DNA of 64,000 nt from Chondrosia reniformis (lineage: Eukaryota; Porifera; Demospongiae; Chondrillida; Chondrillidae), in contig OX359201.1 in assembly GCA_947172415.1 (NCBI GenBank), positions 5,940,501 through 6,004,500 of the forward strand, read 5' to 3'. A program made the translations under genes and the position numbers. The notes under the pieces are model-generated. The model made no database searches. It saw nothing but the letters and a program-made list of their open reading frames with translations, and was not told the origin of the DNA. Of this stretch, positions 1 through 64,000 are shown piece after piece; the first letter of the stretch is position 1; each line of letters begins with the position of its first letter.

Positions 1-78
1 TTGCTGCTCAGGCAATCATCAAAAGTATTCTGGATCCAGTGGGTTCATTATGAGCAGAGTGTTAAGTAACAACATATA

Positions 79-283
79 AATAATCTAATACAATATTTTT
101 CTTACATGCTACATCTACTTTTGAATAAAGGCCTATAGGAAACTAAACCTAGTGAGAGCTTTGGATGAGGATATAGTTTTCTCCTTTTACTTCTCTTCTT
201 CTCCACTGGACCAGACAGCTGTTTCTGGGAATTCCGCCCTTCATCAGTGACTCTGGGAATCTTTGCCTTCTTCTTGATCTCCT
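79..283 (+). repeat. Dispersed repeat family R1, copy a
   Basis: About 200 bp that recurs with few changes at 2466-2614 (inverted), 5688-5836 and 43153-43341, and truncated at 18409-18470 and 52096-52166. Shared landmarks in order are aataatctaa, ttacatgctac, ggcctatagg, aactaaacctagtg, agctttggatgagga, acagctgtttctgggaattcc and ttcttcttga. It is a short interspersed element with no convincing coding capacity; class (SINE or MITE) is undetermined. It sits upstream of the first visible exon, probably in an intron of that gene. Confidence 0.75.
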
Positions 284-537
284 GCAAGTTCTGTGATATG
301 TACAAGATGGGTAATCAATTGAGTATTACTAAACCAATCACATGACCTGAGTCCTATCTTTGTAGGAAGGGAGCAAAGCAGCTGTGGTGCTGTAATTATT
401 TATTGTTTTCTTGGACTCCTGTTACTGTTTATCTTGTAATTTAGCAAATGTCCCTCTGTAACTCTCATTTTACATGATATATAGTATGTGTGACCATCAA
501 TTGCTGAAGAGATAAATGGAGTCTATATATTTCTTAG

Positions 538-2326
538 GAAGTGAACATTTATTTGATGAAAAGTAGAACAGCGTTCACAAGCCCAGCCAGAGTGTTTAAG
601 TTTGAAACTCAACAATCCTTGCTCTCGCTCCACCAATCAAAAGGAGATGTCAGACAGACGGGTCAGAAGGAAAGTATTGACCCTCACACTGGTACGCTCG
701 GCTCCAGGAGGACAAGGTCACTTAGTTTCTCCTCAAGGGCCCATCTGGATGCTGATAGTGAGAGCTTGTCGAGGGTGTACTTCACTGAGCAGATGGTTAT
801 GCTGATTCAACAGTGTTGCCGACTGAACAATTTTATGTGTCAACAGGTTGTCCGAAATATTTTGTTATTAATTGCTCCGGTGTTCCCTCCCGGTAAACAA
901 GTGCTAAATGTCAACGATGAGACACAAAAGATGCTCACTGAATGGTTAGTGGTTTCCATTTCAGAATTGGAGGATTGAAATTGGTTTCAGTCCAGCCTTT
1001 CCTCTCTCACTTAGGGAACTCACAATTAAGAAAAAAATGGAGAGTTCTGCCATTTTTTGGTATCTGTTATTTGTGGTTGCTGAACAAGGCAAGTTGTTCA
1101 ATTGATTGCTATACGTATATGGTAATTATTTGACTGTAGTTAGATTTACCTTCAGATCCAGCAAGCCTGAACGACCTTCAAGGTGTTGTCATAAGTCTGT
1201 TTGGCGTCATGGCCAAGTACTGGTACTTCAGCCGTGCTAATAGAGCAATCGAGAACTCAGCGGAACTGGATGTTACTTGCTTCCTTGTACAGCTTTGTAG
1301 AAAGGTAATAATTGGTGTACAAGAATCATGAAGTGATGATAAAACCACAAGTATTCTCTACTCACATAACATGTGAGTATAGAATACTTGTGAGAAGACC
1401 TTTTGAGCATCTAGAGACGCAGTTTTGTTGTTAAACTTTAGTCAGACATTTGGCCCTAGGGGTCTTCTTCAGTCATCATCCAAGAGATAAGTTTGACACA
1501 GTTGGAAGGAATCCTTACTTTTTAAGGGTATTTCAATGTTTACTTGCCTAGTGTCATCTTAATTGTAATGAAATATATGGTTTAAACAGTGAAGAAGGTT
1601 ATGACCAATATATGTGTATACGGGATATTTATTGACATCAACGTGTTCCTCTTCCTGTAGGCTGATTGGCTGGATGAACCACTGAATAGAGTGGACGAAC
1701 TGTTTGAACTCATTTCGCCATATGAAATATATGTTCTCCTTGATGCCATGCTTGAAAATCTAAAGGTAATAATATTTCATATATTATAATGCATCTATAT
1801 CTGTTAATATATGTTCTCCTTGATGCCATGCTTGAAAATCTAATATTTCATATATTATAATGCATCTATATCTGTTAATATATGTTCTCCTTGATGCCAT
1901 GCTTGAAAATCTAATATTTCATATGTTATAATGCATCTATATCTGTTAATATATGTTCTCCTTGATGCCATGCTTGAAAATCTAATATTTCATATATTAC
2001 AATGCATCTATATCTGTTAATATATGTTCTCCTTGATGCCATGCTTGAAAATCTAATATTTCATATATTACAATGCATCTATATCTGTTGATGTATGTTC
2101 TCCTTGATGCCATGCTTGATCTATATCTGTTGATGTATGTTCTCCTTGATGCCATGCTTGATCTATATCTGTGATGTATGTTCTCCTTGATGCCATGCTT
2201 GATCTATATCTGTTGATGTAGGAATACTTCTCATCAGATGAGTCACACGACAAAAACAGGAAAAGAAGTCAGTTTTGTGTTTCTACTGTACATATGCTGT
2301 TGGACTATAATGTGACTGTCATGTGA
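538..2326 (+). CDS. 3' end of an unrecognised protein-coding gene (four exons)
   Basis: Proposed exons are 538-892, 1156-1304, 1661-1765 and 2222-2326, with stop TGA at 2324-2326. The first visible exon follows an acceptor (ttcttag) with no good start codon, so the gene begins upstream of the window. Reading phase is continuous over all joins if the 892 donor (cccg/gtaaac) is used; a longer open frame runs to about 978 but does not join in phase. The visible 238 residues begin with a Ser/Arg-rich stretch, followed by hydrophobic helical segments (YFTEQMVMLIQQCC, NILLLIAPVFPP, LFELISPYEIYVLLDAM) and a charged tail (SSDESHDKNRKR). It looks like the C-terminus of an alpha-helical repeat protein. 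I do not recognise the family. The last intron is entirely tandem repeat (separate entry). Confidence 0.6.
1346..1392. repeat. Near-perfect short hairpin in intron
   Basis: Arms of 22 bp separated by 3 nt (aac), with one mismatch; the outer ends read cacaagtattct and agaatacttgtg. It lies in the intron between exons 1156-1304 and 1661-1765, next to a short motif at about 1440-1480 (ggtcttcttcag) that also occurs near 7930. It could be the end of a small foldback element. Confidence 0.6.
1766..2221 (+). repeat. Intron-filling minisatellite derived from an exon/intron boundary
   Basis: The intron between exons 1661-1765 and 2222-2326 is made of five 71-bp units and then three units of about 42 bp. 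Each long unit begins with a copy of the last about 32 coding bases of the upstream exon (atgttctccttgatgcc and onward), then continues as intron. The copies lack the 9 bp that contain the splice donor (aaggtaata). The final unit provides the acceptor (gttgatgtag) of the last exon. Confidence 0.85.
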
Positions 2327-2465
2327 CTGTCATGTGTATGTCATATGCATATCATGTGATTTCATGGCTCTACTGCTGTATATGTCTCTACATTGTACAA
2401 GCATTAAAATGATATCTGAGACTGTATTGGTTCTTTATAGTGTCTATGTACCTATACAAGACAAC

Positions 2466-2614
2466 GATTCCCAGAGTCATTGTTGAAGGGTGGAATTCCC
2501 AGAAATAGCTGTCTGACCCAGTGGAAAAGAAGAAAAGTAGAAGGAGAAAGCTCTTGTATCCTCATCCAAAGTTCTCACTAGGTTTAGTTCCCTATAGGCC
2601 AGTATATGTAGCAT
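2466..2614 (-). repeat. Dispersed repeat R1, copy b (inverted)
   Basis: Reverse complement of the 79-283 copy, diverged by several substitutions and small indels, retaining the cctatagg, aactaaacctagtg and tttctgggaattcc landmarks. Confidence 0.7.
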
Positions 2615-2956
2615 GTTTATTACCTTATTCATACATATATTCTGTATTACATTATTTATAATAATACATGCCTATATATACTTCTTTGCTTAGAGTCATA
2701 CACTAGTCAATGTCAACTTCAGTCACTAAAGGCCATTCTCAGGAACAATGCATCCAAACTGAAACACTTATTTTCTAAATATTATCCCATTTCATAATCC
2801 TTTATTAATTACATTTTGGATATACTTTATTCCTGAATGTATACATATGTGTACACATCTAATTTGTCTGTCTAGAAATTGGGGGTAAACCGAGTATATA
2901 TATTTAAAGCTGGACCTTTAAGTGATGCTAGATACAGTGGCAGATCTATATAGGAA

Positions 2957-3138
2957 GTTTGGAAGGAGGGGCATGTTAGGGTTATGGAGAGTAGGGAGTG
3001 AGTGGGCATCCCATAATTTGGAAGGAGGGGCATGTTAGGGTTATGGAGAGTAGGGAGTGAGTGGGCATCCCATAATTTGGAAGGAGGGGCATGTTAGGGT
3101 TATGGAGAGTAGGGAGTATGTGGGCATCCCATAATTTG
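2957..3138. repeat. 59-bp minisatellite, three units
   Basis: Near-identical units containing ggaaggaggggcatgttagg and tagggagtgagtgggcatcc. It is intergenic, about 240 bp beyond the QSOX stop codon. Confidence 0.85.
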
Positions 3139-3373
3139 TCAGTTTCCTTATTAGTCGGTACCTTAGATGGGGTATATACGTACGTCCTAGATTACCACCA
3201 CCCATACAAGTTAATAATATTATCATCACCTTTGTTGTGATATTATAGACAAAGTTATATGAACAATTAACTTGACATTGCACACTGCATTAGAAATATA
3301 TTAAAGAACAGCTAAAATAAATTTAAAATTAAAAGTGTCAAATGGGATCCCTAGATGAATTTCCACAAGAACC

Positions 3374-6300
3374 TTATAGTATGTGAGATGATTTATTAAT
3401 GCTTTGGAGTCTACGAATGGGTAGATTTCTGGTCACCATGGAAACAACTTGTTTCCTTCTGAATATTACAATAACTACAACTGCCACTAACACTACAGAG
3501 AACAAACTGAATCCTTTCTTGGATTTCAAGGTTACATCGGAAATACTTTTGGCCGCATCATCTGGTATCACAGGCTGTCTTGCGTAGTCCACTTTGACTG
3601 ATAAGAGATGACATCGTCCTTCATCTGCCTTGTGCAATGAATAAACTTGACACAAGAAGGTCAACACTGCATTATCGTTCCAAATCTTGTCATGTGACAA
3701 ATTAAATGCTGTACAAAAGTTCCTTTTCTCCTGTGATGGCTGATGACATTCAGAACATTGGTTGGGGGTGGGAAACTGTACTTTTGGGTGGGCGGGGTCA
3801 GTGCTAAGATCATCAGCCAATCGGCTGTTCACACTATTATGGGCACACCACGCCCACATAATCCCTTCAACATCGCTTTTCAGCTTCTGTTCCAAATCTT
3901 TAGACATAACTTTGTAATGCTTGCGACAGTCAATGCAACTGAAAAATTTTTCTATGAAACTTGACATGATTTTTAATGCATCCTTGCTTCCATATGGAAG
4001 AGTTCGAAAGGAAGATTTTGTTGCGGGGCTTTGATTTACAATTGGATGAGTGAATATGGTTGTTGAATGAAGAAGCATCCACACACTACAGGGATATCCC
4101 CTGTACTTCTTCTCACTTCCCCGACATGCCTGCCACTTTGGATCTGTGGGGAATACCCTCATCTCAGGATGAAACTGGAGAAATAGATAAGGCAGTACAT
4201 ATGAGCTGGGACTAAACATCACAAAACAATAAATGTTCTAAATTCCACTGCTACTACTCTAAGTGGGCAGTAACGATCAGAAGTAATATCCAGCAAATTG
4301 AGGAGACAGATTGGTGAGGTATGCTTGTCATAAAGCCTTAAGGACTCCCAAATAAGGTCAATGGCAGTGGGCATCAAAACTGATTGGTTTTGGCGTTCAC
4401 ATATTTTTAAGTACTAGCAAACACCAGTTTTTCTTTTTCATGTAGCATGAATAATCTGGGCAAGGCTAGAACAAAGTGTGCTTTATGTTCAAACACATTG
4501 CAACCTTGTAATACTTATTCTATTAACATTGTAACCAACAAATAGAAGAAAAATACTCTGTTTGTGTTATTAGAGGTAGCAGAAATATCTAAATGATTTC
4601 ATCTATCTGCAGTCCATTTAAATGGTCAGAGTGATAACCAAACCACAAGCACTTGCTCTCAGGCAGTTTGTACATATGCATAAGGGAGGATTGAGTGTAC
4701 ATGTACAAACCTCGTGACTTATCATTTTCAACCACTCTCGCTGGGTAATAAAACCATCTGCCTTAGTCATATGAAGCTGCTGAGCCAATATCTTCAGTGC
4801 ATTACCAGTGGACGGCATTATCTTAAGAAACACCTGTTAAATATACAGGAAAGATTATATTAAAAGTAGCACTCAGCTAGTGTATAATATACAAGGGAGA
4901 TTATATTAAAAGTAGCACTCAGCTAGTGTATAATATACAAGGGAGATTATATTAAAAGTAGCACTCAGCTAGTGTATAATATACAAGGGAGATTATATTA
5001 AAAGTAGCACTCAGCTAGTGTATAATATACAAGGGAGATTATATTAAAAGTAGCACTCAGCTAGTGTATAATATACAAGGGAGATTATATTAAAAGTAGC
5101 ACTTAGCTAGTGTATAATATACAAGGGAGATTATATTAAAAGTAGCACTCAGCTTGTGTATAATATACAAGGGAGATTATATTAAAAGTAGCACACAGCT
5201 TGTGTATAATATACAAGGGAGATTATATTAAAACAGTACAACAATATAAATACTACATACACTATGTCATAGAAATATATATAATCACTGAGAGATATCA
5301 TGCCTGACCAACCAAGTGACTGGAGACGATCTCTGGTTACTGTTTAATAGGACATCGGTCTCTCAACCAAGATCAGACTTTGGTTACTAGGTTGGTCAGG
5401 TGTAATATCTCCAAGTGATAATATAGCTTTTGCACTGGATTTGTGCATTTTTACTACGTATATACTAGTTACATAAATAATAGTAATAATTACAAATTAA
5501 TGTAAATGCTAATAAATAACAAACCTGTTCCAGCAACATTACAAACTGCAATAGACTCCCGAAGGCAGACCCAGATATCATACTATGAATGGGGATCTCA
5601 TGATGGAAGGCATAGCCAATGCCGTTAATCAAATCATCCATTGTGACACTATACGATATAACACACGAGGTGTTACAAAGATACATGAATAATCTAACAT
5701 TTTTCTTACATGCTACATCTACTTTATAGTAAAAGCCTATAGAGAACTAAATCTAGTGAGAGCTTTGGATGAGGATAGAGTTTTCTCCTTCTTCTCTTCT
5801 CCACTTGGCCAGGCAGCTGTTTCTGAGAATTCCATCTAGAAGTTGTAAGTTTTATGTTGTAAACGCAACAAATCAAATATAACTTTGGCATTCAAAAATA
5901 CACTGAAATCAAATTCACACATATAACCAGCCTAGGGGAGCTCCAACACATGTAAATATCAATCAACCATACAAAATAACTCCTCTCCCAACAACACTAG
6001 ATAGTTGCCATGTTTTAATCATGTATTCATTTCTTAGTAACCAGTACATGTGTTTGTATATGACTCTTTGAATATTCACCTTATGATTCAAATTCTAAAA
6101 TACCCTTATAATTGTTTTCATTTCTACTTCCATTTGCTACACTTGTCTCATATTTGCTAATATAACAATTTAAGTTAACTGAGCTTTGTTTCCTTTCTTT
6201 CTACTGTTATTTACAATTTTGAGGACAGAGTCCTATGGCTCACATAAGCCAACAAAGTGGCCAAGCAATTTGAGTGCAGAGGACAGTAAATCTATGAGTT

Positions 6301-9300
6301 TTTTTTGATTTTTTAAATCTGAAAGAGGGACTGGCAGCAGAAACTGGCAGCTGCTATTGCCTTGGGGACCATTTGTACCAATAGGGAATACATCTTTTCA
6401 AGTCATTATTGTGTTATGTAACAGCTGCTGAATGGCGAACAAGAGACAGTAACCACAAATAAAGTAATCAGTACGAAACATTTTAACACATTTGGTGAAG
6501 TAACACTCAGTAAGGCTCAAGTCTCTGTCAACAGAGACCAGTAATACAAGTAAAAAGTGACTGTTTAGTTAGTACATATGTAGTAATATAGTCCATTCTT
6601 ATTCATCTGAGCGATGTGGGACCTGCTAGACTTAACATTAATCTCATATGGCAAGATAGATTACAAATTGCCTATTTAATACTACACCATGCACCACTTC
6701 ACAGTATAAATGTTTTCACAGTTTATTTCTTCTCAGCTTGTCTTGTTCTAAATAGTAAACTTGCTTCACCCACAAATGACATCTTTAAATGTAATGTATA
6801 CCTATATATAAACACTCTTTAAACCAAGTTCAACTTGCTAGTAATTTAATGCCCGAATAAGTATATGATTCATAGTATGTATTCTGTGATTGTTCAAAAT
6901 GGACAATACATATATCTGTTATTCTAATTATTGCAAACATCACTGACTTACAAGGCTGAAGGGTAAACAGTAAAGTGATCAATGTCAACATTATCCTTTT
7001 CATCACTCATTTCCTTGACTGGTGCTGTAGCAACAGTTTTACGGTTTAATAGGTCATTTAATACATTTTGAATTTTTGTTTCAAACCATTGGACCAATGA
7101 AACAGAATTCCCCTCCTCAGAATCTCTATTAGGGAAGAAGACAATAATATTCAAGCAGTATCTCTTTCGGCATACAAAAATCTCACTACAAACAAATACA
7201 TCTTTGAAAGAGTGAATCTTGATCTTTCAACATTTTGAACATTTAGATGCAAGCTTAAGGTCGATTGATCTTTGGCCATGTAGGCTTAAAATGCAAAATT
7301 GAGGCAGTGACACCAACCAAAGATCTTACTTGTTCATTTTTGAAAAAAATGAACTATTCTAATTAAAGGTTCTACTCTTTCACATCTACAGGTCAGTATG
7401 CAACCATATTAGCAATATCATATAGCTTAATTAGCATACCTTTTTAATATAATCTTCTTCTCCTTGTGAAAAATTACAACACTGGGAAATTCTTCTACCG
7501 ACAGATGATTGGCCAAGACAGGCTAATTCCAAAATGAATTTTATAATATTTGTTGCTGTACCAACCAATGATAACCTTGCATACTTTGCTCCATCTTACC
7601 TCATCCTGTACCCTTCGGATAGAAAAATCTTTATTCGTAGAAAACCTAACAATTAACTACATACAAAAAGAAACTATATGCATTAGAAGGGTAAGGTTAT
7701 GTGTGTTTAAAAGCAGTATTCACCTCGCCTCCTTCAGTTCCCCTCTTCTTATCTATGACTAACACCAGAGGACGACTATAGAAACTTGACTCAAGTTTTA
7801 GAAAATCACTAAATCTATATATAAACCATAAATAGTATATAATAAATAATGACTGATACTTTATTATAGAGATTAATCTTCAGTCGAGCAATCAGCAACA
7901 AAATTCAATCAATAGAATGTTTCGACCCGTAGGTCTTCTTCAGCTAAATGGTGATGAGTGACAAAACTTTATTATGTACATTTAGTACACAACAGATTTA
8001 ATACGTACCTATATAAATACAGTATTATTATACTTATATTTATTTACTGCCTTGACTTAGAGCTTACTTCAACATTTCCAAGTTGGGCCAGATCTCTGGA
8101 GGATTTGGTTGAGAGTCAATTAGCCTCAAAAGTTTAAATTTTACTTCCTCTTCTGCCTGGTTTCCTTGGTAACCAAATATAAAGATATAACAGGCTGGTT
8201 AGGAGGGTTATGGGCTATATATGGGCACATACCAACAAACAAATCAAAGTTCTCCTTAGGGTTGCTTTCATGAGCATGGAACAGCTGAGGAACATTGTAC
8301 ATCATTTAATACACATCTAAATTATGTGTGAAGAAAGATCTAACTTTGACAGTGGGATAGCCTTGTATATTGTGGTCATTACAAGCTCCATGATTCTCTT
8401 TAGCTGAACAATCTATTACACCAATCTTTAGCAACCCATTCCATCCTGGAGAAGATAGTAATTAACAAAAATTGATTAATAAATCTGGACTCCCATCTCA
8501 GTCTCCTACCTTGCCCCGGTGGGGAGGGGAGTGGTGGCCCCTCCCTGCCCCAGTGGGGAGGGAAGTGAGTGGTGGCCCCTCCCTGCCCCGGTGGGGAGGG
8601 GAGTGGTGGCCCCTCCCTGCCCGGTGGGGAGGGAAGTGAGTGGTGGCCCCTCCCTGCCCCAGTGGGGAGGAGAAGCCTCTTAAACTACAACAACTTTGGA
8701 AAATAGGGAAATTTAAGATCAAAAGCTGATCTTAGTTCGGATGTCACCATCAGTGGACTCTGGATTTACTATACAACCATTTTTAACTACATAATCACAC
8801 ACTAGAGACACAAATAAATCTAATATACAGTAGTCTAGGAATATTGAAGTGATTCATTCACATCTTGCATTATACCAATACCACCAGACTAAGGTGAATA
8901 TCTATAGGGTACATAAGTATGGATAGTGAAATTGAGACCAAATTACAAATAAAATTTAGTCAGTCAACCAGGAAACTTTGCAGAAGTCTACTTGGTGATC
9001 TGCCACCCCAAAAATAACTAGCACTATTCAACTCTTTCAAATTTACTGCCTCATCCTATCACTGATTTACTAAAATCTCATTAAAAGTTTGTTACTACTG
9101 GTTTAGTCATCCATGCATGTCATAGAATAATGCACCTTCGGCGCATTTGCGCGCAGAGGCGTGCGTGTGGCACGCCTTTTGTGTAGTGAGATGGGTTACA
9201 AACGTCGTCCCATACGTGCGCTCTGTTTTAAGTAACCGTCAAGAGTAAAGTTCTTTGAGGCAAGAAATTAGCCTTTCTCACAACTTTCCTCAATCTACAG

Positions 9301-9801
9301 TCTTAATAGAGCTAAGGTTTATCAGCTACTTTTATAAACGAAATATTGATTACTTTTAATTAACCTAACGCAGCTTGAAATAAGTAACTTTGTATTTCGA
9401 GGCTAATGGTAAGTCAATATATAAACATTGGTAAAACGATCTGTCGCCTTCGTTATTCGCTGGTGTTCCAGGGCCAGTTCCAATATCAGAGATACAGCAG
9501 CTAGGTATTACGAATGGAGTGAACTAAAATTAAAATGTGTTACTGTCCTACCTGTCACATCTTTGGCCACTCTCTTCCACGTAGGAGCAAAGTTGTGGCA
9601 GTGCCCGCACCAACTTGAATAAAATTCAACGGCCCAAGCGCTCTCACTGTTGGTCACCGCTTCAGTGACCTGGTTCCCTTGAAAACAAACAAGTGGATCT
9701 TCCTTTGAATAAAGTTGGCAGTCAGCTGTATAAAAACTTCCCCAGGACGCCAAGAAAAGGATGACCTTCATATACACTACAAACCCTTGGCCGCACGCCA
9801 T
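3374..9801 (-). CDS. QSOX: Quiescin sulfhydryl oxidase (QSOX), membrane-anchored
   Basis: Exons, 5' to 3' on the minus strand: 9801-9552, 8445-8345, 8284-8233, 8164-8068, 7808-7724, 7522-7440, 7125-6952, 5648-5525, 4833-4711, 4174-3374; every junction is in phase (629 aa). QSOX enzymes put disulfides into secreted proteins and pass electrons to oxygen. A short N-terminal signal sequence (ILFLASWGSFYTADC) precedes a thioredoxin domain with WCGHC (residues 64-68). A second Trx-like segment (VEEFPSVVIFHKEK) and a helical region follow. The last exon is a complete Erv/ALR domain: YPCSVWMLLH, CIDC redox pair (about 443-446), FAD-contact motif HNSVNSRL, CSEC (about 503-506). A C-terminal transmembrane helix (about 584-601) is followed by a basic tail. 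Two in-frame ATGs exist, 9801 and 9771; 9801 has the better context (AAAAATGG). Family identity is secure; the small exons at 8233-8284 and 7440-7522 are less certain than the rest. Confidence 0.92.
4846..5236. repeat. 46-bp minisatellite, about eight units, in a QSOX intron
   Basis: Units contain tatacaagggagattatatt and agtagcactcagctagtg. It begins only about 12 bp from the acceptor side of QSOX exon 4711-4833, so it abuts the splice region of that exon. Confidence 0.9.
5284..5419. repeat. Imperfect long hairpin in a QSOX intron
   Basis: Outer arms of about 30 bp pair with about four mismatches: 5284-5313 (atcactgagagatatcatgc then ctgaccaacc) against 5390-5419 (ggttggtcaggtg then taatatctccaagtgat). 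The loop is about 76 nt. It may be a small foldback transposon or an RNA hairpin; a microRNA precursor is possible but unproven. Confidence 0.55.
5688..5836 (+). repeat. Dispersed repeat R1, copy c
   Basis: Copy of the 79-283 element in a QSOX intron, about 40 bp upstream (in transcription order) of exon 5525-5648. It is truncated at the 3' side after ttctgagaattccatct. Confidence 0.7.
8507..8672. repeat. GC-rich minisatellite in the QSOX first intron
   Basis: About five alternating units of 34-39 bp carrying ggtggggagggg and agtggtggcccctccctgcc. The strongly G-rich plus strand could form G-quadruplexes. Its composition differs sharply from the AT-rich surroundings. Confidence 0.85.
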
Positions 9802-9917
9802 TTTTGTCAACAAACGGATAGAGAATCCAACATATGTTTCTACCCACAAACTGAGCAGGAAAATTAATGGAAAACATAGCAACCTTGTAGGCACGCCATT
9901 TTTTCAACAAACGGATA
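9793..9917. promoter_or_regulatory. Duplicated element at the QSOX start region
   Basis: Two nearly identical blocks, 9793-9820 and 9891-9917, share gcacgccattttt and caacaaacggata with one base deleted. On the QSOX strand each reads AAAAATGGCGTGC; the proximal copy supplies the probable start codon at 9801. The motif resembles the YY1-type AAnATGGCG element that overlaps start codons of many animal genes. Confidence 0.5.
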
Positions 9918-10117
9918 CCGTTACTGTAGGAAAATTTACAATGTTTGTATATAAACCGTGAAATACAAAGTGAAAAAATACTTTATTCGTGTAAGATTGC
10001 ATTGTTAAAATGATAGAGAGTTATGATCGTTAGATAACGAGTGAATAACCGGGCACCATACTGCTGCTGAGCGCACGTTACTCACTCGATAGTTACAAAT
10101 TTGTATTGCATGCATGT
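9802..10117. other. Intergenic spacer between QSOX 5' end and CLOCK-like 3' end
   Basis: 316 bp holding the distal copy of the duplicated AAAATGGCG element (9891-9917) and AT-rich sequence. It must contain the QSOX promoter. No further gene is seen. Confidence 0.5.
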
Positions 10118-11821
10118 CTAGTCAGGAGACAAAGGAAGATCACCAAATAAGGAAGGCTGACTTGTAACTGGAAACTGGGGGTCATCTTGTCCATTCAATA
10201 AAGCAGAAATATCCCCATTAAAGAAGTTTAAGGACGGTACATCAACGCTGTTTGGCGTCTCCATAGTTGATGAGACGGCTGTTGTCAAGCTAGAGTGACT
10301 TGCGAGGTGGTTTCCCTTATTGTAATCCATTCCCATCATTTGAGGCATCAATGATCCGATGTGATTTGATGAGGGTGCTTGTGCCGGTTTGGGTGGTTTT
10401 AGGTGTATGAGCATATTTGCCATTTCCATGAAACTCTTTCTCTCTTGATTTTGAAGGTTTTGTTGTTCCAAGTAAGATTTTTGAAGCGAATACAGCTCTG
10501 AGTTCTTCTTTTCTAGCCGCTGTTCCATTTCCTTTAGCATCTTCTCCATAGCTGCCAGTTTCGTGTCCATTGAAGTGGAGGAAGTGGTCAAGTTACTACC
10601 ACCATTGGACACTTCTTTGCATCTAACACTTTTCTCTACAAACAGATTCTTTGGAGATCTATCTGGTAAGAAGTCGTCGTGAATCTTGAAACGGTCCTTG
10701 AGTGGAACTTGATCCGTACCAATTATCTGAGTATTTAAGAATATGTGATCAATCTCATTGTTCCACGGATTACACGTAATATAACCTTTGGTTCTGCACC
10801 AAACCCATCGATTCCCCTTTGTAATGAAACGGTAATATTCTGTGGTTCCAACTCCCTTCTTCAAAAAGGTCTCCATTGAGCTTCCAAAAGCATCCAAGTG
10901 ATAGGGGTCAATAAATTCAAATATAGACATTCCCACCAGTTCCCTTTCTGTGTACCCCAAAACCGCTGTTACATGTTTTTTGACCTCTAGAAAAATTCCT
11001 TCTTTAGAAATACGACAGCTATACGAATATTCCTCTTCACTCTCTAAGGTAGCTACTTCCATTGTCTTAAGTGAGCAATTCACGCCCACTAGTGCTCCAG
11101 ATTGTCCGACATCGAAAGTGGTTGGCGGCTTCACGGTCATGCTAATGTCGGGGCTCCCCTGAGCAAGACCATCCAGATCCCACTTTCGCAAAAGAAATTT
11201 ACTCTTAGTGGAGATATAGACTGGATTGCCCTCGGCGGACATCCATGCGGCCTCTATATTGAATGTAGAGTACTTTCTGTGAGAGGGTTCTGGTCTCAAT
11301 AGGGCGCTATCAAACTGCTGACACAAGGGGAGGAGGACTGAAGAGTAGAATGCGTTGTGCTCCTTGTGGTTGATAAACTGCTGCATCTCCTTCCCGACGT
11401 AGGTACTTGACGGGTTACCGAGGACGGATAGGACCGTATCAGACGCATGTAGCACTTTACCGGGCGGAACAAGCAGGAAAAGACACGCATCCATCGCGTC
11501 CAATATATATTCCGACCACAAAGGGGCCCCTGCAGACAGGCACCTGGCTCTGCCTGATTCTTTCGATTGGGATCCTTTATCGGCCACTTGATCTAAATAA
11601 TTATTGTATAGACGAACCAGCGATCGTGCTTCACGGAGAATTGATAGTTTATCCAACTTTCTCTGCACATTTCCAGAAAATCCTTCAATAAGAGATATCT
11701 CGGACATCAGTTCTTCAAAGTATGCGTTTGTTTCCTTTCGCCGCTTCACTTCAGTTTGTTTTCGTTTCCCAGCTGTTTTGGACTGCGGCGAATTACAGTC
11801 ACTGTTTAAATCACTCGCCAT
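10118..11821 (-). CDS. CLOCK/NPAS2-like bHLH-PAS transcription factor, intronless
   Basis: 567 aa in one exon. The bHLH (about 17-72) has basic residues KQTEVKRRKETN, matching the E..KRR pattern of CLOCK, NPAS2 and BMAL that reads the CACGTG E-box, and helix 2 KLDKLSILREARSLVRLY. PAS-A spans about 102-215 (DAMDACLFLLVPPGKVLHAS). PAS-B spans about 265-368 (ISKEGIFLEVKKHVTAVLGY, YYRFITKGNRWVWC), where the YYRF.TKG..W.W pattern is characteristic of the CLOCK/NPAS2 group. A coiled coil (about 419-465) and a Ser/Pro-rich tail follow. It would act in the nucleus as an obligate dimer, probably with an ARNT/BMAL partner. The SRC/NCOA coactivators have a similar bHLH, but the PAS-B fits CLOCK better. 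The absence of introns among intron-rich neighbours suggests a retrocopied ancestor. The 5' side faces the small gene at 12095; an E-box lies 99 bp upstream. Confidence 0.85.
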   Translation of the reverse strand: MASDLNSDCNSPQSKTAGKRKQTEVKRRKETNAYFEELMSEISLIEGFSGNVQRKLDKLSILREARSLVRLYNNYLDQVADKGSQSKESGRARCLSAGAPLWSEYILDAMDACLFLLVPPGKVLHASDTVLSVLGNPSSTYVGKEMQQFINHKEHNAFYSSVLLPLCQQFDSALLRPEPSHRKYSTFNIEAAWMSAEGNPVYISTKSKFLLRKWDLDGLAQGSPDISMTVKPPTTFDVGQSGALVGVNCSLKTMEVATLESEEEYSYSCRISKEGIFLEVKKHVTAVLGYTERELVGMSIFEFIDPYHLDAFGSSMETFLKKGVGTTEYYRFITKGNRWVWCRTKGYITCNPWNNEIDHIFLNTQIIGTDQVPLKDRFKIHDDFLPDRSPKNLFVEKSVRCKEVSNGGSNLTTSSTSMDTKLAAMEKMLKEMEQRLEKKNSELYSLQKSYLEQQNLQNQERKSFMEMANMLIHLKPPKPAQAPSSNHIGSLMPQMMGMDYNKGNHLASHSSLTTAVSSTMETPNSVDVPSLNFFNGDISALLNGQDDPQFPVTSQPSLFGDLPLSPD

Positions 11822-12094
11822 ACCGCTACGAGAGATCGTTATAACTGATCAGTAAGACCTTTAGATCCAAACCTGACATTTATATCGGTAAACCTTACTG
11901 TCCCATAACGTAACATTGGCACGTGATCTAGAAGTGTATTATTATTGTAGAAACCTCATGTATATATCATATATCATTTAATTTGCTTTTATACAGTAGA
12001 CTAGTAATAGCTTCAGTATGTATATCACACATCAATGTTGGAAAGTGCTGTCTTGTGTCACGCCTACCGCCACGCCCACTTACCAAATTAAAGG
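11822..12094. promoter_or_regulatory. Divergent promoter region with CACGTG E-box (11920-11925)
   Basis: 273 bp separate the start codons of the CLOCK-like gene (-) and the small gene (+). It contains one CACGTG at 11920-11925 (tggcacgtgatc) and a GTTTACC element at 11881-11893 that is shared with the promoter of the PAS-only gene at 13666. CACGTG is the site predicted for the CLOCK-like protein itself, so autoregulation is possible. Confidence 0.5.
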
Positions 12095-12349
12095 ATGTCT
12101 GACGATAAGCAATTGTCTAGAAGATCAAGCTTCGAGACCAAACCGACGAACCAGCAGTGGGGCACTATTGTTAAAACTAACATGCACCTGGGGCACAGAA
12201 AGGCTTCGAAAGAGGAAATATCTGAAATAACCGAGAGACTTTCTGCAACTTCAGGGCAACCAGGAGCCAAGCCGCCACCTGATAATAAGCGCATTGGCGC
12301 TTTAAAAGATCAAGGAATAACGAATTCGTATGCTTGGAAGGGATGGTGA
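12095..12349 (+). CDS. Small intronless hypothetical protein, 84 aa
   Basis: ATG at 12095, stop at 12349. The product is hydrophilic, with a Ser/Lys-rich N-terminus (DDKQLSRRSSFETKP), a central helix-prone segment (KASKEEISEITERLSA), a Pro-rich linker (GAKPPPDN) and a C-terminal ITNSYAWKGW. There is no signal peptide or membrane segment. It is not recognised. Support for coding: a full ATG-to-stop frame with non-repetitive composition, a divergent promoter shared with the CLOCK-like gene, and a 129-bp tail before the stop of the next PAS gene. Possibly a ciliary or cytoskeletal small protein, but I have no motif to prove it. Confidence 0.55.
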   Translation: MSDDKQLSRRSSFETKPTNQQWGTIVKTNMHLGHRKASKEEISEITERLSATSGQPGAKPPPDNKRIGALKDQGITNSYAWKGW

Positions 12350-12478
12350 TTTATTATTCGTGCAAGGAGTTCCCCGGACCTTGTAAATGAACTTGGTGAT
12401 AAAACTTTAAAATTCATTGTAAACATTGTATTAATTGGTTTCGATTTAAGAGAAATTGTATGTGTTATAGTTAGTTAG

Positions 12479-13666
12479 CTAGTAGGGGTGGTCCTTTACA
12501 GTTGGTAGTTCGTAAGGTAGGTATAGTGGATTTACAAGACACCTTTCTGAAGCTGAAAGTTGATGTAGTGGAACCAGGTGGGTATTGAAAAAAAAGTGTT
12601 CTGATTCATTTGTCCAAGGATTGACAGATAAAAAACACCTTGACTGGCACCAGATCCATTTCCCACCCTTTGTCATTAAGCGATACGGCTTTGTCTCTGC
12701 AAATCCATTCTCAATCATTTTGGATATTGCATCTCCGAAAACATTGACATGATAGGGATGAATAAAATCAAAGACAGACATATCCACAATCTCCTCCACA
12801 GTATAACCCAACAATATGGCGGCATGGGTGTCTACTGAGGCTATAATACCATTTTTCTCTATTCTTATATTGAAAGAATAGTCACACCCATAATCAGCTA
12901 ACAAGAGGTCCCTGCCGTCTGATACTCCCTTAGCAGGGATACTGGTTACCATAAAGGTATTTTTGAATAACAAGTTATCAGTAATATGAGATTCCACTTT
13001 TTTATCACTGTCATCACTTTGTCTGGAAGTTAAATCTATGACTTTCTTCTCATCTTGACATGTTGATGGTAGCTTCTTTAAACGACATAAGAAGGACTCA
13101 AAATTAATTGTCCGTCCTTCCAGATTATCATTAAGCTTGAAATTGAGTGGTAGTGGTACTTCGTTGTTTGGAGAGACATCTGATTTGGACAAGGATTCTA
13201 AAATATTCTGCAATTGTTCGGAAATATCGCCAATTCCTTTGTCTCCAGCCACTACTGACTCGGGGGAATAAGCTAATAACGAGTAGAAGGTTGAAGAAGC
13301 GTGTATGATACGTCCTTCTGACGTTATCAACAAGAGAAAGGCGTCCGAAGAGTCGAAGAATATGTCTAGCGCCTCGCAGTGAGGCAGGCTCCATCGCTTG
13401 CCTGTAATTGTTGTCCCAGATAAGCCGCTCTGTCCTTCTTTGACCAAGACTTTGTATGATCGGATAAGGTTGATGGTGTTCCGTAGTGTGCATATAGCCG
13501 AATCGGTACTCACCGATCCTGTAGATTGTGGGGAAGTCCTTAGCGGGGTGACATATTTATCGAGCTCCAAAAATACACGTTTTGCTACAAGCCTTTTAGA
13601 AATTTTTTCGGGTGATCCTCTTTCACTCGCCTCTTCCTTAGTCTCTCTATATGTAACGTCGGACAT
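12479..13666 (-). CDS. PAS-only paralog A of the CLOCK-like factor, basic region lost
   Basis: 395 aa, single exon. Residues about 95-155 are a PAS-A remnant (SSDAFLLLITSEGRIIHAS). PAS-B spans about 262-365 (RIEKNGIIASVDTHAAILLG, FIHPYHVNVFGDAISKM, RLMTKGGKWIWC), colinear with the neighbouring CLOCK-like protein. What aligns with HLH helix 2 survives as INLIRSYKVLVKEG, but no E..KRR basic region precedes it; instead there is a short Lys/Arg patch (KISKRLVAKR). The coiled coil and tail of the CLOCK-like protein are absent. Expected to dimerise through PAS without binding E-boxes directly, hence a candidate modulator or dominant-negative partner (inference). Paired with the paralog at 14888-16012, with which it shares two almost identical DNA blocks. 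Confidence 0.8.
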   Translation of the reverse strand: MSDVTYRETKEEASERGSPEKISKRLVAKRVFLELDKYVTPLRTSPQSTGSVSTDSAICTLRNTINLIRSYKVLVKEGQSGLSGTTITGKRWSLPHCEALDIFFDSSDAFLLLITSEGRIIHASSTFYSLLAYSPESVVAGDKGIGDISEQLQNILESLSKSDVSPNNEVPLPLNFKLNDNLEGRTINFESFLCRLKKLPSTCQDEKKVIDLTSRQSDDSDKKVESHITDNLLFKNTFMVTSIPAKGVSDGRDLLLADYGCDYSFNIRIEKNGIIASVDTHAAILLGYTVEEIVDMSVFDFIHPYHVNVFGDAISKMIENGFAETKPYRLMTKGGKWIWCQSRCFLSVNPWTNESEHFFFNTHLVPLHQLSASERCLVNPLYLPYELPTVKDHPY

Positions 13667-14887
13667 ATATAATAATGATTTGGTTCCAAGCTCGCCGAGA
13701 AAGATAATCAGAGTTTACCGATTTATAGTAGCTAGCAATGTCGGTAGGCAAACAGCTAATATAAAAAGGTGTAATTGATTAAGCAAAGGTTAAAGTACTC
13801 GACACTGTAGGGGCCGTTATAATTACAAGCGGAGTTGCGATAATAAAACGCTGCTAGGGTACTGAAAGATCGTAATTTAATAAAATGGAGGGCTCCAAGC
13901 GCTTAATTTCAAACGGAAACCGTAATCCTACCAATTACCACCAAGTAACGCTGGCGGTGGTCCCTTAAGTGTAGATCCCATCAGCACTTCAAGTCTACAT
14001 GTAGTCCAGTAGTATGTGGTAAAAATATTACGCATGCAGCACACAATGATAACACTGATAATTTCACTTTACACACATTGAAGTCCGAATATCATAATAA
14101 CTGAGACGCATACCAAGCGCAATCAAGACCATAATTTAATAAATCCATTTTTTTAAAATATGCATTTTATTTTATAATTAATTATGTATGATTTCTTACC
14201 GTTAACTACTGTACTTGGCACCCCTGCTATTTATCCTATATATTTTAATAATGAACACAATAATTTCTATTTTCATTTTTATTCTCTAATTATATTACAT
14301 ATATTTTAATGCATGGGATGTTTGTAAAATAACCTTTTGGCTAATACAGGACCATCAACCCAAATAAGGTGTTGATTGTTGTGTTTTCCATTTTAAGGCT
14401 TAGTACTAAGCCTAGAAAACAGATTTGTATTGTTCATATGCATGTTTACCTATAGGAATATAATTTCAAAAGATTATTCGTGTTCTTTTGATGGGAAACA
14501 AATTTGTGGCCAATTTATAGTGAAATTCATAAAGTATCTTATTTATGTCCCTTTTTATAATCCTCTGATGTACTTCAACTGTACATGCATATGATCATTG
14601 GTGGCTTTGGTGCAATCCCATCCCTTTCTTGATACGTATCAAAAATATATGTATCTATACATTTGCATCCACCCATCTTTATCAATATGTAAATAATTTT
14701 TTAAAAGGCATAAAATGTATTTTTCGAGTATATATGTAACTGTTTATTATAATATTTTTAAAGCAGACCTGGAGTTGACTGAATATAACACACATTATGC
14801 ACATTAAGCAAAAATGCAAATTAATGTGATGGTATAACTTTATCATAGCCAAATTAAGAGGAATAGTAATAAGAAAGGTCAATGTAA
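13667..14887. other. Spacer between PAS-only paralogs
   Basis: AT-rich 1.2 kb. Near the start of paralog A it carries gtttaccgatttata (13713-13727), matching an element upstream of the CLOCK-like gene. No CACGTG was found here, in contrast to the promoter of paralog B. No gene recognised; short open frames look random. Confidence 0.5.
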
Positions 14888-16012
14888 TTAGTTTGCAGTA
14901 ATTTCTTGTTGTTCGTAAACAGCCCTAATGGGGGACACCAGAGGATTCCAGCAGTCAATACGTTGCATAACTGGCAACTGGTATGGGGGGATTAGTTTGG
15001 TTTTCAAAATGCCATACTCTGCATCATTTGTCCACCAATTAGCTGAAATAATACATCTTGACTGGCACCAGATCCATTTCCCACCCTTTGTCATTAAGCG
15101 ATACGGCTTTGTCTCTGCAAATCCATTCTCAATCATTTTGGATATTGCATCTCCGAAAACATTGACATGATAGGGATGAATAAAATCAAAGACAGACATA
15201 TCCACAATCTCCTTCACAGTATAACCCAACAATATGGCAGCATGGGCGTCTACTGAGGCTATAATACCATTTTTCTCTATTCTTATATTGAAAGAATAGT
15301 CACACCCATAATCAGCTAACAAGAGGTCCCTGCAGTCTGATACTCCCTCTATAAATAGACCAGTAACCAAAAAGACCTCTTTGAAAATACAGGATGTGTC
15401 CTTATTCATTTCATCAGTTGGACTTTTGAGGGGAAGCACCTTATTTACCTGGCATTTAAAGGCATCATAAAATGGAAGGATTTGTTTGTCGTTATCCTCG
15501 CTACTTTGCCTGAAATACAAAGTTACCAATTTTGAAGTCCCACTTTTCTGCTCCTCTGAAAAGGAAGAAATGACAGACCGCAACTGTTCGGAAATATCGC
15601 CAATTCCTTTGTCTCCAGCCACTACTGACTCGGGGGAATAAGCTAATAACGAGTAGAAGGTTGAAGAAGCGTGTATAATACGTCCTTCTGACGTTATCAA
15701 CAAGAGAAAGGCGTCCGAAGAGTCGAGGAATATGTCTAGCGCCTCGCAGTGAGGCAGGCTCCATCGCTTGCCTGTAACTGTTGTCCCAGATAAGCCGCTC
15801 TGTCCTTCTTTGACCAAGACTTTGTATGATCGGATAAGGTTGGTCGTGTTAGCCAAGTTATCCAAATCATCTCCAGGTCCAAGGAACTCCTCCAAATTCA
15901 AATTGTCCTGGTGCTCATCATCAATCAAAACGAGGGTTTCGCTCAAGACGTTTGCCAGCTGCTCAACCTCGGTATCCAGGGTTGGTCGATCTACATGTTC
16001 TTGATCGGACAT
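14888..16012 (-). CDS. PAS-only paralog B of the CLOCK-like factor, acidic N-terminus
   Basis: 374 aa, single exon. The N-terminal 55 residues are acidic (LDTEVEQLANVLSETLVLID, DDEHQDNLNLEEF, GPGDDLDNL) and unrelated to paralog A. From NLIRSYKVLVKEG onward the two are alike: PAS-A segment SSDAFLLLITSEGRIIHAS, a divergent middle, then PAS-B RIEKNGIIASVDAHAAILLG and RLMTKGGKWIWC. The C-terminus diverges again. There is no basic region, coiled coil or intron. Like A, it is a candidate PAS-dimerising regulator without DNA contact. Its upstream region has four CACGTG E-boxes, so expression under an E-box-binding factor, possibly the CLOCK-like protein next door, is a direct prediction. Confidence 0.8.
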   Translation of the reverse strand: MSDQEHVDRPTLDTEVEQLANVLSETLVLIDDEHQDNLNLEEFLGPGDDLDNLANTTNLIRSYKVLVKEGQSGLSGTTVTGKRWSLPHCEALDIFLDSSDAFLLLITSEGRIIHASSTFYSLLAYSPESVVAGDKGIGDISEQLRSVISSFSEEQKSGTSKLVTLYFRQSSEDNDKQILPFYDAFKCQVNKVLPLKSPTDEMNKDTSCIFKEVFLVTGLFIEGVSDCRDLLLADYGCDYSFNIRIEKNGIIASVDAHAAILLGYTVKEIVDMSVFDFIHPYHVNVFGDAISKMIENGFAETKPYRLMTKGGKWIWCQSRCIISANWWTNDAEYGILKTKLIPPYQLPVMQRIDCWNPLVSPIRAVYEQQEITAN

Positions 16013-16075
16013 TCTTCTTAGTTACTAGTAGCCTTGATACTGGGACTTGAGCAGCAAGGCGAAATTTAAATCATT

Positions 16076-16175
16076 CCTTCACGTGTTTACAAGGTAGTGT
16101 ATGCTACGTTGTAAACACGTGAAGGTTGCTGTCTCCGGTTCGCGTGCACCGCCTTCGGGCACGTGCAGCCACGTG
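16076..16175. promoter_or_regulatory. E-box cluster with a 50-bp palindrome upstream of PAS-only paralog B
   Basis: Four CACGTG sites at 16080-16085, 16116-16121, 16160-16165 and 16170-16175, all 64-163 bp upstream of the start codon at 16012. The first two lie in an inverted repeat (16076-16125) with perfect 17-bp arms ccttcacgtgtttacaa and ttgtaaacacgtgaagg. The last two are 10 bp apart, one helical turn. Each arm also overlaps a forkhead-like GTAAACA core. CACGTG is the canonical site of CLOCK:BMAL-type and of Myc/USF/MITF bHLH dimers. Confidence 0.75.
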
Positions 16176-16659
16176 CTCACATAATTTTTCCATTAGCCAT
16201 TAATCCATTAATTAGAAACAGCTGCTGAAGTATGTAGCTACATACGTGGTGCAGTAGCTTGGACAAATCTGTAGATAACTTAATTTACAAAGCCAAGGAA
16301 ATCGTAAATAGTATAGGCTGTCTTGACAATTCAATTCAATTCAATCAATCTTATTTTAGGTGGGAGGGCCTATTAGCCAAATTGGCTACTTTACAAGGAG
16401 CCCACCAGCATGAATAAATTCCAGTTCCATTCCAAGTGAAAAACATTCCAGCAGAGTCCCATTTCAAGTTTTAGTAATAACCTTCATGTGTAATATTAGT
16501 AACCTGAATATAAGTTTATCAGCTAAATTTGATGTTTATAATATTTCTCATACTAAAATATAAACAAAAATGTTTGCAAAATTCTGTTCTACTATTACAC
16601 AATTATCAAACAAATTTCCTTAAAATACAATAATCTACAAATTATGGCTGTTTGTACTT
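16176..16659. other. Remainder of spacer between PAS paralog B and the MFS gene
   Basis: AT-rich; contains a short ttcaattcaa microsatellite-like run at about 16330. No gene recognised. Confidence 0.4.
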
Positions 16660-19600
16660 TCAGAGTACTGTGCTCCCTGTTTGATTCCTTCTGGCCTCCC
16701 TCCTCTTCCTAGCTCTCAGATCAAATCCAATCAAGAAAAAGAGTCCAAGGAAGAGGAAGGCACTGAGCAAGTATACACCAGGGAATGTGATCAATAATGC
16801 CCACATGTAATTACCATGTAGTGCGCTTTTGAGTGGGGTGACAAGGAGATTGAAATTCCCTCCAATGACTGTGATAACAAAGAGATAGATGGCTATAGAC
16901 ACAGTCTTTATGCGTGAGGGTACAATGTCCACTACCAGTGCCAGGGTCACTCCCACCCACATTTCCCCAATAACATTAGAACCAATCAGAATTAGAAAGC
17001 ACCCCGGAGAAGACGGTATCAAGAGTGCACCAGCTGCAAATGGAGCGGCCAAAAGCTATCAGAAAAAAATGAAAAAGATACATGAGTTACACAAGCTCTT
17101 TGTCATTTTCACATGGCTGCACTTTAGCTGCCTAACAGACCCGGGTACCCATATCACAGACCCGGGTACCCATATCACAGACCCGGGTACCCATATCACA
17201 GACCTGGGTACACATATCACAGACCCGGGTACCCATATCACAGACCCGGGTACCCATATCAGAGACCCGGGTACCCATATCACAGACCAGGGTACCCATA
17301 TCACAGACCCGGGTATCCATATCACAGACCCGGGTACCCATATCACAGACCCGGGTACCCATATCACAGACCCGGGTACCCATATCACAGACCCGGGTAC
17401 CCATATCACAGACCCGGGTACCCATATCACAGACCCGGGTACCCATATCACAGACCCGGGTACCCATATCAGAGACCCGGGTACCCATATCACAGACCCG
17501 GGTACCCATATCACAGACCTGGGTACCCATATCAGAGACCAGGGTACCCATATCAGAGACCTGGGTACCCATATCAGAGACCAGGGTACCCATATCAGAG
17601 ACCTGGGTACCCATATCAGAGACCAGGGTACCCATATCAGAGACCTGGGTACCCATATCACAGACATATGATGGGTATGGTGTAGCTATTACAGCAATTC
17701 TCACCTGGCTGATTACCAAGACCCAGATTCTCCAGTGTGAGGCTGCAAAGTACCTGAACTGATACTTTTTGGCCACGTATACAACCAAATCAGAAACCAG
17801 TCCACCCACAAATGCTCCTACTGATCCACCGACAAGTGGAATCCAAGACATGTATTTAGTAATCTCATCTTTGGTAAAATGTCGCCACAGTATAAAGTAA
17901 TTTTCAGTATTGTACGCCCACACATATCCACCAGCATTTCGGATCCCTCCAGCCAGCAACAGTAACCACATACTGTAGGACAGTACAAAGGTGTTCATTA
18001 TTTCCTTAAGATAGGACAGAAGTTGATCGGCCCTTCGCTTAGGTGGTTGAGATACAGATTTATCCGTTTGCTCAGCATCAAGAGGCTCATTATCATCAGC
18101 TTTAGATATAGTAGACTGTTCTTCTTTTGTAAATTTCTTCTTCTTCTTCTTCTTTCGGTTCTGAGGATCTTCTTTAATGGTAAGCAAGATCAGTGGTGTC
18201 ACAGCAATGCCCATTAATGCACTTATAAAGAAAACCCATCGCCAACTCAATACTTTCACAATCTGGTTTCCCAGGACAAAGGCGAGACTGTAACCAAGGT
18301 AAATTCCCCAGTTATAAACTCCCAGAGCACTGCCTCTCAGCTCCTGCAGTAAAAGTTATTGGCATATTTTAACAATCATTTCAATCCCCCAACAAGAGTA
18401 TCTTCTCCTACATACATTCTACAATAAAGACCTATAGGGAACTAAACCTAGTGAAAGCTTTGGACTTTAATTATTGCAATGCAAAAAGTTATAAGCTTCA
18501 AATTAACAGATATTATATATTAAAAATATATTCCCCATTAAATATATTACAAGACATTTAGAGCTTGTTGTGCATACATTTTACTAGTGACAGGGGTTAC
18601 AGAGTATAGTCTGACCAATAAAATACATTAACACGTCTTCACACCAATTTTACATACAATTAAGATAATTAATTTGTATTATAATAATAACACATGGTAA
18701 GAATTACAGATGGACTTACTGGTACAAAATAATCAGCTATAAGACTTGTGGCAAATGGAGTACACCCAGCAGCACTGTAGACAGAAAACAATCCTATATC
18801 ACACACATCTTCACAGACATGTTATGAAAACAATTTCCAATCAGTTTCATCCTTATAATGACAAGTATTAGCAAAAAATAGGGGAACTTGAAGTTCTAAA
18901 GCCAATCTTAAAGCATTGATATCATCAACATTAAACTCTGGATATTAAGTATATTAGCATATAATAAGTCAATTAGCAGTGCATTATAAAATGTATGTAT
19001 TAGAAGACATACCGGTTTCTTTAAAATTTCAAAAAATAAGTTATCTTTAAATTTACAATTTCACACTTATACGTACATATAATACATAATGTCATCTCAT
19101 TCAACAGTCTACATATTAACAAGTAAATCAAGTAAAAACTTGGGGGGCTACCCCCTACACTTGAATAATTGGTCACTTTACTGGGCTTATACAGTTGTAA
19201 TATTAATGATTCTGGACACTTTAGCGTTTAATAATAGCATATGAATCCATACTATATATACATATACAAATATGTATATAGATGAGACAAGCTTAACAAC
19301 CAGAAGTAATGAATAGTTTTCTAACAATTCTTACAACCCTATTTGTCACTCAACAACCATAATAAGCATGGGATTTGAAACTCCTCCCCAATTGGCTACT
19401 TACAACTCAAAAAGTTAAGCACTAAACTTTTCAGAGGTTAACAAGAGATGTGAATGTGTACACATACTTACCATATGGCAACAAGCATCCTCAGTATGAC
19501 CAGCTCCCAGTATGTTTGCGCAAATCCTATGATACCAGTAAACACACTCAACAAAAACAAACAGATTCCCAACAACAGTTTTCGACTGACAAAATCTGCC

Positions 19601-20930
19601 ATGGGTCCCAAAATGAGGCCGGCTGCAGGGTAGACATTGTTGAATACGGGACCAGCTAGTATCTGATACTCCAAACCACTTCCATCGTAGTTCCACTCGC
19701 ATGGCATTATAGTATCATTGGAGCAGACAGCATTAAATGTCTGCGAGCAGTTATCATAAATAAATGTTTCGTTAAGGCAAACATCTTTAGGTTTCCTAAA
19801 AATGAGAAAGATACGGAAGGTATGTAGTCATTAAAACATGCATACAGATGCTTGAAATTAAGTAATTTTAGGAATAGTCAGCATATATCTAAAGTTTTTG
19901 CCATATAATGACAAAGGATGTGCATTAATCAATTGACATTTAGGATAGATAAGTATATTTTACAATACTTTTAAAATTTGTTCTCTTAATTGTTCACTAT
20001 TCTCTGCAAAATTGTGCCAATGTGTTATTGTTAATCATTCAGGTGCTCAAACTTGCATAACAATTGATAGACAGGAGCGGTAAACAACTTACAGGTGCTT
20101 AGCTGTTGGGAAGAGCCCGAATTAACATGGTCGTATGCTTTCACATTGTTATATGTGTAGTATACATGTCTTTTGGTTATAATAACATTAACTGACTGAC
20201 CACATACTCACAGCTGTTACCTTAATACTATACCAGCTGTTCTAAAGGGTGGTGATTGCGCAATGAAAGGGTCTGATTTCGTCAAAATATTCTTGTTCTT
20301 TAAACCTCGGTAAATAATCTAGTGTTTAGAAGTTTCAGAGAAATTGAAGGTTCAGAGACTGAGATATGCCCTTCGAATTTCCATGGTTTCCGAAATTCGA
20401 AATTCGATGCGGCGCCCTATATAACTAACGTCACTATCATTGTAATTTGCAAGATAGTATGTGACTTTAGAAAACAATGCATGCGCTACTTACTTTTGAC
20501 CAGGTTTCGGAGGACAAATATCGGTTGCTTCCTTTTCGCTGAGCCATTTCTTGTATTCGTCTACTACAGATTCGTTGACCAAACAACTCTTGTCGCCAAA
20601 ATGCACGTCCTGGGCAACCTCCCTCGCGGTGATGGCAATGGTGTACCGATTAAGCTGGTTTAAGAGGTACGCCGCTAACAACAAAGACAGCACGTAGACG
20701 GAGTAGGCAGAGGCCCGACGCAGCTTTATTATACCATAGCCTGGAATAAATTTAGTGTATTTCGAGAACTTGCTCTTTTTTTCCTCCTTCATTACTTCTT
20801 CCTCCTTCTGGATACTTTCCGTGATGACACCAACCTCGTCCGATTCAGGTGTTGCTTCCAAGGCCGAGTTTCTAGCATCATGGTCACTTCTTGGGCTCAA
20901 AAGGGGCGATGTCTCCGAATCGTCCGCCAT
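16660..20930 (-). CDS. Spinster-like major facilitator superfamily transporter
   Basis: Exons: 20930-20494, 19795-19472, 18774-18720, 18343-17705, 17055-16660; all phases agree (616 aa). A cytosolic Ser/Glu-rich N-terminus of about 75 residues with a dileucine-like ETSPLLSP motif precedes TM1, which ends in LLNQLNRYTIAIT, resembling the Spinster TM1. A cysteine-rich, N-glycosylatable loop follows (CLNETF, NCSQT, CSNDT). TM4-5 carry CAAGCTPFATSLIADYF and ELRGSALGVYNWGIYLGYSL, the usual Spinster/MFS positions. The central loop is highly charged (NRKKKKKKKFTKEEQ). Spinster proteins export lipids or sugars from lysosomes or the cell surface; the substrate here is unknown. The start AAATGGCGGAC resembles a YY1-type start element. 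The last intron (17056-17704) is a 21-bp minisatellite. Confidence 0.85.
17139..17668. repeat. 21-bp minisatellite, about 25 units, in an MFS intron
   Basis: Unit is gacccgggtacccatatcac plus one base; variants change cccggg to ccaggg or cctggg and cacaga to cagaga, with the variant units clustered at the 17500-17668 end. Because 21 is a multiple of three, long frames stay open on both strands (heptads of the type TDPGTHI and MGTRVCD). On the minus strand the frame is continuous with the upstream MFS exon. Confidence 0.95.
18409..18470 (+). repeat. Dispersed repeat R1, truncated copy
   Basis: Contains ctacatacattctac, cctatagggaactaaacc and tagtgaaagctttgg; the remainder of the element is missing. 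Lies in an MFS intron. Confidence 0.6.
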
Positions 20931-21498
20931 TTCTTAATCATGTGATAGCTCGGCGAGAAAGGTCACTTCACTTACTATTTCACAGGTGCTGTAATGATAT
21001 ACAGTGTAACTTGACTATTTTACAAAATCAAAAAAAAACTGTAGGAAGGCAGTGTGGCACCAGTGACTAGTAAACAAGGCAGTGATTACAGTGAAGTAAC
21101 TTAACCAGTTTGATATTACAAGTTAAATAAAAAATGAAGTTAGAAATAGGGATGGCAGTACCTACAGCAGTGATTGGCAAACACTCGAATGCAAATAAAA
21201 ATCCTATCATTGTTAATTTATGAGGTGTAAATTGATAATGCATTGAATAGGGTGGCCATATTTTTTGCCTACTTAGAGTACAAAAGATATCTCATTTACT
21301 TTAAGGATTTATGACATTTAAATTTAATTACATTGACATTTTGAAGATTATATACATAGCATAATACATAAAACATTGAAAGGGATAAGATGATACTAGT
21401 TTCTATAGTAAAATAAAGAAATTCATGACACAACATGTGAAAGAATCAATCAACAAGTTACATGTTCAATGAAATGATGAAATCCTCCTCATAAGTGT
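20931..21498. other. Spacer between MFS promoter and BCAR3-like 3' end
   Basis: 568 bp, AT-rich. It must hold the MFS promoter and the BCAR3-like polyadenylation site. No open frame of note. Confidence 0.4.
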
Positions 21499-24400
21499 TC
21501 AAGAAGAAATTATCAGCTGTGGTTCTGCATTCTCTGACAGAATCTCCAAAAGATGATTAAAAAGTCTTTTTCTATTGTTGGCATCTTGCAAATTCAACTC
21601 AAGATTCATCTGGGCAAGCATCTCCCAAGTGTGATCTCTCATGAAGAAGTCATAAAGGTGGAGATCAATCATAGTCCCGCTCAACTTCTTTTTAGTGTTC
21701 CAGTGAAAGGTTGGACAGTGTTGCAGCATTTCTCTAAGGGAAAGCAGACTCCTGGCAAATCGGTCTAGTCCCTCCATCATCTCTTGAACGTCATCTGAGC
21801 TCCCAGAAGACTCAAAGGACTTGGTGTTGGGGAGGAAGGCCTCACCAAGATGCTGTATGCTGGGAATGGAAACAAATTCAGGGGCAAAGACGCGAGCTCC
21901 ACTTTGCAGTTGAGTGTATATGTTCATTAGCTGGTTGGAGAAACACTCATGAATGTCCGGATGTCTGACTTCTAGTTCCTTCCAGGTTCTCCTGAGAGAT
22001 GTAACCTATATAACGTATACATTAATTATCCAATTATGTCTATTGCATTGGTGATAATTAACTAGCATAGCAGCTAAAATCAAATAACATCTCCCAACAG
22101 TGTTGGATATATAACACAATTAAAGTGTAACATATCTAATTAACTCTTGGGAAGCAGGCAGACTTGGTGGCTGGGGAGCTAGTAATGGCATACATATATA
22201 TGTAGAACATCTTTAGAAGGACCTGCTAATTTACATTGACACTGCCATGACAATTTTACAGTCAAAACTAAATGTAGGTATAATGCTGATATTTTCAAAC
22301 TTTAAGGTAACTGTGGTTCTGGGTCAGTAAAAGAATGACAAAACAGACCAATGTCACGGCATTAGTGTATATATAGAACTAAAAATATAAGGTTTATAAC
22401 ACCCCAGATATCACCCAGTTGTCCTGGTAACGTGATATATATGGAGAACATAGAATGGCTTGCTGTAATAGTGCTTCTCTCGTGTATCTGGATTAGTTAG
22501 CCGTTCTGCCCTGCTACTGTATGTAGGCTTGACAATGTAGGCTATTGTGAACAAACCTGTTGCGCAAGAAGGCCAGACATTAGAGCCATGAACCCAAAGA
22601 TGTCAGCAAATCCAATTCCTTGAAGACTCCTAGCCACTTGAATTAACTTGTTCAATAGTGCAACTCTGGTGTTCAGAGATTGCATACTGGTCAAACATAG
22701 GACCACCCACTGGTTCAGGATGTAGTGCCTATAACAACAAAGGAAGTCTTCAGTGTATAGCGAGAGAAACTGATCTAACAATGCTAACAGACTGATACTG
22801 TCCATAGGAGATATTTGTTAAACTAATAACATGTAATTGAGAAAGATATCTTCTCACATCTCTTAAATGAGCCACTTCAGTGATTACATAACCACAGTAC
22901 CACAATATATATCAGGATGATGTCATCTGTGCATTAGCTTACCTTCTCCACAGTCTGTCCCAAAGTGGTTGTCCCTGTGGGCATCCCAGCACCTCCAAAC
23001 CAGAGAGCAGGCCGTTCATGGCTCCCTCGGCCTTCATCCTGCCCCACCAGACCTCCTCCAGCTCCCCAGGTCGGGGAAGGATCTGGAAACAGACTGCATC
23101 TGAGAAGGTGATGTGAAAGGAAAGTTGGTCTACAGAGTTGTCCAAGACTTTGGACACAATCTTCTGAAGAGATGCTTCCCTAGGCAATCCTGTTCCTGAT
23201 TTACCAATGGTGCAGGTGAGGTCGTAGGAAGGTGGAGCAAGGTCTACTTGGGGAGATATGGTACGATAGAGAGGGCTACTTCTATTCTTCTTTGGTGTTG
23301 ACTGTATTCTGCTCTTTGGGATGTCTGACATGGACGCAAAGTGAAGAGGGGTAGAGCTCCTAGATGTCGGCTCAGGAGTTGAACTGTAGCCTTGTACAGA
23401 TGTGTTGTCACATGGGCAGTCTGGAGGGCAGTCATGTAAAGATTTCACAGAGCTCATTTCCATGTAAGTATCGTCGTCCTCCTTCTGTACCTTCTTTCTC
23501 ATGAGTAACGCTGGACTGGGTGTTCTTGTGACAGCTTTCTTCTCTATGGTAGAAATACTTGTGGTTGGAACAGATTTGGACCGTATGTTCCTATCATTCA
23601 ATTTAGCTACGTCTTCACTTGTATCCGCCGGCTGCTGTTTAGAATCCTGCTGTAATTCAGCTGCCTTGTCAATGTCTTCATAATCACTCCCCTTATTGAC
23701 CGGATTCATTATGATAGCACCAGATTCATGATTGATTGGGATCTTGTACTTCAAATGAGCAGTAATTAGTTGGGGAACGTTGTCGTAGGAGCCATCTTCA
23801 AAACTGTACTTGTATCCCATCTTTCCAGCTCCTGGAAAGGTTTCTGTAGACTTGATGGGAAAGTGTTGAATGGTATCTTGCCATTTGATGGAAACAAAGT
23901 AAAGTGGAGAGTTTTGAACATTTTCTCGCACCAAAAAGTCTCCATTTTTCTTCAAAACCTTGTCTGCATGAGTTGGCTTCACAATGCCGTGATACCATTT
24001 GCACTTCTCCAGTTTCATAGAGTCGGGCTGTTCTGTGTCATAACTGACACTCACCCCCGACTCTTCGGAAGAGACACTTGTGTGCTTCTCCTCCTGGGTA
24101 ACTGGGGGGAGTCTGCGGTGGGAAGACATGTTCCTCCTGAGGGTGCTGTAAACTGAACTGTTGGAGGAACACAAAGAGCCAGATCTGGTTAAGGGGCCGC
24201 TGGAGAAGCTACCAGTACGGCCAGATATGATGGCAACCTTTTCTGGTGTAGACTTTTTAGGTCTGGGAAGGGAGTTATAAAACCCTTTGACGTCTTCTTC
24301 AAAGTCCTGCTTAAGTTTGCTGTTGGGAACAGCAGGCAATCCAGTAATGTAATCTGTGTTATCCACTCCGTAGCGCTTGACTGTTACAGGAATTGGGCCT

Positions 24401-26109
24401 GATATCTTTGACTTTAAACTTTCCTTCCTGGAAATGGAGTTATCCTGAAGAGAGACACAGAAATAGATAGGTAGTGCCAGTTCTTATCCAGATTCATAAA
24501 CTTTAACAGGAATTAAGGCTCTAATAAAAGTGCTAAAAATATACTCTATTTCAGAGTGTTTAAAGTATACTCTATATCTATAAGAGTGTCTGGTAGTCTG
24601 TATTCAGTTTTATTCTACAGGCTTAAAAGTATATCTCTGGATAGAAGGTTCTTTGTTAGAACTAGGATTATCAAATAAAATATACAGCACACCACTACTC
24701 TTAATACTCTTAAGCTTACCTTGCTGACTCCAATAAATTCTTTAAATCTACACAGAAAAACACAGGAGAGAGAGAGAGAGAGAGTAGTTACCAGGAATCC
24801 CTTTTGAGAAAAATGGGAGTGTATTACTGTTGCCCTTACTATTATCTAACGACCAAGTAGCCACAAGAATGAAAAGTATGCTCTCATTGTTATCAAATCA
24901 AAATTAACTATTTTTCCTGTTAGGTTAGAGGTAAGAGTATGAATGATCTGCCAGGTATTGCTATTTAACACATCCTATTCACAGTCACACATTAGGATGG
25001 TGATCCATCAAAAACTACAAAAGACTGTATATTACATTTAGTACTTACCTTCTAAAAGATTTCCTCTCATTGTGTGAGCGAGTAAAGGCAGGTTGAGTAA
25101 AGGCAGGTTCTGGAAAGTTGCCTTCTTCAGAATTTGCCCTCTTTCTTTCAGCCTCTGAGAAGGATTCAAGAGACTGGGTTAAAACTGACTGAAGCATTTC
25201 TCCTCACAACAGTGGCACTAATAACAAACTGACTCTACTTGCCAGCTCAGTACAATATATAAGATCACCTGCCCCACTGTCAATTATCACAGTATAGCAC
25301 TAGTCAGGCTTTGAGACAAATCACATTAGTAATTTTATGGAAGGTGTTATATGACTCAATCAGATGACATTAATGCTAATTTACAGATTAGGTAACTGTA
25401 ACTGTATTGTCAACACGCTTGTGATGTAATAGATGAAGCTGTACATCAAGGGCTCGTTTGGGTGAGAGAGAGAGGTATAGTGGATTTAGAATGGGTCCAG
25501 GGAGGAGGACTGTGGATTTAGAATGGGTCCAGGGAGGAGGACTGTGGATTTAGAATGGGTCCAGGGAGGAGGACTGTGGATTTAGAATGGGTCCAGGGAG
25601 GAGGACTGTGGATTTAGAATGGGTCCAGGGAGGAGGACTGTGGATTTAGAATGGGTCCAGGGAGGAGGACTGTGGATATAGAATGGATCTAGGGAGGAGG
25701 ACTGTGGATATAGAATGGGTCCAGGGAGGAGGACTGTGGATTTAGAATGGATCTAGGGAGGAGGACTGTGGATTTAGAATGGGTCCAGGGAGGAGGACTG
25801 TGGATTTAGAATGGGTCCAGGGAGGAGGACTGTGGATTTAGAATGGATCTAGGGAGGAGGACTGTGAATGGGTCCAGTTTCACTTAACACTAATTACTGT
25901 AGATTATGTACCAGCCAGTGTGTAAAGGTGTTAAAGATGTGAAGCTACTACTAACCAGGTGTGGTCACTGATGTAGTCCTCTTCTTTGAAAAGCTTAGAC
26001 TTCTCTTTCTAAACATACTTATCTGTTTCTTTTCTTTGATCAAATGTTCTGTAGAAGTACTGTCTACAGGCTTTTGGGATAATTTCTTGTATCGCAATCT
26101 AGCCTGCAT
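21499..26109 (-). CDS. BCAR3: NSP-family SH2 adaptor, BCAR3/SH2D3C-like
   Basis: Coding exons: 26109-25956, 25202-25049, 24747-24720, 24444-22943, 22797-22557, 22005-21499; phases agree (861 aa; human BCAR3 is about 825). An SH2 domain (about 260-363) has KWYHGIVKP, GDFLVRE with the phosphotyrosine Arg, and GAIIMNPVN, the signature of the NSP family. A Ser/Pro-rich linker follows. The C-terminal third resembles the CDC25-like fold that in BCAR3 and SH2D3C binds p130Cas/NEDD9 instead of acting as a GEF. It would link receptor tyrosine kinases and integrins to Cas signalling at the membrane. The N-terminal exons (MQARLRYKK and FRKRSLSFSKKRTTS) are basic and less certain; translation could instead start at the ATG at 25197. 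A non-coding 5' exon is proposed at 29902-30003, perhaps with a small exon 27622-27659. Confidence 0.87.
25489..25868. repeat. 32-bp minisatellite, about 12 units, in a BCAR3-like intron
   Basis: Unit gtggatttagaatgggtcca followed by gggaggaggact. Two variant types (gggtccag and gatctag; ttagaa and tatagaa) are interspersed. Lies between coding exons 25049-25202 and 25956-26109. Confidence 0.95.
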
Positions 26110-29100
26110 GATGAAGAGATTCTTAATTTCATAATCACTCAAAATAGGTTTTGTAATATGTGACAGGAATTGACATGACTTGAGTTGACAGGAAAAAAAG
26201 AGGAAATGTTAAGGTGATTGAACAGCCATTCACTTCACTGTTAGGCCATAGATTATCTACACTAGATAACCTAATGGTGGCTGAGTTTGCAAAGTGGAAA
26301 TAATCTACACAATTTCAGACATAAACATTGACAACAAGGAGTGGATCAATGTTTGTATTGATGCATTCATATATTCCATTCATACCATATACATTAGAAG
26401 TATACTTCTACATCACAAGTTTGCCAACAGAAGCAAATTTCTCATAAAAAAGACTATCACAGTTAACTATATATAGGATTGATCAAAGTCAATAAAATTA
26501 ATCAGAAATATTTTGCATAGTAGCCAAATAGTTGATCATATGACTGTCTTAGCAATTCCTACTAGTTGGAAAATGAGACACTACTGTTTAAAAGGAGATC
26601 TGAGTTAACTGACAAGTTTTGGTCAATATAATGAATACAATAAAGCACAGCTGTTGAATTATCTAAAAATTATATCTGTGATTTTTATTAAATAAAGTTA
26701 CATGCTTAATTTATCCTCTTATTAAAGATAATGTTATGTGGCAAATTCAATCATGGTACATCAACTGACCAGAAACAAGACTATAAGGAAATCATATGCA
26801 CTGATCTAGCTGCCTCACACTTGACTCAAGTGGTTCCTTATTAGGTACTCTACCAAAGTATACTACCTATATATTCCCTTTGTTAGTTAACACTTGGCAT
26901 TCCTGATGAAGCTCTTCCAAACCTGCATTTTACACCAGTCCTGAAAACATTTGAAATATTTCTCCAAAGGAATTAACACCACTTTTTAGTCAATACTTGT
27001 CCAAAACATTTTCAGAATATTTGCAGTAAGCTAGTCCCTTTGGGAGATGGAAACATGCACATCAGAACTTTGTGAAGTCTTTTAGTGAAAACACTTACAC
27101 TCCTCATACAATTATATATGGATTCTGTGTATTAATAGTATGTATAATGTCAGTTCTCAATAACCCAGGAATGTGGCATTTAAGTACCTACATTTCTTAA
27201 TAGGCTTCTAAATTTGTTTTTTTAGTGGGAGCTTTATCTTTACAAGGAAATTTCTACATACCAAAATATATAGTTCCATTCCAGTTGCTACTGGACTGTC
27301 AGGTCCGTTTAGCCCAGTCAAAAAGGAAGAAAATTAAAAAAATATGTGAATTTCCTCAGGGACAGTAGTCTAATCTATTTGTATGTTTCCTCAGCCCTAT
27401 GAATTTCAACAGGAAAATGGCAGTTATTCATGCAAGTAGTACTAGATTAGGGGGAGTACAAAGGTTAGAAAGTACAGACTTTGTAGTAGGCTAACACCAA
27501 CTAGTTTATCTAATTCTTCCATACTCCCTTACTACTTTAAACCTGACCTCTCAAACAGAACTACATGACTTCACAAAACGTACTACATGAAAAGTCCCAA
27601 AGTTTTGTGAGAAGAACTTACTTTCTGAACACTCCCACTTCTCGTTACATCAGTGCTACCTGAGCTCAGACAGGTTGAGTATTTGGGGGCATGACTTCAC
27701 TTATATACACACTTACATTAAGATTCAATCTAGGCATATATTACGCTGGTAAAATAAGCCAAAAATTACTCTTCAAGACTGAATAAATTTTCCATTTCTG
27801 CTATTTCTACTGTCTATTTGAATACCCATAGTACTTAGAAAATCTGTTATAAATGTTAAATATTCACACTTTGAATAATTTACCCAGACAATGAACTACA
27901 AGCAATGACAATTAAGCGTTGACCAAATAATTGGCTGAAAATGTATATATCAGATACCATTTGTAACATTAGAGGGTGTTAGGTCCCAGCCTGAAGAAGA
28001 CAGGCTGGATAGTGGTCCAATCAGATAGCTGGATCAGTAACTAATTGAGAGATGAGATATGTCTCCCTGACCTGTTATATTCTCTGTAGTACAAACAGTG
28101 TGGTCATACTAATGAGGAGGAGAAGATACAGGACACAATACCACTGTGTCTCATTTGGTAAACTGATACACTGTAGGCCCTGCCTCTCTTTCCAAACTAC
28201 TACTATCAAAAAACCCTTAAAAACAGGTGTGGTAGTAATGGTTGGTTTTCTGCACATGGATATCACTCACATCATTAACCAGAGATTTGGTCTATAAAAT
28301 AACACATCATTAAAAAGCACTCACCAAGAATGTGAGCAAAAAATTGTGTATGTACACATCTTTCTATAAATATTTATATTTTAAGGGAAATTTAAAAAAC
28401 TTGACCAAGGATGAAAATTTTTATCATTTGACTCTTGATTTTATCCCTCCCACTCATATCTCCCGATGATGATATGACATGATGTGATGTGAAGCAAGAT
28501 GGTATGGCTTATACTTCATTTATGCTTTATCAAAACTAAAACTGTATGCATGAATAAAACTATAAAACTATATTTTGTTGGATTGTGATGGCAGACCTTT
28601 GATGTGGTTTCCATTTTCATTTCAAATTTACTATATATCATAATTAATAAATATATCAATTACATAAACAAATTCATTTAAAAAAAACTTGTATCACTTT
28701 GTTCCAACTTCATAGGGTTACACTTAACTGTAGAGTGATAGCAACAATACCTAAGAAATCTCTTTTGTACTGTTGCCAGATAGTTAGATTAACTGGCTAT
28801 CATAATAGGAATACACATAAAATGATTTCAGTGACAACTTTTTACTGGATGAGACAAGACACTGCTCAATCAATTATCTTAAACTTGTGATACATTATCT
28901 TATATATATCTATGAAAATGAAAATCTTTAAGGAAGTGAAAAGCTGAATTAAGCTATATACACTTTACATTTTGTAAAAAGAAACTTCAAAAGCTTATAA
29001 ATTGATTACAGAAATGTTTCTTTGACACATTTACAGTTACCAATATAATCACTGTCACACACAGCAGTGACACCATACAGGACTAATGGAGAGAGAAATA

Positions 29101-29901
29101 TTTTGCACATCTCAGTAATTATGATTATATCACTCAGAACAGAGAACACCGGAGGGGTGCAGACGATAGGGAGAGCTTTGGGGGATGAAGCGACTTCTCA
29201 AAAATCTCACCTTTATTACAGTGTAATGTAAACATTTTCCCAAATATTGCGTGTGTATAATAGAAAAGTACTTTACTACAGATTAGTGGGGTAGGTTGTT
29301 AAATTCTTAAAAATATACAATAAACCTGGTCTCCCTCAACAAGAGTAGCCCCTGGCATCTACTATAGTATTAAATACTGTCCCACAAGACCACAGGTAAC
29401 ATAGAAATATGGATAATGTACCTTCTGTAATTACAGTAATATCATCAATGCTTTAAACATTCTGCTTTGCGGAGGCAGTTTTTAGTAAAATGGAATGACA
29501 AAAACTCCACCAAAGTAACCCTTTGGAAATGTAACACATATTTCATGAGATTGGATGCTTTCAGCCTCAAAGTGATTCTCATTAGGTGAATTTTTAAAGT
29601 TTGAATGGCTACCAAGCCCTCATATTCAGAAGTGATGACTTTTTATGACTGTACACCGAAGCTTATATCAACAGCTCAGTTTATAAATTCTGGTCTGGAC
29701 TACAAAAGTATGTGTGATTAATCAACGAAGCGATGATTTGGTATAAATAATTACATGTATAAACTAATTGTCTGATATATGATAAATCGCCAAGTCGTAA
29801 AGCTACAAATATCTATATAACCTTACCAAAGGTGATATTTTACTAAAATGAATACAAATACCAAATAAAAATAACTTATTAAAATATAATATACGACTTA
29901 C
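26110..29901. other. Long 5' intron of the BCAR3-like gene
   Basis: AT-rich non-coding sequence. One exon-like segment on the minus strand, 27622-27659, is bounded by a good acceptor (gctcag) and donor (gtaagt) and could be an alternative 5' exon. Nothing else is convincing. Confidence 0.4.
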
Positions 29902-30003
29902 TTGAAATTCCCTATTATTTATTATATCTCGTTTCTTTAATAAGTTGTCAGTTCTTTCTACATGTAAAAAGTTAGATTTTCTTGAAAACACGGTTGTGGT
30001 CAA
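29902..30003 (-). other. Probable 5' untranslated exon of the BCAR3-like gene
   Basis: A consensus donor (ttcaa/gtaagtcg) ends an open segment with no ATG in its longest frame. It can splice in phase 0 to 26109 or nearby. The 5' boundary is not determinable. Confidence 0.35.
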
Positions 30004-30615
30004 ACGGGGGATAAATTAACAATAGTTTGGATTGAAAGGGAATAAATGTTCACTGTAATATGCGGTCATGTAATTCGCCGCATGTCTTGGGAAATTGTAA
30101 ATTTTTCACTATATAGTTATATTCCCAGGTGTCGTTACCAACCTGTCGAAACGGCAACTCGCAGCAGTCTTGAACAACTTGCACCTCTTAAAAACTTCAG
30201 CACTCTTAGTGCATTGCAGGAACCTTTATAAAGCGTAAAGACCTCTGACGTCACCATAGCCACTTCCGCCAAATCATACCTCGAGCTTGGCACAATTAGA
30301 TCATTCATTAGTGAATATTTAACTTTAAAATTAGTTTATATATTTACAAAGGTGTGTGTTGTAGCGGATCTATGACTAGTTAGCTCCGTAATGCAGAAAC
30401 ACTTGATCATTATAAATCATAACATTCACTAGCAAGACTACCGTATTGAGAGAGCTATGCAACTCATGGTCACTGTTTTAAAAGAGATACAATCATATAA
30501 ATATACAAAGGCTACTAAATGGCTGGTGCTAATATACACAGTAATGTCCTATATTTGAAGTATATTACGAAATTACTACAAGAATCACAAAATTGAAATA
30601 AACCAAAACACAGTG

Positions 30616-33600
30616 TTAGACTCCAGTGTAGGATTCGGGAATGAATCCTTCTTTATCGTCAATTTGAACTTTCAGCCACCCATCATTAAAATTGCGGATT
30701 ACTGTCACGTACTGGTCAGCCTTGACAGTTATTTCTTCAACATTTTGACCTGGAAAGAGACATTTAACAGCTGAAAATAGAGCCAGGTGTCTTATTACAA
30801 AATATCCAAATTTGAGTACATCAAGCATGCAAGGATTGACAAACATTCAGTGCTCTATGGAAACCAGTTCTGTTTAATCCACTACACTTACAGGCTCATT
30901 ATAAACTAACAATTAATAAGACATCTAATAAGATTATTTACACTAATAATCTCAATCAAAGACTGGACTATAGTCTGTGATTCTAGAGGGAGGAGAGAGG
31001 AAGGTTAATGATATTCATAGCAGCTATATAAAGGGATAGACACAAGATATAGGGGAGAGGGTACCATTTACACAAGTGACAGACAGTAAATGAGATGGTT
31101 GTATTTCTCTCCATCCCCTTTGTGGAAAGGTCAGTGGAGAGCAAGTTAGATATCCTTGCTAACAACATTGCTATGGTAATGGCCCTCAGCTGGCTCTTTT
31201 GGAAACGACATTTTGCTCAACAATACCAAACTTTCAATTATAAAACCTTTTAAATGCCTTGAGCGTAGACAAAAGTTTTTCAACTTACTCCATCAATTGA
31301 AAGTAACACTAAGTATAGAAAACTCAATGCTACCACACAGAAGCTCAGAATAATATAGGCCTTCAAAATTAATCACATTAACACAATCACATCCCAGACT
31401 TCTAATGCATGTTGATGATATTGAAGTATGAAATTAAATGGACATTAAGCTAATGAATCTTGAAGAACCTCTTAATCCAACAAACACTAAAAACAGTCAA
31501 ATGTAAATGTAATACCGTATGGCCAGAAATTTTGACGGAAAGAATATTTGGTGGATTGCTCAATGTAAGGCATTCAACAGATTTCACTGACAAGACAGTT
31601 GTTCTCCTACATTTGGTGTAGTTTGGTGGCTCTCAAAACGGCCAATTTGCCAAATTAAATTCTCTGCCAAAATTTCCCACAATAGGATAATTCCCATTTA
31701 GACATTGTTCATTAAATGTAAATCCTTGATACACACTGACCAATTAGAGGGTGACAGGGTCTGACTTGTGATTACATCATTAATAGGGGCAGTACAATCT
31801 AGGAAGTGAACTATATATTATGCCCCTCTAGGTGAGAGCCAGCTTATCTCTAGAGGACTAACCACAACTAAGTACTACAAAAACAATAAACATCTCAGCT
31901 GGAGAGAGGTGACCAGACAGTACACAATAATACACAGCTGGGGAGGACCTCAATTATTTTATGCCCAACATAGGCACAACATGTATATAATATATAGGTA
32001 GAGTATATACTGGATCTACAGTCAGAAATGGCTGGGCATTCATAAAAGCAAACTTATTAACTGTGAATACAGTTTCATTGGATAAATGTGTATACAATAA
32101 CAAAATGTTTGTGGACTGCCTGGGTCTTGCACACTTCACCCAAACACATCTCTTGTGATGCTATGAATATCATTACAACCTAGCCATATCTCCACTCTGG
32201 GGAGTCTAATGGCTATGAATATAATTAACCAGTAACCCAGGTAGACAATATTCAAGTATAAGTACTTATTGGGGGAGACTCCTCTTATTAGTGGGAGGTT
32301 GGTCTAAGGCTTCAGTACTTCATCTAACCTAGAGTATTGGACTTTGGTATCCTCCACTTAGAATGACAACAGAAGGAATAACAGACCTTTCTCTTTCCTT
32401 ATGCATGAACAGAAGTAACAGAAGTAATTTAATAACTGGGAAACCATTACATCACTACCTATATTAAAATTAGTGGGAAAAGAACTATTTAGGGTTCTAA
32501 TTAACATGAATGAAAATGCCAGTGTGAATTAGGGCATTGATATATGGCAACAAGCAAAGGATGTGATGTGATGTGGCTAAATTATACATTCCTCAGCCAT
32601 ATTTGACAAGAAGCTGCATGAATCACAGCACTTGATCAAATAAGGACAAGCATACTGAAAGCAGCCATTTAATCTGGCAAAACAGTGAATCTGTCAACTT
32701 TCTTCTTCAATGCAAAATGAAGATACATTTTCTTACAATATATAGACTGTCTTTCAAACAGTAACAATGGAATTATTCAATTGAGTTTCGTTTACTTTCA
32801 CTCTAATTTTCAAGTAAACAATCACCAGGCACTCCTACATAATGCGAAACTGTCTACATATCAGACACACATACATGTAGCCACTTAGTCCATAACCACA
32901 GATCACAGAGGGGTAGCTATTTTAAGGTTTAAAACAGAGCCTTCCTGACTGGAAATACAAACAATTTACTATCCCACAGCCAATTATAAAACTAAACTTA
33001 GAGAAGACTACATAATGATAAGAAGCCATTATAACCATAAGTTTACAAACCAACAGAGTGATTAAACTCATTCCAGGGATGTCAGGCACTTCAGGACATT
33101 CTTACCATAGTTACAAAAATTCTCTACCATTCAGCAGATCATGGAAGTAGAAGGGAAGTTTATTCTAAATAAAGCACAGGGCTTCAATGCCAGATTAGTA
33201 TGTGGAAGGCACTGGTAGCTGTACCATGCAGAACTTTACTTGAAAAAACAAGCAGCTCTACTCTGTGTTTCTTAACGCTCAAAGAGATGACAGACGACCT
33301 GACCAATCCAAAAGATGGTTCTATCTCACTAATTAGTGCAACAGGAGTGCCCTCAAAGAGACCAATCAACTGTCCTACCCTAAATATCACAATACCACAC
33401 ACATGTAATTAGAGATAAACAAAAAATGGAGTCATGATTGCCCTCCAAACATTACATCACTCTCAAAAGGTCAGTATTATCAAAAAAGGATTATCTCAAG
33501 AATACAAAGGATGGGCCAACCTATCTAAACTAGCATGACATAATTAGATGAATCAGCTTGCATGGGGGTGCTAAAACTACCTATTCCTCAAATGACATTT

Positions 33601-36600
33601 TATACTACATTTCTAGTCCCACGTCTGAAATATGCAATCATAGAATACTGTACATGCATACGTGCATGACTATATAACCATAAATAACGTAAGTATTTCA
33701 AAAGCGTGAAGGCGTCAATTTCCTTGTAGAAAATCAAAAGTGAACCTACTTTGTTCTAAACAGTAGGAAAAATAAGTTCACCTTTGTTAGTATCTGACAA
33801 TACCATGACTAAAGGGAAGAAGATTAACAGTCTTTCCTTGCTCATCAAACAAACATAACATTCTTTGTTTTAACAAGTTCCTTCCATTTCGGTCAGAAAT
33901 GTAGAAAGGGGATCATGAAGAAACAAGTACATATCCTTACAAATATTTGTAGCATCAATAAATAAATAAACTTAACAACATTCATAACGTCCCATTTTGG
34001 CCTGACCAATCAGGTGCTTTAACTAGGTATTGCACAATAACTGTAAAACTATGTAACAGGTGATGCCACTAAGGGTTATTTGAAACTCTTTTACATGTGA
34101 CAGAAGAGTATGGCTTTATACATACCACATTCATAGAGAAGATACTTAAGAGATATATCAATATTACGTCATTCCTTAGAAACACAGAATGTATTTAAAA
34201 TAACCATGGTTAACCTCTTGTGTTATTCTATGAGTTCTGTGTCTGTTGTAGTCATAGCTACAAGTTTCAAAATGAGGTGGCTACATTATATGCACTCTCT
34301 ATTCAATGACCCAATTTATAACAATAACAAAATGGCAGAGCAGCAGCTGGAAGTGACATTATAGTACTTGACCTGTTTAGAAAAAAACTTAACAAGCCTT
34401 GATGCATACATAAGCACATGTATGTACGTGATAACCTTTACAACATAACGCGTTTCATTATCCTGTACAGCAAAGTCAGGCCTCTTTTTCATTCCAGTCA
34501 TTATTGACTTGGCCTCAATTCAAGCCAGGCCTCATTTTACAAATAGTCCAGCAGGTGGTAATATACGTAGAAACTATTTCCCATTGTCATCACCTCATGT
34601 ACTGTATACGTATACTCTGGGCTCAAATAAAGGCCAGGTCAGCTGGGCTATTTGTAAAATGAGGCCTGGCTTGAATTGAGGCCAAGTCAATAATGACTGG
34701 AATGAAAAAGAGGCCTGGACATCACATACATCTTAAACACAACCAAATGTCAACTATCAAGTAGCTTTTAAACTTCAAATGTCTAGATGGTAGCTTCTTA
34801 AGTGGCCTCAACTCTAACTACAGATAGTATAAAATGTCTGACTATACAAGTAGAGACAAGATTCAAAGTTATACAGACGGGGATACCTTCAAAGTCATAG
34901 AGAACTCTTCTTGTCTCTAAGCTTCTTCCTTCAATTTCGTTGTCATCAACTTCCTCTTCATCCTCATCATCGTCGTCCTCAAACTCGTCAGTTGGTTTTG
35001 GTGGCGAGGTGTCCTTGGGTTTCGGTTGAGGAGTGAGCTTGGACTTGGACACAATCTGCATGTTCAACAAGTTATGCAATTATTGTCACTTGTGTTGCTA
35101 AGCAACTGTAATCTCATATCAAAATGTACTGACATATCTTCAATGTCTTACATTAACTTGGTAGATATTTGAAGATTCAATTTGAGACAATTTTAGAATT
35201 TGTGATAGTTTTACGTGGGCTGTGTAATGCAAGGTTCACTTGAATGTTAATGAACATGTCTCAACCAGCGAGTTAGGCTAAGCATCAGTAATATTAGTAG
35301 TATTCTATGAAATACGCACGTGAATCACTTCAATACCTGCCTATGGATGAATTATCAATTCTAATAGTGTATAAAGGAGACTGTTGCCTGCATACCTTCT
35401 TTTGGGGGTTGGGGGAGGGTTGAGGCGATGGGGCTGGTTTGGTCAACTGGTCAAATGTCAAAATTTGAGGAGGCCTAGAGGAGACAAATTTTGGCATTTC
35501 TGGTTCTCCCTTACCGTCGACCTTGTGCAGGTAACACTACAAAAAAAGGTCATTGTATAGTACAAGAATGAGTGGATTGGTCAAAGTACTGCCAGCACTC
35601 ATTTAACTGTTCAAGGAATGGAATGCTGAAACTGATAATCTAATCAACCAAATCAACTGAAAGTTGCATTTGACAAGAAAAGGAACTTTCATGTAAACAA
35701 ATTCAAACAGTATGACAGAATCAACATGAAATTTACAACAAACATTCTTATATGGGGAATGGAATGTTGTTTATCATCTAACCAGGTTTCATAAATACTT
35801 TAATAACTTACTAGTACTTGATTATTTTAACATACCTATATACCCACCCTACTAACAATAGTATTCATTGTTGCTAGAAAGGAGGGTTATGCAAGAGTTT
35901 TAGTAATCTTGCTCCACCCTTCCCCCTTGGAGGAGTCATTCAATACAGTTAAACACCCATTGAGTAAGCTAGGGGGCTCTAATTGGAACATATAGAGCAA
36001 TTCTGTAATGCCATATTTGGAAGTTGTAAGCATGGCACCACCCACTTAGAAACAGCACCAGATAATTGGATAACTACCTAATAATTACAGACATATAGTA
36101 ATCTCTTTCAACTGATTATTTGTCGGTTTCTTCTCAAATTACGTAAGCAGCAGACAAAGAGTAACTCTACTCGTCAAACTGGCTGGTGCCCCATCCTCCC
36201 ACATACAGACCTTACAATTCTCCATTTAACTCCATTGTAGAAGCATTAGTAACTTAAATTGTGAAAATAGCTATGTACGTACATATGTATACATATGAGA
36301 GGCTAAGAGGAGACTCTGGTTCCGGTTAAGCAAACTTCAGTCCCATCCACTAGCTCATTGTGCTCCTCAGGAGACATGAGTGGGCGGGGTAAATCCAGAG
36401 TCAAATGACGACAATAGGTATGAATATGTGAAGTGCAAATCGGAACAAAGCAACTAGTTTGTGAACACACATTTCTGATGGCTGTCCTGTCCAATAGTGT
36501 AATGCTTCAAATCATACCACTTACCTTGAATTTGTACAATTCGGCATTCTGCTCGTCCATCTTGATGAGTGTGTTCTCCAAGGATCCTTGAACAGCCTTA

Positions 36601-39600
36601 ATATCACCTAGAGACGGGTTCTGAGTATACACTGATATCATCTTTTCCATGGCATTCCTATATAAGTGGGAGAGAGGAGACAGATGGAGAAAGTGAGAGA
36701 AGAAGAGAGGGAAAGAGGGAGAGAAAGCAGTTTGTCAGTTAGTATTTTTACAACTGTTACATTGTCTAAAATTAAGTAAAAATTAATCTTGCTCATAAAA
36801 CCACCAGTACCTACTTGTCAGAAGTAGTCTTGTGGACAGCTGCATCTAACTCGGAGACTTTAGACTTCAGCTTCTTCTTCTGTTGAGCAGGTGGAAGGTG
36901 ACTAAAGTCCTCCTTTGGCTCAGTCTGGAGAAGGAGGAGATAAAGCTCAGAGATTATCCTTCCTTCACTTGGAGACAAACTACCTTGAGTCCTTTTGGAC
37001 CCTGAAACAAATTTGCGTGTGCTGTCTTCTTTAGGGCCTGCCTTCCGTATTCTCTGAATTCCAAGTCACCTGGTGGACTGAATCCAGATTTCAGTGACTC
37101 TACCAACACTTGACAGTCCTACAGTTGAGAGGAGAGCAGCTGTAACTAAACATGCCTGATTCATCCTTGGGTTTGTAAGGCGGCCAAACAGCACTGGGAC
37201 TAGAGACATTTTCAGGTTTCTTTTAGGGGGAGGGGCAGGGGGAGGAGCATGGCTTGCTCCCTCCTAAAAATATTGTGTCCCCCACCCTTGAAGAAAGTCA
37301 AATTGAAAAATTTTAATAACAAATAAACATGTTAAACTGACAAATTTTAATAACAAATAAACATGTTAAACTGACAAATTTTAATAACAAATAAACATAT
37401 TAAACTGACCCCTGATGATTGACCCCTCAAACTTTTACTATATTTTGCCCTCCCCTAGTGATATTTTCTAAAAGAAACCTGACTTTAGTAGCACAAATGT
37501 GTTCTTGTTAGTCAAAGCCCAACTGAGACCATTAGGAAACATAAATACTGGATTCCGAGGACAAACACACTGAGTAAGTTATAAAGATGAACTTATAATG
37601 TTTAAACCACACACATGCTTCCATTATTCATTTTCTACAGAATCATTACAGGTTATTCTTCCAGCCACTTACTGCTTCAGGGTCAACCCTGTCAGCTCCT
37701 TTGCACATGTTATCAAGGCAGGTGGTCACTACGGGCATGACACGAGACTGGCAGTCAGAAAAGGCCTTGATCTCAGATGAAAACTGTTTCATTCGATTGA
37801 TATCCATATTCTGCAGCCTCTGTAACAAAATATAGGTACATGTACGTACATATGTATATTGCAGCTTTAAATACACACAGCATATTTGAATGTATATTGC
37901 AGCTTTAAATACACATAGCATATTCAAATGTATGTAGCAGCTGCAATAGGATACACAGCATATTCGAATGTATGTAGCAGCTGCAATAGGATACACAGCA
38001 TATTCGAATGTATGTAGCAGCTGCAATAGGATACACAGCATATTCGAATGTATGTAGCAGCTGCAATAGGATACACATACAGAGAAAATGGCTGGCATGT
38101 CCTTTTCATAATGGTCCCTTTGCACTTTGTTTGTGGCCTCCAAAGTTAAGAGATAATTATTTTTACTTTCCTCCATTGTTGCCTCCTTCTGACGAGTTGT
38201 GTTCTGAAACTAGACAGAGAGATTCAAAACACAGAAACTGGGTGGCAATTCCATGTACTAGATGGTTGCAAAAAGGATAACCATAGTGGCAAGATCTTGC
38301 ACAATCCCTCAGCAGAGAAGGAAGGTGTTTCAGTCAATAACAGCCTGAAGATTCATCTACTAATTTCAATTATCTAGAATTATACCAGTTCAATCTAAAT
38401 GTTGTTCAGATTAAATATACTTATTAAACTGTCTATTTTCAAAGATCATTATGAGTAACAGTCACTCACTGTTAACATGTACGTGCGTGGTTAAGCAACT
38501 GGAAAAGTGAGCACTAACTTTATCCATTTTTGCTCTGGTAATATTAGGATCATTTTCCGCCTTCTCCATCAAGTTCCTTGCTTGCTCAAACTCTTCACAA
38601 GCTTTATCATAATTCTTCTTGGCCTATAGAGAAAGTAATTCCATTCTGGTTCCCTTTGTATACCATTAAAGAGGTAATTAGAGGGCTTTACCCTTTCCAG
38701 ATCCTGAATTTGATTCTTCATTTTCTTCAGCTCATCAGCTCCGTCACTCATGATCTAACAAGAGAAAATTCACAGACATGTAACACTCCTCAGGAGAACA
38801 TTTAAGGAGATTGACCACACTCCCAAGGAGATCAACCACACCCCCAAGGAGATCAACCACACCCCCAAAGAGATCAACCATACCCCCAAGGAGATCAACC
38901 ACACCCCCAAAGAGATCAACCATACTCCCAAAGAGATCAACCATACCCCCAAGGAGATCAAACACACCCCCAAGGAGATCAAACACACCCCCAAGGATAT
39001 CAACCACACCCCCAAGAAGTTTGACCACACCCCCTAGCAGATTGATACAATACCCACCTTCTTTCTTTCATTCACAACTTCTCTTGAGAGCTGCTTTAGA
39101 GGTTCCAGAACATCCTTCTTCATGGACTCTGCAATGAGTTCTCTCTGTCCAGCAATGTCATTGGTTTCCCCAACAATGGACGCTAGCATTCTTATGCTTG
39201 AATACCTGCATACATAGGGGTGAGTGGGGAGAGAGGAGAGAGAAGAGAAGTGGAGAGAGGAGAGAGGAGGGAAGCGGGGAGAGAGAAGAGAGGAGAGAAG
39301 TGGGGAGAGAGGAGAGAGAAGAGAAGTGGAGAGAGGAGAGAGGAGAGAAGTGGGGAGAGAGGAGAGAAGTGGAGAGGAGAGAGAAGAGAGGAGAGAAGTG
39401 GAGAGGAGAGAGAAGAGAGGAGAGAAGTGGAGAGGAGAGAGAAGAGAGGAGAGAAGTGGAGAGGAGAGAGAAGAGAGGAGAGAAGTGGAGAGGAGAGAGA
39501 AGAGAGGAGAGAAGTGGAGAGGAGAGAGGAGAGGGGAGAGAAATAGTGTAGGAGAGCAAATGAGTGTCTAGCAGAGATAGATTGTAAGAGGCCATTAAAG

Positions 39601-41528
39601 GGAATTGCAACTTTAGGGATTGCTACCAATAGCTCACTTGGATTCGATTTCATCCTTCCTAACATACTTCTTTACTAGTTGCCTGAATACAGATAAACAT
39701 GCTTCATGAACGGTTGTGCAACTCTATATGATCACATGACTTCTTTTTGAAGTCACATGACTAATTTCCAACCTCAATTCTTTAGCATAGTTCAGTTCAA
39801 GTGCTATTCTATCCTTAATAAAGTTGCTGGTTCGATCTACAAAGTCAATTCCATGCTTGGCATGATTACAAACCTTATCATACTGGTCCTGGAGTGAAAA
39901 GACAAGGAAAGAAATGAGACACTTGATTAAGCTACATACTGCATGCTTGAAGAGCCTGTCGTGGTGGGTCATTGGAGGATAAAGGAGTTCCCAATAGCAC
40001 TAACCAACCAAATCCACAACCATGACATCCTACAATTTTTAAACTTTCACAAACATACTAATTTTGACTGAGCATCATTAATTTTGGATCATTGATTTGA
40101 TTTGTGAATCCTGTCTTGATTTAAAGGAAGACCTTTAATCAGCTCCAAGTTTACAAAAAGGAAATAAAACTTAAAGGGTATACACACATGATTTTTCCTC
40201 AGAAACTCATTACATACGTACATACCATGAGACAGCCATTTTTTTAAATTACATACTAAATAATTGGCAGTCCAGTATAGGAAGTGAGATAAGATAAAAG
40301 GATTTCACAAGTGGTAGCCACTGCCTCTTACATCATCAAATTGGATAGTTCTAACATAAAGGGTTGCCAGGGATACTCAGCCAATGGCATCACAACCAAA
40401 CAGAAGCAATTCAATAAGTGAATGCCCAACCATCTCTGACCTCTCATGCTGAAGGTCCTATGAACTAACAAGAATGTGCCATTACCACCCAAGAGGGTCA
40501 GCTGCTATTGTCAAGCAAGGGGACTTTCCCAAGGCTATTGATCAAGAGCATACAACAGTTCAAACTAAAAAGTACACATTTGGTCAAACTCCAGCTACAA
40601 GAATTTAAGCACCGAAATATTTAATTCATTAACCATAACAGTAGTTACAAGTCAATTCTTTATTTATGTACATAGACCTATATTCATATACCAATGTATG
40701 TACATATACATGTGAAAACATCATAAACAAATGGTATATATTTACACATAAATATTACCTACGTACTGTTTACATGTTTGTGTTTATTATGGAGTGGTCT
40801 AAACAACATCTCCAGTCAAGTAGAAGACTCCATTACTGCGCCATTTTCAATTTAGTCTATAACTAATCTTAACATACCAAAGCCCTCTTCCATTACTGTG
40901 ACCTTAATGTTTGGTTAACAGGGTGCAGGATTATTAGAGTTATTATGACAGTCTTTTAATTCAAAATTGTTACACAATAGTTTCAACAGTCCTTCACAGA
41001 GGTGAATACTCTTGAAATTAAAAGGTAATCGCCATAAAGGAGTAATACACTATGGTTTCTCAATATGCTTGGCTGATAGGTGTAACAGTATTGGGAAATT
41101 CTTCACTTATAGTTTAAAACAAGCTTATAGCAGTATACTGCAGAGCTCAAGGGGAAATGTATGATATACTTGAGAACAGGTGAATTACTTTGAAAGAATT
41201 GATCCGCTTGTCTCATTAATAATTCAACCATTGTTAAATAATTGGCTTAACACTCTCTCAATGTACTCCTTTATTAATAGAGCAAGATTGGAAATGGCTA
41301 CATTTTACACTCAATTAATTACATTCCTTCTGTACTAAAAGTCATTAAACTCATACCCAGCAGTATAAATTGAAAGCTGAAAACAATATTTGGCATTTTA
41401 TACCTACTTGTTCATCACAAAGTCAGACGTATCTACGAAAGCTTGCAGAAGGTCGCGTAAAGAATCTAACACTCCAATAGTGGACAAGGTGTGTTTAACC
41501 TTACCCATAACTCCGTTCCCCAGTTCAT
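30616..41528 (-). CDS. TRIP10: F-BAR/HR1/SH3 protein of the CIP4/TOCA/FNBP1 family
   Basis: Fourteen coding exons: 41528-41505, 39888-39773, 39682-39638, 39205-39058, 38754-38692, 38623-38519, 38209-38081, 37819-37673, 37118-36984, 36924-36815, 36657-36525, 35536-35396, 35055-34887, 30749-30616; all in phase (532 aa). The tiny first exon encodes MNWGTELW, almost the MDWGTELW start of vertebrate CIP4, and joins DQYDKVCNHAKHGIDF. The F-BAR domain (to about 260) bends membranes. The HR1 (about 312-385; KSKVSELDAAVHKT, YTQNPSLGDIKAV) is the Cdc42-binding coiled coil. An acidic linker (DEFEDDDDEDEEEVDDNE) precedes the C-terminal SH3 (about 480-532; RRVLYDFEG, NDGWLKVQ, GFIPESYTGV), which recruits N-WASP and dynamin. 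Role: Cdc42-dependent actin assembly in endocytosis. The single ancestral member cannot be assigned to TRIP10, FNBP1 or FNBP1L. Confidence 0.93.
30750..34886. other. 4.1-kb intron splitting the SH3 domain of the F-BAR gene
   Basis: By far the longest intron of this gene. It contains the foldback element at 34477-34717 and an exon-like open segment on the minus strand at about 33246-33402. Otherwise AT-rich without recognised features. Confidence 0.6.
34477..34717. mobile_element. Foldback element with 76-bp near-identical inverted arms
   Basis: Left arm 34477-34552 and right arm 34642-34717 are reverse complements with about one mismatch (aaatagtccagc against gctgggctattt). They are separated by 89 bp. 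The arms contain caggcctctttttcattcca and gacttggcctcaattcaagc. Likely a recent MITE or foldback insertion in the SH3-splitting intron; transcribed, it would give a 76-bp stem. Confidence 0.75.
37308..37406. repeat. 34-bp minisatellite, three units, in an F-BAR gene intron
   Basis: Unit includes aaattttaataacaaataaa and catgttaaactgac; the third copy has catatt. Confidence 0.85.
37853..38076. repeat. 40-bp minisatellite, about five units, in an F-BAR gene intron
   Basis: Units contain cagcatattcgaatgtatgt and agcagctgcaataggataca. It ends about 5 bp from the donor of exon 38081-38209. Confidence 0.9.
38800..39036. repeat. 21-bp minisatellite, about 11 units, in an F-BAR gene intron
   Basis: Unit aaggagatcaaccacacccc plus c, with variants aaagag and catacc. 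It ends about 20 bp from the donor side of exon 39058-39205. Both strands stay open because of the 21-bp period; this is not coding. Confidence 0.92.
39219..39545. repeat. Polypurine tract / (GA)-rich minisatellite beside a splice acceptor
   Basis: About 325 bp almost purely of G and A on the plus strand (units such as gagaggagagaagtggagag). On the transcribed sense (minus) strand it is a polypyrimidine tract that ends about 13 bp from exon 39058-39205 at its acceptor. It could form triplex (H-DNA). Confidence 0.95.
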
Positions 41529-42193
41529 TTTCTACTTCTTGCTCACAATAATCTTTATGCTTACGAATTGCAGATTTACTGGAAGGGGAGAGAGAAGGTA
41601 GCGGGTAACTTGAGACAAATTTCAAGCGCTAACGTGATCCACTTAACACACTTTGATAAGGAAAAAGGAGATAATCAAAATCTCTTCAACAAAGAGCATT
41701 TAAGGATTACCTTGTCTTCTCGCTTCTTTGAATGTGCACGCTACCACAACTTCAGTAAAAGCTACGTCTTTTTCCTCCCCAATTTCCTAGCCTAAACAGC
41801 CATATTGAACGACCGGTTCACGTGTCAGCTATTCGTGGAGCGTCACCAATTCGGCCCCGACCTCTTTAGGGGCCGCAAATTTATAAAATTGGAGGTGTTA
41901 AAATCATGAATTCAACTCTTCGTTGTTCTTACAAAGTAAGCTGTAAATCTGTACCTAAATCTTTGTATTTTTACTTAATGATTGTCATCACATTATTGAA
42001 ATGTTTTTATAACTTGAGATAGACATTGCATTCACTTTAATTATGCCCTCGTGTAGCAAGCAGCATCTGACTTTGCTATTACGGTGTCATTCGTTCATTT
42101 CTAACATGAAGGTTCTCTCTAATCCAGTTTATTAGTGGAACTTTATTACCAGCAAGACTTCCTTTAAAGTATTCCATTAGCGAAGTGGCAAGA
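41529..42193. promoter_or_regulatory. Bidirectional promoter, F-BAR gene and carnitine acyltransferase
   Basis: 665 bp between the two start codons. It includes 5' untranslated sequence and a probable non-coding 5' exon of the F-BAR gene (donor at about 41710), joined to its start exon through the acceptor cccttccag near 41580. A CACGTG lies at 41819-41824, followed by a ggccccgacctctttaggggcc region (41853-41874, partly self-complementary). Confidence 0.55.
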
Positions 42194-45100
42194 ATGTCTA
42201 CCAGTCTCTCTCCTGGCGGTTTCGTGTACACCACTCAAAAGGGGGACATGTTAAAATACCAACACACGCTCCCGAAACTGCCTGTTCCCCCATTAAACCA
42301 AACATTACAGCGATACCTAATCTCAGTAAAGCCTTTGATGAGCAATAAAGAGTTTCAGAAGACAAAGGACGCTGTAGAGGAATTTGGAAGGGAGAATGGT
42401 GTGGGACAAAAGTTACATGAAATGCTGTTGGAGAAGGCCAAACACTCTGATAACTGGGTTAGTTTAGCCATAGTGCACCAAACAGCCACTAGGTTAGTAT
42501 CCTATGGAACCCATAGGAATGAACAGAAGCGCGTTATTAGGGATAAAATGGTGTTAGTGTTCATACATACTTAAGTTAAGGCAGATTTTAATAAGGGCTG
42601 CATTTTTAAGTTGAAAGTGAGGTCTAAAATCAGATCTGTTTTATTACTGTGAAAGTGAATAAAACTCTAAGAGTCTGTCAAACTCCATTTCCTACTCATT
42701 CATACCTGATAATGTATCATACCTGATAATGTTGTACCTGATAATGTATCGTACCTGATAATGTATCGTACCTGATAATGTATCATACCTGATAATGTAT
42801 CATACCTGATAATGTATCGTACCTGATAATGTATCATACCTGATAATGTATCATACCTGATAATGTATCGTACCTGATAATGTATCTTACCATCAGTTAA
42901 GCATGTTTTCCTTTGTTTCTGCAGTTGAGTGAATGGTGGTTGAATGTAGCCTATCTCTCGTATCGGCTGCCTGTACTCATCCACTCTAATCCCGCTACTG
43001 CTTGTCCAAGGTTGGCCATCAGAGACAAGGAGGAATACTTGGAGTTAGTTTGACTAACTATGCAGGCATTCAGTAAATATAATATGCTGTAACAATAGAG
43101 ACTACTTGTAGCAATTATTATAGTACGTAGTTGGTGGTTTATTGAGCAACTGAATAATCTAACAAACCATTTCTTACATGCCTTGCAGTAAAGGCCTATA
43201 GGAAACTAAACCTATGAGAACTTTGGATGAGGATACAAGAGGTTTCTCCTTTTAATTTCTTTCTCCACTGGGTTAGACAGCTGTTTCTGGGAATTCCATC
43301 CTTCATCAGTGGTCTTGGGAATCTTTGTTTTCTTCTTGACTGCTGATTACTAAATGTGGTATCTGTAAAGATAATAATTGTGTGGATCACTGTTGAAAGT
43401 TTTGACATTTCAATAAATAAGATGCAGTCAATGTCTTTAATATTCAGTTTTACATCTCGATCTCTGATGAAATCCCATGCCAGTTTGTCATTTTATATTG
43501 TAACTTCTTTCTTATTGATTCTCAGAAAGGCAACTGTGGTGATGATCTCTCTGGCATTGTACAAGATTTTCATTAACACGTAAGTTGCAGGTTCTCTTCA
43601 TGTTGATCCACTGACTCTATTATTGGTGTCTCCTGCAGCCAGATTCTTCCTATAGACTACGCTCAAGGAGCCCCACTGTGTATGTCACAGTACCAGAAGT
43701 TCTACGGGTGTAGAATTCCAGGGGAGAAGGTGGACACGTTGCGGAAGATGCCATCAAACGAGTTACTCTACGCCATTGTGGCACACAACGGTCATGTAAG
43801 TGTTGCCCTGTAGGATGCATTTGGGCCCATCCCCACCAAACTGACATTCCCACAAAGTAAAGAGCTTGGATGAATTGTTTAACATCTTGAGTTTCTAAGA
43901 GCTTGCCTTCAACAGTAAACCTGGGAGTCCTTATTTGGTAATGCTCTTCTGTGTGTATTTATAATGTTAGACCATGTCACCTGCTGTCTAACAGCATTTT
44001 GATTGGTGAATTCTGTTGCTACTAGTAACCTAATGATTGTGTTGCAGTTTGTAAAGCTCCAAGTCCTCTATCCCTGCACTGATGGGACGCTTCAAATAGC
44101 TCCTTTTGACTACATCAAGAGTCAGCTGTCGGCCATCTTATCCCACCTCACAGTGCCCTCTCCCAGCCCTGTTGGACTCCTGACCGGGGCTCACAGAGAC
44201 AAGTGGTATCAGGCCAGGGAGAGACTGCTAAAGGGTTAGGGGTACTGTATGTACATATGTATGTTAAGGGTTATGTGACTACATACATGAAAAGTCTAAT
44301 ACACCATTTTCCTACATGTGAATGGTGAACTGGATGGAATATATACGTATGTACATAATATTATACCATTTGAAGCAAACAAACTTGAACGAATACATAC
44401 ATATATCTGCTGTGTTCTTTCAGATCCACTGAATGCTCAGTCGCTGCATGACATAGAGACGGCCATGTTTATGGTCTCCCTTGACATGCCACACCCACAA
44501 ATGGATTCATTGAAGCCTGATGACCCATACACTGATGCTCATGCAACCATATTGACCAATCGTGCTCTCCATGGTAACGGAAGCGACTTTAATACTAGTA
44601 ACAGATGGTTTGATATGGCCAGTCAGGTAGGTACCTCAAAGTATTCTTCTTATGTTTCCTTAGCTTCATGGCCATGATAACCATAACTGCAATACGGTGC
44701 TTTAGATGATTCACAATTTTCTTATACTAAATGACTTAGGGCAAACTTATAGAGCATTGGATGAGGATACAGTTAGGTTTGGATATGTATGTTTGCACAC
44801 TGATTGATGCAGGGACATATTCGGGATTTCCCCATTGCCTGGCTGAACATATGGTGTATTCATCCAAACCAGTCTAGTAGATGTCTACTGTATGTAAAAA
44901 TTAGGCTTAGGGATTAGTAGTAAAGAGATGGCATGTTATAATGTACGTATGTAAGTAAGTATGCAGCCTTTAATTATTGAACAGTATGTGTTTATTAGGT
45001 GCTTCTTCTCATGTTTCTGTAGTACTTCATTTCTCCAGACGGAGGTTTGGGCTCCAATCTGGAACACTCTGTATCTGATGGAAGCACTGCTATTAACAAT

Positions 45101-46941
45101 TCAAACTTTGTCTTTGACAACTGGTCAGTTGTAAAGTGTGCAACTCGACTTAATTAAGATACAAATTTACACCATATTAATGTGTTTGTTTCCACTGTCT
45201 CAGCTTGAAGAAGGATCATCGTTTGAGGGAGCTGCCTTGTGCAATACAGACAGGCCAGCTGATCCCTTACAAGCCACTGAAATGGAATATTACTCCTGAG
45301 ACGGCCAACGACATTAAGCAGGCCAAGGAAGAAGTGGACAAGTTTGTGTTAACTAAACTACGCATTAAGCAAGATTGATATGTACTGTATGTACTACATA
45401 TATGTACATATGTATGTAGAGATTGGACAAATGTGTTCTAGTAGTCTTGCCTGCATGCCTACCTTATATAGAAAGTTGTGCACCTCATTAACTTAGGTCC
45501 TACCCATATCACCTCAGTCCTACCCATATCACCTCAGTCCTACCCATATCACCTCAGTCCTACCCATATCACCTCAGTCCTACCCATATCACCTCAGTCC
45601 TACCCATATCACCTCAGTCCTACCCATATCACCTCAGTCCTACCCATATCACCTCAGTCCTACCCATAACACCTCAGTCCTACCCATATCACCTCAGTCC
45701 TACCCATATCACCTCAGTCCTACCCATATTACCTCAGTCCTACCCATATCACTATACGTATGTATGTATATGTATTATATATTTATATTACAAGCTACAT
45801 AGATGTAATGTATATACACATCTTTATGATGTGTTATCCTTCCATAGGCTGATTAATAATTTAGACTTGCAAGTGCTCACTTTTGACAAGTATGGAAAGA
45901 ACTTCATCAAGTCAATGAAGTTATCACCAGATGCCTTTCTCCAACAAGCTATCCAGCTAGCCTATTATAGGTGAGGGTTACACTCTGAAGCAGATTTCAA
46001 TTTCAAATTCAATATTAAGCAACTTGGTGTGAAAAGATGCTTTCCTAAAACTTGGTGCAATCAATGTTTGTATATAAAAATGCTAATCTTAGTTGTAATT
46101 ATTGTCCTGTACAGGCGTCATGGCTCTGCAGCAGCTGTATATGAAAGTGCTTCCACACGTAAATTCAAATATGGCCGCACAGAAACCATTCGATCTCAGA
46201 ACCCAGATTCGTTGGCCTTCTTTCAAGTAATGGATGATCAGAACATTTCAGTAAGTCCTTCCAAGTCCATTTGCATCATGAAGCTTCTCCTTTATCAATT
46301 GTACATAGAAACAAGATAAACTGAAAGCCTTTAAACAAGCTATACGTTACCATGTTTGGTACACAAGAGAGGTGAGTTGTGACAGATAGTGTTGTGTTGT
46401 GATGTGATGTGGTGATCTGTACTGATTTGTGCTACACAGGCTGTAAATGCTCAAGGAGTTGACAGACATTTGTTGGGAATGAAACTGCTGGCTGATGAGA
46501 ATGGTATTGAATTGCCTTCTCTTTACACTGATCCAGCCTACACAAGAAGCCTAACTCATGGACTGTCCACTAGTCAGGTTTGTGTGGATTGCATTCAGTG
46601 TATGTGTGTATGTCTATGTGTGGATGTGTGGATGTGTGTGTGATAGCAATCAAACACAATTACTTAACAGGAAGTCCCTTTGAGTTTCTTATATTCACTT
46701 CAAGCCTCATCCTCCTCTATTTTAGGTCCCTGTTCCTTTTGATGTTGTTCTAAGCTTTGGTCCCACAGCTGAATCAGGTTACGGTGTCTGTTACAACCCT
46801 AGGGAGGAGAAGATTATCTTTAGCATCAGCTCCTTCAATTCATTCCCAGACACTAATTCTTTGGCTTTGGGACACAAAATTATTCAGGCTTTGAAAGATA
46901 TTAAGGAACTTTTGGAAACAACAGTCATTTCCAAGCTTTAA
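42194..46941 (+). CDS. CRAT: Carnitine O-acyltransferase (CRAT/CROT type) with peroxisomal SKL tail
   Basis: Thirteen exons: 42194-42457, 42925-43047, 43530-43579, 43639-43795, 44048-44234, 44424-44626, 45023-45123, 45204-45347, 45848-45970, 46115-46250, 46309-46371, 46440-46577, 46726-46941; phases agree (634 aa; human CRAT 626). It moves acyl groups between CoA and carnitine. Family landmarks: [35 protein letters not shown] across the first splice, SNRWFD, catalytic His in [10 protein letters not shown] (about residue 343), [24 protein letters not shown] and SGYGVCYNP. It ends TTVISKL, a canonical PTS1 peroxisomal signal; no mitochondrial presequence is obvious. The residue after GYGVCYNP, Met in mammalian CRAT and acyl-length determining, is Arg here. 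The donor after 45347 (gt/gttaac) is weak. Start chosen at the first ATG; an upstream in-frame GTG is not needed. Confidence 0.92.
42704..42892. repeat. 17-bp minisatellite, about 11 units, in the CRAT first intron
   Basis: Unit acctgataatgtatcat with cat/cgt variants. Ends about 30 bp before the acceptor of exon 42925. Confidence 0.93.
43153..43341 (+). repeat. Dispersed repeat R1, copy e
   Basis: Nearly full-length copy of the 79-283 element in CRAT intron 2. It shares all landmarks, including ttcatcagtg, ctgggaattcc and tcttcttgact. Confidence 0.75.
45496..45751. repeat. 20-bp minisatellite, about 12 units, in a CRAT intron
   Basis: Unit tcctacccatatcacctcag, nearly invariant. In the intron between exons 45204-45347 and 45848-45970. 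Confidence 0.95.
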
Positions 46942-47108
46942 AGATTACTAATTTCATAGGAAACTGTATGTACATAACTATAGAAAAAAATTGTACTTGT
47001 ATATTACTTTTTTTGAACGTATAGAGTTATCAATGCTCTCGACGATTTTCATTAAATCTTCAATGAATTACACAAATGAAAACAAATAGTTCTGTTTGCA
47101 ACAGTTCC

Positions 47109-47980
<872 letters not shown>

Positions 47981-48076
47981 TTTCTTCAACGCTACACGTG
48001 TATCCACAATGAACTGAGCATGCTCAATAACAAATGTAAACACGCGGGAAATTCGTTTTTTGTCATTTGAAATTGG
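47981..48076. promoter_or_regulatory. 96-bp bidirectional promoter, RPS5 / ERI2-like
   Basis: Only 96 bp separate the two start codons. Contains CACGTG (47995-48000) and an E2F-like GCGGGAAA (48044-48051). No TATA box recognised. Confidence 0.6.
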
Positions 48077-50583
48077 ATGTCATCCCGTACAAAGCAATTA
48101 GCCAAGTACGTACTTCTTCCTTGCTTTTATCTAATCGTTTGTATTAAATTATATTTTTCATCGTCTACAGAAAACTTGGAATTTTATCAAAAGAGAATGT
48201 GACATTTAACGCTAAAAGGAACCGAAAAGGTTTTAATTTCTATTATTCTATTGTACACAAAACTTTATCTTTTCAATCTTTCAATTGTAGATCAAGTGTT
48301 TTCCTATATCGTGATTATTGACTTTGAAGCAACTTGTTGGGAAGAGAGAAGAAGAGGACAAACTCAAGAAATTAGTCAGTTTGTTTGAGAGTAAAATAAC
48401 ACAGACTAATCATTCCATACAAGTGTATGTTATAAATGAAAATGTATTAATTTTTAATGTAACATCTTTTGCTTTGTTGTAATGTAATTTTTGATGTTTG
48501 TACAGTTGAATTTCCTGCTGTCCTTCTAAGCCTATCTACGGGTGAAATTGAGAGGGAATTTCACCAATATGTCCAGCCGCAAGAATGTCCAATCCTGAGT
48601 GTATTCTGTACTGAACTAACTGGGATAACTCAAGTAAATCCACCCCTGTAATTTTGCAAAATAAAACTTAACTATGTTATATTGCTCAAGGATAAGGTCG
48701 ATGGGGGAGTGCCTCTGGGGGTGTGTCTAAAGCTGTTCTCTCAGTGGGTGTGTGACCTGGAGAAGGAGAAGGGAATTGTGCTCGCAAATCCTCAAGTTGC
48801 TCATGAAAACAAACAGACATCCAACCAACAGACCAAGTTAGCAGCTATAGCCACCTGGACAGGTACATATACGTACATGTGTGTGTACAACGAGAACAGC
48901 ATTTGTGGGAAATTACATGTTTGGATGGATTATATTTTATTTTCCTTGAATGTAAAAAGGACATTGTTCTAGATCAGTTCCTTTCTCTATACAATTCTTA
49001 TAATGGAGATGTTTATTTATTCTTATAATGGAGATATTTATTTATTCTTATAATGGAGATGTTTATTTATTCTTATAATGGAGATATTTATTTATTCTTA
49101 TAATGGAGATATTTATTTATTCTTATAATGGAGATGTTTATCTATAGCCAGATGACATTGTATTTATTATTCTCTTAAAAAGATTGGGACTTGAGTGTGT
49201 GTCTGCATTATGAATGTCTCAGAAAACATATAAAGAAATTGGCCTTTTTCAATCTTTGGATTGATCTGAAAGTTACGTACAAGCAGTTTTATGATCGTAA
49301 ACCAATGGGTCTGAATGGAGCTCTTGAAGATTTGGGCTTAAACTTCAAAGGCAGAGAACATTCAGGTATATTTGGAGTCTACAGTTTGAGTTGAAAGATG
49401 TCTTGAAGATGAACATTTTTGTCTTCACCGTGACAGGTATTGATGATGCTCGTAACACTGCTAAGCTATGCTACAGATTGGTCTGCGATGGCTGTCAGCT
49501 CAAAATAACAAAATGTCTTGAAAAGTCTCAAGCAAGTGCTGTTACAATATATTGCTACTATAATTGTAAATAAAACACATTGCATGCCTAAAACTATTTT
49601 CTGCATAACATTGTGGACTGAACTGTAGTATGCAGGCTTTAATTATATTGTTACTAATGCTCAGCTACTTGTACTATATCATTAAGGTTACCACATCAAA
49701 ATTTTAAGGATGTCCACACTCTAATTCATACTCGTTTGACATGTTGCAGTTTTCTGTGTAGATTTTCCAAACAACATTGAGACCACCTTCAAATGTTCCA
49801 GCTCTTGTAAGATCACCTCATCAGACGTGCCTTTTATCCAGTAAACAGGAAGTGACTGACAGCAGCAAAGAAAATTCTTGTTGCGACAAGGATTCTGTCC
49901 TTCCACAAGAAGAGCAAAATGACAGTCTAAACTCATCTGGTGACAGTGCATTTCTTAATGGGATATCTGCACAGTTGGACTTCAGTTCTGAAGGACTGGA
50001 CACGCCCCTTCCAAATAAGGGAGACAACCCCTTGGAGCCTTTCAAGAAGCCTACAATTGTACCAGCTAAAAGAACTCCCAATTTTAAAGAACATTCTAAC
50101 AGTTTACTAAACTGTGGATCATGTGGTGGACGTCAGTGCAAGCATGCCTTCCTCTCCAGAGAGGCTTATTCTATTTCCTCTCTCTGCTCAAACCCATCTC
50201 ATCCTTCTTCCTTTAAATCAACAGCAGCACCCAGCAAGACAGAGAAGAGAGCCCTACTCCAAAGTAGTTCCTTGACTATCCAGTCACCTCTCTCTGCTAC
50301 TCTCTCAAGAGGACAGGTCTTCCAGCCTCCCTCCTTTGGGACTGTCACCCCACCCACCACCCATGGGGGCCCTTTGGTAGGTGGTCCATCAGTAAAGGTG
50401 ACTCCTCCAATGTGCCATTGTGGGAAACGCACCAAGCAAAAGATGGTCACCTCTCCTGGACCCAACGAAGGGCGCATGTTCTTCTCTTGTGGGCACAGGC
50501 AAGGCTGTGGTTATTTCAAATGGCAAAGCCAACTATTAGAGATTGTAAACCGGCCTTCATTGCACTCTGAATATGAGGCATAG
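48077..50583 (+). CDS. ERI2: ERI2-like 3'-5' exonuclease with C-terminal GRF zinc finger
   Basis: Exons 48077-48105, 48171-48229, 48291-48374, 48506-48633, 48691-48862, 49183-49365, 49437-49524, 49782-50583; 514 aa. It is a DEDDh nuclease of the ERI1 family: Exo I IIDFEATCW (about 38-46), then EFPAVLLSLSTGEIEREF, HQYVQPQE and TELTGITQ, ending in Exo III with GREHSGIDDARNTA (His and Asp). The last exon carries a Ser/Pro-rich low-complexity stretch and a zf-GRF (about 459-497; CHCGKRTKQ, PGPNEGRMFFSC, GCGYFKW), the combination typical of ERI2. It probably trims RNA 3' ends; the substrate is unknown. The join 49524/49782 is the least certain; an alternative acceptor upstream of 49764 gives a slightly longer product. 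It ends 175 bp from the stop of the convergent T-box gene. Confidence 0.9.
48991..49146. repeat. 25-bp minisatellite, about six units, in an ERI2 intron
   Basis: Unit tataatggagatatttattt plus attct, alternating gatgtt and gatatt. It ends about 40 bp before the acceptor of exon 49183. Confidence 0.9.
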
Positions 50584-50758
50584 AGTGTAATATTTTTATG
50601 TACTACATTTGAAATTATTACAATTGGATCAGCAATTTTCATGAGTTCATAATGTACAAAGAAATAATAATAGATATCTATGTACACACAGCATGCTTGT
50701 TAAATAATGTTTAGGAAAGTTGATGTTTAGACTTTAAAAATGTATATGCATTGTGTAA

Positions 50759-53076
50759 CTAAACAAAAACATCGTCTTTTTCTGTGAGAGTGTTCACCAA
50801 TGGCTTGACAGGACTGAGGAAGGAGTCACTTCCTGCATGAAAGCTATAGGAACATGCTCTGAGGTAGGGCTCCGAGAAGGAGTCTGAAGGATCAAAGGAA
50901 GGGAGAGGGGCTACAAGGTCATGATTGTAGAGGCTGTGAAGGTCCTGTGAATAGCATATCTGAGTTGTTACTAAGGTGTTGTAGCCGAGATCTGTGAAGT
51001 CCCATGGCATTTCCTGGTAATTGTCTTGTTTTGGGCAGGAGTGAAATCTGGATCTGTTTGGACAAGAGGAGGTGGGCAAGTTGGAGGTTCTCTCTCTTGC
51101 AGTGTCACCTTCACTTTCAAACCCTACAAGTAAGCACAAACACTGTTACCATGACGACATATGTAACACATACAAAGGTGAAGATTGATGTGTAAATGAT
51201 GTAAATAAATGTATTATATTTGACTCTACAACATAATTTTCCCATGAGATTGAACATTTAAACCTAAAGGTATCTGTTCATCATGTATATATATAACAAT
51301 CAATCCTTATCAGTACATATATATATTAGATATAGCTTAGTCATCCAACTCCATATAGATGCATGCATTCCTGATTCTTTACCTGACTCAATGCTTGTCA
51401 GACTGTTGCAGGTGCTCCTTGGGCTACTGGATGGGGAGACGGAGCCAAGCATTACTACCTTCTCCATTGTGGTAGACAGAGACTTGGTTCTCTTCACATG
51501 GCCTCCACATTCTCCTCTCGTAGACTCTTCTCTGAAAGCTTTGGCATATGGGTTGTTCTCTATCTTTAGTTGGGTCATCTAATATATACAATTTAGAGAT
51601 TAATTATAGAATAATGAGAAACTTAATTTAGAGAACATGTAATAGATTTCAAAGAGAGCTGAATAAATATAAATTGACTCTGTCATTAGGAAATTATCAA
51701 ATGATGTTGTACTGTTATTGTTAAGGGATAAAATCCAGACAGTCAATCAGTTTTATGGTTTGATACACATACATATATAGGGTTGTTATAATATTAATAT
51801 AACAGTTAATAAAAGAGTAATATTAATTTAACTTTACATAATACCTGGTCCAGTAATATATAAAGTTTCTATTTAGATATTTAGATACAATTCCTTTAAA
51901 GAGCATCTAACACTCATACCTTTTCATTCTGGTAAGCTGTGACAGCCATAAAACTAGTCTCTGGGAAACTGAATGACTTTTCTAATCCTCTTTCTTCATC
52001 ATAAATGGTAATACAAGGAAGATACTTTTGCATTGAGTGAAGAACCATCTGTATAAAATATATAGGAACAAAATGAAGGTCTAAAAGTATACATGAAAAA
52101 CCTATTACACCATTTCCTACATGCTATGCCTACTCTGTAAAAAAGCCTATAGGGAACTAAACCCATGCATGCCTAATGAACAACACATGTCAAGAGTGTA
52201 GAACTATATGTGTACATGATTATCACTTACACGATCGCTTGTCTTATCCAGTGGCAGGTCTCCCTTTGTGTTTGTAAGTTTGATGAACTTGAAAGATAAT
52301 GGTTTCTTCATCAAGTGACATCCACTATTGGGGCAGTCGGGATAAGTGTAGGTACACGACAAGTGTTCCTTTAGCTTGTCAGCTGTTCCTGACACCACCC
52401 AATGGTCACCTGAAAACTTGTATCTAAGGTTGTCTGATGGAGGGATCGCCAACTTGATAGAGTATTTCCGGCCGGGATCCAAACCAGATAAAGAGATTTG
52501 AATTGTGGGGAACATTCGTCTTCCATTTTTGGTAATGACCATTTCTGTGCCAATTTCACTGAATTTCTGCCAAAGGTCTCTATTCTCCAGATACACCTGC
52601 CATGCTCCAACGCTACCATCGCCGTAGCTTTCAGCCCTGCTGAAGGGTGACGAATTTCTAAATCTCTTTCGAAACAATTTGTGGTTGGAACTGATTGGTG
52701 ATCTTCGCCTGGATCCAGGGGAGGGAAATTCGATCATACTATCGTCCGAATCGTCATTTCTAAAAAGTTCGGAATAAGATTCCTTTGACGTGATTGGTGT
52801 GTTGCAGCACCTTTTCGTCCATTTAGCAATAGCCATTCTCGGTTCCAAATTTTCTCTGAGTGACATATCTTCTATATTGAGGTTGGATACGCTGGTTGGC
52901 CGATGGGCGCCAGTTTCATCACTACCTGTCACATCGTCCGCCGTTTTCGTCAATAAAAATGCAGTTGAGACGGCTGCAGTTATTTTCTGTGGGTCGAGCA
53001 AAGGGATCCAGCTGTCTTCTGAATCACTCATCCGATAGATTGGAGCTGAACGCTTAAGGGAAAACAGTTTTAGCAT
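50759..53076 (-). CDS. Divergent T-box transcription factor 1
   Basis: Exons 53076-52231, 52048-51920, 51578-51383, 51123-50759; 511 aa (496 if the second ATG, 53031, is used). The T-box DNA-binding domain (about 159-343) starts YLENRDLWQKFSEIGTEMVI and has TKNGRRMFP, KFIKLTN, VLHSMQKYLPC, FMAVTAYQNEKMTQLKI and NNPYAKAFRE. It departs from the usual core in several places: CHLMKKPLSF where most have an HWM motif, and MQKYLPC where most have MHKYQPR. Ser-rich regions flank it, and the C-terminus is short with no recognised repression or activation motif. Orthology to a named T-box class cannot be decided by eye. It faces a second T-box gene at 54013. Confidence 0.9.
52096..52166 (+). repeat. 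Dispersed repeat R1, truncated copy
   Basis: Contains catttcctacatgctatgcc and agcctatagggaactaaacc; the rest of the element is missing. Lies in the first T-box 1 intron. Confidence 0.6.
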
Positions 53077-54012
53077 AAGACAACCGAAGTAGCTTCGCGA
53101 TTAATTTATGCATGTGGGCGTGGCGTAGCCTATACAGGCTTAAATCATTATCATGTATTTGGCGCTAATGTGATTTTATGCGTGCAAAAACAACTTTGGA
53201 ATACCAAATAAGAGTTCAGTTAACACTTAAAAGAGTAAATTTCGACAGCTTTCACGTATCTCACTCTTAATTGAATCCATCTACTGCAGACTGATATGAA
53301 ACGTATTGCATGACTACTGAGTGCAGGACATGCAACTGTATCATTGTAAATAAAATTTCAATCTAGCCAAGGAATACTTTCTTTTCGTTACATATTAGCT
53401 TCAATCAGCAAATGTCATTTTTCCACTGATGCATTTGATAATTGTCATAATGTAATTAAGAGGAAAAATTGCATGTTGACAAATAAATCTATAGGTAATA
53501 CATAGTCTATTATACTTGAAAGATAATGAACCTATATATATGTCGCAATTATAACATATTCAGCATTTATATAACTGATATTAACTGAAGCAGATAGCCA
53601 CTGGCTATACATCTGCATAATGCAGCTTATTTAATAACTGGCTAGAAGATTTGATATCCTAAGTGTTGTAAATGATTCATTTTCATTTGTAATTTGCAAA
53701 TGTTTGAGGAGTCGAAATGAATTGGTGCATTTTCATTTACACCAGTACATTAATGGCAACCTAGTTTTAAAGATTATTTCCGTTTTTTTACGGAATCCAT
53801 TTCCCGTATATTGATAATTAAGCTCCACCCCCGACACCTCTACCTGTAGCGTTCCTTTCACACTCCAAGCACCGTTGATTGTGCGAATCTGGTGAGCTAC
53901 ACGTTCCTGACAGCATCAGTGCTAACGACTGCAATTTGTCCGCAACGATCAAGAGAAGTAATATTCAGAATCAAAAATCTTACAGCCAGCAGCTCCATTA
54001 CCACGAATCCAA
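53077..54012. promoter_or_regulatory. Shared upstream region of two head-to-head T-box genes
   Basis: 936 bp between the start codons. AT-rich, with a GC-richer 150 bp next to T-box 2 that is probably its 5' UTR. I see no T half-site palindrome (TCACACCT type) and no CACGTG. Any shared enhancer here would act on both genes. Confidence 0.45.
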
Positions 54013-56882
54013 ATGGCCCAAGTCTCTCCTGTTCAGTGCGTGTCTACGATGTCCAAGAGAGTAGAAAATTGGGAAGAGAATATGAACCCGCAGCTAGGAA
54101 GCAATTACGCCATTGAAGAAGCAACTGAGCACAGAGAAATACTGCAGTGTAAGACCTACACAATGACGACGGGAACGGACGAATCCGCGAGTCACCCGGG
54201 ATCGCCAACGGAACCGCACAATTGCCGCACTAGCACTCTCGTCATAACCGCCTATGAGGGTCAAGACCACCAGCGCCCCCTGCCAAGCATCCAGCAGCCA
54301 GCCCCTCCCGGCCAAGTCTTTAACCCTTCCATATCAGATCAGCCCTCTTGTATAGCCTCAGGAGAAGGAGGAGCCAGTCTGCCCCTCCCCAGTCCGATGA
54401 GTGAGGAAGCGTCTGTTCCTCCACCTCCATATGGTAGCACTGAAGTTGTGACTCAGATGAATACCTGCTGCAAGCAAAACAAGTCACCTGTCTCAGCCAC
54501 CATCCACTGCAACGAGGGCGATATCCACATGCAACTGGAGAACCAGGACCTGTGGCTCAAGTTCCATTCAGTGGACACTGAGATGATCATAACAAAGTCA
54601 GGAAGGTGAGTAATAAAGTTTGACCTTTAAGAGGTCATGAAGCTACTTCCCAATGCATAATAAGATGTAGTTGGCAGATGTAAGGCTTGCAGATGTATTG
54701 TCTATATATGTACATTCTACCTCATGCCTTGCAGTAGGTGTTGATTGCTCAAGTTAAGTCACAACATATTTAGATTACAATCAACTGAGCTAGCCATGCT
54801 CATTTAGACATTATCATCCTCCTTCACCTCATTATTAAATGCCTTCACTTAACAGCAATTTGTATAAATGTCAATATCTCCAAAAGGTTGCATTGACTGT
54901 CTGTGGTCCCAAGTGACTCACCATCACCAATGACAACATAGACAGAACAACTTACAACCATTTAAATATACTCAATGTTGATCAGTTACATGGATCTTAG
55001 TAGTCTTGGTACATATATAGCCCAGAGAAGGCTTTGGACACATTAGTGTGTAATGCATTCCAGTGATTATTCACTTCTTCATAAGTATAATAAATATATC
55101 AATTTTACTATTTGTAATAGAGTAAGGATTCCTTCTAACTGTGTTGAACCTATCTTTTGAAAGGAACATCTTTCAACTTTTAGAGCATCTTTATTTTACT
55201 ATTTGTCTGATGTTCTTTAGGAGGATGTTTCCCGGTTTGTCTGTGTCTGTGTGGGGATTGGAGTCCGATGTCAAGTACACCGTTCAGTGTGAAATGGTCC
55301 CTACATCCAACAATCGCTTCAAGTACATCAACTCCAAGTGGACCACTGTAGGCAAGGCAGAGGTTCACGACTCAGAGACACTCACCTTCCAACACCAGGA
55401 TTCCCCAGCCAGTGGAAAGCAGTGGATGAGAGACAGGATATCTTTCAAGAAGATAAAACTGACTAATGACAAGAATAGCAAAAAGGGATATGTAAGTTAA
55501 TAATTTGCATGACCTTTGCATCAAGATAGCTATTTTTAAACCATTATTATAATTGTAAGATAGTTTAAATTGTCTTCATTGACTGGACAGCCATCTTTAT
55601 GTGCATTCATAAGATATTTAGATGCATGTTTAGATTATTAATGCATATTACCTAATTTGTTTAACAAATGTTAAGTAAGTATATGTATGCATAATCCATT
55701 TCCTGTAGGTATGGTGGGAACATGTATATGGGACCAAAGATACATACAAATATATAGAATAGACTATTGTCCTATATATATGGAACCTTTATATATGTAT
55801 AATATCTTAACATTGTCTCCCTTTAAATTAAATATATAGGTTGTGTTGAACTCTATGCACAGATACCAGCCTAGGATCTATGTCTTCAAGCATTTGAGCA
55901 GAAAGGAGATGGAGAAGGTCTATTCTGTTGATTTCCCCCAGACTCAGTTTGTAGCAGTGACTGCATACCAGAATGATCTAGTAAGCACTTGTCAGAACCT
56001 TGACCTCGTGCTCATGCAACTCAATGTTTTCATAGGCCATTGTCTCCTCATTATATCCATCTATCTAGTATAGGCTATATATATAGTATAGGCCATGTAT
56101 ATATCCATCTATCTAATAGGCCATGTATATCTTTTCTATTCTTGATGTGCATAATACATACATATGCTAAACCATGCATACTGTATATTACCTGCATTTG
56201 AATTACAGGTGACACAACTCAAGATTGACAACAATCCATTTGCAAAGGCCTTTCGTGAGTCTTCAGAGGATATGTAAGTTGAATTAAAATGTATGGAAAA
56301 GAATTTATATATGATATACGTATGATACATGCTCTATACCTATGCATATGTCTTTATTAATGAAATCCATCATATATATACACCTGTTTTGTATACAGGC
56401 CTTATGGATACGCTACAAATGGTGTGATGATGACCAACCCCTGGGGGGGACACTTGGGGTCACCTGCAGAGTACACGCCTCTCTCCCCCATCTCCCCACT
56501 TCCTCAATTTGGAATGGCTTTTGGACCATGGGACTCCAACAATCGGTCACCTATCTCCCCAAGCAGCACAAACACAAAGAAAGAGAGGTCTATCGCCCCC
56601 TGGCAGTTAATGCCACTCGAGAGCCCTCTATCTGCCACTGGAAGCCACTCCCCCTTTGTGTTCCCACACATGTCAGCTGCCGCCAATTGTGAAGACATGA
56701 GAAACACAGTCCAGGGACATTGGGTGACAGGAAGTCCCTCACTTCCGGCCCTCACCTCACTTCCTGTCAACTCGTGTGCTACACTTCCTGGTGGCAGAGT
56801 TCATCAATCCCATCTCCAGATCAGTGTAAACACTTCCCCTAGTGTTCATCCTATGCAGCAAACGACTCCTCAAATGAACTGA
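54013..56882 (+). CDS. Divergent T-box transcription factor 2
   Basis: Exons 54013-54605, 55221-55491, 55840-55980, 56209-56273, 56399-56882; 517 aa. The N-terminus is Ser/Pro/Gln-rich and Gly-containing. The T-box (about 171-356) shows LENQDLWLKF, ITKSGRRMFPGLSV, PASGKQWMRDRISFKKIKLT, VVLNSMHRYQPRIYV, FVAVTAYQNDLVTQLKI and NNPFAKAFRE. It keeps the canonical WMR and RYQPR positions and is thus closer to the T-box consensus than its neighbour. The C-terminus is rich in Ser/Pro (SPISPSSTNTKK, LPALTSLPVNS). Intron positions within the T-box appear equivalent to those of T-box 1 (before the VLNSM segment and before the TQLKI segment), supporting an old tandem-inverted duplication; T-box 2 has one extra intron, next to RRMFP. 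Confidence 0.9.
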
Positions 56883-57329
56883 ACATAACTTACTATATAC
56901 AATAGAACACCTACATCTATGTATGTATACTATATAGTGTATTTTACCTCTTGTATATATATATATATATTATACATCAATAATATTGCACTGTATATAT
57001 GGCCAACTAAGTATATATTGCCGTACACGTGATTTGGGAAATATTTGTGAGATAAATTTTGCATTGATATATTTTTTATGTACATTTAGTCCTCCAACTT
57101 TATCAAACACCAACATATGAAGCTAATACTTGATGTCAGCAACATTTCCAAAGTGTTTTTGAAATTTTAATTTATGTTCATATTTGCCCTATATCACCCC
57201 ATACATAAATACGTTTATACAGCTAGGAATTCTGAATTCACACAGACGCCTAGTTGAAATATCGATTACAGACATTAATATCGTACAGGTGATAAATATC
57301 GGATTTCGCAATATCACTAAATTTCTGCA
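56883..57329. other. Spacer after T-box 2
   Basis: AT-rich sequence with a short (ta) microsatellite near 56958. Presumably contains the T-box 2 polyadenylation site. No gene. Confidence 0.4.
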
Positions 57330-58030
57330 TCATGAAAAGTCGCTCTCCTCTCTCCATCGAGATACATACACGCTTTTATCCATTTTCCACAGTTTTAAGA
57401 TGTATTGGAAATACTGCGTATGTGTGTAAAATTGCTTAGAACGATTCACCGGTCTGGAATTAAAGTGTAATAAATTGTCGATTTCTCGAAAATAATTGGG
57501 ATCAGAAAAGTCGTTTTCCTCGCCCCATCAAGACACTTACAGGAATTTTTCCGCTTTCCCCAGTTTTCAGATGAACCACAAATACTGCCTATGTCTTTAC
57601 ACATGCTTGAAACAATTCACTGATCTGGAAATAACGAGAAATATACATATGTATTTAAAAGGGCGCCAACCACAACCGTTTTCTTTGGACAAAAACATCA
57701 TTTAAATAGAAGCGAAAAACTTTATATAGTAGGCCTACCTGAACACATCTCTATGGTGGTAGCGGTTCCCATAGAGGTTGGTAGTGCTTAGACTCTGAAG
57801 CTGTCTCCTAATCGGTTGGTGCCATAGAGACGTGCTCACCAATAATCCGAATATCGGGGTAGTTCCACGTAATGTGGGATTGGCATCTGATATCTCAAGA
57901 TTCATATGAGTCGGCCATATCGAGAAGAACTGGTTCTTCTCACGTAAGTGACACCCAAAGTTCAACTCGGCAATAATTTCCTTTGGCAGATTCGATAAGC
58001 TGAATGTTACCACCAATCCCAGCCTCTGAG
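57330..58030. repeat. Array-flanking repeat block, copy 1
   Basis: Two tandem, diverged copies of a roughly 150-bp unit begin at about 57330 and 57500 (catcatgaaaagtcgctctcc against gatcagaaaagtcgttttcc). A block at 57727-57985 follows that recurs in the same orientation at 60324-60562. The minus strand of that block is open for 108 codons (REKNQFFSIWPTHM, RRQLQSLSTTNLYGNRYHHR), but the second copy has an internal deletion, so I treat it as non-coding repeat or a decayed mobile element. Confidence 0.6.
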
Positions 58031-59800
58031 CGTAGTAGATATCAAAATTTGCAAAACTCAATGAAAACCTTTCATATATCTCTGTGAATACTGAGATAGA
58101 GTTTCAGATTCATATCTCTTCATTTGGAAGAGTTACAGCGCTTAATGAACTTTTTATTACTGCTATACGAAGTTAATGTATGGTGAGAGATAGGGCAAAT
58201 TTGAGCAGATATCAAAATTTGCAAAACTCATTGGATGCCTTTCATACATCTTTGTGAATACTGAGCTAGAGTTTCAGATTCATATCCCTTCATATCAAAG
58301 AGTTACAGCACTTGATTTACTTTAAATTACCGCTATACGAAGTTAATGTATATGTTTCAGACATGTCCGTGAATGCTGACTCCAAGTTTGAGCTTCATAT
58401 CTTTCCATTTGACAGAGTTAGAGCACCAAATGTAAATTACTATACTGGAATACTAAATTAATGTATGGTGAGAGATAGGGCAAATGTAAAGATTTATGAA
58501 AATTTTAAATTCTCATTGGATAAGTTTCAGACATGTCTGTGAATGCTGACACCAAGTGTGAGCTTCATATCTTTCTATTTGACAGAGTTAGAGCACCAAA
58601 TGTACATTCATATACTGGATTACCAAATTAATGTATGGTGAGAGATAGGGCAAATGTAAAGATTTATGAAAATTTCAAATTGTCATTGGATATGTTTCAG
58701 ACATGTCTGTGAATGCTGACACCAAGTGTGAGCTTCATATCTTTCCATTTGACAGAGTTAGAGCACCAAATGTAAATTAATATACTGGAATATCAAATTA
58801 ATGTATGGTGAGAGATAGGGCAAATGTAAAGATTTATGAAAATTTCAAATTGTCATTGGATATGTTTCAGACATGTCTGTGAATGCTGACATTAAGTTTG
58901 AGCTTCATATCTTTCTATTTGACAGAGTTAGGGCACCAAATGTAAATTAATATACTGGAATACCAAATTAATGTATGGTGAGAGATAGGGCAAATGTAAA
59001 GATTTATGAAAATTTCAAATTGTCATTGGATATGTTTCAGACATGTCTGTGAATGCTGACACCAAGTGTGAGCTTCATATCTTTCCATTTGACAGAGTTA
59101 GAGCACCAAATGTACATTCATATACTGGAATACCAAATTAATGTATGGTGAGAGATAGGGCAAATGTAAAGATTTATGAAAGTTTCAAATTGTCATTGGA
59201 TATATTTCAGACATGTCTATGAATGCTGATACCAAGTTTGAGCTTCATATCTTTCCATTTGACAGAGTTAGAGCACCAAATGTAAATTAATATACTGGAA
59301 TATCAAATTAATGTATGGTGAGAGATAGGGCAAATGTAAAGATTTATGAAAATTTCAAATTCTCATTGGAAATGTTTCAGACATGTCTGTGAATGCTGAC
59401 ACCAAGTGTGAGCTTCATATCTTTCCATTTGACAGAGTTAGGGCACCAAATGTAAAATAATATACTGGTATACCAAATTAATGTATGGTGAGAGATAGGG
59501 CAAATGTAAAGATTTATGAAAATTTCAAATTGTCATTGGATATGTTTCAGACATGTCTGTGAATGCTGACACCAAGTTTGAGCTTCATATCTTTCCATTT
59601 GACAGAGTTAGGGCACCAAATGTAAATTAATATACTGGAATACCAAATTAACGTATGGTGAGAGATAGGGCAAATGTAAAGATTTATGAAAATTTCAAAT
59701 TCTCATTGGAAATGTTTCATACATGTCTTTGAATGCTGACATTAAGTTTGAGCTGCATATCTTTCCATTTGACAGAGCTACAGCACTCTAATGTACATTA
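58030..59800. repeat. 170-bp satellite, array 1
   Basis: Monomers begin atgtatggtgagagataggg at 58461, 58631, 58801, 58971, 59141, 59311, 59481 and 59651, an exact 170-bp period. Older diverged monomers occur at the left edge (about 58030-58340), one of them truncated. Each monomer has a perfect palindrome cagacatgtctg (sometimes cagacatgtcta). No coding potential beyond repeat artefacts. Confidence 0.95.
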
Positions 59801-60869
59801 AATGTTTACTATACGATTTTAAATGGTATAGCATATATATCGTGCGATACTATTATGCAAATTATCGGCATACGAAGTTAAAATGTTTTGACATGAATGG
59901 GGCAACTAGAAACACGCAGGGACAGTCCAGAACGCAGCTATCAGAAGGCCTTTACATAGAGGCAGGTAGCCATTATGCTATTACTGCAATTGAGATTGAG
60001 TGTGGCTGGTTATACCAGTTTACGTTCATATCGGAACACCTCTCGCTAAAATCGTTTCTACATGGGACCAGAAAAGTTGGTCTCCTCCGCCAATCAAGAC
60101 ACTTACAGGATTCTATCCATTTTTCCCAGTTTCTAGATGAACCACGAATACTGGATATACCTTTAAAATGGCTTGGAACGATGCACTCATCCCGAATTAA
60201 CTTGATATAATTTGACTACATTTTTCTCGCAAATACCCTATTCTTAAGTATGGAATTGCGCCAACCACAACCGTTTTCTTTCGAAATTTTGTGGTTTAAA
60301 TAGAGGCAAAAAACCTTATAAAGTAGGCCTACCTGGACACATCTCTATGGTGGTAGCGGTTCCCATAGGGGTTGGTAGCGCTTAGACTCTGAAGCTGTCT
60401 CCTAATCGGTTGGTGCCATAGAGACGTGCTCACCAATAATCCGGATTTCGGGGGGGTTCCACGTAATGTGGGATTGGCATCTGATATCTTAGGATTCATA
60501 TGAGTCGGCCATATCGAGAAGAACTGGTTCTTCTCACGCAAGTGACACCCAAAGCTCAACTCGGCAGAGCGTTACCACCGATCCCGGCCTCTGAGCGTCG
60601 TGGATGGTAGCGTTCGGTATGGTCCAACTTTTTTTCTTTGGAGTTTCGTTGGCCGTCGATCGGCAAAATTTCACTTTAACGACATCCATATAATATATGT
60701 GGATAGATACTGCTTCAACAACAATCAAGTACTACACAGTGCATATCCATGTGTAAAAGAAGTCTTTCAAACGGTTCTATTTTTTCAGAAATATATACAG
60801 TACCGCATTTTCACTCTTACGCCTACTCAAGGTCGGCCATTTATAGTATTACGCAATTAGGGTTAGTTA
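59800..60869. repeat. Interruption between satellite arrays, containing flank-block copy 2
   Basis: Contains a second copy of the 57500 unit (about 60064-60200), a second copy of the 57727-57985 block at 60324-60562, and about 270 bp of unrelated sequence before array 2. The direct-repeat offset is about 2597 bp. The copies of the block differ by about ten substitutions plus a deletion of about 30 bp next to 60562. Confidence 0.75.
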
Positions 60870-63436
60870 ATGTATGGTGAGAGATAGGGCAAATGTAAAG
60901 ATTTAAGAAAATTTCAATTGTCATTGGATATGTTTCAGACATGTCTATGAATGCTGACACCAAGTTTGAGCTTCATATCTTTCCAATTGACAGAGTTAGT
61001 GCACCAAATGTACATTTATATACTGGTATACCAAATTAATGTATGGTGAGAGATAGGGCAAATGTAAAGATTTATGAAAGTTTCAAATTGTCATTGGATA
61101 TGTTTCAGACATGTCTATGAATGCTGATACCAAGTTTGAGCATCATATCTTTCCATTTGACAGAGTTAGAGCACCAAATGTAAATTAATATACTGGAATA
61201 CAAATTAATGTATGGTGAGAGATAGGGCAAATGTAAAATTTATGAAAATTTCAAATTCTCATTGGATATGTTTCAGACATGTCTGTGAATGCAGACACCA
61301 AGTGTGAGCTTCATATCTTTCCATTTGACAGAGTTAGGGCACCAAATGTAAAATAATATACTGGTATACCAAATTAATGTATGGTGAGAGATAGGGCAAA
61401 TGTAAAGATTTATAAAAATTTTAAATTCTCATTGGATATGTTTCAGACATGTCTGTGAATGCTGACACCAAGTTTGAGCTTCATATCTTTCCATTTGACA
61501 GAGTTAGAGCACCAAATGTAAATTAATATACTGGAATACTAAATTAATGTATGGTGAGAGATAGGGCAAATGTAAAGATTTATGAAAATTTCAAATTCTC
61601 ATTGGATATGTTTCAGACATGTCTGTGAATGCTGAAACCAAGTGTGAGCTTCATATCTTTCCAATATTTGACAGAGTTAGGGCACCAAATGTAAAATAAT
61701 ATACTGGTATACCAAATTAATGTATGGTGAGAGATAGGGCAAATGTAAAGATTTATGAAAATTTTAAATTCTCATTGGATATGTTTCAGACATGTCTGTG
61801 AATGCTGAAACCAAGTTTGAGCTTCATATCTTTCCATTTGACAGAGTTAGAGCACCAAATGTACATTAATATACTGGAATACTAAATTAATGTATGGTGA
61901 GAGATAGGGCAAATGTAAAGATTTATGAAAATTTCAAATTGTCATTGGATATGTTTCAGACATGTCTGTGAATGCTGAAACCAAGTGTGAGCTTCATATC
62001 TTTCCATTTGACAGAGTTAGGGTACCAAATGTAAATTAATATACTGGAATACCAAATTAATGTATGGTGAGAGATAGGGCAAATGTAAAGATTTATGAAA
62101 ATTTCAAATTCCAATTGGAAATGTTTCAGACATGTCTGTGAATGCTGACACCAAGTTTGAGCTTCATATCTTTCCAATTGACAGAGTTAGAGCACCAAAT
62201 GTACATTTATATACTGGTATACCAAATTAATGTATGGTGAGAGATAGGGCAAATGTAAAGATTTATGAAAATTTCAAATTGTCATTGGATATGTTTCAGA
62301 CATGTCTGTGAATGCTGAAACCAAGTTTGAGCTTCATATCTTTCCATTTGACAGAGTTAGAGCACCAAATGTACATTAATATACTGGAATACTAAATTAA
62401 TGTATGGTGAGAGATAGGGCAAATGTAAAGATTTATGAAAATTTCAAATTGTCATTGGATATGTTTCAGACATGTCTGTGAATGCTGAAACCAAGTGTGA
62501 GCTTCATATCTTTCCATTTGACAGAGTTAGGGTACCAAATGTAAATTAATATACTGGAATACCAAATTAATGTATGGTGAGAGATAGGGCAAATGTGAAG
62601 ATTTATGAAAATTTCAAATTCCAATTGGAAATGTTTCAGACATGTCTATGAATGCTGACACCAAGTTTGAGCTTCATATCTTTCCAATTGACAGAGTTAG
62701 AGCACCAAATGTACATTTATATACTGGTATACCAAATTAATGTATGGTGAGAGATAGGGCAAATGTAAAGATTTATGAAAATTTCAAATTGTCATTGGAT
62801 ATGTTTCAGACATGTCTGTGAATGCTGAAACCAAGTGTGAGCTTCATATCTTTCCATTTGACAGAGTTAGGGCACCAAATGTAAAATAATATACTGGTAT
62901 ACCAAATTAATGTATGGTGAGAGATAGGGCAAATGTAAAGATTTATGAAAATTTTAAATTCTCATTGGATATGTTTCAGACATGTCTGTGAATGCTGAAA
63001 CCAAGTTTGAGCTTCATATCTTTCCATTTGACAGAGTTAGAGCACCAAATGTACATTAATATACTGGAATACTAAATTAATGTATGGTGAGAGATAGGGC
63101 AAATGTAAAGATTTATGAAAATTTCAAATTGTCATTGGATATGTTTCAGACATGTCTGTGAATGCTGAAACCAAGTGTGAGCTTCATATCTTTCCATTTG
63201 ACAGAGTTAGGGTACCAAATGTAAATTAATATACTGGAATACCAAATTAATGTATGGTGAGAGATAGGGCAAATGTAAAGATTTATGAAAATTTCAAATT
63301 CCAATTGGAAATGTTTCAGACATGTCTGTGAATGCTGACACCAAGTTTGAGCTTCATATCTTTCCAATTGACAGAGTTAGAGCACCAAATGTACATTTAT
63401 ATACTGGTATACCAAATTAATGTATGGTGAGAGATA
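60870..63436. repeat. 170-bp satellite, array 2, with higher-order periodicity
   Basis: Fifteen monomers start at 60870, 61039, 61208, 61377, 61547, 61720 and then every 170 bp to 63250, followed by a cut monomer at 63420. From 61720 the monomer types repeat with a 1190-bp period (7 x 170): 61720, 61890 and 62060 correspond to 62910, 63080 and 63250. Two identical 73-codon open frames 1190 bp apart are a direct consequence. Confidence 0.95.
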
Positions 63437-64000
63437 CACTGGAAAATAATGTGCCTTTACTATGTTTACTATTATTTAAAGCCATCTTAAATTTGATGTT
63501 TACTAAGTTTAAGTAAACTTATACTTCCAATAAAGTTGTATTTAAATTTAAGGAGTATAATTGTTACTTAAAGGCTACTTATATGTAATACATATAGTTA
63601 ATTATGTTAACGTATTAGTTGCAATCCCTAGTTGCATATTATATTTAAATTAAAAATATTAGGCCTGATCATGAAATTAATACTGTATGTGCTTAATTGT
63701 TTGCAGACTAAATTTTATGTTTGGAGGGATTTCACAATTTTCGCAGATTTTACATTCGTGAATGGTTGGGTTCTCCAATATTATGGAAAGTTGAATTCGA
63801 ACCGTTAAGTGAGATTAGCATGCATGTGACACGTATAATATAAGTGAGAGAGCCTAATAAAGCAGTGATATGTTATACGTACGTTAGGTTTAATTAGTTA
63901 TTCAGTGCTATATGCTGTAGTAATTTGTGATGAATGCATGCAAGGTTATACTGTACATGAACAAATTGGCAAATTACTACTACTTAATTAGTTATATAAA
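63437..64000. other. AT-rich unique sequence after the satellite
   Basis: No open frame, repeat or RNA gene recognised; the monomer array stops abruptly within agagatacact. Confidence 0.4.

Follow-up and report, generated by a model that had tools for sequence, protein, structure and literature searches.

A CLOCK-like gene and two PAS-only tandem paralogs, very likely CLOCK-derived, in the sponge Chondrosia reniformis

We analyzed a window of 64,000 nucleotides on chromosome 13 of Chondrosia reniformis, in which three intronless genes, here called A, B, and C, lie in tandem on the minus strand. Gene A (10118..11821) is a single exon coding for a CLOCK-like bHLH-PAS protein of 567 aa (ORF 10118-11848, first Met at 11821). 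Genes B (12479..13666; 395 aa; ORF 12479-13714, Met at 13666) and C (14888..16012; 374 aa; ORF 14888-16021, Met at 16012) are single-exon, PAS-only paralogs. The initial annotation had described a complete bHLH-PAS gene next to two shorter intronless neighbors, and the ORFs and Pfam domains bear this out. Each gene is followed on the same strand by an AATAAA motif, at 9982..9987 for A, 12350..12355 for B, and 14743..14748 for C, located 124-140 nt after the stop. A TATA-like box precedes each Met by 53-58 bp: TATAAA 58 bp 5' of A (11879..11884) and 56 bp 5' of B (13722..13727), and TTTAAA 53 bp 5' of C (16065..16070), all on the minus strand. A small divergent ORF (12095-12349, plus strand) is found near A. 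A, B, and C are almost certainly real genes.

Pfam detected an HLH domain (23.7 bits, with a cut-off of 20.7) and PAS_11 in A, and its basic region, RKQTEVKRRKETN, aligns with RNKSEKKRRDQFN of mouse CLOCK. Mouse CLOCK was also the top solved-structure match for A (1.6e-21), B (1.6e-11), and C (3.3e-10); with A as the query, it scored 79.7 bits and was followed by ARNT at 66.0. Like CLOCK/NPAS2 (mouse CLOCK, 8osj/4f3l), A possesses the E..RR basic pattern, PAS-A, PAS-B (residues about 266-376, Met-1 numbering), and a coiled coil after PAS-B (residues about 418-472, same numbering). It differs in its short tail (567 aa in total), the absence of a polyQ run, and its single exon, while B and C differ from CLOCK/NPAS2 in having no bHLH, coiled coil, or tail. 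The structure model of A, which is of fair confidence in PAS-B and the coiled coil only, has a predicted helix at residues 418-472 (block pLDDT of 55-82), and a stretch comparable to this coiled-coil region was detected in P0002, an outside CLOCK-like protein (E 5e-6). This coiled coil would be the equivalent of CLOCK exon 19. A and P0002 are reciprocal best matches, and a search of the whole genome with P0002 gave 170.9 bits for A, 97.9 for B, 74.0 for C, and 27.8 for the next gene. No CLOCK-like gene other than A was found in the genome searches. A second, intron-bearing CLOCK elsewhere was rejected, as the six-frame search, which short exons can escape, returned nothing above one 27.8-bit exon. 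The position of mouse CLOCK itself in the tree has a support of 53.5/50. Elsewhere, the genome encodes two ARNT/BMAL-like proteins (C3 and C5), and two further bHLH-PAS genes, of which one is HIF/EPAS-like (C1) and one is unplaced (C2); the matches of all four fall in separate exons.

Trees placed B and C beside A, apart from the ARNT, HIF, and PER sequences tested, and the branch joining A, B, C, and P0002 has a support of 98.9/99. The phylogenetic check proposed in the initial annotation was whether the PAS-only proteins fall outside the CLOCK clade; they were found inside the CLOCK-like group, and the two trees placing them outside were rejected (AU p of 0.00014-0.00015 on the combined alignment and 0.0005 on PAS-B). 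We consider B and C very likely to be derived from CLOCK. The grouping of A with (B,C) was the best one, both on the combined alignment (AU 0.971 vs 0.059 and 0.038 for the two alternatives) and on PAS-B alone (0.877 vs 0.019 and 0.155), and counting site patterns among A, B, and P0002 gave no significant preference for A+B (19 vs 14, p 0.24). Duplication of A within this lineage is favored but not proven; a CLOCK-like gene, most probably A, would have given rise to B and C when an intronless copy was duplicated in tandem.

It seems extremely improbable that B and C represent true orthologs of PER instead of CLOCK derivatives. They do have the corresponding architecture, PAS domains without bHLH, and in a search with only the PAS-B of B, Drosophila PER scored 41.1 bits vs 42.0 for CLOCK. 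However, the 98.9/99 branch leaves dPER outside (one PER sequence, PAS-B only), and PER orthology was rejected on this branch. Moreover, Period_C had no match in the genome, in a search run without a positive control, and none in B or C using Pfam, and there is little in B and C beyond PAS-B. An excerpt of PMC2943474 presents PERIOD as a PAS protein that does not bind DNA, inhibits CLOCK:CYCLE, and is itself upregulated by CLOCK:CYCLE; B and C share with PERIOD the PAS domains without bHLH, and differ in not grouping with dPER and in ending 32 and 41 residues, respectively, past the PAS_11 match.

Protein database searches returned 2, 2, and 3 matches, which included the queries themselves and P0005, a bacterial-type multidomain PAS protein that was set aside; one of these searches scored only the 8000 candidates with the most words in common. 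In prokaryote genomes, a pattern scan produced 69 matches but no relative. No literature on genes A, B, and C was found among the papers listed from much larger result sets.

B and C match only PAS families in Pfam, with no HLH match. No basic region or helix 1 was detectable in eight comparisons of their N-termini with four bHLH regions, none of which gave a score clear of shuffles; the best of the eight was B vs P0002. A vestigial basic region or helix 1 in B was rejected, as its best local score was reached by 929/1000 shuffles against A and matched or beaten by 55/1000 against P0002. The coiled coil of A corresponds to a gap in the alignment, and B and C have neither a coiled coil nor a long tail. 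The loss of the DNA-binding region claimed in the initial annotation is thus borne out by Pfam and the shuffle tests as far as sequence tells, and that of the coiled coil and tail by the alignment gap and the short ends of both proteins. On their own, B and C would in all likelihood be incapable of DNA binding. Their alignment with A was said to run from helix 2 through PAS-B; this holds for helix 2, the front of PAS-A, and PAS-B, which are kept in both, but not for the back half of PAS-A, which is poorly conserved. PAS-B is the best conserved domain, being 38-39% identical to that of A across a stretch of about 115-125 residues. Modeling the structure of B gave a worthless result (mean pLDDT of 37).

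The likeness of B and C to each other needs to be amended, as it is a mosaic of two sharp, near-identical tracts in an otherwise saturated alignment. The first tract (271 nt; 13210..13480 in B and 15580..15850 in C, minus strand) covers helix 2 and the front half of PAS-A, with 6 differences in 271 nt (98% identical). The second (325 nt; 12606..12930 in B and 15024..15348 in C, minus strand) covers PAS-B, with 14 differences in 325 nt (96% identical). The tracts have dS values of 0.05 and 0.08, as opposed to about 1.9 and about 1.8 for the sequence that follows each, and dN outside the tracts is 0.7-0.9. This pattern points to recent gene conversion of the dimerization parts, which would hold the interacting portions of the two proteins close in sequence as the remainder diverges. 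The locus would then offer a clear natural example of concerted evolution confined to dimerization domains.

One could also see in B and C spent duplicates under weak constraint, alike merely through recent conversion and without conserved function, given the high dN outside the tracts and the erosion of half of PAS-A. We regard this as improbable, as open frames of 395 and 374 codons persist across the saturated stretches, both promoter and poly(A) signals are present, PAS-B retains the above identity to A, and intact, near-identical proteins are encoded on other contigs: P0003, on a 1369-base ENA contig, is B with 2 residue differences, and P0004, for which the longest contig is 7.08 Mb, is identical to C. 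The reading of B and C as pseudogenes, an outcome that the initial annotation had envisaged, was rejected on the open frames, signals, and intact copies; both look functional.

Another job for the conserved domains has more in its favor, although we still find it unlikely: B and C might bind through PAS-B without forming dead dimers, serving as a sink for cryptochrome, as a sensor of ligand or redox state, or as a scaffold in the cytoplasm. No domain is better kept than PAS-B, which is under conversion, and the genome has at least two cry/photolyase genes. In addition, the Trp of an NPW/NWW motif is retained in A, B, and C and aligns with the HQW of mouse CLOCK, which we take to be a cryptochrome contact. 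However, helix 2 and the front of PAS-A are also kept and converted, which points to the binding of bHLH-PAS partners.

Our preferred reading takes B and C as putative dimerization modulators. A, as a CLOCK-like activator, would take one of the two ARNT/BMAL-like proteins as its partner and bind CACGTG. B and C, having lost the basic region, helix 1, coiled coil, and tail while retaining helix 2 and the PAS surfaces, could occupy ARNT/BMAL or A via PAS-A/PAS-B, giving dimers unable to bind DNA and lowering the E-box output. They would act toward bHLH factors in an ID-like manner. ID proteins and HIF3A/IPAS-type inhibitors are paralogs without a working DNA-binding half that form inactive dimers; ID proteins retain the HLH and have no PAS, and IPAS retains the bHLH. 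The inactive-dimer logic is alike, but B and C differ in having PAS domains without a complete HLH or bHLH. We lean toward an inhibitory role for B and C. The explanation as a whole, that of CLOCK-derived dimerization modulators of A or of its ARNT/BMAL partner, with C perhaps closing an E-box loop, is credible but falls a little short of probable.

A repressor of this kind is described in an excerpt of PMC6406328: PASD1, a mammalian cancer/testis antigen and CLOCK homolog, interacts with and suppresses CLOCK:BMAL1 via its coiled coil, a mimic of CLOCK exon 19. B and C also appear CLOCK-derived and have no bHLH. They differ in having no coiled coil like that of CLOCK exon 19, so only a PAS-based route would be open to them for PASD1-like repression. 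They also belong to another lineage, in which there are two tandem copies, gene conversion, and an E-box promoter 5' of one copy. The membership of B and C in the CLOCK-like group stands, but the initial claim of an independent invention has to be toned down because of PASD1; a CLOCK-homolog repressor is already known, and the sponge locus would be a further variant of that type.

Four CACGTG E-boxes (16080, 16116, 16160, and 16170; 16080..16175) are located 68-163 bp 5' of the C Met. Those at 16080 and 16116 are not independent, as they are the arms of one inverted repeat (16076-16125). When the 300 bp upstream of C were shuffled, 0/5000 reached four CACGTG. No CACGTG is present within 1 kb 5' of B. 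The cluster adds support for feedback: A:ARNT could activate its own inhibitor C in a PER-like negative loop, and B, lacking E-boxes, would form an arm that is constant or timed differently. We put forward feedback through C tentatively, as something less likely than not.

The cluster may instead serve another CACGTG binder of the MYC/MAX, USF, or MITF/TFE type, with growth or metabolism, and not A, controlling C. CACGTG is common to several bHLH classes, and 18 HLH matches were counted in the genome, exon by exon, with A ranking 17th in score. The close pair of E-boxes at C has a 4-bp spacer, whereas an excerpt of PMC12424780 reports CLOCK:BMAL1 spacers of 6 or 7 bp, and of 3 bp on nucleosomes. 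The same excerpt gives tandem E-boxes as typical of core clock targets, which argues against such a binder, as does the finding that the gene downstream of the cluster is a paralog of the very CLOCK-like gene. We find this reading doubtful.

In its most extended form, feedback through C would make a sponge PER-like negative limb out of a CLOCK-like duplication, in an animal with no known PER: A would drive C via the four E-boxes, C (with B) would block A:ARNT via conversion-matched PAS domains, and the loop would keep daily or light/oxygen time. We consider this version speculative and rather unlikely. If C does repress the activator that drives it, a delayed loop would have arisen from duplication and loss of the DNA-binding end, in parallel to PASD1. 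This would bear on how the negative limb of a clock arises in non-bilaterian animals; PER is not reported outside Bilateria in the excerpted text of PMC2943474. An excerpt of PMC12879404 gives PAR-bZIP and cry2 as the only cycling clock genes reported in Amphimedon, and likewise as the cycling ones in Aplysina, a pattern that does not favor a cycling CLOCK loop. One cry/photolyase gene of Chondrosia has no CACGTG in about 490 bp 5' of its first Met and thus gives no clear sign of a general E-box clock.

A single CACGTG (11920..11925) is also found about 100 bp 5' of the A Met, between A and the divergent ORF; it is not significant alone, as at least one CACGTG occurred in 273/5000 shuffles. 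The window contains nine CACGTG, a mild excess (5/100 shuffles reach nine), and 4/9 lie within 163 bp 5' of C. Genome-wide, triple CACGTG clusters are not rare (159, vs 312 for a reversed-pattern control); among the triple clusters listed (50 of 159), all are tandem-repeat arrays, unlike the C cluster.

A is the CLOCK-like gene of this genome. The window corresponds to positions 5940501-6004500 of contig C13 (chromosome 13), in a genome of 117,379,552 bases in 15 contigs; 14 chromosomes and a mitochondrion, 117.37 Mb in all, are reported for the species (PMC12181767). Gene A (10118-11821, minus strand, 567 aa) is found with two shorter paralogs, B (12479-13666, minus strand, 395 aa) and C (14888-16012, minus strand, 374 aa). 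Each has a single-exon coding part, an AATAAA 124-140 nt 3' of the stop and a TATA-like box 53-58 bp 5' of the Met, and the genome mean is given as 7.2 exons per transcript (PMC12181767). A search of the genome with A recovered A, B, C, and three marginal exons of ~17 bits. The sole outside relative retrieved by a single-protein search with A was P0002, a protein of 888 aa (ENA contig of at most 5019 bases). P0002 has a bHLH, PAS domains, and a tail rich in Q, and among solved structures it matches CLOCK best, from the bHLH to PAS-B. When used as a query on the genome, it retrieved A first (170.9 bits), ahead of B (97.9), C (74.0), and a single exon from a different gene (27.8).

The other bHLH-PAS genes found in the genome are split into exons: two are ARNT/BMAL-like (C3 and C5), one is HIF/EPAS-like (C1), and a further one lies on C2. 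The bHLH of the C3 gene is 60% identical to that of mouse BMAL1, and a candidate partner for A is therefore present. Sponge Clock and ARNT/Cycle-like genes had already been noted (PMC2943474). The C3 gene (L032-L034, 694-713k) carries its PAS exons twice, ~13 kb apart, and two more partial PAS-B copies lie on C8 (L041, 1520k; L043, 1534k), the second with in-frame stops.

Pfam detected HLH and PAS_11 in A, and PAS families only in B and C. Mouse CLOCK was the best solved structure for all three: A (79.7 bits, then ARNT, 66.0), B (46.9, then BMAL1, 42.4), and C (42.5, then ARNT, 32.8). With PAS-B of B alone, the lead of CLOCK is almost gone (CLOCK 42.0, BMAL1 41.3, Drosophila PER 41.1 bits). 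The initial annotation described B and C as aligning with A from helix 2 through PAS-B and as having lost the basic region and the coiled coil. Both losses hold at the sequence level: the N-termini of B and C gave no score clear of shuffles against four bHLH regions (8 comparisons; the best was reached by 55/1000 shuffles), and nothing resembling the coiled coil of A follows PAS-B, as the C-termini lie 32 and 41 residues past the PAS_11 match. The continuous alignment stands in part, since helix 2 (RNTINLIRSYKVLV in B versus REARSLVRLYNNYL in A), the front half of PAS-A, and PAS-B are kept, but the back half of PAS-A can scarcely be aligned between B and C.

At the DNA level, B and C are nearly identical over two stretches, of 271 nt (97.8% identity, 6 differences) and 325 nt (95.7%, 14 differences), beyond which blastn (E 0.001) found no alignment between them. 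The boundaries of these tracts are sharp. Synonymous divergence in the codon blocks over them is 0.05 and 0.08, and in the segments 3' of them it is ~1.9 and ~1.8 (nonsynonymous 0.93 and 0.70), saturated values that are rough. The simplest account of this mosaic, which the initial annotation did not mention, is recent gene conversion between old paralogs, confined to the helix-2/PAS-A front and PAS-B. P0003, a database form of B from a 1369-base contig that may be a transcript, differs from B of the window at residues 251 and 280, and at both it has the residue of C; this stems either from additional conversion or from two changes peculiar to the window haplotype. P0001 is A with two substitutions, and P0004 is identical to C. 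Both are listed with a contig of 7,076,433 bases, which is not C13 (6,903,244 bases), and thus another assembly also has intact A and C.

In a PAS-B tree of 14 taxa, A, B, C, and P0002 formed one group (support 98.9/99), with A, B, and C together inside it (85.5/80). Topologies were compared by AU tests on six taxa, over helix 2 to PAS-B and over PAS-B alone. The best tree was (A,(B,C)) (AU 0.971 and 0.877, respectively), followed by those joining A to P0002 (0.059 and 0.019) or (B,C) to P0002 (0.038 and 0.155). The two trees placing B and C outside the CLOCK-like group were rejected (0.00014-0.00015 and 0.0005). A simpler site-pattern count was not significant (B, 19 versus 14, p 0.24; C, 18 versus 13, p 0.24), and the conversion means that B and C do not provide independent evidence. 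On these alignments, the membership of B and C in the CLOCK-like group is firm within this small sample. The initial proposal was duplication of a CLOCK-like gene, and descent of B and C from A, after the lineage of P0002 had split off, is likely.

The window contains 9 CACGTG E-boxes against 4.7 expected (sd 2.0; at least 9 in 5/100 shuffles), four of them 68-163 bp 5' of C, a number reached in none of 5000 dinucleotide shuffles of the 300 bp 5' of C. The nearest ORF on that side (16660-17055), without a Pfam match of its own, reads in the same orientation as C and on inspection by eye resembles the final exon of an MFS transporter (Pfam match at 17132-18355), so the four boxes most likely belong to C. 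A minisatellite (16889-17685) lies in or beside the transporter gene, and the long open frames on both strands of its repeat are mechanical. Two of the four boxes lie in the two arms of an inverted repeat (16076-16125; 16-nt arms, ccttCACGTGtttaca), and each arm couples the E-box to TGTTTAC, a forkhead-like word. The two distal boxes are spaced by 4 bp, near but not at the canonical spacing, as CLOCK:BMAL1 box pairs are reported to favour 6 or 7 bp, and also 3 bp on nucleosomes (PMC12424780). A has one CACGTG near -100, which by itself is not significant, and none was found within 1 kb upstream of B. In Nematostella, one canonical E-box is described 225 bp 5' of NvClock (PMC2943474).

Twenty other loci of the genome (146,789 bases), picked for bHLH/PAS genes rather than at random and with two nested loci removed, contained 20 CACGTG and no three within 100 bp. 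Genome-wide, triples with 10-40 bp gaps occurred 159 times, versus 312 for the reversed pattern, and the 50 triples listed among the 159 matches were all tandem-repeat arrays; the 4-bp-spaced pair occurred at 11 places versus 5 for the control. Clustering alone is thus not rare in this genome, and the notable point is a non-repetitive cluster located directly at the promoter of C, a CLOCK paralog. A cry/photolyase gene (L050, C6:6661037-6661627), with one open frame spanning 563 codons, is intronless, as are A, B, and C; it has no CACGTG in the ~490 bp 5' of its first Met.

Judging from their anatomy, B and C could pair with ARNT/BMAL or A via PAS surfaces, pairs containing them would be unable to grip DNA, and they may act as dominant negatives. 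The E-boxes of C would make possible a putative loop from A:ARNT to C and back to A. A CLOCK-derived relative without bHLH is a layout already known from mammalian PASD1, described as binding and dampening CLOCK:BMAL1 via a coiled coil resembling CLOCK exon 19 (PMC6406328), whereas the sponge version is without that coiled coil. In Aplysina, PAR-bZIP and cry2 are reported to rise at noon, and in Amphimedon no clock genes other than these two showed diel expression (PMC12879404), so a daily role is just one of the options. A role in oxygen or redox sensing stands on the same footing, given that in an anoxia experiment in Tethya a cryptochrome was reported to be one of the genes with the strongest increase, and each of the six bHLH-PAS genes rose to some degree (PMC5800844).

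Other features of the window include a small ORF of 84 aa (12095-12349, plus strand), divergent from A and sharing with it a 270 bp upstream region and its E-box, which had no Pfam match at E 0.01. Downstream of A, an Erv1/Alr domain exon (3377-4237) and a thioredoxin-like WCGHC stretch (9508-9903) presumably belong to a quiescin sulfhydryl oxidase gene. Finally, two divergent T-box exons (52204-53100, minus strand; 53962-54609, plus strand), ~860 bp apart, are perhaps a head-to-head T-box pair.
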